From positions 1 to 48,040 of the IMG/VR virus record IMGVR_UViG_3300005518_000019: DNA of 48,040 nt. The stretch is one strand, 5' to 3'. Source of the DNA: a virus. Of this stretch, positions 1-48,040 are shown in pieces. Made by a program: the position numbers and the translations under genes. Each line of letters starts with the position of its first letter. Position 1 is the first letter of the stretch. Below the pieces are notes generated by a model. It had not been told where the DNA came from, did not search any database, and saw nothing but the letters and a program-made list of their open reading frames with translations.

Positions 1-81
1 AACGCAGTTAACCTCGAATGCGTCTGCCTTGATCGGCACTCATACGCGGTGTCTTCCGGAAACCATAAGAGCGAAACATGA
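1..81 (+). CDS. 3' part of a small protein whose gene spans the window ends
   Basis: Reading frame 1 is open from base 1 to the TGA at 79-81. It joins in frame to the open end at 47918-48040. With the nine-base end overlap merged, the product is about 65 residues with four cysteines (WRCP, GCRL, ECVC). Its stop overlaps the ATG at 78 (ATGA), the coupling style used by its neighbours. I know no function. Confidence 0.7.
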   Translation, partial: NAVNLECVCLDRHSYAVSSGNHKSET

Positions 82-569
82 GTGAAGACCTCTCCGTCCT
101 CATCAAACAGTACGCTCTTGATTTGCGCCGCAACGCCAGCGGCGGCGATGACTATCCATATGAGTTTGCGAGGGGTGTCGCCGGCTACCTGGATATCCTG
201 ATCAGGCGGGCCAAGGGCGATTGCACCTGCGCCAAGGCCGGGTTCCCCGATAGTTGCGACAATTGCGACGGAAACCGAAAGTCTGGAAACATGACCGACA
301 TCATTGAGCGCCTGGAAGAAGAGAGCTTGCGCCTAGCCCGCCTGTCTTTCGACGCGGCAGGCGCCGGGATTGCAGCCAATGTCGCGGATGATGCGGTTGC
401 AGAGATCAAGCGCCTACGGGCCGCAATTGTATTTTGGAGCGCTGCTCGATACCCCGAAATCAGGCCCGAACCGCGCGATATCGAAGGTCGCATTCAAGCT
501 CAAGAGGGGTTGGATCTGGCAGAAAACACGCTTTACGAAATTGCGAACTCTTCTGGAGACCGAACATGA
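78..569 (+). CDS. Two-module protein: Cys-rich phage domain plus coiled-coil region
   Basis: 163 residues of unknown function. Residues about 5-65 hold a module with the cluster CTCAKAGFPDSCDNCDG, which could bind a metal. A closely similar module lies in the gene at 44870-45658. Residues from about 72 begin like an independent small phage protein (MTDIIERLEEES) and continue as a charged helical region with KRLRAAI, so the gene looks like a fusion of two families that are often separate. The start is fixed by ATGA overlap with the upstream frame, and the stop overlaps the next ATG at 566. Confidence 0.75.
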   Translation: MSEDLSVLIKQYALDLRRNASGGDDYPYEFARGVAGYLDILIRRAKGDCTCAKAGFPDSCDNCDGNRKSGNMTDIIERLEEESLRLARLSFDAAGAGIAANVADDAVAEIKRLRAAIVFWSAARYPEIRPEPRDIEGRIQAQEGLDLAENTLYEIANSSGDRT

Positions 570-877
570 GTGCCTGCCCGGATTGCAAAACTAAGGGGAA
601 GATTTTCGCGTTGGTCGATGGCCCCAATTATTCCGGGCCGGCCGAACTCCGGTGCCCTCGCTGCATGGGAAGCGGCCATGTGGATGCAGACATGGAACGG
701 TGGATGAAGATCGGCGGCGCCCATAGAACTTGGCGCGTAGCTCAGTGGGAGAGCATCGCTGAGTGTTCCAAGCGTCTTGGAATCGGGGCCGCCGAACTTT
801 CCGCTATGGAGTCGGGCCGGAAAGATCCCACGTTCCTGATCCCAGACATTCCGACTGAATTGCAGCCTCGGATATGA
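566..877 (+). CDS. Zinc-finger plus HTH small protein
   Basis: 103 residues. Two CxxC pairs (CPDC at residues 4-7, CPRC near 30) resemble a DnaJ-type zinc finger. The C-terminal half (WRVAQWESIAECSKRLGIG, then AAELSAMESGRKDP) reads as a lambda-repressor-like helix-turn-helix with the usual 'E-x-G-R-x-x-P' ending. A DNA-binding regulator is plausible but unproven. It starts inside the ATGA overlap with the previous gene. Confidence 0.75.
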   Translation: MSACPDCKTKGKIFALVDGPNYSGPAELRCPRCMGSGHVDADMERWMKIGGAHRTWRVAQWESIAECSKRLGIGAAELSAMESGRKDPTFLIPDIPTELQPRI

Positions 878-992
878 CGAAAGATCGAAAGAGCAAATGA
901 ACAAGAGCGCGGCTATGCGAGCGCATATGAGGCGATCTGGCGCCGCCAAGCGATCATGGCAGCGTCGAAAACATAACGCAGCGAGGGCGAAT
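878..992. other. Short stretch without a clear gene
   Basis: An eight-codon frame (874-900) starts in the ATGA overlap and ends in another ATGA at 897. The frame from 897 is open into the next gene but its first 32 residues are Arg-rich and unlike a protein start. I see no convincing separate gene here. Confidence 0.4.
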
Positions 993-1229
993 ATGGGTGA
1001 CATTGTGGAAAGGTTGCGGGCCGGGTTCTTTTGCCGCGAGGAGGCGGCCGATGAAATCGAGGGATTGCGACTTGAGCACCAGCACGCCTGCCAAGAGATT
1101 AGCGTGGCAATTGCCGAGCGGGATCAGGCAATAGACCTTCTCTACTCGTTGCTGGGGCTAGAGCCCGGCTCCGGCGAGAAGGCATTGGCATTTATCGAAT
1201 CTTTCCGCCCTCCTGGGGGCGAGACGTGA
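993..1229 (+). CDS. Small phage protein of the 'MxDIVERLR' type
   Basis: 78 residues, start MGDIVERLRAGFF, followed by EAADEIEGLRLEH and a helical C-terminus. The pattern is common among small accessory phage proteins of unknown function and resembles the second half of the gene at 78. The ATG at 993 is preferred to the in-frame ATG at 897 because it matches that family start and has a GAGGG ribosome site before it. The stop overlaps the next start (GTGA). Confidence 0.65.
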   Translation: MGDIVERLRAGFFCREEAADEIEGLRLEHQHACQEISVAIAERDQAIDLLYSLLGLEPGSGEKALAFIESFRPPGGET

Positions 1230-1474
1230 CCTCCCCGGCCCCCGAGACGATCGAGCGCGAACAGGGCAAACTCTACCTGAGTGATGCCGAGCTGATCCGT
1301 CGCCTCGGTGTGCCGGAGAAGCACATGCGCAAGATCCTGCCGGGGCTGGAATCCAAGTACGGTTTTCCACGGAAACAGCCGCTTTTCGCAGACAGGCGGT
1401 ATTGGCCTGCGGTCAAGGCATGGCTCGACAAGCGCAACGGACTTATTCCTGTTGACAGACCTCGGGATGATTGA
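1226..1474 (+). CDS. Winged-helix / excisionase-like DNA-binding protein
   Basis: 82 residues with a GTG start in a GTGA overlap. The core (YLSDAELIRRLGVPEKHM, then RRYWPAVKAWLDKRNGL) has the shape of MerR/excisionase-type winged helix proteins: a short HTH, a basic wing and a W-x-x-V-x-x-W-L-D helix. Position just before padR and the integrase fits a recombination directionality factor. Family-level call only. Confidence 0.6.
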   Translation: MTSPAPETIEREQGKLYLSDAELIRRLGVPEKHMRKILPGLESKYGFPRKQPLFADRRYWPAVKAWLDKRNGLIPVDRPRDD

Positions 1475-1506
1475 CTCTATCTCTACATAGCCCTATATAG
1501 GGTTCA
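1471..1506 (+). promoter_or_regulatory. Promoter for padR-integrase with a palindrome over the -10
   Basis: TTGACT (1471-1476), 17 bases, TATATA (1494-1499) is a good sigma-70 promoter. The perfect 12-base palindrome CCCTATATAGGG (1491-1502) covers the -10 and is a natural operator. The expected transcription start, about seven bases after the -10, falls on or next to the padR ATG at 1506, so the mRNA would be leaderless. Confidence 0.65.
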
Positions 1507-1790
1507 TGAAAGAGATGCGATTGACACAGCCGAGCCTGAGAATTCTAACCCTCTTCCTGCGCGATCTTCGCAAGCAGAAATCGGGAGCGGAAATCTATAA
1601 GGAACTGAAAATTATGTCGGGAACAATGTACCCGATTTTGTACCGGCTAGAAGCTGCCGGATGGCTAGAGAGTGAGTGGGAGGAGATCGACCCGAGCGAA
1701 GCCGGCAGGCCGCGCAAGCGGCTGTATCGACTGACCGCGGTGGGAAAGCAAAAGGCAAAGGCTGCATTGGCCGAATTGAGGACAGCATGA
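1506..1790 (+). CDS. PadR-family transcriptional regulator
   Basis: 94 residues, a full-length minimal PadR winged helix: an N-terminal helix (LRILTLFLRDLRKQKSGAEI), the recognition part SGTMYPILYRLEAAGWLESEW, and the beta wing GRPRKRLYRLTAVGKQ. The typical C-terminal dimer helix is short. No ribosome site lies before the ATG, in keeping with a leaderless transcript. Its stop overlaps the integrase start (ATGA at 1787), so the two are translationally coupled. Inference: it represses its own promoter through the palindrome at 1491-1502 and thereby sets integrase level. Confidence 0.88.
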   Translation: MKEMRLTQPSLRILTLFLRDLRKQKSGAEIYKELKIMSGTMYPILYRLEAAGWLESEWEEIDPSEAGRPRKRLYRLTAVGKQKAKAALAELRTA

Positions 1791-3049
1791 GCAACCCTCC
1801 GAAGGTCGAAGACGCGCCCGGACTGGTCTGGCGAGAACGAACGCGCAAAAAGATTTGGGTTGCCTATTGGCAGGCCCGCAGCGATCTAGTGAAGAAGGGC
1901 TACGCCCCAGGCGCCAAGCAGCTTTGGGAGGGTGCCGAACTCGACGAAATTGACGGGCTGGAAATCGCGGCTCAGTGTCGAGAACTTCAGTCGGTAATGC
2001 TCATTTGGGGGCATGAGCACGGGGAAGGCGGCCCGGCCCCGCTCGTCACCCTGCACAACCTGATCAGCAAGTACCAGACCGACCCGGATTCAGCGTTTCA
2101 TAAGAAGCGCTATGGGGCACGGCAGGGCAAGGCGGCGCTGTTGAGGCGGATCGACAAGCGGTTCGGCGACGTCATGATTTCCGACATCACGGGTCGGATG
2201 ATCCTCTCCTGGTATAATGAGTGGAGCGACAACGGCCAGAAGGCATCCGCTGGCGGCGCCTTTGTGGCGACCCTACGCACCCTGTTTCGATTTGGTGCCG
2301 GCCTGCTGGACGATAGGGAATGCGCCCGCCTCGCCTCCACCCTATCAAGCCAAAGCTACAAGGGGACGAAGCCGCGGGAGGTCGCCCTATCGGCCGAGCA
2401 GGCGATAGCTGTTCGGCACCATGCCCATGAGCGCGGCTGGCCGTTCATTGCCCTCGCCCAAGCCATCCAGTTCGAGTGCACCCTGCGGCAAAAGGACGTC
2501 ATCGGCGAGTGGGTTCCCGTCAAGGAACCCGGCGTGTCGGACGTCATCCAGACGAAGAAATTCAAGGACAAGAAGACGACCAAGAAGTGGATCACCGGCC
2601 TGCGGTGGGAGCGGATCGACGAAAACCTGATCTTGCGCCACGTCACCAGCAAGCGGAACAAGAAGATCGAGATCGACCTGAAGCTAGCCCCGATGGTCAT
2701 GGAGGAGTTTCAGATCATGTTCAAATCTACCGACCGCGCCGCCATGCCCGCGTCGGGTCCGGTCATTCTGTGCGAGGTCAACGCTTGGCCCTATTATAGT
2801 GGAGAGTTCCGCAGGAAGTGGCGCAAAGTGGCGGCCGCAGCCGGCGTGCCGAAGGACGTCAAAAACATGGACTCCAGGAGCGGCGCGATCACGGAAGCGG
2901 CCGATGCTGGCGCCGATATGGAGAAGGTCAGGAAGGCCGCCACCCACAGCAATATCTCGCAAACCCAGAACTATTCCCGGGGCGATGCGAAGGCTGCTGC
3001 GGACGTCATGGCCATCCGCGCCGAGCACAGAAACAAACCTAAAACGTGA
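1787..3049 (+). CDS. int: Tyrosine recombinase (phage integrase)
   Basis: 420 residues, usual integrase length. The C-terminal catalytic domain shows Arg234 (CTLRQKDVIG), Arg364 (MDSRSGAITEAADAGADM, the box II region), His387 (KAATHSNIS) and Tyr396 (QTQNYSRG), the R...R-H-Y set of tyrosine recombinases; the HxxR histidine appears replaced by Asp. It would join phage and host DNA by site-specific recombination. Start 1787 is set by ATGA overlap with padR; a longer frame upstream is only the padR shadow. A candidate attP follows directly. Confidence 0.92.
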   Translation: MSNPPKVEDAPGLVWRERTRKKIWVAYWQARSDLVKKGYAPGAKQLWEGAELDEIDGLEIAAQCRELQSVMLIWGHEHGEGGPAPLVTLHNLISKYQTDPDSAFHKKRYGARQGKAALLRRIDKRFGDVMISDITGRMILSWYNEWSDNGQKASAGGAFVATLRTLFRFGAGLLDDRECARLASTLSSQSYKGTKPREVALSAEQAIAVRHHAHERGWPFIALAQAIQFECTLRQKDVIGEWVPVKEPGVSDVIQTKKFKDKKTTKKWITGLRWERIDENLILRHVTSKRNKKIEIDLKLAPMVMEEFQIMFKSTDRAAMPASGPVILCEVNAWPYYSGEFRRKWRKVAAAAGVPKDVKNMDSRSGAITEAADAGADMEKVRKAATHSNISQTQNYSRGDAKAAADVMAIRAEHRNKPKT

Positions 3050-3186
3050 ATAGCGGACGGATCGCGGACGGATTTGTAAGTTATTGAATTTAGGGCGGAA
3101 TTGACGAGGCCCGGAGTGCCTAGGAAATTGGGCTGAAATTCTAACCCATTCTAGACATTCAGTTTTCTTACCGATCCGTCCGCTAT
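3050..3186. promoter_or_regulatory. Candidate attP region
   Basis: Non-coding, AT-richer DNA just after the integrase stop. GCGGACGGAT occurs at 3053-3062 and again at 3064-3073, exactly 11 bases (one helical turn) apart, and inverted at 3174-3183. The outer copies extend to a perfect 15-base inverted repeat (3050-3064 / 3172-3186). Between them TGGG...CCCA (about 3129-3148) brackets an AT-rich centre. Paired arm sites around a core are what an integrase attachment site looks like. The crossover core cannot be identified without the host site. Confidence 0.55.
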
Positions 3187-3230
3187 CCGAAAGAGCAACC
3201 GACGCATCAGGCGTCTTATGGAGAGCGAAG

Positions 3231-3617
3231 ATGTACGACCCGCCACCATTTCAACGCCGCGTTCTCGCTTGGCTTATGGAGTGCTTCTCAATGGAGGTTT
3301 GCCGGGATGGCACCGAGCGCAATCACCGCTTCCTGGAAGAAGCGCTGGAGCTCGTCCAGTCGCTCGGCTGCACCCAGTCAGAAGCGCACCAGCTTGTCGA
3401 TTACGTCTTCGGGCACCCCGTAGGCGAGCCCATGCAGGAGCTCGGAGGCACCATGCTCACCCTCTCCGCGCTGGCAAGCTGCCACGATATGAACTTGGAC
3501 CATGCCGGCGAGCTCGAACTCGCAAGGGTCTGGGCGAAGATCGACCTGATCCGCGCCAAGCAGGCAGCCAAGCCAAAACACTCGCCCCTGCCCGGCCCTT
3601 CGGTCGCCGCCGAGTAG
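3231..3617 (+). CDS. MazG-like nucleotide pyrophosphohydrolase family protein
   Basis: 128 residues. The helical core RFLEEALELVQSLG, then QELGGTMLTLSALA and ELELARVWAKI matches the all-alpha MazG/phage NTP-pyrophosphohydrolase pattern, in which the acidic EE..E and later acidic residues hold Mg2+. The likely role is hydrolysis of a non-canonical or alarmone nucleotide. The ribosome site GGAGAGCGAAG precedes the ATG. First gene after the attP region. Confidence 0.6.
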   Translation: MYDPPPFQRRVLAWLMECFSMEVCRDGTERNHRFLEEALELVQSLGCTQSEAHQLVDYVFGHPVGEPMQELGGTMLTLSALASCHDMNLDHAGELELARVWAKIDLIRAKQAAKPKHSPLPGPSVAAE

Positions 3618-3653
3618 CCCAGAGTTTCAAACAGACCGAAACGGAGAGAATTC

Positions 3654-3878
3654 ATGATTAAGACGATGACCTCAAAGTGGCCGCCGGACCCCATACCGTC
3701 TCCGCGCCACCCACTTGAATGCAAAATCAACGCGCTTATCCAGCAACTCGCTTGGTATTACCAAGTCAATGATTGCGCCGAGCGACGCGCTGATGACGCG
3801 CTAGATGTGCCCATCCGAGATTTGCGGATAGCCGCCGAAATTGCTCGTGAACTAGGCCTGCCCGATGGGCCAGCCTAG
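3654..3878 (+). CDS. Hypothetical small protein
   Basis: 74 residues, mostly helical, ending in IRDLRIAAEIARELGLPDGPA. Strong ribosome site (GGAGAG) before the ATG at 3654. No family recognised. It belongs to the run of small rightward genes after the integrase, each here with its own ribosome site instead of stop-start overlaps. Confidence 0.6.
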   Translation: MIKTMTSKWPPDPIPSPRHPLECKINALIQQLAWYYQVNDCAERRADDALDVPIRDLRIAAEIARELGLPDGPA

Positions 3879-3912
3879 CAATCAGGCCGGCTATCCGAAA
3901 CAGGAGAGAACG

Positions 3913-4110
3913 ATGCCCTACATACCCCACCCGGCGAGGCAAGGTGATACTGCCAGCATCCTCGATTGGCTGCGCTTTCACCTCGGTACTTGGATGCAAC
4001 GCAAGGGATCGGACCTCGAATACCGAGCGCTTTATCCCAACGACGTGGAGTGCCCTGATTGCGGCCAAATGATCCACCCAGGGCAGCAGTGCGACCACAT
4101 ACCGTTCTGA
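3913..4110 (+). CDS. Small zinc-ribbon-like protein
   Basis: 65 residues. The C-terminus ECPDCGQMIHPGQQCDHIPF has CxxC followed by H and C-x-H, a plausible zinc knuckle. Ribosome site CAGGAGAG precedes the ATG. Function unknown. Confidence 0.6.
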   Translation: MPYIPHPARQGDTASILDWLRFHLGTWMQRKGSDLEYRALYPNDVECPDCGQMIHPGQQCDHIPF

Positions 4111-4131
4111 CGGTCAGGCAAGGAGACGAAA

Positions 4132-4323
4132 ATGCCTGGAGTTGCAGATTTGGCGGCAGAAGCTTTTGAGAAGCGTGAGCGCGTAAAGATGCTGGAAATG
4201 ATGAACACCCCCACCGACTATGAGGAGCGCAAGAAGGCGTTCGTCGAGCTGGCTTTGGCGAGGGTTGCCGCCGAGCAGGCAGACCGCGCGCTGCGAAGCC
4301 TGAACCCCTTCCAGACCGGCTAG
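4132..4323 (+). CDS. Hypothetical small helical protein
   Basis: 63 residues, charged and helical (LAAEAFEKRERVKMLEMM ... ERKKAFVELALARVAAEQA). Ribosome site AAGGAGAC stands before the ATG. No family recognised. Confidence 0.55.
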   Translation: MPGVADLAAEAFEKRERVKMLEMMNTPTDYEERKKAFVELALARVAAEQADRALRSLNPFQTG

Positions 4324-4362
4324 GTGTTTCGTAGTGGCGGCAAGGAATCCGCGAGAAAGCAA

Positions 4363-4587
4363 ATGACCCCGGAAGTCATCGTCAACTATGAGAGCATCAA
4401 AATCCGCTTCGGCGGCGTCTTGCATCTCCATCTGCAACGCCCGGTCTACAGCGTTCAGTCGTGGGTGCAGGAGCGGCAGGCGAAGTTCACGATCCAATAC
4501 ACAACGGCCGGGGGCGACGTGACGTCGGAATATGACAATCGAGAGAAATGGGAATCGATCCTGTCTCAGCTCGACAAAGTGCTGTGA
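4363..4587 (+). CDS. Hypothetical protein
   Basis: 74 residues from the ATG at 4363 (MTPEVIVNYESIKIRFGG), alternating hydrophobic strands and a final helix (REKWESILSQLDKVL). A GTG at 4324 would lengthen it by 13 residues but has no ribosome site. Function unknown. Confidence 0.5.
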   Translation: MTPEVIVNYESIKIRFGGVLHLHLQRPVYSVQSWVQERQAKFTIQYTTAGGDVTSEYDNREKWESILSQLDKVL

Positions 4588-4614
4588 CGGAGTGGCAAAA
4601 AGGAGACCGACCCA

Positions 4615-4731
4615 ATGTTTAAGCCTTACTTTTCAGAATGGCTGGTTCGCCAGTATTTCGCTGGATGGTGGCTGCTAGGTCTAGGTCTAGGTCTAGGCCT
4701 GGCAGTCGCTGTCTATTTCCTGCTTCAGTAG
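4615..4731 (+). CDS. 38-residue membrane protein with a tandem repeat
   Basis: MFKPYFSEWLVRQYFAGWW is followed by a transmembrane segment LLGLGLGLGLAVAVYFLL and a stop. Part of the segment is encoded by a tandem hexanucleotide (CTAGGT x3 then CTAGGC, about 4676-4699), so slippage would add or remove Leu-Gly pairs in frame. Good ribosome site (AAAAGGAGACC). Role unknown. Confidence 0.6.
   Translation: MFKPYFSEWLVRQYFAGWWLLGLGLGLGLAVAVYFLLQ
4676..4699 (+). repeat. Tandem hexanucleotide repeat
   Basis: Four adjacent units of CTAGGT (the last CTAGGC) inside the small membrane-protein gene. Confidence 0.8.
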
Positions 4732-4745
4732 GAGGGAAACTGCAA

Positions 4746-4937
4746 ATGAAGCTAAAGTGGTATGGCTCCGGCACTGGAGCAGGCATGTACCTGGACCTCT
4801 ACGAGGTAGAGGGTGGTCGGGAAATAGTCGTCGGCGCCCACCGCGAGGAAGACAAGCCGTCCAGGGAAGACGTGATCAAGGCTTTCGCAAGCCTCCCTGA
4901 TCTGCCAGTCACGAATGGAGTGCGTGACAATGGATGA
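4746..4937 (+). CDS. Hypothetical protein
   Basis: 63 residues (MKLKWYGSGTGAGMYLDLYE). Ribosome site AGGAGGGAAACTGCAA precedes the ATG. Overlaps the next gene by eight bases. No family recognised. Confidence 0.55.
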   Translation: MKLKWYGSGTGAGMYLDLYEVEGGREIVVGAHREEDKPSREDVIKAFASLPDLPVTNGVRDNG

Positions 4938-5124
4938 GCAAGATATGGAAGATCGCCTTTTGAGCGCCGCCAAGGCGATCAAGGACGATATCCGCGGCCT
5001 GTTCGTCAACCACCCAGAATACAGGGACTATCTCAACAGCTTATTGCGCGATGCAGTTGAGGAGATCAGGGACCTGCGGGAACAGATCCCTGCGCCGCCA
5101 CCTGATCCTAATGAGCGGACTTGA
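4930..5124 (+). CDS. Hypothetical acidic helical protein
   Basis: 64 residues from MDEQDMEDRLL, helical and acidic, with a proline-rich tail (PAPPPDPNERT). An in-frame ATG at 4915 would add five residues. Stop overlaps a TTG (TTGA) that may start the next gene. Confidence 0.5.
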   Translation: MDEQDMEDRLLSAAKAIKDDIRGLFVNHPEYRDYLNSLLRDAVEEIRDLREQIPAPPPDPNERT

Positions 5125-5144
5125 CCGATGACCACGAGGGCAAA

Positions 5145-5405
5145 ATGAGCAATTTTGATGATGAGGTTATGTGGGCCGTCTCCGGCACTGGAGACGATTT
5201 CCAGTGCGTTCATGTAGACTTTGCTAGGGAACAGCAGGCCGAGATCGAACGGCTACGCGCGGCTCTAGAGGACATCCAGCGAGAAGCTATGACGTTCAAG
5301 CCGCCACGGCATAACTGGTACTATGACCGGGCACAAAATGCTCTGACGAACTCGAATGAACCTCTTGTGCGCGATGGGCTCGCCCCGCCGCCCTCGCGGA
5401 CTTGA
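5145..5405 (+). CDS. Hypothetical protein
   Basis: 86 residues from MSNFDDEVMWAVSGTG; a helical middle (AEIERLRAALEDIQREAM) and the tail APPPSRT. GAGG lies eight bases before the ATG at 5145. A TTG start at 5121, coupled to the previous stop, is also possible. Last clearly coded gene of the rightward unit before the short gene at 5569. Confidence 0.55.
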   Translation: MSNFDDEVMWAVSGTGDDFQCVHVDFAREQQAEIERLRAALEDIQREAMTFKPPRHNWYYDRAQNALTNSNEPLVRDGLAPPPSRT

Positions 5406-5568
5406 GCAGAAATCGGTTGACCCCTCACGACTGCGCCGGACCCGCAGTCTAGGTACGAGGTTTGGGGTTCACGTAAGCCGTCCCGGCGGGCCGTTTCACT
5501 GTTTCGCAGTTGGCCAATGATCCCAACAGACGCTTGATGGAGGGGTCTACGTGGGGTAGTGGTGGGGG
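5406..5568. other. Intergenic region
   Basis: 163 bases between the rightward unit and a small gene. No convincing terminator or promoter is seen. A minus-strand frame (5449-5691) ends with a protein-like tail (PSIKRLLGSLANCETVKRPA) but lacks a good start; I leave it unannotated. Confidence 0.4.
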
Positions 5569-5748
5569 ATGACAGTCATTCAAGCAATCCAGCTCTGGTG
5601 GTGCCTGAACGCTCCCTGGCACAAGATCAGGAGTGAGAAGATTGGTAACAATATTGACCTGATAACGTGTTCGTGCGGTCGGGAGCATCACGTCAACTAC
5701 AGTGATATCTACAACGAGATCAAGGAGATTGATCCGTCTGCATCGTGA
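5569..5748 (+). CDS. 59-residue Cys/His protein, convergent with the spike gene
   Basis: Starts MTVIQAIQLWWCLNAPWHKI and contains ITCSCGREHHVNY, a small possible metal-binding turn. A G-rich stretch (GGTGGGGG) directly before the ATG may serve as ribosome site. The last 29 bases overlap the 3' end of the minus-strand spike gene, a tail-to-tail overlap. Function unknown. Confidence 0.55.
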   Translation: MTVIQAIQLWWCLNAPWHKIRSEKIGNNIDLITCSCGREHHVNYSDIYNEIKEIDPSAS

Positions 5749-8344
5749 TTGTGAAGGTCGGGGCTGTCGTTAGCCCGGTAAAATTTCCAGCGGTCCATGG
5801 ATCGATATTGGCGGTAACCCAAACCGCCTCCGGCGGGAAGCCGTTAGTGCTGTTAATGGTGTCGCCAGCACAAGCACCCGGCGAGCCATTGCAAGTTACG
5901 CCGCTAGGCGTAATGACGCGCGTTCCCGCCTGCTTCAGATTTATCGTTGGAAACCAGTCCCACTGAGTGTAGTTGGATTGTTTAATCGTAAAGTTGTGGA
6001 ACTGACCAGTCGGATTAAGGAACGGAGCGCCGGTCCCGACAAACGGCTGCGTGACGTCAATAGTAAGAGTGACAAGCTTCCCACGCGATGGCATCGATCC
6101 GATAGCCGCAACTGACGAGGGGGTGAAAGTTCTTTTGATGTAAGACGCTAATGGCGCACCCGGCGTCGCGCCAGCTTGCACGCTCATTCCAAACACGTTG
6201 GGATCAATAGAGCTTGTACATGTGTCACAAGTGAAGTTGGGCGAACCCTTCATGGAAAGCGAAAGCGGGTTCGCAGACAAAGAACTTGTATCGGGGAGAC
6301 CTCCGGCAGCAGTCGTCTGCGCATAGGTATTTGCGGTTCCCCACTGAACTGTCTGCGACACCGCGCTTTGTGATCGCGTCGCGTTATCGCCAACGACGAT
6401 CGTCTGTGGACCAGACCCGGATACGCTCCTGATATACGTTCGCAAGTCAGCTGGGCCGCCCGAGTTTCTCGCTCCAGGAATGATGATGACCTTGCCGACG
6501 TCACCCGAGACAAAAGGCGCCGTCGAAACCGTTATCGAGCTGGAACCATTGGTGGATGTAACGTTAGTCGTAGCGGTTTGATCGTCCACAGCGGGCCAGC
6601 TGTCTCCGGTTACAGTCGTAATTTCAGCCCGGCCGATCGTCGCGTAGCCCGTCACCGCATAGAAAAAGCCAGTTCCCGGGACGAGCGGGCCTTGCGCTCC
6701 GGATACGGACAATGGCGCGACGAGAAGGCCACCGCTCATTGTGTAAGGCAGCGGATTATAAGCCAGCGTGTAGTTGGAGGCGAAGTATGGATCGATTTGT
6801 GTCGTTATGATGCAGCGCGTGCAGATCGATGCGCCAGCAGTGTTGCCATAGGCGAAAAGTCCTGGCCCCCAAATATTCAGAGTGCTGTCGCTGATCTCGG
6901 TGCGTTTTGCGCCACCGTCGAGCCGATTCGTGATTGTGGAATTTCGAAGGATGAACAGGTCGGTTGATGAACTTTGGAAAGTGATCTTGGGAATAGTTAT
7001 GCCGTCCATAAGCAATGTGCCGATGAGCTTATCTACCTCTATCTCTTGGAACAAAAATGTTGAATTGTAGGCGCTCCAGCTTTCGTTCTGGCTTGGAATA
7101 GCGCTTTGACTGTTCCCGAACGTTATGTTGCGGAAGGTCATGGAGCGGCCACGGCTCAAGATTTGGCCGTTGGAATTGATCGTCATGCCGCGGAATTCTT
7201 GCGTGGTATTCCATGCGTTTTGCGTGCCGCCGACGCCGGAATTTCCTAGCGCCCAGATGGTGGCTGCACCACCTTGGTCTTGCTGGGAGACGTTGCCGGC
7301 GTTAAAGTTTGGCCAGTTGCTCTGGAATGTTTTAGTCAGCGGGCGATCAAGGGTGACGACGCCCGTTCCAGCATTCACGGCCGTGACTTGCCGCCACTCA
7401 AAATAATTATTGTTCGGCGGGTCTCCGAAGGGCGACAGAAAGAGGCCCTGAATATCCAAGCCGCCAACCATGATCCACTGGCCCACAGGAAACCGGCTTA
7501 CATAGCCGGCGGCCAGAGAAGCGGCGGTCAGTGTGACTGTCCCGTCTCCAGGATTCACAGTCTGGATGCGAGCGGAGCATCCATTTGCGGTAGCCAGCCC
7601 GGAGGTGCAAATGCCCGGAGAGCCGAGCGTCATATCAACGCCGCCGACTGTGTCTAGGGTCGCTCCGGTCCCTTCAACAATCAGGTTCTTGATACCTGCA
7701 GTCCATGCATTGAAGGTGTTCACATAGTTGAATGTGCCTGTGCCAAACCAGCAATTGGACCCGTTTGGAATGGTCAGTACGACCTGATTGCTCCCCTGAT
7801 TTGCTCGCGCCCAGTTGTTGAAGGCGTCAAAGGCTGGACGATCGTCGCTGCCATAGGTGACCGTAACCGACTGTGACGTTACCTGTGTCCCAGTGTTGCT
7901 TGACAGCGTAACGGTTTGGCTAGTTCCATTGAACGCGCTGACCGCGCTGATTGTGGAGTTGAAGGTGCTGCCGCCGCTTGCAACAAGCGGGATGGAAATT
8001 GCCTTTCCGATATCTCCGCTGCCAAATTGGTTGGAGAACACCGTCACCAAAGGACTAAACGGCGGCGGTGTACTGATCGTTATCGTCGCGCTGATCTTGT
8101 TCCCGTTGCACGTCGTGGTCGATGTGCAAGGACCGGCAACGCTTGCGACGCCAGTAACGAGGTTGCAAGTGATCTGAGGCAGCGCAGTTACCGAACGACC
8201 ACCTACAGTTCCGAGCGCCGCCTGATGGATGGCGTTGTCAAGGTTTCCGATCTTTTCGAACGGCACGGGAAGTGCATACCCGTGTGCTGGCGCCGCCAGT
8301 CCAAACAGTACCAGTACGGCTGCTATGAAATTCCAAATTCTCAT
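5720..8344 (-). CDS. Signal-peptide-bearing beta-helix tail spike
   Basis: 874 residues. Residues 1-23 form a Sec-type signal (MRIWNFIAAVLVLFGLAAPAHG). Later a DDRPAFDAFNNWARAN block followed by VVLTIPNGSNCW is the entry of right-handed beta-helix (pectate-lyase-like) tailspikes, after which short Ser/Thr/Asn/Gly-rich turns continue to the C-terminus. It is rich in cysteines, several in close pairs (TRC, CDTC, CNGSPGAC), compatible with disulfides. Last gene of the leftward unit. The start at 8344 is chosen by ATGA overlap with the preceding gene; a longer frame to 8398 is unlikely. Role: probable receptor or polysaccharide binding or cleavage. Confidence 0.75.
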   Translation of the reverse strand: MRIWNFIAAVLVLFGLAAPAHGYALPVPFEKIGNLDNAIHQAALGTVGGRSVTALPQITCNLVTGVASVAGPCTSTTTCNGNKISATITISTPPPFSPLVTVFSNQFGSGDIGKAISIPLVASGGSTFNSTISAVSAFNGTSQTVTLSSNTGTQVTSQSVTVTYGSDDRPAFDAFNNWARANQGSNQVVLTIPNGSNCWFGTGTFNYVNTFNAWTAGIKNLIVEGTGATLDTVGGVDMTLGSPGICTSGLATANGCSARIQTVNPGDGTVTLTAASLAAGYVSRFPVGQWIMVGGLDIQGLFLSPFGDPPNNNYFEWRQVTAVNAGTGVVTLDRPLTKTFQSNWPNFNAGNVSQQDQGGAATIWALGNSGVGGTQNAWNTTQEFRGMTINSNGQILSRGRSMTFRNITFGNSQSAIPSQNESWSAYNSTFLFQEIEVDKLIGTLLMDGITIPKITFQSSSTDLFILRNSTITNRLDGGAKRTEISDSTLNIWGPGLFAYGNTAGASICTRCIITTQIDPYFASNYTLAYNPLPYTMSGGLLVAPLSVSGAQGPLVPGTGFFYAVTGYATIGRAEITTVTGDSWPAVDDQTATTNVTSTNGSSSITVSTAPFVSGDVGKVIIIPGARNSGGPADLRTYIRSVSGSGPQTIVVGDNATRSQSAVSQTVQWGTANTYAQTTAAGGLPDTSSLSANPLSLSMKGSPNFTCDTCTSSIDPNVFGMSVQAGATPGAPLASYIKRTFTPSSVAAIGSMPSRGKLVTLTIDVTQPFVGTGAPFLNPTGQFHNFTIKQSNYTQWDWFPTINLKQAGTRVITPSGVTCNGSPGACAGDTINSTNGFPPEAVWVTANIDPWTAGNFTGLTTAPTFTITMQTDQSP

Positions 8345-9078
8345 GGCTGGAATGAAGCCGCTTGATTTGCCCACGCATTGCTCGACGCAATGGTCCATGA
8401 AAGATTGGTGGTCGCGCCGGTTGCAGTTATCGTTGACATTGACAATCTATTGCCGCCTCCGGCCTTGTTCGCTACCTGGATGGTCTGTCCACCGCCCGCC
8501 CCCGTGAGCGTGATGTTATTATCCGCAGTGGCCGCGATGTCGATAACCAGATCGCCAGAAACGCTGGTGACCGATACCGCCGGGGTGGTGCTGGTGCCGG
8601 CTGCTTTGTTGGAAGCGCGGGCAGCGGTTGTCGTGTTTCCGCCCGTCACCGTGATGGACCCTCCCGCAACGAAACATGAGGAGCCGGAAGAGAAGTTGAT
8701 GGAGACTGTCTGCGCGCCGGAAGACGGGGCGGCTAACACATACAAGCGGACGTCATTCTGGTTCCCAGAACCAAATACGGCTGATTGTGCAGCCGCTCCC
8801 ATACTGGTCCCACCATACGTTACCGTCGAAATCGTGCAGTTTGAGTTGAAGTTCGTTAACCCGACTGCCACGCCGGTGGGCGTTCCTACAGGCGTGTGCG
8901 TCCATGATAGGCTCCCGGCGCCTCCCGATCGCTGGGCGCTGGCCGCGGCATCGAACGCTACGCCTCCGCCCCCGCCTGCCGAAGCGGGCGTCCCCGGTCC
9001 TGGCTGCATCCCGCCTTGTGCAAATGCAGCGCCGGTAAGCGCTACGATGAACGCTAGAGCAAGTCCGATGCGCTTCAT
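8341..9078 (-). CDS. Secreted beta-rich protein of the tail/spike cassette
   Basis: 245 residues. N-terminal signal MKRIGLALAFIVALTGAAFA then a Gly/Pro linker and a beta-sandwich-like body with repeated Thr/Ser strands (VGLTNFNSNCTISTVTYGG; VSVTSVSGDLVIDIAAT), as in carbohydrate-binding or decoration proteins. Two cysteines. Start overlaps the upstream stop by one base (TAATG) and its stop overlaps the spike start. Confidence 0.65.
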   Translation of the reverse strand: MKRIGLALAFIVALTGAAFAQGGMQPGPGTPASAGGGGGVAFDAAASAQRSGGAGSLSWTHTPVGTPTGVAVGLTNFNSNCTISTVTYGGTSMGAAAQSAVFGSGNQNDVRLYVLAAPSSGAQTVSINFSSGSSCFVAGGSITVTGGNTTTAARASNKAAGTSTTPAVSVTSVSGDLVIDIAATADNNITLTGAGGGQTIQVANKAGGGNRLSMSTITATGATTNLSWTIASSNAWANQAASFQP

Positions 9079-10295
9079 TATCGTGCCACTCGCCAGTTAA
9101 GGGTAATCGCTCCGGGGGTGATGCTAGCACTTGTGAGGTTGCAAACCTTGAAGTTCACGTTGTTGGCTGACGGATAGGCGAAGATGGTCAGCGCACCGGT
9201 CGTCACTGGGGTGTAGCCCGTCACGCCGGTTGGATCACCATTAAAACCCCACGAAATAACGTCGGTGGTCGCTGTGTTCGTCGCGGCCGTGGTGACTACC
9301 GTAGCGCACGATGCGGAGGTGATCGCGCCCGTGCCGAGCGCCGATGTCCCGCTGGCGACTGTGGTCGTCAGGCCGCCGGCCGCCGACAGTGCGAGCCCTG
9401 CAGCCGTTTCGACGTTGGCCCCGAACCGGAAGTAGTCGGGAACGATCCTGTAATTCGTTCCATCCGATGCGATGCCGATGCACTTCGGAGCCGCAGCGGA
9501 GCCCGCCGGCAGGACGTAGGTGGCAGCGCCGCCGATGGTCGACGTCGTCGGCGTGATCGTCTGCGTGCCCGCGCCAATGTTGCAGGCAGTCGTGTACCAG
9601 CCGTTCGTGAAGCTGCCGGTGCCGGCCTGCGCGATCGTTGGGACCTGGTTGGCCGCATTCGACAGATAGATGATTTTGGTGAGATCGGTGCCTTGGAATG
9701 CGTAGTTGGTACCAGTCTGGTCGGATGGAACGGCGCTAGGAGTGCTGCCCGCCGTGATAGTTGCGCATGCCAGTCCGGAAGCATTCACGTACACCAGCGC
9801 ATGCGAGCCGTCATTGGCGCAAGCAGGCACAGCCAAGTTCTGCATGTCCGCCGTCGATCCGGTCGGATTGATCCAGATCGAGTTGGCGATGCCTTGCGGT
9901 ACCTGCGCGAGCGTGGCCCGGCCGGTCACAGCAGAGAATGGCGGAGCGCAGGCGGCCTGCGAGGCGGCTGTGATCAAACCCTTAGCGTTGACAGTCAGGG
10001 TGACGCAGTTCGTGGCGCTGCCGAAGCTTCCGACGTTGGCGTTCACCGTGGCAAGCGTCAAGGCACCGCCGCCGGTCGCCGTAGCGTCCCCGGACATCAG
10101 GCCGTAGGCATAAGCCGCTTGCTGCAGCGGGGTCGCCTTGCGATCCGCGCCGCCTTGCACGACGTAGTAGAGTTCGGTTCCGCCAAGGGCGCTGGCCGCG
10201 GTCATCGCCGAGACCGTGCTATTGGCCGCCTGCGCCGCCGGAGCCAGGAAGAGGAGTGCCGCTACAATCAGCGAGCCAAGAAGACGTCGTTTCAT
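9078..10295 (-). CDS. Secreted tail-fibre-like protein
   Basis: 405 residues. Signal MKRRLLGSLIVAALLFLAPAAQA (residues 1-23), then low-complexity Ala/Thr/Gly beta-rich sequence typical of phage fibres (GGGALTLATVNANVGSFG; ITAASQAAC) and a C-terminal head ending in LNWRVAR. About ten cysteines are spread along it. Ribosome site GGGAGG precedes the ATG at 10295. A longer upstream frame is not supported. No enzymatic motif seen. Confidence 0.7.
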   Translation of the reverse strand: MKRRLLGSLIVAALLFLAPAAQAANSTVSAMTAASALGGTELYYVVQGGADRKATPLQQAAYAYGLMSGDATATGGGALTLATVNANVGSFGSATNCVTLTVNAKGLITAASQAACAPPFSAVTGRATLAQVPQGIANSIWINPTGSTADMQNLAVPACANDGSHALVYVNASGLACATITAGSTPSAVPSDQTGTNYAFQGTDLTKIIYLSNAANQVPTIAQAGTGSFTNGWYTTACNIGAGTQTITPTTSTIGGAATYVLPAGSAAAPKCIGIASDGTNYRIVPDYFRFGANVETAAGLALSAAGGLTTTVASGTSALGTGAITSASCATVVTTAATNTATTDVISWGFNGDPTGVTGYTPVTTGALTIFAYPSANNVNFKVCNLTSASITPGAITLNWRVAR

Positions 10296-10296
10296 T

Positions 10297-10539
10297 TCAG
10301 CAGCCTCCCGCACGACACACAAAACTCGTGCCATCCGTTTGAAGAATGAGAGATGTTCCATCGACCATCAGGATGTCGCCGGTCGGCTGTGGTGCGACCG
10401 CCGTAGCCTTGCCCGCGGTCGCGCCCACCCGGCCGAACCGTAGCCCCTCCCCGCCGACGCCGATCGCGTGCGCGGCGTAGATGCTCGCCAACATCAGCAG
10501 GAAGATCAGGATCGGGATGAGTTTGCGGGCCATGGTCAC
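10297..10539 (-). CDS. Small secreted or anchored protein
   Basis: 80 residues from a GTG that overlaps the upstream stop (GTGA); an ATG two codons later is equally possible. Signal-like N-terminus (MARKLIPILIFLLMLASIYAA), then a short domain that ends TDGTSFVCRAGGC. Part of the secreted cassette; function unknown. Confidence 0.6.
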   Translation of the reverse strand: MTMARKLIPILIFLLMLASIYAAHAIGVGGEGLRFGRVGATAGKATAVAPQPTGDILMVDGTSLILQTDGTSFVCRAGGC

Positions 10540-10892
10540 GGCCGCAGGATGAAGGCCGCTTTCTGGCCCGCCGGATCGACGTTGAAGTATTCGGCGAGGC
10601 CGGCGGAAAGCGGCGTGCTCACGGTCGCCGATGCGGTTGGGTTAGTGCCGATCTCGATCGCGGATTGCGTGTCGCACCAGGCGCGGATCATCTTGGTGTC
10701 GCCGCTGAAGGTCGCCGATTGCGCCGAGGTGCCGGTCACCGTGATGTTCTGCGGCGTCACCAGCGGCGGCATCTTCGCTACCTGCACGCCGCCGGGCGCA
10801 AATAGCGAGAATTCAGTGACGACGCAGGTGGCAGCCGAAGCCGCCACGGTCGAAAGGATCAGCAGCAGGCAGGCAGCGATAAGGCGGGTCAT
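10536..10892 (-). CDS. Secreted protein of the tail/lysis region
   Basis: 118 residues. Signal MTRLIAACLLLILSTVAASA; mature part begins ATCVVTEFSLF and is beta-rich with two cysteines (ATC, AWC). Ribosome site GAGGATCC precedes the ATG at 10892. A copy of the GTGCGTTGC motif and a strong hairpin lie in its leader. Confidence 0.65.
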   Translation of the reverse strand: MTRLIAACLLLILSTVAASAATCVVTEFSLFAPGGVQVAKMPPLVTPQNITVTGTSAQSATFSGDTKMIRAWCDTQSAIEIGTNPTASATVSTPLSAGLAEYFNVDPAGQKAAFILRP

Positions 10893-10923
10893 GGCGGGAT
10901 CCTCGTGATCTGACCGGCATTGG

Positions 10924-10943
10924 GGCGGGTCGGGGAACCCGCC
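10924..10943 (-). promoter_or_regulatory. Hairpin in the leader of the gene at 10892
   Basis: GGCGGGT / ACCCGCC with a short loop, perfect seven-base stem, directly after the GTGCGTTGC motif on the minus strand. No T-run follows, so it is more likely a structured leader or processing site than an intrinsic terminator. Confidence 0.55.
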
Positions 10944-10952
10944 GCAACGCAC
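10944..10952 (-). repeat. GTGCGTTGC motif, copy 1
   Basis: 51 bases upstream of the ATG at 10892, in an intergenic gap. Confidence 0.6.
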
Positions 10953-10967
10953 TCCGGTTTAAGCCTG

Positions 10968-11315
10968 TCAGGCGGCCGGCGTACCGGCGACGACAGCCGC
11001 ACCGAGCTTTGCCGCCCGATCGCTGATCGCTGTGGCAAGTGCCGTGATCCGCGCAGCAACTTGCGGATCGGTCGTGTGGGTCTTCAGATCGGCCACCATT
11101 TCAGACAGCGTGATCAGAAGTTTTTCGGCGGAATCGTCCGCGGCGGAGTTTGCAGCAGCGGCAGCTTCGGCCTGGTCGAGGGCGTCGGTTTCCATGGACA
11201 TGATGATGTCTTCCTTGCGCAGAACGAGGTCAATTTTTCGGTCTAGGACTTCCAGGCGTCGCATGACCTCGCAACGCGCCTCGAAGGAGTGGTGATGGTG
11301 GATGTGGATAGGCAT
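10968..11315 (-). CDS. Histidine-tipped helical protein
   Basis: 115 residues starting MPIHIHHHHSFEARCEV, a natural His cluster, followed by long amphipathic helices (RRLEVLDRKIDLVLRKEDI; AEKLLITLSEMVADLKT). No membrane segment. AAGGA precedes the ATG at 11315; a longer frame to 11555 overlaps the membrane gene upstream and is rejected. Possibly a tail or lysis accessory protein. Confidence 0.65.
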   Translation of the reverse strand: MPIHIHHHHSFEARCEVMRRLEVLDRKIDLVLRKEDIIMSMETDALDQAEAAAAANSAADDSAEKLLITLSEMVADLKTHTTDPQVAARITALATAISDRAAKLGAAVVAGTPAA

Positions 11316-11392
11316 GTCAGCATCCTTTGCAGACGCGTGGGTTAAACGGTTCAGCAGCGGGCAGCGAGGGAACGTCCGACCCCTCATCCGCG

Positions 11393-11569
11393 CTAGTGAA
11401 TTGGGCTCCCGAACACGCGCAGGCCGAGGATGCCCACGAGGAGGAAGGTGATAAACCAGCCCCCAAACGGCCCCCACGAATAGGGAGCGGGCCGCCACGG
11501 ATTCATTCCCCATGTGCCGAAAACCAAGACCAAAACATATATGAGCCAAAACCAAATATTCGCGCTCAT
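11393..11569 (-). CDS. 58-residue two-segment membrane protein
   Basis: MSANIWFWLIYVLVLVFGTW forms a first membrane span; FGGWFITFLLVGILGLRVFG forms a second, joined by a Trp/Pro-rich loop. A very strong ribosome site (AAAGGAGAGAGGCC) precedes the ATG. Size, two spans and the location in the lysis cassette suggest a holin-like or antiholin-like protein, but the family is not recognised. Confidence 0.7.
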   Translation of the reverse strand: MSANIWFWLIYVLVLVFGTWGMNPWRPAPYSWGPFGGWFITFLLVGILGLRVFGSPIH

Positions 11570-11581
11570 GGCCTCTCTCCT

Positions 11582-12034
11582 TTAGGGTTTGTAGTGTCCC
11601 ATCAAAGCAATCGCGAGTGCTGCTGCCGCAATAAGGATTGTGATGATCGTTAGCGACTGGCCCTTGTCGGTCGTGCGCTCTTGCTTGCTGGCTCCCACGC
11701 CAACGTCGCGGCCGGTCCAGATATTGATGCGCTCCGTCAGCCGATCGATCTTCTCGTTGGTCGCCTTGTTGGCGGTCTCGAAGCTCTCGGCCAACTTGGA
11801 CGCGGCCGCGCTCGTCGTTTTCAATGCGGCGTCCAGAGCATCAGCGTTAGCCTTGGCTAGATCGCGGGCAGCTGTCTTGACCTCTTCTCTGGCCAACTCT
11901 ACCGCCTTGTCGCTCGCCTCATGCCGCTGAGATTGTTTGTCGTCGAGGTTCTTAATCGCCAGCGTCAGGGCCTCTTTGACGGCCTCGGTCGGGTCTGGGT
12001 CCGTTACGACGACCCTGCGTTCTTGATCGGCCAT
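11582..12034 (-). CDS. Coiled-coil protein with a C-terminal membrane anchor
   Basis: 150 residues: a long charged Ala-rich coiled coil (about 15-110), then a C-terminal membrane span (LTIITILIAAAALAIALMG) and a short tail. The topology resembles tail-anchored proteins and some spanin-like lysis proteins turned round. Located between two membrane proteins of the lysis cassette. Confidence 0.65.
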   Translation of the reverse strand: MADQERRVVVTDPDPTEAVKEALTLAIKNLDDKQSQRHEASDKAVELAREEVKTAARDLAKANADALDAALKTTSAAASKLAESFETANKATNEKIDRLTERINIWTGRDVGVGASKQERTTDKGQSLTIITILIAAAALAIALMGHYKP

Positions 12035-12044
12035 CAGCGCGGCC

Positions 12045-12353
12045 CTAGCGCTGCGGCTTCCCCGGACTCTGCAACAGCGCCTTGATATCCGCGATGCCCG
12101 TGTTCACCGCAACCAGCTTCTCCTCGACGCGTGTCAGGCGCTCGCCCTGCGGGGCGGCCTGTATCTGCGCGCGCTCGATAGCCTCGACCCGGAAGGACAT
12201 GGCACTCGCGAACCATGCTGCGGTAGCCGTCTGAGTAATGAACATCACGGCCATGGTTATGATAAAGGCTACCGGGATGCCGCGCGTGACATGCCAGTGC
12301 TGGTCGGCAGCAGCGGTTTCCTCGTCCACTGGGGGCTCTCCTCGAGACGTCAT
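12045..12353 (-). CDS. XhlA-like membrane protein with one span and a coiled coil
   Basis: 102 residues from the ATG at 12353. Hydrophilic N-terminus with HWHVTRGIP, a membrane span (VAFIITMAVMFITQTATAAW), then a heptad helix (RLTRVEEKLVAVNTGIADI). This order is common in phage lysis cassettes (XhlA/holin-accessory type). The start overlaps the stop of a 24-residue frame (ATGA). Confidence 0.65.
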   Translation of the reverse strand: MTSRGEPPVDEETAAADQHWHVTRGIPVAFIITMAVMFITQTATAAWFASAMSFRVEAIERAQIQAAPQGERLTRVEEKLVAVNTGIADIKALLQSPGKPQR

Positions 12354-12424
12354 ATTGCGTCCCAGTATGAGCAATTTTGAACATCATAAGTTCCAGAACC
12401 TGTGATTGAATATCTGGCAGCCAT
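12350..12424 (-). CDS. 24-residue micro-ORF coupled to the next gene
   Basis: MAARYSITGSGTYDVQNCSY and a few more residues, preceded by GAGGGG nine bases before the ATG, and ending in the ATGA that starts the gene at 12353. It may be a leader peptide that couples translation, or may start 15 bases earlier at ATGAGGGG. Confidence 0.45.
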   Translation of the reverse strand: MAARYSITGSGTYDVQNCSYWDAI

Positions 12425-12515
12425 TGATCGACCCCTCATCCGGGTTGTTCGTGGTCAGGGCCTGTAGCTCTGTTCGCGCAGGGCTATGGGTCCGCTCTTT
12501 ACGCGCTACACGTCG

Positions 12516-12746
12516 TCATGCTGTTTTCGGCGGAAGTGGTGCGTTGAACTCGTCGAGATCACGATCCGTCTGCGCTCGGATAGCATCGATTTGAGCCTTG
12601 GTGACGGTGCCGGCTTTGGCATCCTCGGCCAGCTTTTTCATCTGATTGATGCGGTCGATCACATTCGTTCCGCCCTCTATCAAGGAGGGCAGCGCCGACA
12701 GGCCCTTGGCGAGCAAGGCGAGAATTTCCTGAGCGTTGATCTTCAT
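12516..12746 (-). CDS. Small helical protein of the lysis region
   Basis: 76 residues: amphipathic helix (ILALLAKGLSALPSLIEGG), then charged helices (DRINQMKKLAEDAKAG; AQIDAIRAQTDRDLDEF). No clear membrane span. ATG overlaps the upstream stop (ATGA) and has GGGAG before it. Function unknown. Confidence 0.65.
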   Translation of the reverse strand: MKINAQEILALLAKGLSALPSLIEGGTNVIDRINQMKKLAEDAKAGTVTKAQIDAIRAQTDRDLDEFNAPLPPKTA

Positions 12747-13150
12747 GGCAGGCTCCCGACGTTCATACCGACCGCCGCAGCGGATGCTTTCAAGTTCCCG
12801 TACAGCCCCAACAACTGGTTGTAGGCCACCACGGCATTCACTTGGTCATTGTTGTCGACGAACGATCGAAGCTGCGCGATCAGCGGCTTTGCCTGCCTTG
12901 TGTATGGCTGGATGATTTCGATGTTCTGGCGGCAGTTGACGTCGGCATTTCCGGCTATGCACGCGCGCCGATAGGAAAGCAGGATCTGGATCGCGGCATC
13001 GAACCCGAGCTCGATCTGCGCCTCCATTTCCTTCGTCACCGGATTGTTGATGGTCGCCGTGGAAAAGTGGGCGAGGCTTTGCAGCGTTTGAAGTTGCGCA
13101 CACCCGCCGACATACAGCGATATCGCGAGGACGAGGATGATCCGTTTCAT
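12743..13150 (-). CDS. Phage-encoded lipoprotein
   Basis: 135 residues. MKRIILVLAISLYVGGC is a lipoprotein signal with the lipid-attachment Cys at 17; the mature part is helical with two further cysteines (RRACIAGNADVNC). It lies between the holin candidate and further membrane proteins. An outer-membrane lysis role (o-spanin-like) is possible, though it is long for one. Starts in ATGA overlap with the holin gene. Confidence 0.7.
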   Translation of the reverse strand: MKRIILVLAISLYVGGCAQLQTLQSLAHFSTATINNPVTKEMEAQIELGFDAAIQILLSYRRACIAGNADVNCRQNIEIIQPYTRQAKPLIAQLRSFVDNNDQVNAVVAYNQLLGLYGNLKASAAAVGMNVGSLP

Positions 13151-13440
13151 TTCATGACATCCTGGGTCGGAATTTCGGGGGCCGCTGCGACCGAGGGCGT
13201 GATCGTCTTGGTGAAGAAGGTCTTCAGCACCCAGGTAACGACGCCCGAGACCGCCTGGATCGCGGTGACGAGCGCGACTTGGGTTTCCACGGGGATATCA
13301 ATCTTGCCGCCGGTCATGAACACGAGCAGCGATGCGGTGACGGCAACGGCCTGTGTCCAGTTGATCCTGCTCAGCCACGCCGACTGGACGTCAACCTGCG
13401 CAACCGTCGTCATGGTTTTGGTGTCGGTAGTGATGCTCAT
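13147..13440 (-). CDS. Holin-like protein
   Basis: 97 residues with two hydrophobic spans (about INWTQAVAVTASLLVFMTGG and VALVTAIQAVSGVVTWVLKTFF) and polar ends. The PVETQVALVTAIQAVSGVVTW pattern is common in phage holin-type proteins. GGGAG precedes the ATG at 13440; GTGCGTTGC lies 48 bases upstream. Next to a lipoprotein and other membrane proteins, so this is the lysis cassette. Confidence 0.7.
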   Translation of the reverse strand: MSITTDTKTMTTVAQVDVQSAWLSRINWTQAVAVTASLLVFMTGGKIDIPVETQVALVTAIQAVSGVVTWVLKTFFTKTITPSVAAAPEIPTQDVMK

Positions 13441-13488
13441 GCCAAATGCTCCCGTTTCGGAGGAACCTTGGCAGGGTGTGGCATTGTC

Positions 13489-13497
13489 GCAACGCAC
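13489..13497 (-). repeat. GTGCGTTGC motif, copy 2
   Basis: 48 bases upstream of the holin-like start at 13440, in an intergenic gap. Confidence 0.6.
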
Positions 13498-13609
13498 TCA
13501 AAGGGCGTCGGTCAGGTGCTGGCTGATATCGACGGGCTGCCTTGTCGCGATCGCCGGCGTTCTGATTGTCCTCGGTGAGGTTACCGGGGCAGTTCACTTC
13601 TTTCGGTAG

Positions 13610-13624
13610 CGCCGGGATCCGGCG
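13610..13624 (-). promoter_or_regulatory. Hairpin just after the tail-fibre stop
   Basis: CGCCGG-ATC-CCGGCG on the minus strand, perfect six-base stem starting one base after the TAA at 13625-13627. No T-run follows, so it is a weak terminator or an RNA-protecting stem. The rest of 13441-13624 holds the motif copy and no convincing gene. Confidence 0.45.
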
Positions 13625-15199
13625 TTATTTGATCCTGCGAGCCCAGATCGTGCCGTTTCCGCCAGCCGTGCCGCCGGTGAAGTCCACCTGCATGGTGCCG
13701 TTCAATTGCGTGGTCGTAGTGAAGAACACCTGCTCCGGATTGTGAGTGAATATCCACCCATTCGAATTGTTGCTGGTTATGTGTGCGGCGGTCGTGCCGT
13801 TATAGGGGGCACTCGATATGCTCGTTCCGATGCCGTAGTTGATCGAGGCGTGCATATGAGTGAAAGTCGTAGCACCGATCTGGCCAAATACTTCGGCGGA
13901 GCCGCCGACTACCCAGATGCCCTGTGGTACGCTGATGTTGCCCCAGTTGAAATCGGTCCCGGTAGTCAGACCGGTAGTTGTGGTCCCCACGCGCTTGTAA
14001 ATGAATTCACCGACGCAACCGGCGCAGGCCATAGCATTGGCGAACGCTGTATGAGTCCCGGACCCGGCAGACGAGGTGTTGACGCAGGTTCCGGTCTTCG
14101 CATTGGCAACGGTGGTTGCTACAGCGAAGCTGTTGGTGAGAAGCTGAGCCCCTGAGCAGACGTAATACAGGGTTGGATTCTGGCTGTAGGTGTTCGGTGA
14201 AACGGCGCCAGCGACCGGTAAACACGCAGTTAGCCCGGTCGGGAGCGCCCCGCCTGAGTTGCAAAAGAACACAGGCGTCATGGCGGTTAGGCCATGAGCG
14301 GCCCAAGTAATGATCCCCGGTGAACCATTGCTGATGAGAACCGTGGAGGTCGTTGGAAGAAGGCCGGGAACCTGAGTGACATTGTAGCCGGGGCTGGAGA
14401 TCGGCGTGGTGGCCGCGGTGGGAAAGATCGCCAGGTCGCCCGCGGTCGGCGTGCCCGTTCCCGTAACGCCGCCGCATGTCGGGCAGGAAAACTGGATCGG
14501 GTTGGTGCCCGAGATTACGATCGGCGAAACGGCCGACAGATTTGCAGCAATGGTGGTGGGGTTGACGCCGGTAAACGTAATGCCGTTTCCAGCCGCGAAG
14601 GTCGAACTCGGCACCGATACGCAACTCGTCAGGTTGCCGCCGCTGTCGAAGCATGCCCCCATACTGGCGCGACTGGCCAGCGGCGCCAGCAAGCTCAGCG
14701 TTTCGCCGGGAGGCGCCTGCACGGTGCGGAACTGGCGGTCCCACATCTCGCGAAGCTGGGCCTCGATCGCGTTAATGGCCTGGTTGAGATCGCGTGCCGC
14801 GACGCCGCGGTTCTCGGCATATTCGGACAATCGCCGCGGGCGCTGAGCTCCGACGATTTGCACGGTCCCGGTGCGCGCCGTGGTGAAGGTCAGTACCGCA
14901 TCCGTAATCGGGCGCGGCAGCGTGGAAATCGACCCCGACGGCGAGGTGATGTTCCAGTTGCCGGATTGCGGGACCTCGACGCCGTTGATGTAGACTTTCA
15001 GCCAGTTGGCGACGTCGGTACTGTCGCCGTAAAGCTGGAAGTTAACGTTGCAGGCGCAGGTCGAGGCGGAGATGACATAGGAGGTGCGGCGCTCGGTATC
15101 GGGAAGCGCGGGCACCGGAGGCGGCGCCTGGGCAAAGGCGGGCGCGAGCCCGGCGGACAGGGCAACGGCGAGGATCAGGCTGCGGAGCTTTCGCTTCAT
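13625..15199 (-). CDS. T7-like tail fibre carrying a signal peptide
   Basis: 524 residues. Residues 1-24 (MKRKLRSLILAVALSAGLAPAFA) look like a cleavable Sec signal. Residues about 35-175 follow the T7 gp17 N-terminal pattern that docks fibres to the tail: beta strands with VYINGVEVP, then QRPRRLSEYAENRGVAARDL and a helix (NQAINAIEAQLREMWDRQF). The distal part is Gly/Thr/Ala beta-rich with many paired cysteines (STCACN, CPTC, ACAGC). The ATG overlaps the stop of the ejection protein (ATGA), the usual fibre position. A signal peptide on a tail-docking fibre is unexpected. Confidence 0.78.
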   Translation of the reverse strand: MKRKLRSLILAVALSAGLAPAFAQAPPPVPALPDTERRTSYVISASTCACNVNFQLYGDSTDVANWLKVYINGVEVPQSGNWNITSPSGSISTLPRPITDAVLTFTTARTGTVQIVGAQRPRRLSEYAENRGVAARDLNQAINAIEAQLREMWDRQFRTVQAPPGETLSLLAPLASRASMGACFDSGGNLTSCVSVPSSTFAAGNGITFTGVNPTTIAANLSAVSPIVISGTNPIQFSCPTCGGVTGTGTPTAGDLAIFPTAATTPISSPGYNVTQVPGLLPTTSTVLISNGSPGIITWAAHGLTAMTPVFFCNSGGALPTGLTACLPVAGAVSPNTYSQNPTLYYVCSGAQLLTNSFAVATTVANAKTGTCVNTSSAGSGTHTAFANAMACAGCVGEFIYKRVGTTTTGLTTGTDFNWGNISVPQGIWVVGGSAEVFGQIGATTFTHMHASINYGIGTSISSAPYNGTTAAHITSNNSNGWIFTHNPEQVFFTTTTQLNGTMQVDFTGGTAGGNGTIWARRIK

Positions 15200-18100
15200 T
15201 GCGGTTTTGCCTTCATGGGGATGCCAAACGCTTCGTTCCCGGACGATTCTATCTGATCAAACACGCGCCTTAAATAGAAAATGTTCTGCGCTGCAACTAA
15301 CCTGCGGATAGCCTTGCTGTCGCTCTCGCTCCACTCCGACGGCTTGGATGCCGCCGACGCCACCGACAGGATGCCGCCAATCTTGCCGGCCGTGGGCCCG
15401 AGGATCTGATCCATCGCCGAGCGCGAGGCATATCGGGTGAGCGGCTTGTCGGCACCGATCAGGCGGTAGACGTCGACGCCGCCGCGGGTGGCCTTGGACG
15501 CCAGCGCGTTGCCTTCCTCGAACCAGCCGAGAATGCCGCCCTTGCTGATGGCTTCCTTGATCCAGTCCTGCGGCTTGTCGCTGGTCGGCTGGCCGCCGGT
15601 GAGGCTGCCGATCTTGTAGGACAGCATGCCGAGCCCCATCGAGAACATCATGCCTTGCAGCACCTGCGCGTCGCGGCGCTGGAGGTTGGAGATCAGGATG
15701 CGCTCGGTCGCCGCCGCGGTGAAGCTCTTGAACTGGCCGATCACCGACAGGATCGGGTGGCTCATCCAGAGCGGCTTCTCCTGCCCCGGCGTGATCACCG
15801 AGATATCCACATCCCGCGCCACCGCGCCCTCGAACACGCGGCGGGCTTCCTTGTCGGTCCAGTCGGCGGTGTTCGGCAGGTGCACGCCGTCGCGGACCTC
15901 GCCGCCATCCTCGAACGCCTTGGCGATCCGCTCCGCCATATGCGGCTCGATCCCGGATTCGCCGAGCGTGCGCAGTTGTCGCGCGGAGATCGTGCCTTCG
16001 GCCGCCGCCTTCGTTGCGCGCAGGATTTCCGAGCCCGACACCAGAGAGGCATTGACCTTGGCAAAGTCGGTCCAGGGCGCCAGCATGTTCGCAAACTGAA
16101 ACTTGCCGGTAGCCCATTGCATGGTCCTTTCGACGCGCGACTGCGGATGGTAGGTGTCCAGCGTGTCGGTCAGCGCGTGGTGACGCGAGGCCAGCACCGA
16201 TTCCACCGCGATGCCCATGGCGCGATACTGCCGGCCGGCTTCCTTCCAGACGTCGGACTGCCGCGTCAGCATGTTGAAGAACGGCACCCAGGCGTCGGAG
16301 AAGGCGTTGACCATTCCGTGCCGCATCACCACGCCGGCCATATCCGGCAGCGACGACAGTGCGGCCGAGCCCATCGAGGTCAGCACGTTGTAATTCTTCA
16401 GCACCGCGGCGGCGCGCGCGGCGTTGCGCATCGGCTGGTCGGCCGAGATGCCATAGATGCCGCGGATGCGGTCGCGCACGGCGGCGAGGTCGTCGATCAC
16501 CCCCTGCCGTTCCTTCTCCAGCCGGGTCCGCTCCTTCTCGGATTTGGCGGCGTCGCTCAGCGCGGCGTAGTCGTCATTGATCTTGCGGAACGCTTCGGTC
16601 ATCCGGGTGTCGCCGAACTTCTCGGTCAGCAGCACGTCCGGCACCATCGTGCGCAGATGGGTGGCGACGATGTGCTCGATGTCATTGTCGAGGAAATCGC
16701 GGATCGTGGCATCGGGGATGTTGAACTCCCGGGCCGCTAGCGCGCCGCGGGGCTGCTCGCCGCTGCCGCCGAACGCGGTTCCATGTTCCATGCCGAGGTC
16801 ATAGGGCAGCCGGCCGTCGGGGGAGCCGATGATCCGGTCGGTGATCTCGTGCGCGCGGCTGCGGAGTTCGTCGCGGGACAGATCGCGGTCGGATTCGAGG
16901 ATGCGCTTCACGGCCTTGTCCACCGCCTTGTCGGCGGCGCCGAGACGCTTAGCTTCCGGTGCCCTGCCCTCTTCAGCCTTGGCGCGGGCCTTCAGTGCGG
17001 ATTTCGCCTCCGCGACGCTCTTGCCTTCCCATGCCGCGATCTGCTCCTCGATCATCTTGCGGGCGCGGTCCTGCTGTGCATTGGCGCGGATCAGGTCGTC
17101 CTCGAGGCCGGGCCGGAACAGGTCATCATCTTTCGACTTCGCCAGTTTCTTGGTGACGCTCTCGATCTCGCTGGTAGCGGCGTTCAGATCGCGCTGCAAA
17201 CCTTCGATCTTGAGCTTGGTCTGCGCCTTGGTCTGCTGATCCCCAACCAGCCAGTCGGTCACCCGGTCAACGAACTCCGGCCGCTTTGCCGCGATCGCCT
17301 GCTTGTTATAGAGCCGCTGGACGTAGCTATCGGCCGTCTTGACGTCGACGCCTTCCGGCAGCAGGCCGAGGTCGATCGCGCGCTTCTTCATCGGCTCGAA
17401 AATCTTGTTGCGGACGTTCTGCGCCGCCATCTGAACCTGCGGGATGGCGTGCGTGTCGCCGCTGCGGAGTGCGTCGGTCACGGCCTCCTTGAACTCGGAA
17501 TAGGACATCTTCCCTTCCGGGTTCTGCCCGAGCATGTCGCGGACGGCACCTTGGATGCGCGGCGCGGTCACCTCCTCGCCAAACCGGTACTCCGAATAGA
17601 GGCTCGACAGATTGTCGCCGACCTCGACCTGCCCCTGATTGATCATCAGCCGGGCCTCACGATCGAGCGCCGGGCCCGCTGTGGTCACACCGCCCTCGAG
17701 ATTTTCCTTCGTCAGCAGCGGCGTCTCGGCAAGGTCCGCGGCTGCCCGGCGCGCGGCGACGCTGTCGGCACCGAACAGTCGCTGCATCGGCGAGGTCTTC
17801 TCCACCACCGTCCGCACGCCGGGGATCTGGTCGAGGCCAAACGGGACGAGTTCGATCTTGCGGGTATCGCTTCCGGCTGCACCAGCGGCCATAGCCTGTC
17901 CAGTGCCAAAAAACTGCGAAGGGGTAGAGCCGGACAAAAATTCGGATTGGGCGTCAACAGCGGAGCGGTGCTTCGCCCAGTAAGCTTCGCGGTCCGCCTC
18001 GCTCGCTCCAATCGGAGGCTTCTCCGGCAAATCAACCTTTCCAGCGACCTGCAACGATTTTTCTGGACGAAACGCGGCTACCTGATCCTGCAAAATCGCC

Positions 18101-19257
18101 GCATCGAGGTTCGAATATTCGTCTCCTTCGATCTTTCTCGTGCCGAAATGCGAAAGAAAACGATCCATCTCTGCCTGCGGCAATCCGTCAAAGCCTTTAA
18201 CTTGAATGCCGTCGTAGCCCTTTGCCTTGAGCGCAGCCGCGATTTCTGTCCCGCTTTGCAGCGCTTCTTTGCCAATAGCCTTTTCGAGGGCAGCAGCGTT
18301 GTTTGGCGTGAGGACAAATAGGTTGTCGAAGTTGGCCTTAACTCGAACGGCAGCGTTGATGCCTAGCGCACCGTTATCGCCCTTCACCCATTTGCCAGTC
18401 GCGTCGAGGTATGTGGCGTTTCCAAAAACTCCGTTGCCTCCATCGTACCGGAGATTATCGTCAACCTGACTGAGCGGCTTGAAGCCTGAAAAGTCACCAC
18501 CGTGACCATGCAGCAAGTTAAGTTCTGCGGGGATGGCTATGGGTGCCTCGCCCGTCCCAGGGTTTCCCGCGTGCGCGTTGATCGCCGCGCGGTCGTCCCG
18601 CAGCTTGGCCTCCATCGCCGCCCGCTCCGCTCGGCCGAGATAGGCCGCCGCGCTCCCGCCGATCAGCGCGGTCAGCATCGTGCCGGAAGCTACGTTGATC
18701 GCTGACTCCTCGAAGGTGCGGGTTTGCTGGGTGGCGTGCAGCAGCGCTTCCTGCGCCACGGTCTGCATGAACCCGGCCTTGCCGAGCTCGACCGCGGCCT
18801 TCTGGAACGACAGCCCACCGCGCACCGCATCCACGCCGACACCGCCCGGCAGCAGCAGCGTGGGATCGAGCAGCCCGGCGCCCATCTGCGCCACGAAGCC
18901 GATCACCCCGCCGGAAGATAGCGTCTTTCGATCCGTCTCTTCCTGGTCGATCTGGCTCTTGATGGCGAGCGTCTCCGCCGGCGACTGCGAGCCGACGAAC
19001 GACTGCCCATGCGTCAGGAAGTATTTGTCGTCGCCCCAGCCCTTGATCTCCTTGACCGGATTGTAGTCCGGCTCCGGCGCGTATCGGCCGGAGTTCCGCA
19101 TATATTGCAGCGCAGAAACGACGCTGTTTGACTGGCGGAACGCGGCACCCCACAGCGCCTCGCCGCCGTCGGTGGTCTCGGGCGCGCGGGCGGGCGGCCC
19201 CCCCTGCTCGGCGCGCAGGCCGAAGTCGGCTTCCGGGGCGACGTCGATGGCGCTCAT
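15196..19257 (-). CDS. Large DNA-ejection protein with inserted ART-like domain
   Basis: 1353 residues, the size of T7 gp16-class internal virion proteins. Hydrophobic stretches near residues 115-145 and 193-207 suit membrane insertion during ejection. Residues about 247-400 match an ADP-ribosyltransferase-like pattern of phage polyvalent proteins: LLHGHGGDFSGF (His250), GNATYLDA (Tyr283), KAKGYDGIQVKGF, then an acidic EGDEYSNL and QDQVAAF. This insert has lower G+C than its surroundings. Residues about 665-800 are coiled coil, and the C-terminal third is helical. ATGA overlaps at both ends tie it to its neighbours. No muramidase motif here; that lies in the next protein. Confidence 0.8.
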   Translation of the reverse strand: MSAIDVAPEADFGLRAEQGGPPARAPETTDGGEALWGAAFRQSNSVVSALQYMRNSGRYAPEPDYNPVKEIKGWGDDKYFLTHGQSFVGSQSPAETLAIKSQIDQEETDRKTLSSGGVIGFVAQMGAGLLDPTLLLPGGVGVDAVRGGLSFQKAAVELGKAGFMQTVAQEALLHATQQTRTFEESAINVASGTMLTALIGGSAAAYLGRAERAAMEAKLRDDRAAINAHAGNPGTGEAPIAIPAELNLLHGHGGDFSGFKPLSQVDDNLRYDGGNGVFGNATYLDATGKWVKGDNGALGINAAVRVKANFDNLFVLTPNNAAALEKAIGKEALQSGTEIAAALKAKGYDGIQVKGFDGLPQAEMDRFLSHFGTRKIEGDEYSNLDAAILQDQVAAFRPEKSLQVAGKVDLPEKPPIGASEADREAYWAKHRSAVDAQSEFLSGSTPSQFFGTGQAMAAGAAGSDTRKIELVPFGLDQIPGVRTVVEKTSPMQRLFGADSVAARRAAADLAETPLLTKENLEGGVTTAGPALDREARLMINQGQVEVGDNLSSLYSEYRFGEEVTAPRIQGAVRDMLGQNPEGKMSYSEFKEAVTDALRSGDTHAIPQVQMAAQNVRNKIFEPMKKRAIDLGLLPEGVDVKTADSYVQRLYNKQAIAAKRPEFVDRVTDWLVGDQQTKAQTKLKIEGLQRDLNAATSEIESVTKKLAKSKDDDLFRPGLEDDLIRANAQQDRARKMIEEQIAAWEGKSVAEAKSALKARAKAEEGRAPEAKRLGAADKAVDKAVKRILESDRDLSRDELRSRAHEITDRIIGSPDGRLPYDLGMEHGTAFGGSGEQPRGALAAREFNIPDATIRDFLDNDIEHIVATHLRTMVPDVLLTEKFGDTRMTEAFRKINDDYAALSDAAKSEKERTRLEKERQGVIDDLAAVRDRIRGIYGISADQPMRNAARAAAVLKNYNVLTSMGSAALSSLPDMAGVVMRHGMVNAFSDAWVPFFNMLTRQSDVWKEAGRQYRAMGIAVESVLASRHHALTDTLDTYHPQSRVERTMQWATGKFQFANMLAPWTDFAKVNASLVSGSEILRATKAAAEGTISARQLRTLGESGIEPHMAERIAKAFEDGGEVRDGVHLPNTADWTDKEARRVFEGAVARDVDISVITPGQEKPLWMSHPILSVIGQFKSFTAAATERILISNLQRRDAQVLQGMMFSMGLGMLSYKIGSLTGGQPTSDKPQDWIKEAISKGGILGWFEEGNALASKATRGGVDVYRLIGADKPLTRYASRSAMDQILGPTAGKIGGILSVASAASKPSEWSESDSKAIRRLVAAQNIFYLRRVFDQIESSGNEAFGIPMKAKPQ
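17880..18530 (-). other. Low-G+C insert encoding the ART-like domain
   Basis: Hand counts of 60-base lines give about 50-52% G+C (lines starting 18061, 18121, 18301) against 72-73% in flanking parts of the same gene (17521, 18781). Edges are approximate. It suggests a later acquisition of residues about 243-460. Confidence 0.65.
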
Positions 19258-22200
19258 GGCTGGGGCATCGCTGTGTTGAAGGTGCGGGCCTGCTCAACGT
19301 CCTGCTGGGCGGCCTGCAGTTTGGCGCCGTACTTGCTGATGTGATCGGCTGGGTCGAAGCCCACCCGGCCCGGCAGGATGTCCAGCGTGCCGTCCTTGCG
19401 CTTGATCGCGACCTGGTAGGATGGCCGCCGGCCGCCTGCGATCTCGGCCTGGGTCTGCCCGTCGGCGATCATGCCGGCGACGTCCCAGTTCCGCGACTGC
19501 ACCACGCCGGCAAAACCGACCTCCAGCGTCCGCGGTCCGGCGCTGAATTGCTCACCGGCGCGCTTGGTAACCCAGGCCGTTAAATCCTGTTTTAGCCACT
19601 CATGTGAGCCGTCAACCTGTGGATAAGCCCGTTCCGGCGGGTTTTTCATGATCTGGTTGCCGGCCGCCTGCGAGACGCCCCAGGTCGATTGCAGCCGCTG
19701 CACGGCGAGGTCCGAGGCCTTGTCGGCGTCCACGCCATAGGTTCGCAGCGCGGTGTATGTGGTCTGGTAGTCGGCCACCATCTCGCCGCCCTTGATGCTG
19801 TCGAAGGGAGCGGACGGGGTCGATCCGGTCAGTCGGCCGATGCCAGGCCAGCCGGTGCCGAGCTTGTAGGCCATGTCCTGCGGCGTCAGGCTCTTGGTCT
19901 CCTTCTCCGCCGCCTCCTTGGCGACCTCGCGCGACTTGACGGTTGCCGGGTCGTCGGCCGCATTCAGCCGCTCCGCCAGTTCCACGGCATTGAACGAGCC
20001 CTTCAGCCCCTGCCACGCCTGCAGCTTGGTGATCGCCGGGTTGCCGAGGTTGCTTTCGGCCTGGGCCGGGTTGTCGCGCCACAGCTTGTCGACGACCGAC
20101 ATCGCCGTGGACATCTTCACCGGATCCTTGCTCGACATCATGCCGGTCAGGGCATTGGCAAAGCCCTTCTCGCCGACCAGCTTGTTGACCTCTTCGGGCC
20201 GCAACACAGTCGCGATTTGGGTCAGCACATCGGCGCCGGCGGGGCCTTCGAGCGCGGCCTGCAGCTGCGGCAGCTCGTCCTTGCCGAGCACCGGCGGCGC
20301 CGGGGTGTGGTTCATCGCGGCAATACGCTGCGATGCCGCCACGCGCTCGCCCAGCGCGCCGGCGATGGTGCCGGGCTGGCCCGGGTCGATCGGCGCCACC
20401 GGCGCGATCCAGCCCCGTGTGGCGGCTTCCTGGTAGGGCCGCTCGGCGAGGTTCTTCTCCGACTTCTGGTACTGCTCGAGCGCGGCCGCGGCCACGTTCA
20501 TGTGGTGCTGGTCTTGGCCGTTCGTCGCCTCGCGGTACTGCGCGATCACAGCGTCGCGCTGCGGCTTCTCCATCTGCGCCAGCGCGCCGCCGAGCAACCG
20601 CCCGTTCATGGCTTCCGCCACCGGGCCGAATTTCTCCGGATATTGCGCTGCGGTCTGGTTGACCAGCGCGACGTCCTCCGGGCGCGCCAACAGCCCCAGG
20701 TCGCTCGCCTTGCCCACGGCGGTTGCGGCCTGCGTCGCCGACTGCACGCGCAGGCTCTCGTCGGCCGCGATGGTCCGCACATAGGCCGAGCCGAGGAACG
20801 GATTGCGCTGCAGGTCGGCTGCAGTGAAGCCCGGGCGGCCCGGGGCGGCCGCAGGCGCGAGCGCGGGACCGGCGCCGGCCGCTGGCTGCCGACCGCCGGG
20901 CAGCGACGCCCATTGGCCCGAAAGCTGGCGCGGCACGTCCTCGATCGCGCCCTGATCGCCGGAGCGCAGGGTCGCAAGCAGATCACGGCCGGTCCTGGCC
21001 TTGTATTCCGTCTGCGCCAGATCCCACGCGGCGGCGTCCTGGTTCGCCGGCGAGAAGTCCTTCAGGCCGAGCTTCTTGGCCTGCTGGTCCCAGGTCGAGC
21101 CGAGGAACTGGTAGAGCCCGGCCGCGCTGGTTTTCTTGCCGACGTCGGGGCCGGAGGTGATCGGCGCGTAGACCCGCGGGTGGTCGCCATAGCCCTGGAA
21201 CTTGCCGCCGCCATAGAGCATGTCGTAGCTGGTGGCCTCGCCGCTGGCGATCCGGCCGAGCAGCGCGCGGCCCTCGGCGGGGATTGCTTCATTGGCAATC
21301 GGCGTGCGCTTGATGCCAAGCACCTCGGCCTGGATGGCCTGCGGCAGCGTCGAGATGCCCGACAGGTTCATGCGCACCGTGGTCGCGGCGAGGATGCGGT
21401 TAGCCGCTTCCGGATCGCCGCGGCTGATCGCCTGCCGGATTTCCATGCCGACGATCGGATCGGTCGGCTTGATCGTGCCGTTGGCGATATTCGTCTCGAG
21501 CTCGCCCACCACCTTGCGGCCGGCGTCGATCTTCTCCTTGGCGTCGCCGGTCAGGTAGGCCAGCCGCGCCATGCCGTGCGAATAGAGCCGGTTGCGGTCG
21601 GTCTCGGAAATGTACGGGTTCTGCAGGATGTCCTTGTTCAGGATCGCCTGCGCCTCGGCCTTGCCCTTCCGGGTGAAGGTCTCGTCGACATGCGCGACCA
21701 GCGCCTCGCCTTGCAGCAGGCCCTTGAAGTTTTTCACCTCGAGGTCGATCTGGTCCTTCGGCATCCGGAACAGCGGATTGGATCCAAGCGCCTCATACGA
21801 CGCCTGCAACCGCTCCAGCGACTGTTTGAATTCCGGCGTGTCGGTGCCGCCGGGCTGCCGCGCCAGGCCCTGCAGCGTGTTCTTCTGGTCGGCGATCGTC
21901 GCGTTGATCGACTTCTGCTGGTTGGTGACGTCGATGTTGGCCGACTGGTTGGTGATCGCGTTGAGATGCTGCGTCGCGACCTGCTGGCCGTGCAGGGTTG
22001 CCGCCTCGCCGATGGTGCCCTTGTTTTCGGCCTGGTACTTCTCGATCCATGCGCCAGCCGCCGCCTTGTATCCTGCCGGATCGGTCGGATACTTGGCGTG
22101 CAGATTGTTCAACTCTTCCGACATCACGTTGCTGGTCTGCGCCAGCGTGCCGGCCTTGACCGCCTCGTGATAGGCGTCGCCGGCGCGGCCGAAGATCAGC

Positions 22201-22442
22201 GAACTCGCCGGATTGACGGTGGACACCGAGCCGTCGGCGTTGCGGACAACCTTCTGCTGCGCCAGGTCTTGAGCAGCCTGTTCCTTGGCCTGCTTGGTCG
22301 CGATCTCCATCGTGGCATCGGCAACGGCACCCATCGCGCGTGCCATCTGGTCAGCCGACGACATGACGTCCTGCCGCGATACCGAGGACGTCGGCGCGGT
22401 AGAGGTGACAAGCTTTTCCGGCAGAAGCGGGAGATCAACCAC
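19254..22442 (-). CDS. Ejection protein with internal GH104-like muramidase
   Basis: 1062 residues, GTG start preceded by AGGAG. Long helical N-terminal region (Gln/Ala/Lys-rich). Residues about 393-518 show a phage lysozyme pattern: LLGRIASGEATSYDMLYGGG (catalytic Glu candidate Glu402), GYGDHPR, and TSAAGLYQFLGSTWD, followed by LGLKDFSPANQDAAAWDL. This is the GH104/virion transglycosylase type that opens peptidoglycan during DNA entry. The rest is helical, like T7 gp15/gp16. Overlaps the upstream gene by eight bases and the next by four. Confidence 0.85.
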   Translation of the reverse strand: MVDLPLLPEKLVTSTAPTSSVSRQDVMSSADQMARAMGAVADATMEIATKQAKEQAAQDLAQQKVVRNADGSVSTVNPASSLIFGRAGDAYHEAVKAGTLAQTSNVMSEELNNLHAKYPTDPAGYKAAAGAWIEKYQAENKGTIGEAATLHGQQVATQHLNAITNQSANIDVTNQQKSINATIADQKNTLQGLARQPGGTDTPEFKQSLERLQASYEALGSNPLFRMPKDQIDLEVKNFKGLLQGEALVAHVDETFTRKGKAEAQAILNKDILQNPYISETDRNRLYSHGMARLAYLTGDAKEKIDAGRKVVGELETNIANGTIKPTDPIVGMEIRQAISRGDPEAANRILAATTVRMNLSGISTLPQAIQAEVLGIKRTPIANEAIPAEGRALLGRIASGEATSYDMLYGGGKFQGYGDHPRVYAPITSGPDVGKKTSAAGLYQFLGSTWDQQAKKLGLKDFSPANQDAAAWDLAQTEYKARTGRDLLATLRSGDQGAIEDVPRQLSGQWASLPGGRQPAAGAGPALAPAAAPGRPGFTAADLQRNPFLGSAYVRTIAADESLRVQSATQAATAVGKASDLGLLARPEDVALVNQTAAQYPEKFGPVAEAMNGRLLGGALAQMEKPQRDAVIAQYREATNGQDQHHMNVAAAALEQYQKSEKNLAERPYQEAATRGWIAPVAPIDPGQPGTIAGALGERVAASQRIAAMNHTPAPPVLGKDELPQLQAALEGPAGADVLTQIATVLRPEEVNKLVGEKGFANALTGMMSSKDPVKMSTAMSVVDKLWRDNPAQAESNLGNPAITKLQAWQGLKGSFNAVELAERLNAADDPATVKSREVAKEAAEKETKSLTPQDMAYKLGTGWPGIGRLTGSTPSAPFDSIKGGEMVADYQTTYTALRTYGVDADKASDLAVQRLQSTWGVSQAAGNQIMKNPPERAYPQVDGSHEWLKQDLTAWVTKRAGEQFSAGPRTLEVGFAGVVQSRNWDVAGMIADGQTQAEIAGGRRPSYQVAIKRKDGTLDILPGRVGFDPADHISKYGAKLQAAQQDVEQARTFNTAMPQP

Positions 22443-22911
22443 CTCCAGGTACTCCTAGGCTTGAGAGACCCTTCGCGATACCCGCGCCAGTCTCGATCGC
22501 TCCGGCAAACAACGCGCGGTCTGCTGCCGATTTGTAATACTTCGCGTCGGCGCGATCCTGGCTCGCTTGCGCAAGGATGCTGTTGACGGTCGTCAGGCGC
22601 TGCTCCGTTCCGATCTGCTGCTGCTCGTCAAGAATGGCAGCTCCCGTCGGCGAGTTCGGATCAGCGCGGGCCGCGGCGCGCACGGCCTCGATATTGCCGA
22701 GCGTGGTGTTGAGGCTGCGCGACATCTGCGCGCCGGTCTGCACGGCTTTCAGCTCGCCATACTTCGCGGCGTTCTCCAGTTTCGAGGCTTGCCACTCGTT
22801 CGCCGTCGCGACGCCCTCGGCCTTGAGCATCGTCGAATAGGCTGACAGCCCGATCGAGGCCAGCGTGTTCCCCCCTGCAGCGCTGCCGCCACCGCCTCCG
22901 CTAGAGCCCAT
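22435..22911 (-). CDS. Small internal virion (ejection) protein
   Basis: 158 residues: Gly/Ser N-terminus (MGSSGGGGGSAAGG), a hydrophobic helix, then long Ala/Gln helices and a Gly-rich end. Size, composition and place between nozzle and the large ejection proteins match the T7 gp14-type protein. Ribosome site AAAAGGGATC. Confidence 0.75.
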   Translation of the reverse strand: MGSSGGGGGSAAGGNTLASIGLSAYSTMLKAEGVATANEWQASKLENAAKYGELKAVQTGAQMSRSLNTTLGNIEAVRAAARADPNSPTGAAILDEQQQIGTEQRLTTVNSILAQASQDRADAKYYKSAADRALFAGAIETGAGIAKGLSSLGVPGGG

Positions 22912-22923
22912 GGTGATCCCTTT

Positions 22924-25206
22924 TCATATCGATACCTCGACCGTCAGCTCGAGCAATTGCAGCGGGCCGGGCGTGTCCTTGATCAAAACCACGCGCGGGT
23001 CGTATGAACTGCCCGGCGGGGGATAGCCATCCGCCGTTTCCCGCTCCGGCGGCGGCCGTGTCGCGTCGTCGTCCTGATTGTATGCCGGGAAGCGGCGAAA
23101 ATTCATCAGCGTGCCCAGCGCTGGCGAGGTGCGCGTGTGCGCCGCCGAGAACAAGTGACCGAGCAAGAACCCGGTCGAGTGGACAACGTAGGCCAGAAAA
23201 TTCGTAACCTGCCGCATCTTCATCCGTTGTCCGGCATCGGCGCCGGGCTGTGCATTGGGACAGAACGGCTCGACGGTCGATGTCCATGGCTGTCCCGCAA
23301 CCAGCGAGACGGCGGTGAGGTCTTCGCCGGCGATGCCCTGCGGCACGATGAAGCCATTCACATCGATCTGGTAAGTGCCCATCGACCGCGTGACCTGGTC
23401 CATCAGCGACACCGTCTGCGCCGGGATCCACCACAGCGGGCCTTTGCCGACGGGCGCGGTGAACGGTGCCGGCAGCGCATTTACCGAGAGTGCTGCATCG
23501 AGGTACTGCGCGTCGTCCAGCGTTTCGCAGATCACCGAGCCGAAATAGCTGGTGGTGAACGTCACGTTCGCATTCAGCGCCGCAATCCATGACAGTGTGC
23601 CGACCCCAGACCAGGGCACCCACCCGACCTTGACGTCGCCCTGGCTCTTTTCATATTTCCCGCAAGCCATCGTGCCGTCGGCGTTGAGCGCGTAGATATA
23701 GCGCTCCTCGAACGTGGTATCGGCATTCGGGGCCGCTAGCGCGACGATTGTTCCGAACAGATGGTTGTGAAATTCGGTGAGGCTGTTGGTTTCGAACGGG
23801 CGGTAATAGGCGCCGGGCGCGCTGATGCTCATGACGCTGCTGCTGCCAGCATTGACGTAGAACACCAACCCCTGCGCGACGCGGGGCTGCACGCTGGCCG
23901 CACCGTCGTTCGAAAGCGTCTGGAAACTGACGCTGCCGGGCTTCAGCGGGTTCTGCGCGTCGATCTTGATATAATATACGACGTGGTCGCAGAAAACGAA
24001 CTCGGAGCTTTCCGGGCCAGACTGGACATATTTTACGCGCACCTTGTCGGGCGCCAGTTCGAACATCGCCCCGGTGGGTACGGTGGCGCCGACGACGTAC
24101 TGATCCGTCGGCGCGTTGATCGCCGACCAGGCGATGCCGTTTGGCACGCTGGGGAAGTCGCAGAAGCCGAGACGGAATTGATCGACAAAGCACGACGCAG
24201 GATAGCCCTGCAGCGCATTCATGACCTCTTCGTCCCAGATCGCAACGGCGCCGGGCGGGCCGATCGAATTTGCGGCCGATAGGGCAAGGCTGCCGCCCGG
24301 GCCTACCACGACGTCCGTCGAGCCAAATGCCACGATGTTAACGTTGCCATCGCCGGATGTGAATGTGGAGGTCGATGTCGTCAGCAGCTGCACGGTGATG
24401 TTGGCGGCCGCCGTCGCAATCACGATTCCCTTCGACCCGGTGACAGATCCGGTGACGACATCCCCGAGGGCAAAAACGGTTCGAGGGTCACTGGCAAAGC
24501 CGAGAATCTGCTGCCCGGGCAGCGTCTCCAGGATCGTAATGGTCGCATGCGTCGAGTCCGCGACGGCGGTAATCAGCATCTGCCGATTGACGAACCGCAT
24601 GCGGGTGCCGACGTGACTTGCCGTGAACAGTGGCGCCGATGCAACCAGTGAGACACCGCTCCCCGTCTGCGCCCCGGGCAATAGCGTGATGCCCTGCGGG
24701 CTGATGCGATAGAACCATGTCCGTTTCTGTCCACCAACGAGTAGTTCGGTATAATCGCCGATCGTCCACGTCGCGGCGCCATTCCACGTCAAAACCTGCG
24801 GCCGCATCCCAGGGAAGGTGATGTAGATTGCAAGACCCATCTGGGCAAAAACAATCTGGTTTAGAGTGGCGGTAAACCACGGCAGTATCGCGGCGTTGCC
24901 CTGGTTGAAAAACGCGGCGACCTGCACGCCATTCGAATTGAAGATCAGCACCTGGCGATCACCAAACGCGATGCGAAAGATATTGCCCGGCGACATCGTC
25001 ACTTCTTCGATACGCGAGCATGTCGGCGAGGGAAATTTTGCCGAGCGGCCGGGGCGGTTCTGCAGCGCCTTGGAATTAAGGATGCGCATGTTCGCGCACT
25101 GACGCAGCCCGGCCTTGCGCGCCGGGTGCTCGTCATGACGCTTCAGGGTGACGTCAACCTCGCCATAGGTGAAGTCATGCTGGGCTCCGACAATCTTCTG
25201 CGCCAT
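22924..25206 (-). CDS. Tail nozzle (T7 gp12-like tail tubular protein B)
   Basis: 760 residues. The start MAQKIVGAQHDFTYGEVDVT followed by HPARKAGLRQCANMRILNSK and QNRPGRSAKF is the hallmark of the podoviral nozzle family; the rest is beta-rich with aromatic strands. It forms the distal tail tube below the adaptor encoded just upstream (three-base gap). Confidence 0.85.
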   Translation of the reverse strand: MAQKIVGAQHDFTYGEVDVTLKRHDEHPARKAGLRQCANMRILNSKALQNRPGRSAKFPSPTCSRIEEVTMSPGNIFRIAFGDRQVLIFNSNGVQVAAFFNQGNAAILPWFTATLNQIVFAQMGLAIYITFPGMRPQVLTWNGAATWTIGDYTELLVGGQKRTWFYRISPQGITLLPGAQTGSGVSLVASAPLFTASHVGTRMRFVNRQMLITAVADSTHATITILETLPGQQILGFASDPRTVFALGDVVTGSVTGSKGIVIATAAANITVQLLTTSTSTFTSGDGNVNIVAFGSTDVVVGPGGSLALSAANSIGPPGAVAIWDEEVMNALQGYPASCFVDQFRLGFCDFPSVPNGIAWSAINAPTDQYVVGATVPTGAMFELAPDKVRVKYVQSGPESSEFVFCDHVVYYIKIDAQNPLKPGSVSFQTLSNDGAASVQPRVAQGLVFYVNAGSSSVMSISAPGAYYRPFETNSLTEFHNHLFGTIVALAAPNADTTFEERYIYALNADGTMACGKYEKSQGDVKVGWVPWSGVGTLSWIAALNANVTFTTSYFGSVICETLDDAQYLDAALSVNALPAPFTAPVGKGPLWWIPAQTVSLMDQVTRSMGTYQIDVNGFIVPQGIAGEDLTAVSLVAGQPWTSTVEPFCPNAQPGADAGQRMKMRQVTNFLAYVVHSTGFLLGHLFSAAHTRTSPALGTLMNFRRFPAYNQDDDATRPPPERETADGYPPPGSSYDPRVVLIKDTPGPLQLLELTVEVSI

Positions 25207-25209
25207 GGA

Positions 25210-25890
25210 TCAACCCCACGGCCCGTTGTCCCCACCGCTCGGGAACGGCCAGTCCGGGCGCCTGGTAGAGCGGGCTTTCCGCAGCCGCGAGATGAACATC
25301 GCCCGCTTCGGCTTCTGCATGTCGTGGCGCGCCTTGGCGTTGGCGAGAATCGCGTTGGCCTCGGCAAACATCCGGCCGGCCTCGGCGTTGTCCTTGTGGA
25401 TGCCGCGATAGATGCCGCTCATCACGAAGCGTTCGAGCGCCAGGACGACGGTCGGCGTACCATTCACCGGATCGGAATTGGTCGAGAAGATGCCCTTGAT
25501 GATCACCGGGAACGGGACGCCGGGCACGGTTGGGGGCGGCGGCCCGCCGCGCGCATTCACTACGATCTGGCCGTTCAGCAGATCCCACTGGCACGCCCGG
25601 TCGTTGACCCGCACCAGGATCAGGTGAACGAGATCATCCGGCATGTCGTAAGCGGTATCGTAGCGGTCATCGGTCGGCAGAGTCGGCGACGGCTGCAGTG
25701 CGCGGAAATCGGTGACCCAATTCCACGGATGCGCCTCGGTGACCACGGCCAGCGCACGTTCATAGGCCGGCGAGCAGGCATTCCACTCGACCGATCCGTC
25801 ATCGGCAACCGCCACCAGGTTGTCACCGGTCTGCGCAAGCGCCGAATTTACCGTTTCGAGTTTTGATACTGGCCATTGGAAGGCTGGCAT
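25210..25890 (-). CDS. Tail adaptor (T7 gp11-like tail tubular protein A)
   Basis: 226 residues. Sequence features ETVNSALAQTGDNLVAV, AHPWNWVTDFRAL and YDMPDDLVHLILVRVND fit the gp11-like adaptor that joins the portal to the nozzle. Its transcript likely starts after the terminator at 25948-25976. GGAGACC precedes the ATG at 25890. Confidence 0.85.
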   Translation of the reverse strand: MPAFQWPVSKLETVNSALAQTGDNLVAVADDGSVEWNACSPAYERALAVVTEAHPWNWVTDFRALQPSPTLPTDDRYDTAYDMPDDLVHLILVRVNDRACQWDLLNGQIVVNARGGPPPPTVPGVPFPVIIKGIFSTNSDPVNGTPTVVLALERFVMSGIYRGIHKDNAEAGRMFAEANAILANAKARHDMQKPKRAMFISRLRKARSTRRPDWPFPSGGDNGPWG

Positions 25891-25936
25891 GCGCGGTCTC
25901 CTGCACTTTCGACCGTGCGGCGCGCGTCATCCTCTG

Positions 25937-25945
25937 GCAACGCAC
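25937..25945 (-). repeat. GTGCGTTGC motif, copy 3
   Basis: 46 bases upstream of the adaptor start at 25890 and two bases after the T-run of the terminator. Confidence 0.65.
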
Positions 25946-25947
25946 TC

Positions 25948-25976
25948 AAAAAAACCCTCCCGGTTTCCCGAGAGGG
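25948..25976 (-). terminator. Strong intrinsic terminator
   Basis: Minus-strand CCCTCTCGG-GAAA-CCGGGAGGG followed by seven T. Nine-base stem with one G-T pair and a GAAA loop. It ends the head-gene transcript downstream of the gene at 26004 and implies a fresh start, or anti-termination, for the tail genes. Confidence 0.88.
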
Positions 25977-26003
25977 CTTTCAGGTTTGCCTCCTGGCGTG
26001 GGG

Positions 26004-26525
26004 TCAGGAGGAGACTTTGACGCCGGCGCCCTTGTCGGCATCGGCCTTTTCCTTGGCAATGCGGGCGTCGTCGGCCTCTTTCGCGGCCTTCTTCTCCATC
26101 ATCGCCTTCTCGGCCTCGGTCGGTTCGCCCTTGCGGCCGAACGGACGGCGCACGGTGGGGTCAGGGACGGGCGGTGCGGATGCAACCAAAGCCTCGTCGG
26201 CGGCGATCTGGTCGGCAATCTTCTTCTCTTCGGCCTTCTTTGCCTGATACTCGGCGAGACGGGCCGCGGCTTCCGCGACGGCCTTGTTGTGTTCATCCAG
26301 CGCGGCCTGATCCTCCGGCGTCAGCTCGAGCGGCGGCGGCAGTTCGACACCCTGCTGCTGCAGCCGGTCGCGCGCGGCGGCCGCCTCCTCGGCGGTCCAC
26401 GGCGTCATGCTCCATTCATTCGGGTGCGCGCCCACCGCGGTGCGGGCGTCGATCGCGTATTTGAACTCGGTCGCGCCGTCGATGATGTGGTAGGCGGTCA
26501 GCGGCAGGTTGGTTTCGATCTTCAT
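26004..26525 (-). CDS. Coiled-coil structural accessory protein
   Basis: 173 residues: beta N-terminus (MKIETNLPLTAYHIIDGATE), then a charged, Ala/Glu/Lys-rich helical rest (KAVAEAAARLAEYQAKKAEE). Ribosome site GAGGACTG. It lies between cement and tail genes, so it is probably a virion or assembly protein; no family recognised. Confidence 0.65.
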   Translation of the reverse strand: MKIETNLPLTAYHIIDGATEFKYAIDARTAVGAHPNEWSMTPWTAEEAAAARDRLQQQGVELPPPLELTPEDQAALDEHNKAVAEAAARLAEYQAKKAEEKKIADQIAADEALVASAPPVPDPTVRRPFGRKGEPTEAEKAMMEKKAAKEADDARIAKEKADADKGAGVKVSS

Positions 26526-26550
26526 GGTCAGTCCTCTTGTCAGCAGCCGT

Positions 26551-26751
26551 TCACGAGGAAGCGACGGCGGTGTAAGTCCACGTTCCGAGCGTCACGCCGT
26601 TATCCGTCATGGTGCCGGACGCCACTGTGCCGCCGGCTGCCCTGATCTGGTTCTCCGCGATGTCCAGCGCGCGCTGGATAAGCTGCACTTCCTGCGCGCG
26701 CTTGGGGAGCGCAGGGGAGATGTCGGCGATCGTAATGACGGCGGCAGCCAT
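26551..26751 (-). CDS. Small virion-region protein
   Basis: 66 residues: helical first half (PALPKRAQEVQLIQRALDIA) and beta second half (MTDNGVTLGTWTYTAVA). GAGGTGAC precedes the ATG. Possible head-completion or decoration role by position only. Confidence 0.65.
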   Translation of the reverse strand: MAAAVITIADISPALPKRAQEVQLIQRALDIAENQIRAAGGTVASGTMTDNGVTLGTWTYTAVASS

Positions 26752-26759
26752 GTGTCACC

Positions 26760-27287
26760 TCAAACGTTGATGTTGGCCCGGCTGATGTACGCCGTCAGCG
26801 TGATCGAGGGCGTGGTACCGGCCGCCACCAGGTACATGCGCAGATAGCGGTAATAGATGCGCTGCATCAGGTTGGTCGCCGGCAATTGAACGATGGTGCC
26901 GCCAAGGCCGGTGGGCGGGATGGTCGGCGAGGCGCCGAGGATGGTGGCGACCTGACGACCGGCGGTGACCGCGGCAAAGTCGTGGAACGCCAGCAGTTCG
27001 ACGTTGCCGTTACCGAAAGCGACATCGTTCGAGCCGAACAGATGAACCTTGTAGCTTTCGTCGTTGCTGGACACGTCGATCGCGGTGATGTCCATGCACC
27101 AGATGAAGTCGGTACGGCCGGCTGCCGACACCGGCGCGGCGCCGCCGAGATCCAACTGACCCGAGTTGAGGTTGTTGAAATAGCCGGTCGCGGTCAGCGT
27201 CTGCGCCGAGCAGAAGGCGAGCATCGCGTCGTAGGGGCACGGAAACGTCGTGACCTGGGAGGGGATGAGATTTGCGGTCAAGGCCAT
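26760..27287 (-). CDS. Capsid cement protein (BPP-1 Bbp16-like)
   Basis: 175 residues, beta-rich throughout (FPCPYDAMLAFCSAQTLTATG; NVELLAFHDFAAVTAG; YRYLRMYLVAAGTTPSITLTA). Position right after the capsid gene and this pattern match the Bordetella phage BPP-1 cement protein, a jellyroll that locks capsomers. Ribosome site CAGGAGAC. Confidence 0.75.
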   Translation of the reverse strand: MALTANLIPSQVTTFPCPYDAMLAFCSAQTLTATGYFNNLNSGQLDLGGAAPVSAAGRTDFIWCMDITAIDVSSNDESYKVHLFGSNDVAFGNGNVELLAFHDFAAVTAGRQVATILGASPTIPPTGLGGTIVQLPATNLMQRIYYRYLRMYLVAAGTTPSITLTAYISRANINV

Positions 27288-27319
27288 ATGAAGTCTCCTG
27301 CGTGTCTAGGCTGGCGCGG

Positions 27320-28297
27320 TTAGCCCACGATGGTTGCGTTGGTGATGGAGCTCAGCCGCGCGATGGCCTTCGGATGCTCGCGGGCGAAGCCGTAGTCCCA
27401 CTTGATATGGGTGGAATCGAACGGCTGACCCACGGTCGGACCTTCCGGCATCACGGTGAGCGGCGTCTGCTCGATGGCGTAGAAGCCGCCGGGCCGGAAC
27501 GATACGCAGTAAATCGATGACGTCACCGCGCCGCCGCCGCCGGAGGCAACCTCGTTGAACGGCAGCAGGTCCGGCGAGTCGTCCGGCTCGTAGCCGAACA
27601 GGATCGGCAGGCCCTTGAAGCGGATGATGCGGCGGCCGAAATCGTCCTCGGAATAGCCGATGGTCTGGTTGACCAGGGTGTTGTTGCGCGCGGCGGTGTC
27701 GAATTGCGGCATCAGCCCGCGCGGCACGATCCAGTGCGTCGGCTTGTTGACGCGCCAGTACAGCGCGTCGAGGTTCGCCAGCGACAGCGGGCCGCCGCCG
27801 GAGGCTGCCGAGTTGGCGATGAAGTTGCCGGTGATCGCGGTGGCGTCGTTGCAGCGCACCTGCATGCCGTTCGGGGTGCGGACGTTCGACGAATTGTCCG
27901 ACTTGATCGCGTTCTGCGAGAAGAACTGGCCGAGCGCGGTGCTCTTGAGCTTCTCCTGCTTGTATTTGCCCTCGGGCCCGAGCCGGTCGATCATCGCGCG
28001 ATCGGCGAAAATGTAGTCGTCGATGAAGAAGGTGTCTTCCTCGCGCAGGTTGAACGAGCCGGTAGCCTGGTTGCCCGCTTCGTTGAAGCCGCGGAAACCG
28101 ACGGCCGGCAGCGAGGCGATGTCCATATAGGCGCGCTTGCCACGTTCGGCGGGGAGGATCGGGATCGCCCGCATCACGTCGGACTCCTCGATCATGTTCT
28201 CGACGAAGGTCCGGGTCGGATCGTTCTCGTCGATCGACTTCGCGTATTCGACGAAGTTGGTCGGGGTCGAGATCGTGGTCGTAAGCGAGACAGCCAT
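27320..28297 (-). CDS. Major capsid protein
   Basis: 325 residues, HK97-fold size. The N-terminus (FVEYAKSIDENDPTRTFVEN), the strand YMDIASLPAVGFRGFNEAG and the domain around LYWRVNKPTHWIVPRG fit BPP-1-like capsid proteins. Strong ribosome site (CGGAGGATACC). Between scaffold and cement genes as expected. Confidence 0.88.
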   Translation of the reverse strand: MAVSLTTTISTPTNFVEYAKSIDENDPTRTFVENMIEESDVMRAIPILPAERGKRAYMDIASLPAVGFRGFNEAGNQATGSFNLREEDTFFIDDYIFADRAMIDRLGPEGKYKQEKLKSTALGQFFSQNAIKSDNSSNVRTPNGMQVRCNDATAITGNFIANSAASGGGPLSLANLDALYWRVNKPTHWIVPRGLMPQFDTAARNNTLVNQTIGYSEDDFGRRIIRFKGLPILFGYEPDDSPDLLPFNEVASGGGGAVTSSIYCVSFRPGGFYAIEQTPLTVMPEGPTVGQPFDSTHIKWDYGFAREHPKAIARLSSITNATIVG

Positions 28298-28314
28298 CTA
28301 GGTATCCTCCGTCT

Positions 28315-29124
28315 TCAAGCTGTGCGGCGCGGGGCGGCGGCGCGTTGTTCCTGCGCGTGGCGGCGCTGTTCGAAACTCATGCTCTCGTAGCCCGGGATCT
28401 TGTTCTGCTCCGGCGCTGTGCGGTGCTGCTGCGAGAACGGCGCCGTCCCCTGCGAGGTCAGCCGCGTGATGTGCGCTTCCCAGGCCTGCACCTGCGCGGC
28501 CGTGACCATCGTGCTCTTGAGAACGCCGAGCCCCTGCGCGTCCATCCATTGCGTGACGGCATCGACGCGTGCAGGTCCCGTGGCGCCAAGCTTGGTGACT
28601 TCGGCGGCGCGCGCGGTATTGATCTGCGCCTCTTCGCCGATCTTGGCGGCGGCAAAGATGCCGAGCGCTTCGGAAAAGTCCTGCTGGGTCCAGCCCTTGG
28701 CATGCGCCATCGCGCGGGCCTGGGCGAGCTCGGGGGCCTTCTCGTCGAACTTGAATTCGACGCCGGACGGCATCACAAACTCTTTCGGCAGCTCGACCTT
28801 GTAGGCATCGGCGGAGGCCGGCAGCGAATTCTTGCGCACCGCGTCGGCGGCGTCCTTGGTGGAGAGCTCGTTGAAGCGCTTGACCAGATCGTCGGTCTTG
28901 ACCGCGTTCTTCTCGGCATCCCAATAGGAATCCGGCAGGCCTTCGGGCCGGACCGGGGCTTCACTCTTCGGGGGTTCGGTCCCAGCCGGCGACGCGGTCT
29001 TCGGGTCCGATGCGGCGGCCGGCGCCGCGGGCGCGGCCGGTTGCGACGGGCTGGGCGTGGCCTGCGACAACGGGCTGTTCGGGGCTTCCGTCGCTGCCGG
29101 CGCTGCTGCTTGTTCGGTTGACAC
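28315..29124 (-). CDS. Capsid scaffold protein
   Basis: 269 residues. A Pro/Ala-rich N-terminus leads to RPEGLPDSYWDAEKNAVK, then charged helices (DDLVKRFNELSTKDA; AQARAMAHAKGWTQQDFS), typical of podoviral scaffolds. GTG start: an in-frame stop lies 27 bases upstream and no ATG is available. The first 164 bases overlap the gene at 28961-29335 in another frame. Confidence 0.82.
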   Translation of the reverse strand: MSTEQAAAPAATEAPNSPLSQATPSPSQPAAPAAPAAASDPKTASPAGTEPPKSEAPVRPEGLPDSYWDAEKNAVKTDDLVKRFNELSTKDAADAVRKNSLPASADAYKVELPKEFVMPSGVEFKFDEKAPELAQARAMAHAKGWTQQDFSEALGIFAAAKIGEEAQINTARAAEVTKLGATGPARVDAVTQWMDAQGLGVLKSTMVTAAQVQAWEAHITRLTSQGTAPFSQQHRTAPEQNKIPGYESMSFEQRRHAQEQRAAAPRRTA

Positions 29125-29335
29125 TTTCCGCGATCCCCTTGGCCATCAGGCCGATCAATTCGAGCGCGAAACTGCGTTCCCCTTGATTTGCTCGCAACGC
29201 ACTGTCTGAGGTCTCGAGGGGGACCTTCATCAGCCGTCGCTGCAAAAAAATGTAGAGATTTCGCCCGTCCGGCGTCATCGCGATGCGGTCGAGCGAATCC
29301 ACGATCTCTTTCTGGGTGGGGCGGATTTCGGTCAT
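28961..29335 (-). CDS. Small helical head protein overlapping scaffold
   Basis: 124 residues. The N-terminal 70 residues (TQKEIVDSLDRIAMTPDGRN; YIFLQRRLMKVPLE; FALELIGLMAKGIAES) look like a conserved podoviral protein found between portal and scaffold. The C-terminal part is low complexity because it is read out of frame through the scaffold start. ATG overlaps the portal stop (ATGA). Confidence 0.75.
   Translation of the reverse strand: MTEIRPTQKEIVDSLDRIAMTPDGRNLYIFLQRRLMKVPLETSDSALRANQGERSFALELIGLMAKGIAESVNRTSSSAGSDGSPEQPVVAGHAQPVATGRARGAGRRIGPEDRVAGWDRTPEE
29194..29202 (-). repeat. GTGCGTTGC motif, copy 4
   Basis: Inside the coding sequence of the small head protein (codons for Ser-Ala-Leu-Arg), 69 bases upstream of the scaffold GTG. 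Confidence 0.55.
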
Positions 29336-30918
29336 GCGGTGGGTGTCGCCGCTTCATCGACGCCGCCGGTGCGCCGGGCGCCGGCCAGTTGCGCCATCTG
29401 GTCGACCGCCTTCTTGACTTCTTCAATCGGCCGCTGCTCGATGATGCTGACGCGGGCTTTCGCCAGCCAGTTCTCGATCGTCTTGCGCCCGTCGATGTTG
29501 ATCTTCCACTCTTCCGGGAACATGGCGCCGAGGATCTGTGCGGTGCGGGCGGCCTCCGCCAGTTCCTGCTGCTCGGCCGCGGCCTGCGCCGGATTGCGCG
29601 CCAGGGTCGCCACCATTTTGCCGTCGACCTTGACCGGTTGAATGGTGCCGGCTTTCTCCAGCAGGTATTTGAAGCGGATGAAAATCTGCGACAGATCCCG
29701 CCAGAACGGCAGGCCGGGCGTGCCGATCCGCCGCTGGGCGCGCGCCATCTCGTCGAGCCACTGCCCCAGCGTCGGCGGGGTGTCGCCGGTCTGCTCTGGC
29801 ATGTCGACATAGAACAGCTTGCGCAGCTTGTGCAGCTTGTCCTCGTATTTATAGGCGCCCTCCTGCGCCGGCGGAACGTCGTAGATTTTCTTGACCGCGC
29901 CCTCGTGCCCGGGCTGGATTGGATAAGCGAAACCGGATTCCAACCCCTGCTCGACGTTCGTAAAACTGTCGGACGGATAGGTGATCGGCGGCCGCAGCGA
30001 CAGATCGAAATGCTCATCGAGCGCCATTTCCATCTCGTCGATCTGGCGCAGGCTGGGCAGGCCCTGGATCAAGGGGCCAAGTCCGAACGGCGAATCTGCG
30101 GTCGGGTTGAAGCGCCCGACCCACAGCGGACAGCAACCCTCGCCCTTGATCTCGACATCGTGCACCAGGTTCGAGCCGGTCTTGCCGATCATGACGACGT
30201 GCTGCCAGCATTCGTCGCTCTTGTCGTCCCATCGCCGCCAGAAGCCCCACACCACTTGCGTGTGCGCCTTCGGCTTGTCGTTGATTTCCTTCAACAGGTC
30301 GGCGTGGCTCTCGGTGATTTTTTTCCAGATCTCTTCCCCGACCAGCTCGCGAACGTGGACATTGCGGGTGAAGCGGGTCACGAAGCGGTCGTCGATCTCG
30401 CCGCGCGGTCCCATGTTGACGTCGAGTTCACGCAACGGGATCGCCATCGTGTTGACCGGATAGGACGGATGCGGGCGATCGATCCACAAGCCAACCGTTC
30501 CGATCGACAGATCCGGATAGAATGCCTTCGCCACCTCGGGATACAGGTTCGAGGTCTTCATCGCATTGAAGATCGCCTGCTCGATCTTGCGGACGTCGGT
30601 CTCGATCTTCTTCCAGATGTCGGCCGGGATGCCCTCGCCGGGGCCGAGCTCGCACCACGGCTTGGCCTCCGGCATGAAGGCGTTGACGATCTCGGTGACG
30701 AAATCGCCGCACAGAATGAAGGCCTCGTCGGTGTTCAGCTCCGGCGCATCCTGAATCCGGGTCAAGGTCGGCGTCGAGGTCGAATTCAAAAAACGCTGCC
30801 GGTGCGGGGACGCAAAGAAATAGCACTCCCGGAAATCCATCTCCCACTGCGCCTTCCAGGCACGTGCCGCGGCGAGACGGTCGCGGGACTCGATCTGCAG
30901 CGGGCTGTCGGCGGCCAT
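29332..30918 (-). CDS. Portal (head-tail connector) protein
   Basis: 528 residues, T7 gp8/BPP-1-like connector size. Features: RECYFFASPHRQRF near the start, EAFILCGDFVTEIVNAFMP, and the long C-terminal helices (LPFWRDLSQIFIRFKYLLEKA, then the Gln/Ala/Glu-rich part). It forms the dodecameric channel for packaging and ejection. One-base overlap with the upstream stop and ATGA with the next gene. Confidence 0.88.
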   Translation of the reverse strand: MAADSPLQIESRDRLAAARAWKAQWEMDFRECYFFASPHRQRFLNSTSTPTLTRIQDAPELNTDEAFILCGDFVTEIVNAFMPEAKPWCELGPGEGIPADIWKKIETDVRKIEQAIFNAMKTSNLYPEVAKAFYPDLSIGTVGLWIDRPHPSYPVNTMAIPLRELDVNMGPRGEIDDRFVTRFTRNVHVRELVGEEIWKKITESHADLLKEINDKPKAHTQVVWGFWRRWDDKSDECWQHVVMIGKTGSNLVHDVEIKGEGCCPLWVGRFNPTADSPFGLGPLIQGLPSLRQIDEMEMALDEHFDLSLRPPITYPSDSFTNVEQGLESGFAYPIQPGHEGAVKKIYDVPPAQEGAYKYEDKLHKLRKLFYVDMPEQTGDTPPTLGQWLDEMARAQRRIGTPGLPFWRDLSQIFIRFKYLLEKAGTIQPVKVDGKMVATLARNPAQAAAEQQELAEAARTAQILGAMFPEEWKINIDGRKTIENWLAKARVSIIEQRPIEEVKKAVDQMAQLAGARRTGGVDEAATPTA

Positions 30919-31139
30919 CAGAACATGCCCCTGTAGTCGCCGGTGGGCGCGGCTGGGGTGGCCGCCGGCGTTGCCATCCCGGCGGAGGCCAGTGCCTGCT
31001 TGGTGCCGTAGCGCGCCATGATGTTGGCGGTATCCATCTGCGCCTGCGTCTGCAGGTTAGCGATCAGCGAGCGCTGCGCCTGCGCCTGCGTCGCCGCAAA
31101 GTTCGGGTCTTCCACTATCTCGGGTTTCTTGGCTTCCAT
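30918..31139 (-). CDS. Small helical head-region protein
   Basis: 73 residues from the ATG at 31139 (MEAKKPEIVEDPNFAATQA), helical and Gln/Ala-rich, ending in GDYRGMF. A TTG two codons upstream is possible. Its first 83 bases overlap the end of the gene at 31057 in another frame. Likely a virion accessory protein by position. Confidence 0.65.
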   Translation of the reverse strand: MEAKKPEIVEDPNFAATQAQAQRSLIANLQTQAQMDTANIMARYGTKQALASAGMATPAATPAAPTGDYRGMF

Positions 31140-31548
31140 CGTCAACGACCACTCCGCCCGCTTTCACCATCTGGCGGTAGAGAGCGTCCGGACGCAGGGC
31201 AACGCACCGCAACCCGACCAGGTGCGCCACCGCCGTCGTGCAGAACAGCCCCCACCGCATCAGCGGAAGCCGATCCTCCGACACCTCCAGCGTCACGATG
31301 GCGTTGCCCTTGACGATGTTGGCGAGGATCGTCTTGGCGTGGTCGGTTTCGGAAAGGAGCTCGATCCGCGTGCGCCGAAAGCCGACGTCGTAGATGATCC
31401 AGACCCCCAGCTCGGGGATGAACGCAAACGCCGACACATGCTTGAAATGGCCAAGCGCGATCGCGCCGAACAACCGGTTCTCGGCCTTCCTGTGAAACAC
31501 CACCGTCCAGCGCCGCGCCTCGATGCCGAACGCCGGCACCTCCCTCAC
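31057..31548 (-). CDS. Conserved-looking protein after terminase
   Basis: 163 residues, GTG start in a GTGA overlap with the terminase stop. The body (ARRWTVVFHRKAENRLFGAI; FAFIPELGVWIIYDVGFRRT) is alpha/beta and well formed; the tail from about residue 130 is degenerate because it overlaps the next gene. No function known. Confidence 0.7.
   Translation of the reverse strand: MREVPAFGIEARRWTVVFHRKAENRLFGAIALGHFKHVSAFAFIPELGVWIIYDVGFRRTRIELLSETDHAKTILANIVKGNAIVTLEVSEDRLPLMRWGLFCTTAVAHLVGLRCVALRPDALYRQMVKAGGVVVDDGSQETRDSGRPELCGDAGAGAALADR
31199..31207 (-). repeat. GTGCGTTGC motif, copy 5
   Basis: Inside the 3' coding part of the gene at 31057-31548, 59 bases upstream of the ATG at 31139. Confidence 0.55.
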
Positions 31549-33089
31549 GACACCCGCCGCATCGTCTTGCGCCGGTTCCAGGCCTGCACGGGTTTTTGGT
31601 CGCCGAGCGATCCCATTGTCACCGATTTTCCCTCGCCGCCGCCGAGCAGCATGTTCTCGCCGGCTTCGCAGATATGGCTGTACTGGTTTTTCTCCGGCTC
31701 GTCCGCGTAGCGCTCGCCCGACACCCGGATCCGCCGCATGAAATAGCCGCCGCTCATCCCGGTGATGAAGGTGACGCAGGACGGATCGACCAGAAGCCGC
31801 GACGGCCGCCCGCTCTGCGAGCGGTTCATCATCACGAAATTCACAGCCTCGTGCCGCACGCTATACTGGTTCTGCGGGTTCGGCGCCGGGCGCACGATCA
31901 TGCCGTGCTCGCGGAAAATATCGAACGGCGTCTTGTCGGTCGCTTGTCCCCGGTGCTGGCCCGCCGGGTCACCCCAGAACTCGAACTTCATCCCCGGATA
32001 TTTCGACGCCAGGAAACTCTTCAAGAGCGGGGCAAACTCGACCGCCGACATGTCCCGCCCGATGAACTCGTGCTGCACGAACCAGTCCGAGCGCAGGCAC
32101 TGCCCGGTCAGCGCCGCCGGCTGCCGCCCGAAATCCAGACCCACCTGCACCACGCAATCCGGAATCACCTCGAGCTTCTTGTCCGACACATGCACGTCCC
32201 GGCGGAACATCGGATACACCGGCCGCCCGTCCGTCACCACCGACGAACGGTTCATGATGTTGGCGTCGATCCACGATTTGGTCTTGCCCGCGATCTTTTC
32301 CCAGTAGAAATCCGGCGGCAAATATTTCAGATTTTCCGCGTCCGGGTTGACCTTGTAACCGTTAAGCCGCCCCTTCTCGTCGAAATCCTCCAATAGTCCC
32401 GCCGGCTGCATGAAGAACGCCCAGTTCGCCGGCTTCTTCAGCGCGTTGCGCTTCTCCTCGCTCATCCAGTCCGGCGGCGGCACGTCGCCCCGCATGATCG
32501 GCAGCCAGTGATCCGCCGGCGGCGCGTTGGTGTCCGCGATCAGCCCGCCCCACACGCACCCGCCATCCTTCACCGCCGGAAACCGCGGCGGCGACACTCT
32601 TCCGACAGCCTCCGAAAAAACCTCGTACTGCGCGAACTGCACCTCGTTGAACCAGATCAGCGACGTCTCGAGCGACATGAAAAACGACTTCGCGTCCCTG
32701 ATGTCCTCCATCGCCACGAACGTCACGTCGAGCTCGAGGGGGCCTACCCGGATCTCATGCCGGTACGGCCGCGTCTCGTAAAAAACCCCGAACTCCCCCG
32801 CGCCCGTCCCAGGCCGGAACCAGTCCTTCCAGGTCTGGATCGTCGTCTCCTCCAGCTTCGCGTACGTCTCCCGCAGGATGTGCACCCGAAACCGCTGCCG
32901 GCCATCCCGCTGCGGCTGTTGCGCCAACGCGCGCTGGAAAATATGCATGCAACACGCCGACGACGTCCCGCTCCCCACCGGCCCCTGAATGATCTTCACC
33001 CGCGACGCCTGGTCCCGCATGAACGCCCGCAGCACCGCCCCATCCGGCCGGAAGATCGGAAACCCGGTTTGCTGGTCGTATTCGATCAT
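31545..33089 (-). CDS. terL: Terminase large subunit
   Basis: 514 residues. ATPase domain: P-loop GPVGSGTSS (36-44) with no Lys in the usual position; a nearby Lys32 may substitute as in deviant P-loops. Walker B is SLIWFNEVQF. Nuclease domain: VGLDFGRQPAALTG and FWGDPAGQ supply the acidic metal ligands. It pumps and cuts phage DNA. The ATG at 33089 is set by the ATGA overlap with the upstream gene; a longer frame is the shadow of that gene. Confidence 0.9.
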   Translation of the reverse strand: MIEYDQQTGFPIFRPDGAVLRAFMRDQASRVKIIQGPVGSGTSSACCMHIFQRALAQQPQRDGRQRFRVHILRETYAKLEETTIQTWKDWFRPGTGAGEFGVFYETRPYRHEIRVGPLELDVTFVAMEDIRDAKSFFMSLETSLIWFNEVQFAQYEVFSEAVGRVSPPRFPAVKDGGCVWGGLIADTNAPPADHWLPIMRGDVPPPDWMSEEKRNALKKPANWAFFMQPAGLLEDFDEKGRLNGYKVNPDAENLKYLPPDFYWEKIAGKTKSWIDANIMNRSSVVTDGRPVYPMFRRDVHVSDKKLEVIPDCVVQVGLDFGRQPAALTGQCLRSDWFVQHEFIGRDMSAVEFAPLLKSFLASKYPGMKFEFWGDPAGQHRGQATDKTPFDIFREHGMIVRPAPNPQNQYSVRHEAVNFVMMNRSQSGRPSRLLVDPSCVTFITGMSGGYFMRRIRVSGERYADEPEKNQYSHICEAGENMLLGGGEGKSVTMGSLGDQKPVQAWNRRKTMRRVS

Positions 33090-33373
33090 TCGGACTCGCC
33101 CCACTCGAACAGCTTGTCCATCATCCGCTTTTTCAGAACCTCGCAACCGCCGACGGCCGTATGCGCGTTCTGATCGATTCCCGCGCCGTCCCAACTCGTA
33201 CCAAGGGCCGAATACGATCCCGCATGATCGCTGGTCACCGTGATGCACGCGATGCCGTTGAACCCGCCGGCCTTCGCTTCTGCGAGCAACCGCTCAAGAA
33301 GCGCCACGCACTTCTCGTCAATCGGCGATGGCGGCTGCGGCGCGACCAGCTTGACGACCTCGCCCCCCATCAC
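33086..33373 (-). CDS. Small protein before terminase
   Basis: 95 residues: KCVALLERLLAEAKAGGFNG and IACITVTSDHAGSYSALGTS form an alpha/beta unit seen in small phage proteins of unknown function. ATGA overlaps on both sides. Confidence 0.7.
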   Translation of the reverse strand: MMGGEVVKLVAPQPPSPIDEKCVALLERLLAEAKAGGFNGIACITVTSDHAGSYSALGTSWDGAGIDQNAHTAVGGCEVLKKRMMDKLFEWGESE

Positions 33374-33576
33374 CCGCCCCTGAAATGCTTCCGCACCGGC
33401 ATCGGGAACTGCTTCCCAAACTCAACCCCTACCCCCGCCGCCTTCAATATCTCCATCGCATACTCAAACGCCTGATCCGGCGTCATCAGCCCGTGCACCC
33501 CGCCAAATCCAATCCGAACCCCGCCGCTCAAATCCCGCTCAACCGTGATCTGCATCGGTCGCAAAACTTCAGGCAT
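33370..33576 (-). CDS. Small protein before terminase
   Basis: 68 residues: beta N-terminus (MQITVERDLSGGVRIGFGG) then a helix (DQAFEYAMEILKAAGV). GGAG precedes the ATG at 33576. Function unknown. Confidence 0.65.
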   Translation of the reverse strand: MPEVLRPMQITVERDLSGGVRIGFGGVHGLMTPDQAFEYAMEILKAAGVGVEFGKQFPMPVRKHFRGG

Positions 33577-33814
33577 CTCAATTTCTCCATCGAGGTTTCA
33601 GACAAACAAAAATTCCACCAGAAAGGTCGGGAAGATAATCGGGAGGGGGGAAGGCCAGCGTTCGATTCCGGCCTCCGATTTTCCCCCCGGGTGCCCGCCT
33701 GGCGCGGGTCCTGAACGCGAGGGCCACCCAGGCCCGGTCTCGTTGAGAGTCCGCGCAATCCCTAGACAGGGGACCGCCAAGCATTGATATTGCTGCGATA
33801 TTACTCATTGCGTG
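33577..33814 (-). other. Region between terminase small subunit and next gene: possible small ORF or packaging site
   Basis: A 76-residue frame (33578-33808, MSNIAAISMLGGPLSRDCA) fits exactly between the two neighbours but has no ribosome site, and a second frame is also open. The region has opposed G-runs (GGGAGGGGGG and CCCCCCGGG on the plus strand, 33640-33690). A cos/pac-type packaging site is an alternative. I cannot decide between them. Confidence 0.35.
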
Positions 33815-34258
33815 TCAGTCACGTGTCACATCGATCATCGGAGGCTGTTTCGTCTCATCCGTGAGGTCGATGACGTATCCCGCCTTTATGTCAATGTTCA
33901 CAGACACTTGCGCGTCAGCACGTGGCTTGATGCCTTCGATCGCCAGAATGTGCTTCGATGCATCCAGGCTGACGTGTTCGGAATCAGCGTCGACCAATTC
34001 CATCACTCGTTTCGATGCGCGGAGCACGCCGATCTGGATGTTTTGACGTGCAGCGCGAGCGATAAACACCTGAATATGCGGTTGCTTCAACTGGCGTGAG
34101 AGATGGTTCTCATGCATTCCGGCCTGTTTTGCTGCATCGCGCTGGGTTATGCCGCGGGTAGCGAGCAGTGTGAGAGCATGACGCATTCGGGCGGAAATGC
34201 GTGGCTCTTTGAGAGTTCCTGGCTGTGTTTCGTTTTGCGTGAGTGCTGGCAGGCTCAT
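33815..34258 (-). CDS. terS: Terminase small subunit (probable)
   Basis: 147 residues. An N-terminal HTH (LLATRGITQRDAAKQAGMHE, then SRQLKQPHIQVFI) followed by a helical oligomerisation region and a beta C-terminus (VSVNIDIKAGYVIDL) matches small terminases. It would bind the packaging site. The ATG at 34258 is chosen; an ATG at 34318 inside a large hairpin would add 20 residues. Neither start has a good ribosome site. Confidence 0.75.
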   Translation of the reverse strand: MSLPALTQNETQPGTLKEPRISARMRHALTLLATRGITQRDAAKQAGMHENHLSRQLKQPHIQVFIARAARQNIQIGVLRASKRVMELVDADSEHVSLDASKHILAIEGIKPRADAQVSVNIDIKAGYVIDLTDETKQPPMIDVTRD

Positions 34259-34290
34259 GGCGGGGATGAGGCTTGACGGCTGCTGAGGCG

Positions 34291-34299
34291 GCAACGCAC
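34291..34299 (-). repeat. GTGCGTTGC motif, copy 6
   Basis: 32 bases upstream of the chosen terS start at 34258. Confidence 0.6.
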
Positions 34300-34305
34300 C
34301 CGACT

Positions 34306-34345
34306 GCGTGAACAGCATATATAGATAGCTATATGGTGTTCACGC
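34306..34345. promoter_or_regulatory. 40-base dyad upstream of terS
   Basis: Perfect nine-base arms GCGTGAACA (34306-34314) and TGTTCACGC (34337-34345) enclose a second AT-rich dyad (CATATA...TATATG). It spans the stop codon of the gene at 34329. Candidate terminase recognition (pac/cos) site or strong mRNA stem-loop. Confidence 0.55.
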
Positions 34346-34847
34346 GGCGCTTGGCCCGGAGTTCCCGCATCAGCTCGGCACGGCGCTGTATGCGGCGTTG
34401 GGCGCGCTGTTCCTTTGAGCAGTCAATGGCGCCGATGGTGGTGATCTTGAGCTTGGTGCGCTGGTCGTCGGAGAGGCGTATCTTCCAAGCCAGCTTGTCG
34501 GCGGACCATTTGATTGGGCACTGCACCACCTGGGAGATCAGGCGTTCGCGTTCGATATGTTCCAGCCAAGGTGCATATGACAGCAGCCATGACATGATGC
34601 GGCGTGGTGCGTCGGGCAGCGCGCCCATGTGGTGCGCGAAGATGCGGATGATCTCGATTGAGCGTTCGGATGGCTCGAGCTCAGCGCCGGCGCCATGCAC
34701 ATCGTTGTACCATCTGGTGAGGTCTGCGAGGCGGATAGCGGCCATTGAGCGGGTGCGTTTGCCGACCTTCGCCTTGGTTGAATAGCGACGCCTGATTTCC
34801 CATTTGCGGGCGGCAATTTGTTCAGCAGTTGGGCGGCGATTGACCAT
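34329..34847 (-). CDS. Hypothetical basic protein before terS
   Basis: 172 residues, Arg-rich and helical (RKWEIRRRYSTKAKVGKRTR; IMSWLLSYAPWLEHIERERL; RIQRRAELMRELRAKRR). Likely nucleic-acid binding from charge alone. It sits between replication and packaging genes. No family recognised. Confidence 0.7.
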   Translation of the reverse strand: MVNRRPTAEQIAARKWEIRRRYSTKAKVGKRTRSMAAIRLADLTRWYNDVHGAGAELEPSERSIEIIRIFAHHMGALPDAPRRIMSWLLSYAPWLEHIERERLISQVVQCPIKWSADKLAWKIRLSDDQRTKLKITTIGAIDCSKEQRAQRRIQRRAELMRELRAKRRVNTI

Positions 34848-34868
34848 CCAGCCAGAGTGGCCAATGGG

Positions 34869-35039
34869 TTAGCGCGGGCAACGCACCTCATCCACAATCC
34901 GCTCGAACACCCGCGCACTTACCACGCGGTTGGACCGATACTCCGGCCGTTGCTCGAGCCTGTCGCGCAGTTCACCGGCCTCGACGGTCTTGCACCAGTC
35001 GTGATACGGCAGCAACCGATCGAGGGGATCGTCGGTCAT
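34869..35039 (-). CDS. 56-residue protein
   Basis: MTDDPLDRLLPYHDWCKTVE then a basic helical rest ending VRCPR. The ATG overlaps the upstream stop (ATGA). Its last codons contain the GTGCGTTGC motif. Function unknown. Confidence 0.65.
   Translation of the reverse strand: MTDDPLDRLLPYHDWCKTVEAGELRDRLEQRPEYRSNRVVSARVFERIVDEVRCPR
34878..34886 (-). repeat. GTGCGTTGC motif, copy 7
   Basis: Inside the last codons of the 56-residue protein gene, 30 bases upstream of the ATG at 34847. Confidence 0.55.
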
Positions 35040-35551
35040 AACGATGCCTCCAAGACCTTCGCAGCCTTCCGCTCGGCCAGCCGTTGCCTCATATTCTTGC
35101 GCCTGTTTCGCTGCCTCGCGCGGCCGCCTTTTCGGGCGATTTCTGATCTCTGCTCACATGAAAGCTGCGAGTTCCGGGCAGCGTTTGCTTTCTTCAAATG
35201 CTCCCTTAAAACATGGGGTTTTGCGCGTTCGATGACGTGCTTGGAGACGCGATGCTCGCCGGTGCGAACGTTGCTTGTGTCCCTGTCCTCCCATCGCGGC
35301 CTCATGCGTGCTTCGGCCTCGGGATTCGGCACCAGGATCAGCTCGACGGCGAAGATCTCCATGAGCAGATCGAACACCATGGGCGAGAGCGATTTGGCGC
35401 GGGTCGGACCGAGCACCTTGTCCGTATGACCACGGGTGAGCCCTGCCCGCTGGTCACAGAAATCGTTGGACAGCCCCCGCATGGTCTTTGCGACCCGCAA
35501 TGCCTCGATCAGGTCGTCCTGGGTGCGGATGGTGGCGAGCGGCGCGTTCAT
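35036..35551 (-). CDS. HTH regulator-like protein
   Basis: 171 residues. The N-terminal part (DLIEALRVAKTMRGLSNDFC then RAGLTRGHTDKVLGP) resembles an XRE-type HTH; the C-terminal half is very basic (RKGGRARQRNRRKNMRQRL). Probably DNA-binding. The ATG at 35551 is set by ATGA overlap. Confidence 0.65.
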   Translation of the reverse strand: MNAPLATIRTQDDLIEALRVAKTMRGLSNDFCDQRAGLTRGHTDKVLGPTRAKSLSPMVFDLLMEIFAVELILVPNPEAEARMRPRWEDRDTSNVRTGEHRVSKHVIERAKPHVLREHLKKANAARNSQLSCEQRSEIARKGGRARQRNRRKNMRQRLAERKAAKVLEASL

Positions 35552-35775
35552 TCCGCGGCCTCCCTGGCCAATTCCACGCCGTTGATCTCGACGCGATCGG
35601 GGGATGTGCGGCCGGGCCACATGATAGCGACCTGGCTTGCGCCGCAGATCCGCACGATGCCCCTGCGTCCGCGCCAGTCGATGTGCTTGGTCTTGATGGA
35701 ACGACAGAGCGTGTTGGCGTAGCGCTCGGTGAGCTTCACCCGATCACCGGGCGAGAATGGCGGGGGCATGGTCAT
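35548..35775 (-). CDS. Small SH3/KOW-like protein
   Basis: 75 residues: FSPGDRVKLTERYAN ... RGRRGIVRICGASQVAIMWPG reads as a small beta-barrel of the kind in KOW and similar domains. ATGA overlaps at both ends. Function unknown. Confidence 0.65.
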   Translation of the reverse strand: MTMPPPFSPGDRVKLTERYANTLCRSIKTKHIDWRGRRGIVRICGASQVAIMWPGRTSPDRVEINGVELAREAAE

Positions 35776-35975
35776 GCGACCACCTCATCCGGAATGTCGT
35801 AAACGGAAATCATCAGCTCGACGACGTTGCGCACCCTGTATTTCCGGAAGATGTGAATGCGATGGTCCTCGACGGTTCTAGAAGATATGCCGAGTTTCAC
35901 GGCGATTTCCTTGTTTTCCCAGCCTTTGCAAAGATATCCAAGCACCTGGCGTTCGCGCGCCGTGAGATGGGTCAT
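35772..35975 (-). CDS. Stand-alone LuxR/GerE-type HTH protein
   Basis: 67 residues, nothing but the four-helix LuxR DNA-binding domain: LTARERQVLGYLCKGWENKE, then IAVKLGISSRTVEDHRIHI and FRKYRVRNVVELM. No sensor domain. It may switch between replication and packaging genes. ATGA overlap with its neighbours. Confidence 0.85.
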   Translation of the reverse strand: MTHLTARERQVLGYLCKGWENKEIAVKLGISSRTVEDHRIHIFRKYRVRNVVELMISVYDIPDEVVA

Positions 35976-36136
35976 TCCACTTCCTCGGTAGGTCGTTCAT
36001 CTGGCATATGGGCCAGCATTCGGCGCTGGATGCGCGCCAGCAAATCTCGCAACTCTACGCGCTCGTCCTCCTCGAGCAGACCACCTGCAACCACATCGCT
36101 GATCAGTTCGCGGTACTCGTTTGCTCTACTGGACAT
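35972..36136 (-). CDS. Small acidic helical protein
   Basis: 54 residues from MSSRANEYRELISDVVAGGL, acidic helices (EEDERVELRDLLARIQRRML). Start 36136 has GGGAG upstream; an in-frame start farther up would read through the helicase end. Confidence 0.6.
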   Translation of the reverse strand: MSSRANEYRELISDVVAGGLLEEDERVELRDLLARIQRRMLAHMPDERPTEEVE

Positions 36137-36962
36137 CGGAATCGCTCCCGTATTGGGGGGTGAATTGTCCGTTGTTGGGGTCAACGAAAAATGAGCAGCT
36201 GCCGATCTTGCCGGCGCCGATCTCGCGCACCTTGGCGCTGATCACCTTGGCGGTATTGCCGGCCTCACGCACCACGATCAGGCCGTTGTCGCATTTGTTG
36301 TACCAGTTCATCGAGCCTTCGATGTCGGCCAGGCTGACCACGCGATTGCCGGTGTGCACGATGGCCTTGGTGGGGTGAGCGACGATGACCACGATCGCAT
36401 TCACCGAGCGGCAAAACTGCTTCACCAGCATCAGGCATTCGCCGATGTAGTCGGTCATCAGCATGTCCTTGGGCTTGGCGCGGTCGAGCTCGTTCCACGG
36501 ATCGATCATCACGATCTCGACGCTGTGGCGCGTGCAGGCCTCGTAGGCGCGATCCAGCACCCATGGCAGATCGTGCGGCGGCTCCTTCATCATCAGCGGA
36601 ATGGCGGTCTGCACGAAGCATTGGTGGCGGCAAAACTGCTCGAATTGCTTCTCGGTCCCGGTCCAGATTTTTCGCAGTTTCTCGCGCAGATGAGACTCGT
36701 TTTCCGGCACGTAAAGGAACGACCGCAGGCTGCGCTCCATGGCCATTTTCAGCAGCGCATTGAGCATGAATGTGGACTTGCCGTGGCCTGCGATGCCGGT
36801 CACGACGATGAACTGCCCGAGGTAGAATTTCAGAATCTGATCGAGCTCGGGCCAGCCGACACCGAATGCCTGCTTGGCCACCGAACCCCGCTGTGGCAGA
36901 TCAGCGAGCGGATACAGCCCTGGATGTGGCTCACCAGATTTGAGTTCGATAATCTCAGCCAT
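36126..36962 (-). CDS. Replicative helicase-like RecA-fold ATPase
   Basis: 278 residues, resembling only the C-terminal motor of DnaB/twinkle. Walker A GIAGHGKS (56-63), Walker B region VEIVMIDPWNELD, then IVVIVAHPTKA (sensor histidine) and a C-terminal arginine region. It lacks a DnaB N-terminal domain. It follows the initiator gene and overlaps it (ATGA). Confidence 0.85.
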   Translation of the reverse strand: MAEIIELKSGEPHPGLYPLADLPQRGSVAKQAFGVGWPELDQILKFYLGQFIVVTGIAGHGKSTFMLNALLKMAMERSLRSFLYVPENESHLREKLRKIWTGTEKQFEQFCRHQCFVQTAIPLMMKEPPHDLPWVLDRAYEACTRHSVEIVMIDPWNELDRAKPKDMLMTDYIGECLMLVKQFCRSVNAIVVIVAHPTKAIVHTGNRVVSLADIEGSMNWYNKCDNGLIVVREAGNTAKVISAKVREIGAGKIGSCSFFVDPNNGQFTPQYGSDSDVQ

Positions 36963-37636
36963 CAGATCACCCCCTCGATGCCGTCCAGCCACTTCTGCGT
37001 GCTGGCTGCTGGTTTTTCCTTGGCTGCCTTCACCTCGCGATTCCGTTTGGCGAGCGCGCCCTTCACGGCATGGAACCAGTTCTTTCCCTCGCTCTCAGCC
37101 CACTTGCTGAGGGAAAGCAGCTCGGCAGGCAGATCGAGATTGCTGAAGGCCTTCGACCATGTCTCGAGGTCCTTCTGGTTCAGCTTGATGATTCCGTCCT
37201 CAAACGCGTAAGCCTTCGTCGATCCCGCGCTAGCGGGCTTCTCTTCTCTCTCTCTCTCTTTCTCTCTCTCCGTCGCGACCATTCGTCGAACGTTCGGAGA
37301 ATGATCTGCGGGTGGGGCTGGGTGGCGTGGCTTCTGCGGCTTGTCGATCTTCTGATGATGCCATCCGGTGATGAGCAAATATTCTTTGTCATCAATGATG
37401 TAGAAGCTGACGAGACCATTCGCCGACAATTCGTCGACCATTCCACGAATGGCTTCCAAACTGACCTCGTCACCCGGAAAAATCTGGGCTTTTATGGTTT
37501 TTGCCGAATACGACAGCCGACCTGCGTCATCGGCAAAATTCCACATGCCGATGAACATCAGACGAGCGATCGGCGAGCATTCCATGACCTGCTCGCTGCT
37601 CCAGAATTCCGGCTTGATGGTTCGGTAACGCGCCAT
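36962..37636 (-). CDS. Replication initiator / helicase loader-like protein
   Basis: 224 residues. The start MARYRTIKPEFWSSEQV followed by ARLMFIGMWNFADDAGRL is the phage replication protein (O/DnaD-like winged helix) hallmark; the C-terminal part (LETWSKAFSNLDLPAELLSL) suits loader contact. The linker is coded by a GA dinucleotide run (EREKEREREE). Coupled to the methyltransferase by TAATG and to the helicase by ATGA. Confidence 0.8.
   Translation of the reverse strand: MARYRTIKPEFWSSEQVMECSPIARLMFIGMWNFADDAGRLSYSAKTIKAQIFPGDEVSLEAIRGMVDELSANGLVSFYIIDDKEYLLITGWHHQKIDKPQKPRHPAPPADHSPNVRRMVATEREKEREREEKPASAGSTKAYAFEDGIIKLNQKDLETWSKAFSNLDLPAELLSLSKWAESEGKNWFHAVKGALAKRNREVKAAKEKPAASTQKWLDGIEGVI
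37245..37270. repeat. Dinucleotide microsatellite in the initiator gene
   Basis: TC runs at 37245-37259 (7.5 units) and 37261-37270 (5 units); GA on the coding strand. Slippage by one unit would shift the reading frame. Confidence 0.85.
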
Positions 37637-38223
37637 TATTCGGCAGCCTCTCGTCGGAGCCAGCACAGATCGGCGGGCCCGATGCGGCCCTTGGTGAACA
37701 CCAGCCAGCAGAAATCCATCTTGCCGCCGCCGGGCTTCTCGCCGGCCGCGATGACGTGCCCGGGAGGCATGGACGGCCGCGGCGTCATCAGCCAGACGCG
37801 CGAGAGCGGCATGCCCTTGATCCAATGCGCCGCGTTAAGCCGCGCGGTCGGGAAGATCATCGCAACCTTGACCACGTAGGGCAGATCAATCGCATGCCGC
37901 ACAAACCGGTCGGCGATGTTGAACGGCGGATTGGCCACGATGTTCTCGGACCACGGCGCGGACGCCTGCATAAAATCGAGCGTGGTCTTCTGCCCATGCC
38001 AGCCGCGGTGCACGATGTCGCTGCCGAGTCCGATCAGCCCTGCCCGGTTGGCAGCCTCGGGGATGCGACCAAACCCACAGCACGGATCCCAGATGGAATC
38101 CTTGAACTGCTCGACCTGAAACAGCCGCTCGCTGCACCAATGCGGCTCGACGTAATGCTCGTGCTTCTCCCGCTCCCATGCATGCGCTGCGACAGGGGTA
38201 GGCTCGACGACGGTTAAAGACAT
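37636..38223 (-). CDS. Adenine-type DNA methyltransferase
   Basis: 195 residues. SAM motif I WDPCCGFGRI (45-54) and catalytic motif IV NPPF (98-101) identify an N6-adenine methyltransferase. No restriction partner is near, so it is probably an orphan enzyme for self-protection or regulation. Start at 38223; overlaps the resolvase gene by ten bases. Confidence 0.85.
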   Translation of the reverse strand: MSLTVVEPTPVAAHAWEREKHEHYVEPHWCSERLFQVEQFKDSIWDPCCGFGRIPEAANRAGLIGLGSDIVHRGWHGQKTTLDFMQASAPWSENIVANPPFNIADRFVRHAIDLPYVVKVAMIFPTARLNAAHWIKGMPLSRVWLMTPRPSMPPGHVIAAGEKPGGGKMDFCWLVFTKGRIGPADLCWLRREAAE

Positions 38224-38624
38224 GGCTTGACCCTGACGCGGCAGCCGTGAGGGGCCAGACCCCATTCCACGACCAGCCGCCGCATGTGTTTCGGGGAATC
38301 GTCCTCGATCAGGCCGATGCGGCGCAGATAATCGATCAGCGCCTTCAGGCCGTTATCGAGGTCGATCTTGGTGTGGTGCTCGGACATCGTGATTGTGAGC
38401 TCGAACCGCGGCACTTTGATCAGTTTAAGCGGGCTGATCGATCGCCCTTTCGCTGCGAGCACATAAGCATCGGCGACGTTCCAGAACGCTGTCACCTGTC
38501 GCTTGCCCTTCCAGTCAACCTTGCGCGTGCGGTTGACCGACGGCGGCGCCGGCAGATCGAGAACAATATCTGCAGGCACCGCGAACGGCGGATCGGTCAT
38601 TGAGGGAATCGCTACGGCGTCCAT
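38214..38624 (-). CDS. rusA: RusA-type Holliday junction resolvase
   Basis: 136 residues. DLPAPPSVNRTRK near the start and the catalytic block KIDLDNGLKALIDYLRRIG, then LIEDDS, are the RusA signatures (conserved Asp residues and Lys). It cuts branched recombination or replication intermediates. One-base overlap with the upstream stop. Confidence 0.88.
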   Translation of the reverse strand: MDAVAIPSMTDPPFAVPADIVLDLPAPPSVNRTRKVDWKGKRQVTAFWNVADAYVLAAKGRSISPLKLIKVPRFELTITMSEHHTKIDLDNGLKALIDYLRRIGLIEDDSPKHMRRLVVEWGLAPHGCRVRVKPCL

Positions 38625-39262
38625 CAGACCCGCAACTGCACGGCGACGCGGTTGCCATCACGCGCGAACGCCGCAGTGTACCCCTTGGCCTGCTCGTCCT
38701 CGGTGATCGGCACCTGCTCACCGAACTTGGCAATGGCATCATCGAGGTCGATCTGGCCGTCCACCTCAGCCAGCGAGCCATCGATCGGTCGTTTCTTTTT
38801 GAATGCGGCCATCAGGACGGTCTGGCCATCGTGCCAGCCGGTGATCCAAAGCTGCTGGGCGTCCTGGGCGAAGTTTTTCGGCGGCTCGCAGGTTGCGCCG
38901 GACATGCCAGCGGTCCTGCCCTCCTCGAACCGGTCGATCTCGACAGCTTCGAAAAGTTGCGGCTGCGATCCGATCTTCAGTCCGGCCCAGCGTGCCAGGC
39001 GCTGCATCCGCTCGACGGTGGCCTTCATCTTTTTCGGATTGTCCGCGAGGATCATGTCCTTGATGTCGGCCAGCGCACCTTTGCCGAGGTCGGACTTGGC
39101 GAGGTCAGCGATTGCGGTGCGGTCGGCCTTGGCCTTCTCGACCAGCGCATCGGCCGCTTCATATGAACGCTTGTGGTGCAGTGTGAGTGCGCGCTTCTCG
39201 TCATCGGTAAGCGCTGAATTGTGCCCGATGCCGTTTCCGTCCTTCTTCTTCTTCTTCGCCAT
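38624..39262 (-). CDS. Phage protein with ribosome-modulation-factor-like C-terminus
   Basis: 212 residues. N-terminus MAKKKKKDGNGIGHNSALTD, a helical middle, then an RMF-like signature: EEGRTAGMSGATCEPPKNF followed by WITGWHDGQ. RMF proteins bind and silence ribosomes; whether this one does is unknown. The second ATG (39262) is chosen because AAAGGAG is then correctly spaced. Confidence 0.65.
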   Translation of the reverse strand: MAKKKKKDGNGIGHNSALTDDEKRALTLHHKRSYEAADALVEKAKADRTAIADLAKSDLGKGALADIKDMILADNPKKMKATVERMQRLARWAGLKIGSQPQLFEAVEIDRFEEGRTAGMSGATCEPPKNFAQDAQQLWITGWHDGQTVLMAAFKKKRPIDGSLAEVDGQIDLDDAIAKFGEQVPITEDEQAKGYTAAFARDGNRVAVQLRV

Positions 39263-39282
39263 TCCCATTCTCCTTTGTGAAA

Positions 39283-39765
39283 TCAGGCTCGCATCTGCTC
39301 TTGCAGGAACAGCGGCGGCGGATCGAACTCCAGCCACATGCCGGCGGGAATTTCGATCAGGTCAGCGGCGTATGGATCGTCCATCGCCCTGAGCACGTCG
39401 TAGAGCAGCTCGTCCTCGCGGGTGTATGCGGCTGGATCAGGATCGAACATCTTGCGGGCGCCGGCGAATATCTCGCCAATACAGTCGGTCGCGTCGACGT
39501 CACCTGCTGCGACTGTCACGGTCGAGGTTGGCGTCGACGCTTCCTGACATCCTCCTATGCTTGAGGAAGGTTCGGGAATTTCGGCCGCCACGCCCGCAAC
39601 ATGCCGGAGAGGCGCGGCGGCTTCATCCGGCGGCGAAGGGCGTGCACCGGAATCGAAAGGGCCGCTGGCCGCCGGAACCGGGGCTTGGGAGCACGGTACG
39701 ACGACCAGCGTCTCCGCCGACGGTTTGTCGGCGAAGCTGAAAGGCGATGGAGGCAGTGAAGCCAT
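39283..39765 (-). CDS. Hypothetical acidic Pro-rich protein
   Basis: 160 residues: Pro/Ser/Ala-rich first half and an acidic helical second half (ELLYDVLRAMDDPYAADLIE). No family recognised. Start at 39765 (MASLPPSPFSF). Confidence 0.55.
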   Translation of the reverse strand: MASLPPSPFSFADKPSAETLVVVPCSQAPVPAASGPFDSGARPSPPDEAAAPLRHVAGVAAEIPEPSSSIGGCQEASTPTSTVTVAAGDVDATDCIGEIFAGARKMFDPDPAAYTREDELLYDVLRAMDDPYAADLIEIPAGMWLEFDPPPLFLQEQMRA

Positions 39766-39830
39766 TGTGAAGATCCGACGCCGATCCGCTCGGCGATCGC
39801 GACGCAGATACAGATTAGAACGGGCGACGA

Positions 39831-40118
39831 TTACCGCCGGGGAACGATCTTGAAGTTTCGCATGGCGTGACGACGCATGATCTCGGCAACGATGACCGCG
39901 ATCGCGACACCCGACCATTCTCGTTGTCCGCCGAGATAGCGCTCAGCGGCACGAACGCTGCAGCCACAAAGCGCGGCGAGCGAAGGCGCAGTGTTCGTAG
40001 GCCAAAGCGTGTAGGCGATGTCGGCGAGAACGGTTTCGACCATTGGGTCGGTCTCGCGACCATTCGGTCGGACGGTTTCGCGTGCGGGTTCCGCACGTCT
40101 CTGTATGTTCCCAAGCAT
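39831..40118 (-). CDS. Small HTH protein
   Basis: 95 residues; PSLAALCGCSVRAAERYLGG looks like a helix-turn-helix, followed by a hydrophobic helix (VAIAVIVAEIMRR). Good ribosome site (GGGGAG) supports the ATG at 40118. Lies downstream of the Cro-like gene. A competing frame from 40417 overlaps it out of phase. Confidence 0.65.
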   Translation of the reverse strand: MLGNIQRRAEPARETVRPNGRETDPMVETVLADIAYTLWPTNTAPSLAALCGCSVRAAERYLGGQREWSGVAIAVIVAEIMRRHAMRNFKIVPRR

Positions 40119-40413
40119 GAAACTCCCCAAGCAAACGCAACTGGTAGTGAAGATGTCCTTAGAGTTCGAAGCCGTGCTGCGAAACGCGATCGTATTTCTG
40201 ACAAAGACAGCGTTCTTGCCGCATGGCGAGAATTTGACAGCAGTTTTTGATATGTCTGTTTCAATACAGAACAACCTGCGGTGCAGGTGTCCAAAAAGTT
40301 CACTTCCGCACACGGGAATTTTGTGCAACGATTGGTGTCCGAACAAGAACAAGAACAGCGGACACATCGCCGGGGGGCTAAGGAATGGGAATCGTCGTGA
40401 AATTCCCGCGCCG
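40119..40413. promoter_or_regulatory. 295-base region with two dyads
   Basis: ACCTGC-GGT-GCAGGT (40274-40288) and GTGTCCG (40335-40341) / CGGACAC (40359-40365) enclosing tandem AACAAG units. Another GTGTCC lies nearby (40287-40292). A frame starting at the ATGA after the Cro-like gene is open here but runs over the HTH gene in the wrong frame; I treat the region as probably regulatory. Confidence 0.4.
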
Positions 40414-40626
40414 TCATACGCGGGCCTCAGTACGATCATCCAAAAGCAAGAAGTCATCAGCAGTAACGGCGCCATCCGTGGCGCGCGCAATCTTTTCGGC
40501 AACATCGCGGGAGGGCCAACCGCTGCCGTCGCAAAGCGATGTGATCCAGCCACCGGTTACGCCGATACTGGCTGCGAATTCACCGCGCTTGATGCCCTTG
40601 GCCTCAAGATATTCTGCTAGTTTCAT
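40414..40626 (-). CDS. Cro-like regulator
   Basis: 70 residues: MKLAEYLEAKGIKRGEFAAS, then IGVTGGWITSLCDGSGWPS, a YdaS/Cro-type HTH with the 'P-S-x-x-V-A-x-K-I' third helix. Divergent from the repressor, first gene of the leftward unit. No ribosome site: the promoter places the transcript start next to the ATG. Confidence 0.8.
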   Translation of the reverse strand: MKLAEYLEAKGIKRGEFAASIGVTGGWITSLCDGSGWPSRDVAEKIARATDGAVTADDFLLLDDRTEARV

Positions 40627-40634
40627 GGATGAGG

Positions 40635-40663
40635 CTTTTAGCCCAGCTAAAAATTTAGCGCAA
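40635..40663 (-). promoter_or_regulatory. Leftward promoter for the Cro-like gene
   Basis: Minus-strand TTGCGC (40658-40663), 17 bases, TAAAAG (40635-40640). Transcription would start near 40628, two bases before the ATG. It overlaps the TTTTAGC...GCTAAAA dyad. Confidence 0.55.
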
Positions 40664-40720
40664 GTGAAAGTTTTAGTTCCACTGCATGGACAGGAAGGAA
40701 CTCCAGCCGCACACTTTAGC
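40636..40720. promoter_or_regulatory. Operator cluster between Cro-like and repressor genes
   Basis: TTTTAGC-CCA-GCTAAAA dyad (40636-40652), TTTAGC half-sites (40654-40659, 40715-40720) and the direct element TGAAAGTTTTAGTT (40665-40678). The last half-site touches the repressor ATG. AGGAAGGA at 40692-40699 is too far for a normal ribosome site; a 12-codon frame (40686-40724) covers it and ends in ATGA. Confidence 0.65.
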
Positions 40721-41023
40721 ATGAGTAAAAAATCATCTGCCAAGCGTAAGCCGGCCGAGAAGTTACCGCCGCCGCTGCTGCAGCGAACATTCATTCGCGA
40801 GTGGCGTGTCGTTCGCGGGCTCAGCCAGACGGAATTAGGTGAGGCCGTAGAGTTGTCTACGGCTACAATATCGCAGATCGAGAACGCCAAGACCGGCTAC
40901 TCCCAAGCAAACCTGGAGGCGATCGCGGGCGCCTTGAACGTCCACCCCATCGACCTGCTGGTCTGCAACCCTAAAGACCACCCGAAGGGTATATGGGTAA
41001 CGGTATCGGCTATTTTAGCCTGA
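40721..41023 (+). CDS. CI-like repressor (XRE family)
   Basis: 100 residues: a basic N-terminus, then a full XRE HTH (IREWRVVRGLSQTELGEAVE, ATISQIENAKTGYSQANLEA, IAGALNVHPIDLL). No peptidase domain, so it would not self-cleave like lambda CI. It faces the Cro-like gene across the operator cluster. Likely holds lysogeny. Confidence 0.85.
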   Translation: MSKKSSAKRKPAEKLPPPLLQRTFIREWRVVRGLSQTELGEAVELSTATISQIENAKTGYSQANLEAIAGALNVHPIDLLVCNPKDHPKGIWVTVSAILA

Positions 41024-41064
41024 ATGAAATTTTAGTTGACGTGAAACTTTAGTTGGGCTAAAAC
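41012..41064 (+). promoter_or_regulatory. Rightward early promoter with operators
   Basis: TTGACG (41036-41041), 17 bases, TAAAAC (41059-41064). Operator-like elements: TTTTAGCC (41013-41020), TGAAATTTTAGTT (41025-41037), TGAAACTTTAGTT (41042-41054, 17 bases on) and GGCTAAAA (41056-41063). The first overlaps the repressor's 3' end. Confidence 0.7.
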
Positions 41065-41088
41065 GGTCTCCATCAAAGGAGACCGCCC

Positions 41089-41442
41089 ATGTCAGCTCAT
41101 TGCGCGCCGACGTCGAACCCCCACCCACTTTACTTCGCCGAGTGCAGCTACGGCCGCCTCGGGATCGAATTCCAGGCCACCGATCGCGATAAGAACTCGC
41201 GCGCCGAGATCATCCGCGAAATCCGCTCCGGCGGCATCAAGCCAATCCGCATCATCGAGGTGATCGAGCCCTGCGAGGATTTTCCTCGCGGGCAGGTGCT
41301 CGACGTCACCGAGGATCTGATCGCCGAGGCTGAGCAGCCGCGCGAGCCCCGCAGCCATGCCGAGCTCCGACAGATGCTGATCGACATGCAGAACGACACC
41401 CGCCGCGACTACCTCAAGCATGAGGGGATTTTCGGATGGTAA
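41089..41442 (+). CDS. First gene of the rightward unit, unknown
   Basis: 117 residues: YGRLGIEFQATDRDKNSRAE, IKPIRIIEVIEPCEDFPRG, and a helical C-terminus. Strong ribosome site AAAGGAGA. First gene under the repressed early promoter, so it may be an early host-takeover or regulatory protein. Confidence 0.7.
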   Translation: MSAHCAPTSNPHPLYFAECSYGRLGIEFQATDRDKNSRAEIIREIRSGGIKPIRIIEVIEPCEDFPRGQVLDVTEDLIAEAEQPREPRSHAELRQMLIDMQNDTRRDYLKHEGIFGW

Positions 41443-41726
41443 CCCAGCACAACCAGAGCAGCCAGCAACTCGCCGACGTGCTCTTGCATCATTGGCAGAA
41501 CCTTTGGCCCTTGCCGCCGGCGGAGCGGATCAAGCGCATCGACGAGATCACGAAGGATTACGAGTACGAGCACCTGCTCAATATCGTTGCGACCTCGATG
41601 CAGGAGCCGGAACCCGAAATCATCAAGCCCGAGCCGTCGAACCTGCTCCAGTTCGCAGCCATCGTGCTGTTCATCGGCGCCGGGATCGCTTTGGCAATCA
41701 TCGCAGCCACGCCGGTGCCGGCATGA
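41436..41726 (+). CDS. Membrane protein with a C-terminal span
   Basis: 96 residues: helical soluble part (LADVLLHHWQNLWPLPPAER) and a membrane span near the end (LLQFAAIVLFIGAGIALAII). Overlaps the upstream gene by seven bases. Role unknown. Confidence 0.65.
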   Translation: MVTQHNQSSQQLADVLLHHWQNLWPLPPAERIKRIDEITKDYEYEHLLNIVATSMQEPEPEIIKPEPSNLLQFAAIVLFIGAGIALAIIAATPVPA

Positions 41727-41842
41727 CAGACTTTTTCATCGCGTACCTGTGCCTCAACGCCGCTGTTCTCCTCCTGCTCACCCGTTATCAGCGCGAGCGG
41801 CTGCTCTACTGGACCATACGAAAGCTGAGGGGGCGGGCATGA
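41723..41842 (+). CDS. 39-residue membrane protein
   Basis: MTDFFIAYLCLNAAVLLLLT is a membrane span, then a basic tail (RYQRERLLYWTIRKLRGRA). ATGA overlaps on both sides. Confidence 0.65.
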   Translation: MTDFFIAYLCLNAAVLLLLTRYQRERLLYWTIRKLRGRA

Positions 41843-42093
41843 AGTGCCCACACCCGTCATTCACGCTCGCCGAATCCGACGCTGCGTATTTCAGCCAGAT
41901 CCCGGCGCCGTTCCTCACGCTGCTCAAGCTGATCCACTTCGAGAAGATGAATTACCGCGAGATCGCGACGCAGACCGACCTCCCAGCCGGCACCGTCAAA
42001 AGCCGGGTGTTCCGCGGTCGCGAGATGATCCGGAAGCTGCGCGCCGAGGACGAGGCCCGCAACGAGACGTGGCAGGAGCCAGTGTTCCAATGA
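41839..42093 (+). CDS. Sigma-factor region 4-like protein
   Basis: 84 residues. LLKLIHFEKMNYREIATQTD, then LPAGTVKSRVFRGREMIRKL, is the sigma-70/ECF region 4 HTH that reads the -35 element; region 2 is missing. It might redirect or block host polymerase, or be a regulator built on that fold. ATGA coupled on both sides. Confidence 0.8.
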   Translation: MKCPHPSFTLAESDAAYFSQIPAPFLTLLKLIHFEKMNYREIATQTDLPAGTVKSRVFRGREMIRKLRAEDEARNETWQEPVFQ

Positions 42094-42992
42094 AGATAGA
42101 CAAGCCAGGAATTTATCGCGGCGTTAGCGATGCGGACTATCGGTCTGATCCCTGCCCGTCGCCCAGCCTCACGCAATCGACAGTCAAGACGCTGATCGAG
42201 GGCTCGCCGGCTCACGCGTGGACCGAGAGCCCGCGCCTCAATCCTCACTATGAATATGACGATGACACCAAATACGACATCGGCAATGTCGCGCATCGCC
42301 TGATCTTGGGACGAGGAAAGGAGATCGAGGTCGTCGATTTTGCCGACTGGCGAAGCAAGGCCGCCAAGGACGCTCGCGAGAAGGCCGCCGACGAGGGTCG
42401 GATTGCCGTCCTGAAACATCAATTCGATCAGGCGTCAGACATGGCGAGCGCGGCGTGGATGCAGCTTCGCGTGCACGAGGACCGCGACGCCTTCACGAGC
42501 GGCGATGCCGAGGTGATGATTGCCTGGGAAGAGAACGGCATCTGGTTCAGATCGTTGATCGACTGGCTGCACGAGGATCTGCGCACGGTCGACGATTACA
42601 AGTCGTCGGGCATGTCGATGGCGCCGCACGTCATCGGAATGCGTGCCCAAGCGGCCGGTTGGGAAACGCAAGCAGCCTTTATCGAGCGCGGGCTGGATGT
42701 TCTCGATCCTGCTGGCGCCGGTCGCCGCCGCTACCGCTTTATCGGTCAGGAGACCTACAAGCCGCACGCGCTCACCGTCATGCACATGAACGAATACTGG
42801 ATGACGATGGGTCGGAAGCGGGTTGAGGCCGGCATCGCGCTGTGGCGACCCGCGGTTGAGCACAACTACTGGCGCAATTACGGCACCAAGGCCGTGATTC
42901 CTGAATATCCCGGCTTCAAGGAAAAGCAGTGGCTGGATCGCGAAGAGAGCGGCGAGTTTGAGCCCGACACCAAACTGATCATGGCTGGCTGA
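42090..42992 (+). CDS. RecE-like PD-(D/E)XK exonuclease
   Basis: 300 residues. The nuclease core shows GNVAHRLILG (His), GDAEVMIAWEENGIWFRSLID and DYKSSG (the D/E-x-K end), the order seen in RecE/DUF3799-type phage exonucleases that chew double-stranded ends before annealing. It precedes a Sak4-like ATPase, so the pair forms a recombination module. Confidence 0.8.
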   Translation: MKIDKPGIYRGVSDADYRSDPCPSPSLTQSTVKTLIEGSPAHAWTESPRLNPHYEYDDDTKYDIGNVAHRLILGRGKEIEVVDFADWRSKAAKDAREKAADEGRIAVLKHQFDQASDMASAAWMQLRVHEDRDAFTSGDAEVMIAWEENGIWFRSLIDWLHEDLRTVDDYKSSGMSMAPHVIGMRAQAAGWETQAAFIERGLDVLDPAGAGRRRYRFIGQETYKPHALTVMHMNEYWMTMGRKRVEAGIALWRPAVEHNYWRNYGTKAVIPEYPGFKEKQWLDREESGEFEPDTKLIMAG

Positions 42993-43174
42993 TGTTTACT
43001 TCAGAGCAAAAACGCAAGGCCGTTGAGCGCGAATTGTCGTTTCGTAGGCGCGTCTACCCGCGGTTTATCGAACAGAAAAAGATGTCGCAGCAGCTCGCGG
43101 ACGAACAAATCGCGATCTTCGAAGCCATTCGAATGGACTATTCCGCCGCTGAAGAGAGCGAGAGGTTGATATGA
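42992..43174 (+). CDS. Small helical protein in the recombination module
   Basis: 60 residues, charged helices (QKRKAVERELSFRRRVYPRF). The pattern 'RE..FRRRVYPR.I...KM' is common in small phage proteins next to recombination genes. One-base overlap upstream, ATGA downstream. Confidence 0.7.
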   Translation: MFTSEQKRKAVERELSFRRRVYPRFIEQKKMSQQLADEQIAIFEAIRMDYSAAEESERLI

Positions 43175-44106
43175 CATTCCAGTTCGCACCCGCCAAGCGG
43201 GAACAGGTTTCGCTACTGATCGCGCTGGCCGGTGCATCAGGTAGCGGCAAAACTTACAGCGCGCTCCGCCTTGCAAAGGGGATGGCGCCGGCCGGGAAGA
43301 TTGCCTTCATCGACACCGAGGCCAGGCGCGGGCTGCACTATGCCGAGGAGTTCGATTTCCTCCATTCCGATATGCGGCCGCCATTCCGGCCCGCCGCTTT
43401 CATCGAAGGTATCCATGCTGCGGAAGCCGCCGGCGCCGAGGTTGTGATCATCGACAGTTTTAGCCACGAGTACGACGGCCAAGGCGGAATCACCGAATGG
43501 GCTGACGAGCTCGAGCAGGCTGGCACCAAATCTCCCGGCAACTGGAAGATCCCGAAGCGAGCCCACAAGACGCTGATGAACGCGCTGCTGCAGTGTCGCG
43601 CCTCAATCATCTTCTGCCTGCGCGCCGACGAGAAGATCAGGATCGCGCGCGAGAACGGCAAAACGGTCGTCGAGCCGCTGGGCTGGATGCCGATCTGCGA
43701 GAAGCGGTTCATGTTCGAGATGACCGCCAGCTTCACGCTGACGCCGGATCGTCCAGGCATTCCGCATTTCGATTTGCCGCACAAGCTGCAGCGCCAGCAC
43801 CGCGGCATGTTCACGGACACCAAACCCATCGGCGAGGATAGCGGGATTGCTCTCGCTGAATGGGCGCGCGGCGGTGCACCAGCCCCCACCGTCGCGCAGT
43901 TCAAACCGACCGAGCCAATGGACGAGACCACGGACGATCTGATGGCGTGGGATTCCAAGCTCGCTACCGCCGCCCTGCAGGGCACGGATTCGTTGCGCGA
44001 AACCTGGAACACCGTTCCGAAGCCGCTCAAGAAAACACTTGAGGCAGCGCTTCGCAATCGCCACCAGCCGTCGGCCACGGAATCTGATGCAAAGGCGCCG
44101 GCATGA
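43171..44106 (+). CDS. Sak4-like RecA-core ATPase
   Basis: 311 residues. Walker A GASGSGKT (21-28), Walker B AEVVIIDSFSHEYD, and RASIIFCLRADEKIRIA in the core place it in the AAA_24/Sak4 group of single-strand annealing or RecA-like phage proteins. The C-terminal tail is Thr/Pro/Ala-rich. Works with the upstream exonuclease by inference. Confidence 0.8.
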   Translation: MTFQFAPAKREQVSLLIALAGASGSGKTYSALRLAKGMAPAGKIAFIDTEARRGLHYAEEFDFLHSDMRPPFRPAAFIEGIHAAEAAGAEVVIIDSFSHEYDGQGGITEWADELEQAGTKSPGNWKIPKRAHKTLMNALLQCRASIIFCLRADEKIRIARENGKTVVEPLGWMPICEKRFMFEMTASFTLTPDRPGIPHFDLPHKLQRQHRGMFTDTKPIGEDSGIALAEWARGGAPAPTVAQFKPTEPMDETTDDLMAWDSKLATAALQGTDSLRETWNTVPKPLKKTLEAALRNRHQPSATESDAKAPA

Positions 44107-44231
44107 TCCACGTCGCCCGCTATCTCCTGATCGCCGTCGGGATCGCGCTGATCCCGGTCTGGAAGCTCTGGATCTTAGGCGGCTGGATGGCGGACAGGAG
44201 AGCGCAGCGAATTCAACGAAGGAGGTACTGA
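44103..44231 (+). CDS. 42-residue membrane protein
   Basis: YLLIAVGIALIPVWKLWILG is one membrane span, then a basic tail (DRRAQRIQRRRY). Coupled by ATGA upstream and TGATG downstream. Confidence 0.6.
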   Translation: MIHVARYLLIAVGIALIPVWKLWILGGWMADRRAQRIQRRRY

Positions 44232-44503
44232 TGCTTTACGACCCGAAACGGGAAGCCCCCTCTCTCGAAGGCTTTATAGCATGGCTGGAACAGCAACCGG
44301 CGGATCAGTCTTACGACTGGCACAACATCCATAAGTGCCCGGTCTGCCTGTATCTGCGATCAGCGAAGGGGTGGAAATATCCCACTGATCATTACTCCTA
44401 TCCCGATCTGTTCAGGGCTCCGGCGCAGTATGGCGAGATTTGCGCCACGTTCCCCTGGACATTCGGCGAGGCTCTCAAGCGAGCACGGAAAGCTGTCGCA
44501 TGA
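44231..44503 (+). CDS. Hypothetical protein
   Basis: 90 residues with WHNIHKCPVCLYLRSAKGW, a CxxC with neighbouring histidines. The GAAGGAGG site precedes the ATG. Unknown function. Confidence 0.65.
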   Translation: MLYDPKREAPSLEGFIAWLEQQPADQSYDWHNIHKCPVCLYLRSAKGWKYPTDHYSYPDLFRAPAQYGEICATFPWTFGEALKRARKAVA

Positions 44504-44760
44504 CCACGATCGCCGAACGACTACTGGAACGGCACCGGGTTGATTCCGAGCGCATGTGGCCGGCGCCTTCCGACCTCGACCTTCTGGCCGCTGCTCATAT
44601 CAAGGAGCTGGAAGAGGCACTGCGGAGCGTTTCCACGCAATGCGGCAACGTCATATTTAATTGCGAGCAACGGCCGGCGGATAACGATCGGCATCTGAGT
44701 TCGTGGAAGGGCGTCAAGGAATACGCTGACGCCGCTCTCCAGCCCAAGGAGCCGAAATGA
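44500..44760 (+). CDS. Hypothetical protein
   Basis: 86 residues, helical (AERLLERHRVDSERM; DLLAAAHIKELEEALRSV). It resembles other small accessory phage proteins. ATGA overlaps on both sides. Confidence 0.65.
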   Translation: MTTIAERLLERHRVDSERMWPAPSDLDLLAAAHIKELEEALRSVSTQCGNVIFNCEQRPADNDRHLSSWKGVKEYADAALQPKEPK

Positions 44761-44873
44761 ACGACGATCTGATCGGATGCGGCGGCGCGATCTTGACGGC
44801 CTCGATCATCATCGTCCCCGCGCTTGCAGCGTTTTATTTCCTCTTCCTCGAACCCATGCTGGCAACGCCATGA
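44757..44873 (+). CDS. 38-residue membrane protein
   Basis: One span, AILTASIIIVPALAAFYFLF. ATGA overlaps on both sides. Confidence 0.6.
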   Translation: MNDDLIGCGGAILTASIIIVPALAAFYFLFLEPMLATP

Positions 44874-45658
44874 CTGACTTTCCATCATCTCCTGAGTCCG
44901 AAACAGCGCACCGCGCGCCAGAAGTGTTCCTGTTCTACAGGGACAGGCAGCTTCACCACATCCACACCGATCGAAAGGTGTTTGAGGATTGGATGGAGAA
45001 GGCATCTTGGCAATACCCGCCCGATCGCTGCGAGATCGTCCGATATACACCTGCCGATCTTGCCCCAGATCAAAGCCTCTCCATCCTGGTCAAGCAATAC
45101 GCCCTTGACCTGCGGCGGAACGCGAGCGGCGGCGATGATTATCCATATGAGTACGCCAAGGCCACAGCCGACTATCTGGAAGAACTGATCAAGCGCGCCA
45201 AGGGTAACTGCACCTGCGCAAAGGCTGGCTTCCCCAACAGCTGCGATAACTGTGATGGACTTGCCCCAACTCAGCAACAGCCAGGCAAGCTAACCGGCGA
45301 TCAGATCATGCAGGTTATCCGGAAGGTAACCAGCGGAGAGTTGCGCGAGATGCTGACATGCAAGCGCTGGAAGGATGGCATCGACATCGATCAACCGACC
45401 TTCGCTGCAGAACGCCTTGCGGAAGAATTTCGCGTCACTGTTACGGATACATCGACAGATCGGCTAGTAGATGAAATCGCCGCTCGCAGCCCTGGCGTGC
45501 CCAAGGCTACCATCCGGAAACTGCTTGAATCCTCGGACCCATATCTCATGTGCGAGGGCGGCGGTGGATCCTGCTATTTGCCGGAATGTAGGGAGCACGG
45601 CTGCATGCGCGCCACCTCAGACTCCTCTATAGATTGCGAGGGCAACGATCATGTTTGA
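44870..45658 (+). CDS. Multi-module protein sharing the Cys-rich domain of the gene at 78
   Basis: 262 residues. Residues about 68-130 repeat the module of the gene at 78 (QYALDLRRNASGGDDYPYE and CTCAKAGFPNSCDNCDG). An N-terminal part (EVFLFYRDRQLHHIHTDRK) and a C-terminal part with further cysteines (CEGGGGSCYLPEC) flank it. No catalytic motif recognised. Confidence 0.7.
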   Translation: MTDFPSSPESETAHRAPEVFLFYRDRQLHHIHTDRKVFEDWMEKASWQYPPDRCEIVRYTPADLAPDQSLSILVKQYALDLRRNASGGDDYPYEYAKATADYLEELIKRAKGNCTCAKAGFPNSCDNCDGLAPTQQQPGKLTGDQIMQVIRKVTSGELREMLTCKRWKDGIDIDQPTFAAERLAEEFRVTVTDTSTDRLVDEIAARSPGVPKATIRKLLESSDPYLMCEGGGGSCYLPECREHGCMRATSDSSIDCEGNDHV

Positions 45659-45809
45659 TTTGTGGCTTCAGATGATCCTCCCCGGCTATGCCGCGCCAGT
45701 GACACGCGACCAACTCGGCAAGCTTCCCGCCAGCCCGCTCGCCAATCAGTTCCGACCACCGCCGCCGGACTCACGAACACAGCCAGAACCTCTGTGGTAT
45801 CGGCTTTGA
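45651..45809 (+). CDS. 52-residue Pro-rich protein
   Basis: MFDLWLQMILPGYAAPVTRD then a Pro-rich tail (FRPPPPDSRTQPEPLWYRL). Overlaps the upstream gene by eight bases. Unknown. Confidence 0.5.
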   Translation: MFDLWLQMILPGYAAPVTRDQLGKLPASPLANQFRPPPPDSRTQPEPLWYRL

Positions 45810-45825
45810 AAGCAGGAAACAGCAA

Positions 45826-46074
45826 ATGATCAAGCAGCCGCAGTTCGACGCCGAAACCGTCATCGCTGATTTCCTGGGTGATCTGTACGACGGTCACCCG
45901 CGCGTGGGTCGGCTCGATTCCACCGGCTACAAGCGCCTCCGGGAGCTGGCTCAAGTCCTTATCAGAGACCTTAGGGATCAGGGCATCAATGTTTCCGATC
46001 GCAACCTCGATGCAGAGCGAAGCCCGGAGGCCCTTGAATGGCGCCGGAGACGCAAAATAGGAATGCCGCAATGA
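45826..46074 (+). CDS. Hypothetical protein
   Basis: 82 residues, helical and charged (YKRLRELAQVLIRDLRDQG). Ribosome site CAGGAAAC. Stop overlaps the next ATG. Confidence 0.6.
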   Translation: MIKQPQFDAETVIADFLGDLYDGHPRVGRLDSTGYKRLRELAQVLIRDLRDQGINVSDRNLDAERSPEALEWRRRRKIGMPQ

Positions 46075-46280
46075 TGACAAGCGACATCAAGATCCCATGG
46101 CAGTTGGCGTCGCCGGAAGATGCACTTCAAACACACGGAGGAGAGACCATGTGCGGCGGTGTCACGAACAAGACTACACGCGGCAAACAGCTGCCTCCGA
46201 TCACTCCATGGGAGATTTGGTGGAAGTGGATCAAGGCCAAGGCTGTTTCCGTCACGCGCCCACTCCACGAGAGCAAATGA
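46071..46280 (+). CDS. Hypothetical protein
   Basis: 69 residues, with CGGVTNKTTRGKQLPPITPW and a Trp-rich end (EIWWKWIKAKAV). No family recognised. ATGA overlaps on both sides. Confidence 0.55.
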   Translation: MMTSDIKIPWQLASPEDALQTHGGETMCGGVTNKTTRGKQLPPITPWEIWWKWIKAKAVSVTRPLHESK

Positions 46281-46843
46281 TGGTCGCCGCCCTATACGTC
46301 GAAACAGGTGGTTGCTACTTCGGGCTTCCGAACGTCGATCCCTGGGACGAGCCTCGAGATGCGCGGCTATATGCCGGCCCATATCCAGTTGTCGCCCATC
46401 CGCCCTGCGACCGATGGCACCAGCTCTCAGCGGTCAACAACAAGCGGTGGGGGTACGCCATCAATGAGGATGGTGGATGCTTCGCCGCAGCCATTGCCGC
46501 CGTGCGCAAGTATGGAGGCGTTCTCGAGCATCCGGCGGAATCTCGAGCTTTCAAGTTTCACGGCATCCCGGAGCCGGTTTCGGATAGCTGGCAGTTCACG
46601 ATAGACGGCGATTGGGTCACCGAGGTCTGGCAGTCCAGCTACGGACACGGCGCCCGCAAGCGGACCTGGCTGCTTTACCGGGGCGCAACGCTGCCACCGT
46701 TGCTGGACTGGCGCAGGGTCGCCGGCAAGTTTCAGATCGGCTTCTTTGACCAGAAGCTGCCGCAACTTCCGAAAGCCGAACGCGCCGCAACGCCCGAACT
46801 GTTTCGTGACCTGCTGATCTCGATTGCCGGGAATGCAGCATGA
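46277..46843 (+). CDS. Methyltransferase-like phage protein with an HPPC motif
   Basis: 188 residues. VVAHPPCDRWHQLS resembles the PC motif of cytosine methyltransferases and is followed by GGCFAAAIAAVRKYGGVLEHP, a pattern I associate with phage C5-methyltransferase-like proteins. A SAM motif I (FxGxG) is not evident, so activity is doubtful. Confidence 0.55.
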   Translation: MMVAALYVETGGCYFGLPNVDPWDEPRDARLYAGPYPVVAHPPCDRWHQLSAVNNKRWGYAINEDGGCFAAAIAAVRKYGGVLEHPAESRAFKFHGIPEPVSDSWQFTIDGDWVTEVWQSSYGHGARKRTWLLYRGATLPPLLDWRRVAGKFQIGFFDQKLPQLPKAERAATPELFRDLLISIAGNAA

Positions 46844-47016
46844 ATACCCTACTACACAAAGCCCACGATCATGAATGCGCAAGCGCGGCTTACGCGGTCC
46901 TGATTGAACGCGCTGCGAACTGCGGGGATCGCAAGAAGGCCCGCTCTCTGCGCCGTGAATTCGAACGATACATCGCGCTTTCGGATACTTCGCAACTCCG
47001 GCCACAGGGGGAATAG
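46840..47016 (+). CDS. 58-residue helical protein
   Basis: HDHECASAAYAVLIERAANC then basic helices. ATGA overlap upstream; the next ATG follows its stop with no gap. Unknown. Confidence 0.55.
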   Translation: MNTLLHKAHDHECASAAYAVLIERAANCGDRKKARSLRREFERYIALSDTSQLRPQGE

Positions 47017-47208
47017 ATGGATTGGGATCGCTTCAACGATCAGTTCCGCGAGACGTTTGACGAGAGGCAGGATCGCTGGCGTGCAGCCCGGGCCAAGCGC
47101 AAGGCTGAAGGCAAGTGCTGGCAATGCGCCAAGCTGATTGCCATGTGCACCTGCCCGAACATCCAGCACTTTGCTACTCCCCAGGAATCGGAAACCCCAA
47201 ATGACTGA
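47017..47208 (+). CDS. Small Cys-motif protein
   Basis: 63 residues: basic helix (FDERQDRWRAARAKRKAEGK) then CWQC...CTC, a possible zinc knuckle. Overlaps the next gene by eight bases. Confidence 0.6.
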   Translation: MDWDRFNDQFRETFDERQDRWRAARAKRKAEGKCWQCAKLIAMCTCPNIQHFATPQESETPND

Positions 47209-47407
47209 TCTCAAGAAGGGCGACCGGGTAATTGTTGACGTTCCACCGCATAGGAAATTCAGCGGTGTAATCGTCGGCGAGGGTCGCGAAGGGCTTTGGT
47301 GGAATGTGGTGAAGGACGGAACGAAAAGTTCGGTCGCTTACCACAAGTCGTTCTGCAAGCCCGAGGAAGCGGCCAGAGTTGTGGGAAGTCCGCGAGGTGA
47401 AACATGA
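47201..47407 (+). CDS. Small SH3-like barrel protein
   Basis: 68 residues: KKGDRVIVDVPPHRKFSGVI then VGEGREGLWWNVVKDGTKSS, a KOW/SH3-type beta pattern. Stop overlaps the next ATG. Confidence 0.6.
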   Translation: MTDLKKGDRVIVDVPPHRKFSGVIVGEGREGLWWNVVKDGTKSSVAYHKSFCKPEEAARVVGSPRGET

Positions 47408-47652
47408 ACTGGACGCAGGATACCGGCGATTACTCTTGGCATGCGCAAGACGTGCTCGGATACTTTTATCGGGTTCAAAAGGTGGCCGCTGAAGACGGCA
47501 CCAAGCTTTGGGTTTGCGCCTGGTCTGAGTCCAAAGGACTCCGCCTCGGCTGCCATGCTTGGCGCACCGCCGACGAAGCGAAGGACCACATGAACTGGAT
47601 CGCGTCGGATGTGAATGACGCCCAGTCTCCGGCACTAGGAAAGAGCGAATGA
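47404..47652 (+). CDS. Hypothetical protein
   Basis: 82 residues: beta strands (WHAQDVLGYFYRVQKV; KLWVCAWSESKGLRLG) and a final helix. Unknown. Confidence 0.6.
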   Translation: MNWTQDTGDYSWHAQDVLGYFYRVQKVAAEDGTKLWVCAWSESKGLRLGCHAWRTADEAKDHMNWIASDVNDAQSPALGKSE

Positions 47653-47915
47653 TGTCTGAGACAAAAGAGACCATGAATTTCTTCATGGGGCCTGAAGACG
47701 ATGCCGGAATCCAGTTCGAGGATTTCGTCACCGCTATAGCCGTGTGGGGCTGGATGCGCCCTGGTGGACAACCGACGGTGCGAGAGGCTGCGGATGCCTT
47801 CGGGGTGGTTGATCAGGTCGTGCTCAACGCTGTGAAGCAGCATCCGTGGATGTTCCTGGCTGGCGAGGACAGTGATGACCCGACCGAACTCAAGATAGAT
47901 TTTGATGGGGAATAG
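47649..47915 (+). CDS. HTH-like small protein
   Basis: 88 residues; PTVREAADAFGVVDQVVLNA looks like a short HTH, with VKQHPWMFL after it. Acidic tail. ATG overlaps the upstream stop. Possibly a regulator. Confidence 0.55.
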   Translation: MMSETKETMNFFMGPEDDAGIQFEDFVTAIAVWGWMRPGGQPTVREAADAFGVVDQVVLNAVKQHPWMFLAGEDSDDPTELKIDFDGE

Positions 47916-47917
47916 CT

Positions 47918-48040
47918 ATGATGACCGAAACAGTAACCCCAGCCGATCTTCGCGAGCGCGACCCGAAAGAGTGGCGCTGCCCTCACGACATGGGAATGGA
48001 TGCCGAGAACGGACCGCTCGGCTGTCGGCTGAACGCAGTT
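47918..48040 (+). CDS. 5' part of the gene that spans the window ends
   Basis: 41 codons open to the last base (MMTETVTPADLRERDPKEWR, then CPHDMGMDAENGPLGC). The frame continues at base 1 and ends at 81. See the entry at 1-81. Confidence 0.7.
   Translation, partial: MMTETVTPADLRERDPKEWRCPHDMGMDAENGPLGCRLNAV

Follow-up and report, generated by a model that had tools for sequence, protein, structure and literature searches.

A predicted ADP-ribosyltransferase-like domain inserted as candidate cargo in a T7 gp16-like phage ejection protein

The window analysed here, the whole 48,040-nucleotide stretch of IMG/VR virus record IMGVR_UViG_3300005518_000019 (positions 1 to 48,040), encodes a T7 gp16-like ejection protein with an inserted domain that resembles ADP-ribosyltransferases (ARTs). 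In the reading that we favour, with a probability of about two in three, the phage is a temperate podovirus of a soil bacterium, kin to one found in Bradyrhizobium, and an exchangeable enzyme is carried as cargo in its gp16-like protein, close behind the first region that crosses the membrane. That cargo would at present be a divergent ART-PolyVal-type ADP-ribosyltransferase of the H-Y-D class, acquired recently by horizontal transfer, which refolds in the cytoplasm and ADP-ribosylates a host macromolecule; the enzyme activity is predicted from sequence.

The carrier is a real open reading frame of the 1353 residues that a sequence-only reading of this DNA had assigned to an ejection protein. 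It matches phrog_342, 'internal virion protein with endolysin domain', with an E-value of 7e-93 (residues 28–1338 against profile positions 221–1224 of 1235), and is thus homologous to the gp16-like family along the conserved C-terminal part. The QFKSF region also aligns with T7 gp16, an alignment that is not significant when taken alone against the single T7 sequence. Genes of gp14/gp15-like type place the protein in an internal-core module, with a phrog_418 internal virion protein and the tail tube and connector genes upstream. The protein and its neighbours comprise the following features:

15196..19257, minus strand: T7 gp16-like ejection (internal virion) protein, 1353 residues, without an N-terminal lysozyme domain (PHROG phrog_342)
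18850..18906, minus strand: hydrophobic segment, residues 118–136, corresponding to T7 gp16 TMH I (hydropathy; N-terminal profile)
18637..18693, minus strand: hydrophobic segment, residues 189–207, the last before the insert (hydropathy)
17098..17220, limits approximate, minus strand: variable coiled-coil region (slot B), about residues 680–720, expanded in many relatives (comparison with relatives)
19254..22442, minus strand: upstream ejection-module protein, 1062 residues, with a lysozyme/endopeptidase-type region at 390–521 (phrog_17230, phrog_28672)
22435..22911, minus strand: internal virion protein of the same ejection module (phrog_418, E 6.5e-7)

The N-terminal transglycosylase domain of gp16 was not found in the window protein, whose alignment to phrog_342 begins at profile position 221. 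This domain is phage-specific and can shift to the gp15 homologue (PMC8954989), so a protein may belong to the gp16 family without it, and we infer that the 1062-residue upstream protein probably supplies the peptidoglycan hydrolase that the gp16-like protein lacks. An N-terminal profile of the window protein matched T7 gp16 322–376 weakly (E 0.004) and phiAB440 44–201 with an E-value of 2.7e-7; local alignment of the window protein to T7 TMH I scored 55, whereas the highest of 1000 shuffles reached 71, and carries no significance by itself.

The insert lies after the segment that corresponds to the first membrane region of gp16, at a site here called slot A:

17908..18528, minus strand: inserted segment (slot A), residues 244–450 (step in G+C and GC3; site empty in most relatives, L002 and L004 among them)
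17908..18036, minus strand: linker after the ART-like domain, residues 408–450, also of low G+C (0.576) (composition)

That the domain is an insert, as had been proposed from the sequence, is borne out by an empty site in close relatives and by a step in GC3. The insert has a G+C of 0.539 (0.53 in the domain core) and a GC3 of 0.575, against 0.661 and 0.860 in the rest of the frame, and GC3 is at least 0.816 in every codon-aligned piece of the same length outside the insert. The contrast described earlier is real but smaller than claimed, at about 12 points of G+C rather than 21 (28 points in GC3), with flanks at 0.661 and not 0.72–0.73. Two close relatives lack the insert (L002, 84% identical, and L004, 89%), with L002 reading GEMAVEIPANENAPAGTGQAMAAGAA at the place where some 200 residues are added in the window, and 24 more distant homologues lack it as well. 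Merging duplicate contigs leaves 30 distinct relatives; by our count, 4 of these carry upwards of some 90 residues at slot A or an ART, and about 26 have a linker, the length of which varies freely; homologues of the same composition in all relatives, the pattern expected of a domain that is not an insert, were looked for and not found. Slot A is also empty in a Bradyrhizobium phage-plasmid; a related 46.6-kb circular phage genome, that of Bradyrhizobium sp. ISRA432, has the slot empty. The reading frame is open across both junctions, where no clear target-site duplication was seen, and the flanks align to relatives on either side.

The first and larger part of the insert is the domain itself:

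18037..18516, minus strand: ART-PolyVal-type ADP-ribosyltransferase-like domain, about residues 248–407 (ART-only HMM; hhalign; AlphaFold/Foldseek)

An ART-only HMM, hhalign, an H-Y-D triad and a fold match agree with the earlier suggestion that this domain is ART-like. The domain had no direct match in Pfam, PHROGs or NCBIfam, the curated profile PF18760 had no match above its cut-off in the window, and PDB sequence searches with the domain returned chance matches only. The profile search that the sequence-only reading had called for thus fails with the Pfam model but succeeds with an HMM built from 21 known ART-PolyVal domains, none of them from the window family. This HMM scores the window domain at 24.9 bits, with an E-value of 1.3e-9 when one sequence is searched, and gave at most 11.1 bits across 5000 shuffles. 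Across 2611 open reading frames of the window and its relatives, one true ART-PolyVal protein outscores the window domain with this HMM, and the next scores 4.1. Similarly, hhalign of the domains from the window, Acinetobacter phage Aristophanes and L032 against nine ART-PolyVal domains gives 91.6% (E 8e-7), against at most 1.65% for 100 column shuffles, at most 2.84% for natural decoys and 0.08% for the reversed control. Together these results establish homology to ART-PolyVal/Tox-ART-HYD2 at the profile level. A degenerate DNA pattern for AKGYDGI was used in the search for ART-PolyVal-type sequences, and scans of viral contigs for relatives of the domain found nothing beyond the L032 and L034 records, which bear homologous domains in the same protein family.

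Slot A holds different cargo in different relatives: a related ART-like domain in one, a GNAT-like domain in L009, and in L040 a PBECR1 nuclease/HExxH segment that was recognised through BPP-1 Bbp10. In L037–L039, a Pfam-grade ART-PolyVal domain occupies slot B (39.9 bits in L037 against a cut-off of 31.2). That relatives carry other enzyme-like domains at slot A, or none, suggests that it is an exchangeable cargo site.

Within the window domain, the motifs stand where they had first been read (LLHG at 248, TYLDA at 282, YDGIQV at 348 and LQDQVAAF at 389), and the predicted active site can be laid out as follows:

18508..18510, minus strand: His250, predicted active-site H, end of strand 1 (LLHG); aligns with the H of YHGT in ART-PolyVal, at the end of model strand 6–11
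18409..18411, minus strand: Tyr283, predicted active-site Y, strand 2 (NATYLD); aligns with GxYFT in ART-PolyVal, in model strand 43–46
18211..18213, minus strand: Asp349, predicted active-site D at strand 5 (KGYDGI); D invariant in the alignment, model strand 111–114 directly after (H-Y-D rule, PMC5512222)
18073..18090, minus strand: C-terminal strand QDQVAA, residues 390–395, followed by an F-x-P motif (alignments)

In the ARTs of polyvalent proteins, the active site consists of H on strand 1, Y on strand 2 and D on strand 5 (PMC5512222), and H250, Y283 and D349 of the window are aligned and lie at model strands 1, 2 and 5. The pattern had originally been taken to end in later acidic residues, a part that we do not retain: we read the D of the H-Y-D rule as that of KGYDGI, which makes Asp349 the most likely third residue of the active site. 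The conserved Q392 stands at a position where many relatives have E. We considered and dropped the idea that it marks the loss of a catalytic Glu, since the polyvalent ARTs are of the H-Y-D type and the position is occupied by Q, S, V or Y in other ART-PolyVal domains.

An ART fold without enzyme activity, whether a degenerate domain, a structural filler by which the ejection protein gains length, or a binder of nucleotide, DNA or NAD+ that performs no transfer, is unlikely but deserves weight. The L032 version appears to lack the aligned His (FKG), so the domain family may include inactive forms, and the window combines Q at the usual E position with an atypical HG motif (HGH, where most ARTs have HGT or HGS). 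Most relatives carry no cargo at all, so it is not needed for ejection, and the freely variable linker at slot A would also suit filler. Against this, the H-Y-D triad is retained in the window and Aristophanes copies at 33% identity, although the two phages differ in host, as would be expected if the active site is under selection, and the cargo that relatives carry at the same site resembles other enzymes (GNAT, PBECR/HExxH) and not filler.

For an active ART carried as cargo, we propose a route modelled on T7. The ejection protein would belong to the internal core that is packed into the head and, on infection, would leave through the tail, partially unfold and refold, and thread across the inner membrane. 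Slot A, at the start of the gp16-C part, would then reach the cytoplasmic side; gp16-C has been modelled in the host cytoplasm (PMC8954989), and by analogy with this family the domain is probably an injected effector. There it would refold and, still tethered at the DNA entry port, ADP-ribosylate a host macromolecule during the first minutes of infection with NAD+ taken from the host, and the likeliest guess for its target is a protein near that port (RNA polymerase, a nuclease or another defence protein). The likeness to T4 Alt that was drawn earlier stands for this logic of delivery, as Alt, too, is an ART that travels in the phage head and enters the cell together with the DNA; the likeness does not extend to family, because Alt belongs to the R-S-E clade (Alt/VIP2; PMC5512222) and the window pattern is H-Y-D. 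Alt is also a separate protein with no fusion to an ejection channel. It is rather improbable that the ART instead modifies the phage's own proteins, or acts on competitors in a lysogen, while in the producing cell or within the virion. The gene does lie in a late structural module and is presumably made late, and some phage ARTs act in the cell after synthesis, such as T4 ModA/ModB (PMC5512222). However, an ART active before lysis would not require a tether to an ejection protein, and this one is fused to a class of protein that T7 ejects into the cell, at a part that is modelled as cytoplasmic (PMC8954989).

Structure prediction gave an ART-like fold (pLDDT 68, pTM 0.69) when AlphaFold was run with the family alignment; as ART-PolyVal sequences were part of that alignment, the fold does not count as independent evidence. 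Model residues 11–35 fall below pLDDT 50, which leaves the neighbourhood of the active-site H uncertain. PARP catalytic domains head the Foldseek list against the PDB for this ART-informed model, with no match reaching E 0.001 (best 0.07), and phage proteins named ART-PolyVal are among the top 15, with probabilities mostly of 0.84–1.00 for a model built with ART sequences. A run with two family members alone gave no confident model (pLDDT 36.5). This last result, Foldseek E-values above 0.05 against the PDB and the absence of direct matches to curated families would all suit another alpha/beta enzyme or nuclease fold in which GYDGI and HG motifs occur by chance. We regard this as very improbable, given that the ART-only HMM and hhalign scores are far above all controls and that the motifs come in the correct order at the correct strands. 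The abrupt change of composition in an uncultivated-virus contig might also suggest two genes or two viruses wrongly joined, an artefact that is scarcely credible with a frame open through both junctions, flanks that align to relatives on either side, and homologous domains in the same protein family of L032, L034 and the isolated phage Aristophanes.

ART effectors in virion proteins are already known; what is new is an apparently swappable slot in a gp16-type ejection protein. Tentatively, and with less assurance than for this one protein, we propose that podovirus gp16-type ejection proteins have standard cargo slots (after the first membrane region and in the coiled coil) into which enzymes (ART, GNAT, PBECR nuclease/HExxH peptidase) are swapped horizontally, so that the entry channel would deliver a tethered enzyme that disarms the host before phage gene expression. 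What virion-borne phage effectors do, and how they enter the cytoplasm, is still little known. A cargo site whose place is defined in the ejection machine studied best, that of the T7 gp16 family, together with close relatives that lack cargo, offers a natural comparison of the same backbone with an ART, a GNAT or nothing, through which the side of the membrane reached by the slot and the first host targets become testable. Our results also suggest that annotations such as 'internal virion protein' hide effectors that family libraries overlook.

Among known systems, ART-PolyVal (PF18760; Tox-ART-HYD2-type, Iyer et al. 2017, PMC5512222) shares with the window domain the H-Y-D order, the GxxxYLD, KGYDGI and AFxP motifs and an association with virion proteins. 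The window domain differs in being too divergent for the Pfam model and in its place inside a T7 gp16-like ejection protein, unlike the known settings of ART-PolyVal in an N4-like virion RNA polymerase, a MuF fusion and a giant DarB-like protein. Gp039c of Caulobacter phage Jess A and gp60 of Pseudomonas phage F116 are large late-module proteins with ART-PolyVal above the Pfam cut-off, but on unrelated backbones with LPD22/LPD23 domains, and are annotated as 'lysis protein' or 'unknown'. A search of the window protein yielded no large-polyvalent-associated domain. Polyvalent proteins combine at least two unrelated activities, effectors included, in one injected polypeptide (Iyer et al. 2017); the window protein has two modules, the ejection backbone and the ART-like domain, and L037 and L040 have more. 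Cyanophage A-4L (KF356198) ORF27, chain B of a solved pre-ejectosome (PDB 9k3a), is an ejection-core protein with a YHGT...GTYFS ART-type motif at 1424–1460 and is the second-best PDB match of the window model. A profile search showed no homology between it and the window protein, and its ART reading comes from an HMM match that is weak (E 3.5e-4) and from a Foldseek match of probability 0.47. Another is the putative internal virion protein C of Aristophanes (MT783706, QNO11464.1), a phage whose published genome paper mentions neither ADP-ribosylation nor the internal virion protein. Its carrier belongs to the same family (phrog_342, E 3e-115), and at residues about 370–525, upstream of the conserved C-terminal half, it has a homologous domain that is 33% identical to that of the window, in a different phage group and host.

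The sequence-only reading placed an ADP-ribosyltransferase (ART)-like domain inside a DNA-ejection protein. The ART-like insert is confirmed as an observation, and both its sequence and its predicted fold support the ART reading. The segment under study covers residues ~247–400 of the following ORF:

15196–19257, minus strand: ejection protein ORF, 1353 residues, intact

Nearly the entire ORF matches PHROG phrog_342, annotated "internal virion protein with endolysin domain" (E 7e-93; residues 28–1338 vs. 221–1224 of 1235), which makes it a T7 gp16-like ejection protein that lacks the N-terminal hydrolase domain. Its neighbors encode a phrog_418 internal virion protein, tail tube proteins, a head-tail connector, and the major head protein, and an integrase gene lies at the opposite end of the 48,040-base IMG/VR record from the structural genes; with this gene set and integrase, the phage is a temperate podovirus. 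The host is probably Bradyrhizobium or a near relative, since a 69% identical ejection protein, the nearest named relative and one whose insert site is empty, is encoded by a 46.6-kb circular record of Bradyrhizobium sp. ISRA432 ("plasmid unnamed", NZ_CP094518.1). Though deposited as a plasmid, that circular record has genes for integrase, portal, and capsid and is a phage genome.

That the segment is an insert is borne out by two close homologues (L002, 84% identical; L004, 89%), which match the ejection protein on both sides and lack ~200 residues there. Among ~30 distinct relatives with this site (slot A) covered, counted after merging duplicate contigs, a long insert occurs in three (L009, L032/L034, and L040), a ~90-residue coiled-coil-like stretch in another (L023), and a short linker in the remainder. 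The proposed step in base composition is also real (third-codon G+C, GC3, of 0.575 in the insert vs. 0.860 in the remaining ORF, where same-length pieces have at least 0.816), although the G+C values first given were too extreme (we found 0.539 vs. 0.661). Such a step points to recent horizontal acquisition of the insert. The L009 insert is likewise low in G+C (0.55 vs. 0.642 in its gene), and those of L032 and L040 are near or the same as their own genes. Elsewhere, a further low-G+C stretch (39800–40700, minimum 0.52) lies outside the structural module, and an 892-residue ORF (5720–8398, minus strand) lies in a region of 0.53–0.56 G+C; it had no Pfam or PHROG matches and is perhaps a separately acquired tail fiber or spike.

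None of the curated family libraries recognized the insert domain. A tblastn search of 50,697 phage records returned a single convincing homologue, from Acinetobacter phage Aristophanes (putative internal virion protein C; 34%, E 8e-6), and a third family member was found in L032/L034, where the related slot A domain has no aligned His. With hhalign, this three-member family matched nine ART-PolyVal domains, taken from bacterial genomes and viral contigs, at 91.6% (E 8e-7), compared with at most 1.65% for 100 column-shuffled controls, at most 2.84% for 18 natural decoys, and 0.08% for a reversed profile; the window sequence alone gave 43.8%. Trained exclusively on ART-PolyVal domains, an HMM scored the window domain at 24.9 bits, against a maximum of 11.1 in 5000 shuffles. 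In a set of 2611 natural ORFs, nothing but the true ART-PolyVal protein of L037–L039 exceeded this score, and the others reached at most 4.1 bits. In the alignment, H250, Y283, and D349 correspond to the H, Y, and D given for the ARTs of polyvalent proteins (Iyer et al., PMC5512222).

AlphaFold gave no usable model from two family members (pLDDT 36.5); a 14-row alignment including 12 ART-PolyVal domains gave pLDDT 68.2 and pTM 0.69, with H250, Y283, and D349 at strands 1, 2, and 5. The top Foldseek matches in the PDB were mostly PARP catalytic domains (best E 0.07, probability 0.80), and many of the viral models matched were named ART-PolyVal or PolyVal ADP-ribosyltransferase (probability 0.84–1.00 within the first fifteen). 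The predicted structure is consistent with an ART but is not independent proof, because ART sequences were present in the input alignment.

Relatives carry other cargo in slot A. In L009 (8001–12059) it is a GNAT-like domain, for which Acetyltransf_1 falls marginally short of its cut-off (E 0.0011) and several further GNAT models match more weakly. In L040 (6623–11191) the segment is 39% identical, over its full length, to Bbp10 of Bordetella phage BPP-1 (E 9e-47); the matching part of Bbp10 starts with PBECR1 (PF18809, E 1.9e-7), and the L040 version contains HETGH. The insert resembles Bbp10 in pairing a PBECR1 nuclease with a peptidase-like HETGH region, and Bbp10 carries no annotation beyond crystallin-motif or unnamed protein. 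L037–L039, of the same family by profile, have ART-PolyVal above the Pfam cut-off in the coiled-coil region, slot B (residues 1028–1199, E 9.2e-10). This 2677-residue relative (L037:1887–9917; also L038 and L039) has a coiled-coil region ~1200 residues longer, with ART-PolyVal among these. Aristophanes protein C is itself a phrog_342 member (E 3e-115); its counterparts in other friunaviruses align with it from residue ~601 onward only, and that of phiAB440 has 1032 residues vs. its 1394.

Two hydrophobic segments (residues 118–136 and 189–207) lie upstream of slot A. A profile of the N-terminal part matches phiAB440 residues 44–201 (E 2.7e-7) and, weakly, T7 gp16 residues 322–376 (E 0.004), which fall inside TMH I (243–410). 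In the T7 model, gp16-C (411–1118), after TMH I, is placed in the host cytoplasm (PMC8954989), so by analogy slot A would face the cytoplasmic side. The ART-like domain may be an injected effector, as had been suggested; its delivery into the host, its activity, and any target are putative.

ARTs are the most frequent protein-modifying domains of polyvalent proteins and occur fused to N4-like virion RNA polymerases, with injection predicted (PMC5512222; PMC9503650), and are found in just 3% of podoviruses (PMC9503650). We found no report in the openly licensed literature of an ART or GNAT within a gp16-type ejection protein. The novelty is an ART in a seemingly swappable slot of such a protein, not a phage-carried ART for injection. 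The second-best PDB match of our model belongs to the cyanophage A4 pre-ejectosome:

L124:20119–25269: Anabaena phage A-4L ORF27, an ejection-core protein and chain B of the solved pre-ejectosome (PDB 9k3a)

ORF27 has a YHGT...GTYFS ART-type motif at residues 1424–1460 (HMM, E 3.5e-4); should this ART assignment be correct, a virion structure already exists for an ejection-core protein that includes an ART-like part. Late-module giant proteins of Caulobacter phage Jess A (L126:4153–10272) and Pseudomonas phage F116 (L125:4363–9312), annotated as "lysis protein" or "unknown", also have ART-PolyVal above cut-off.
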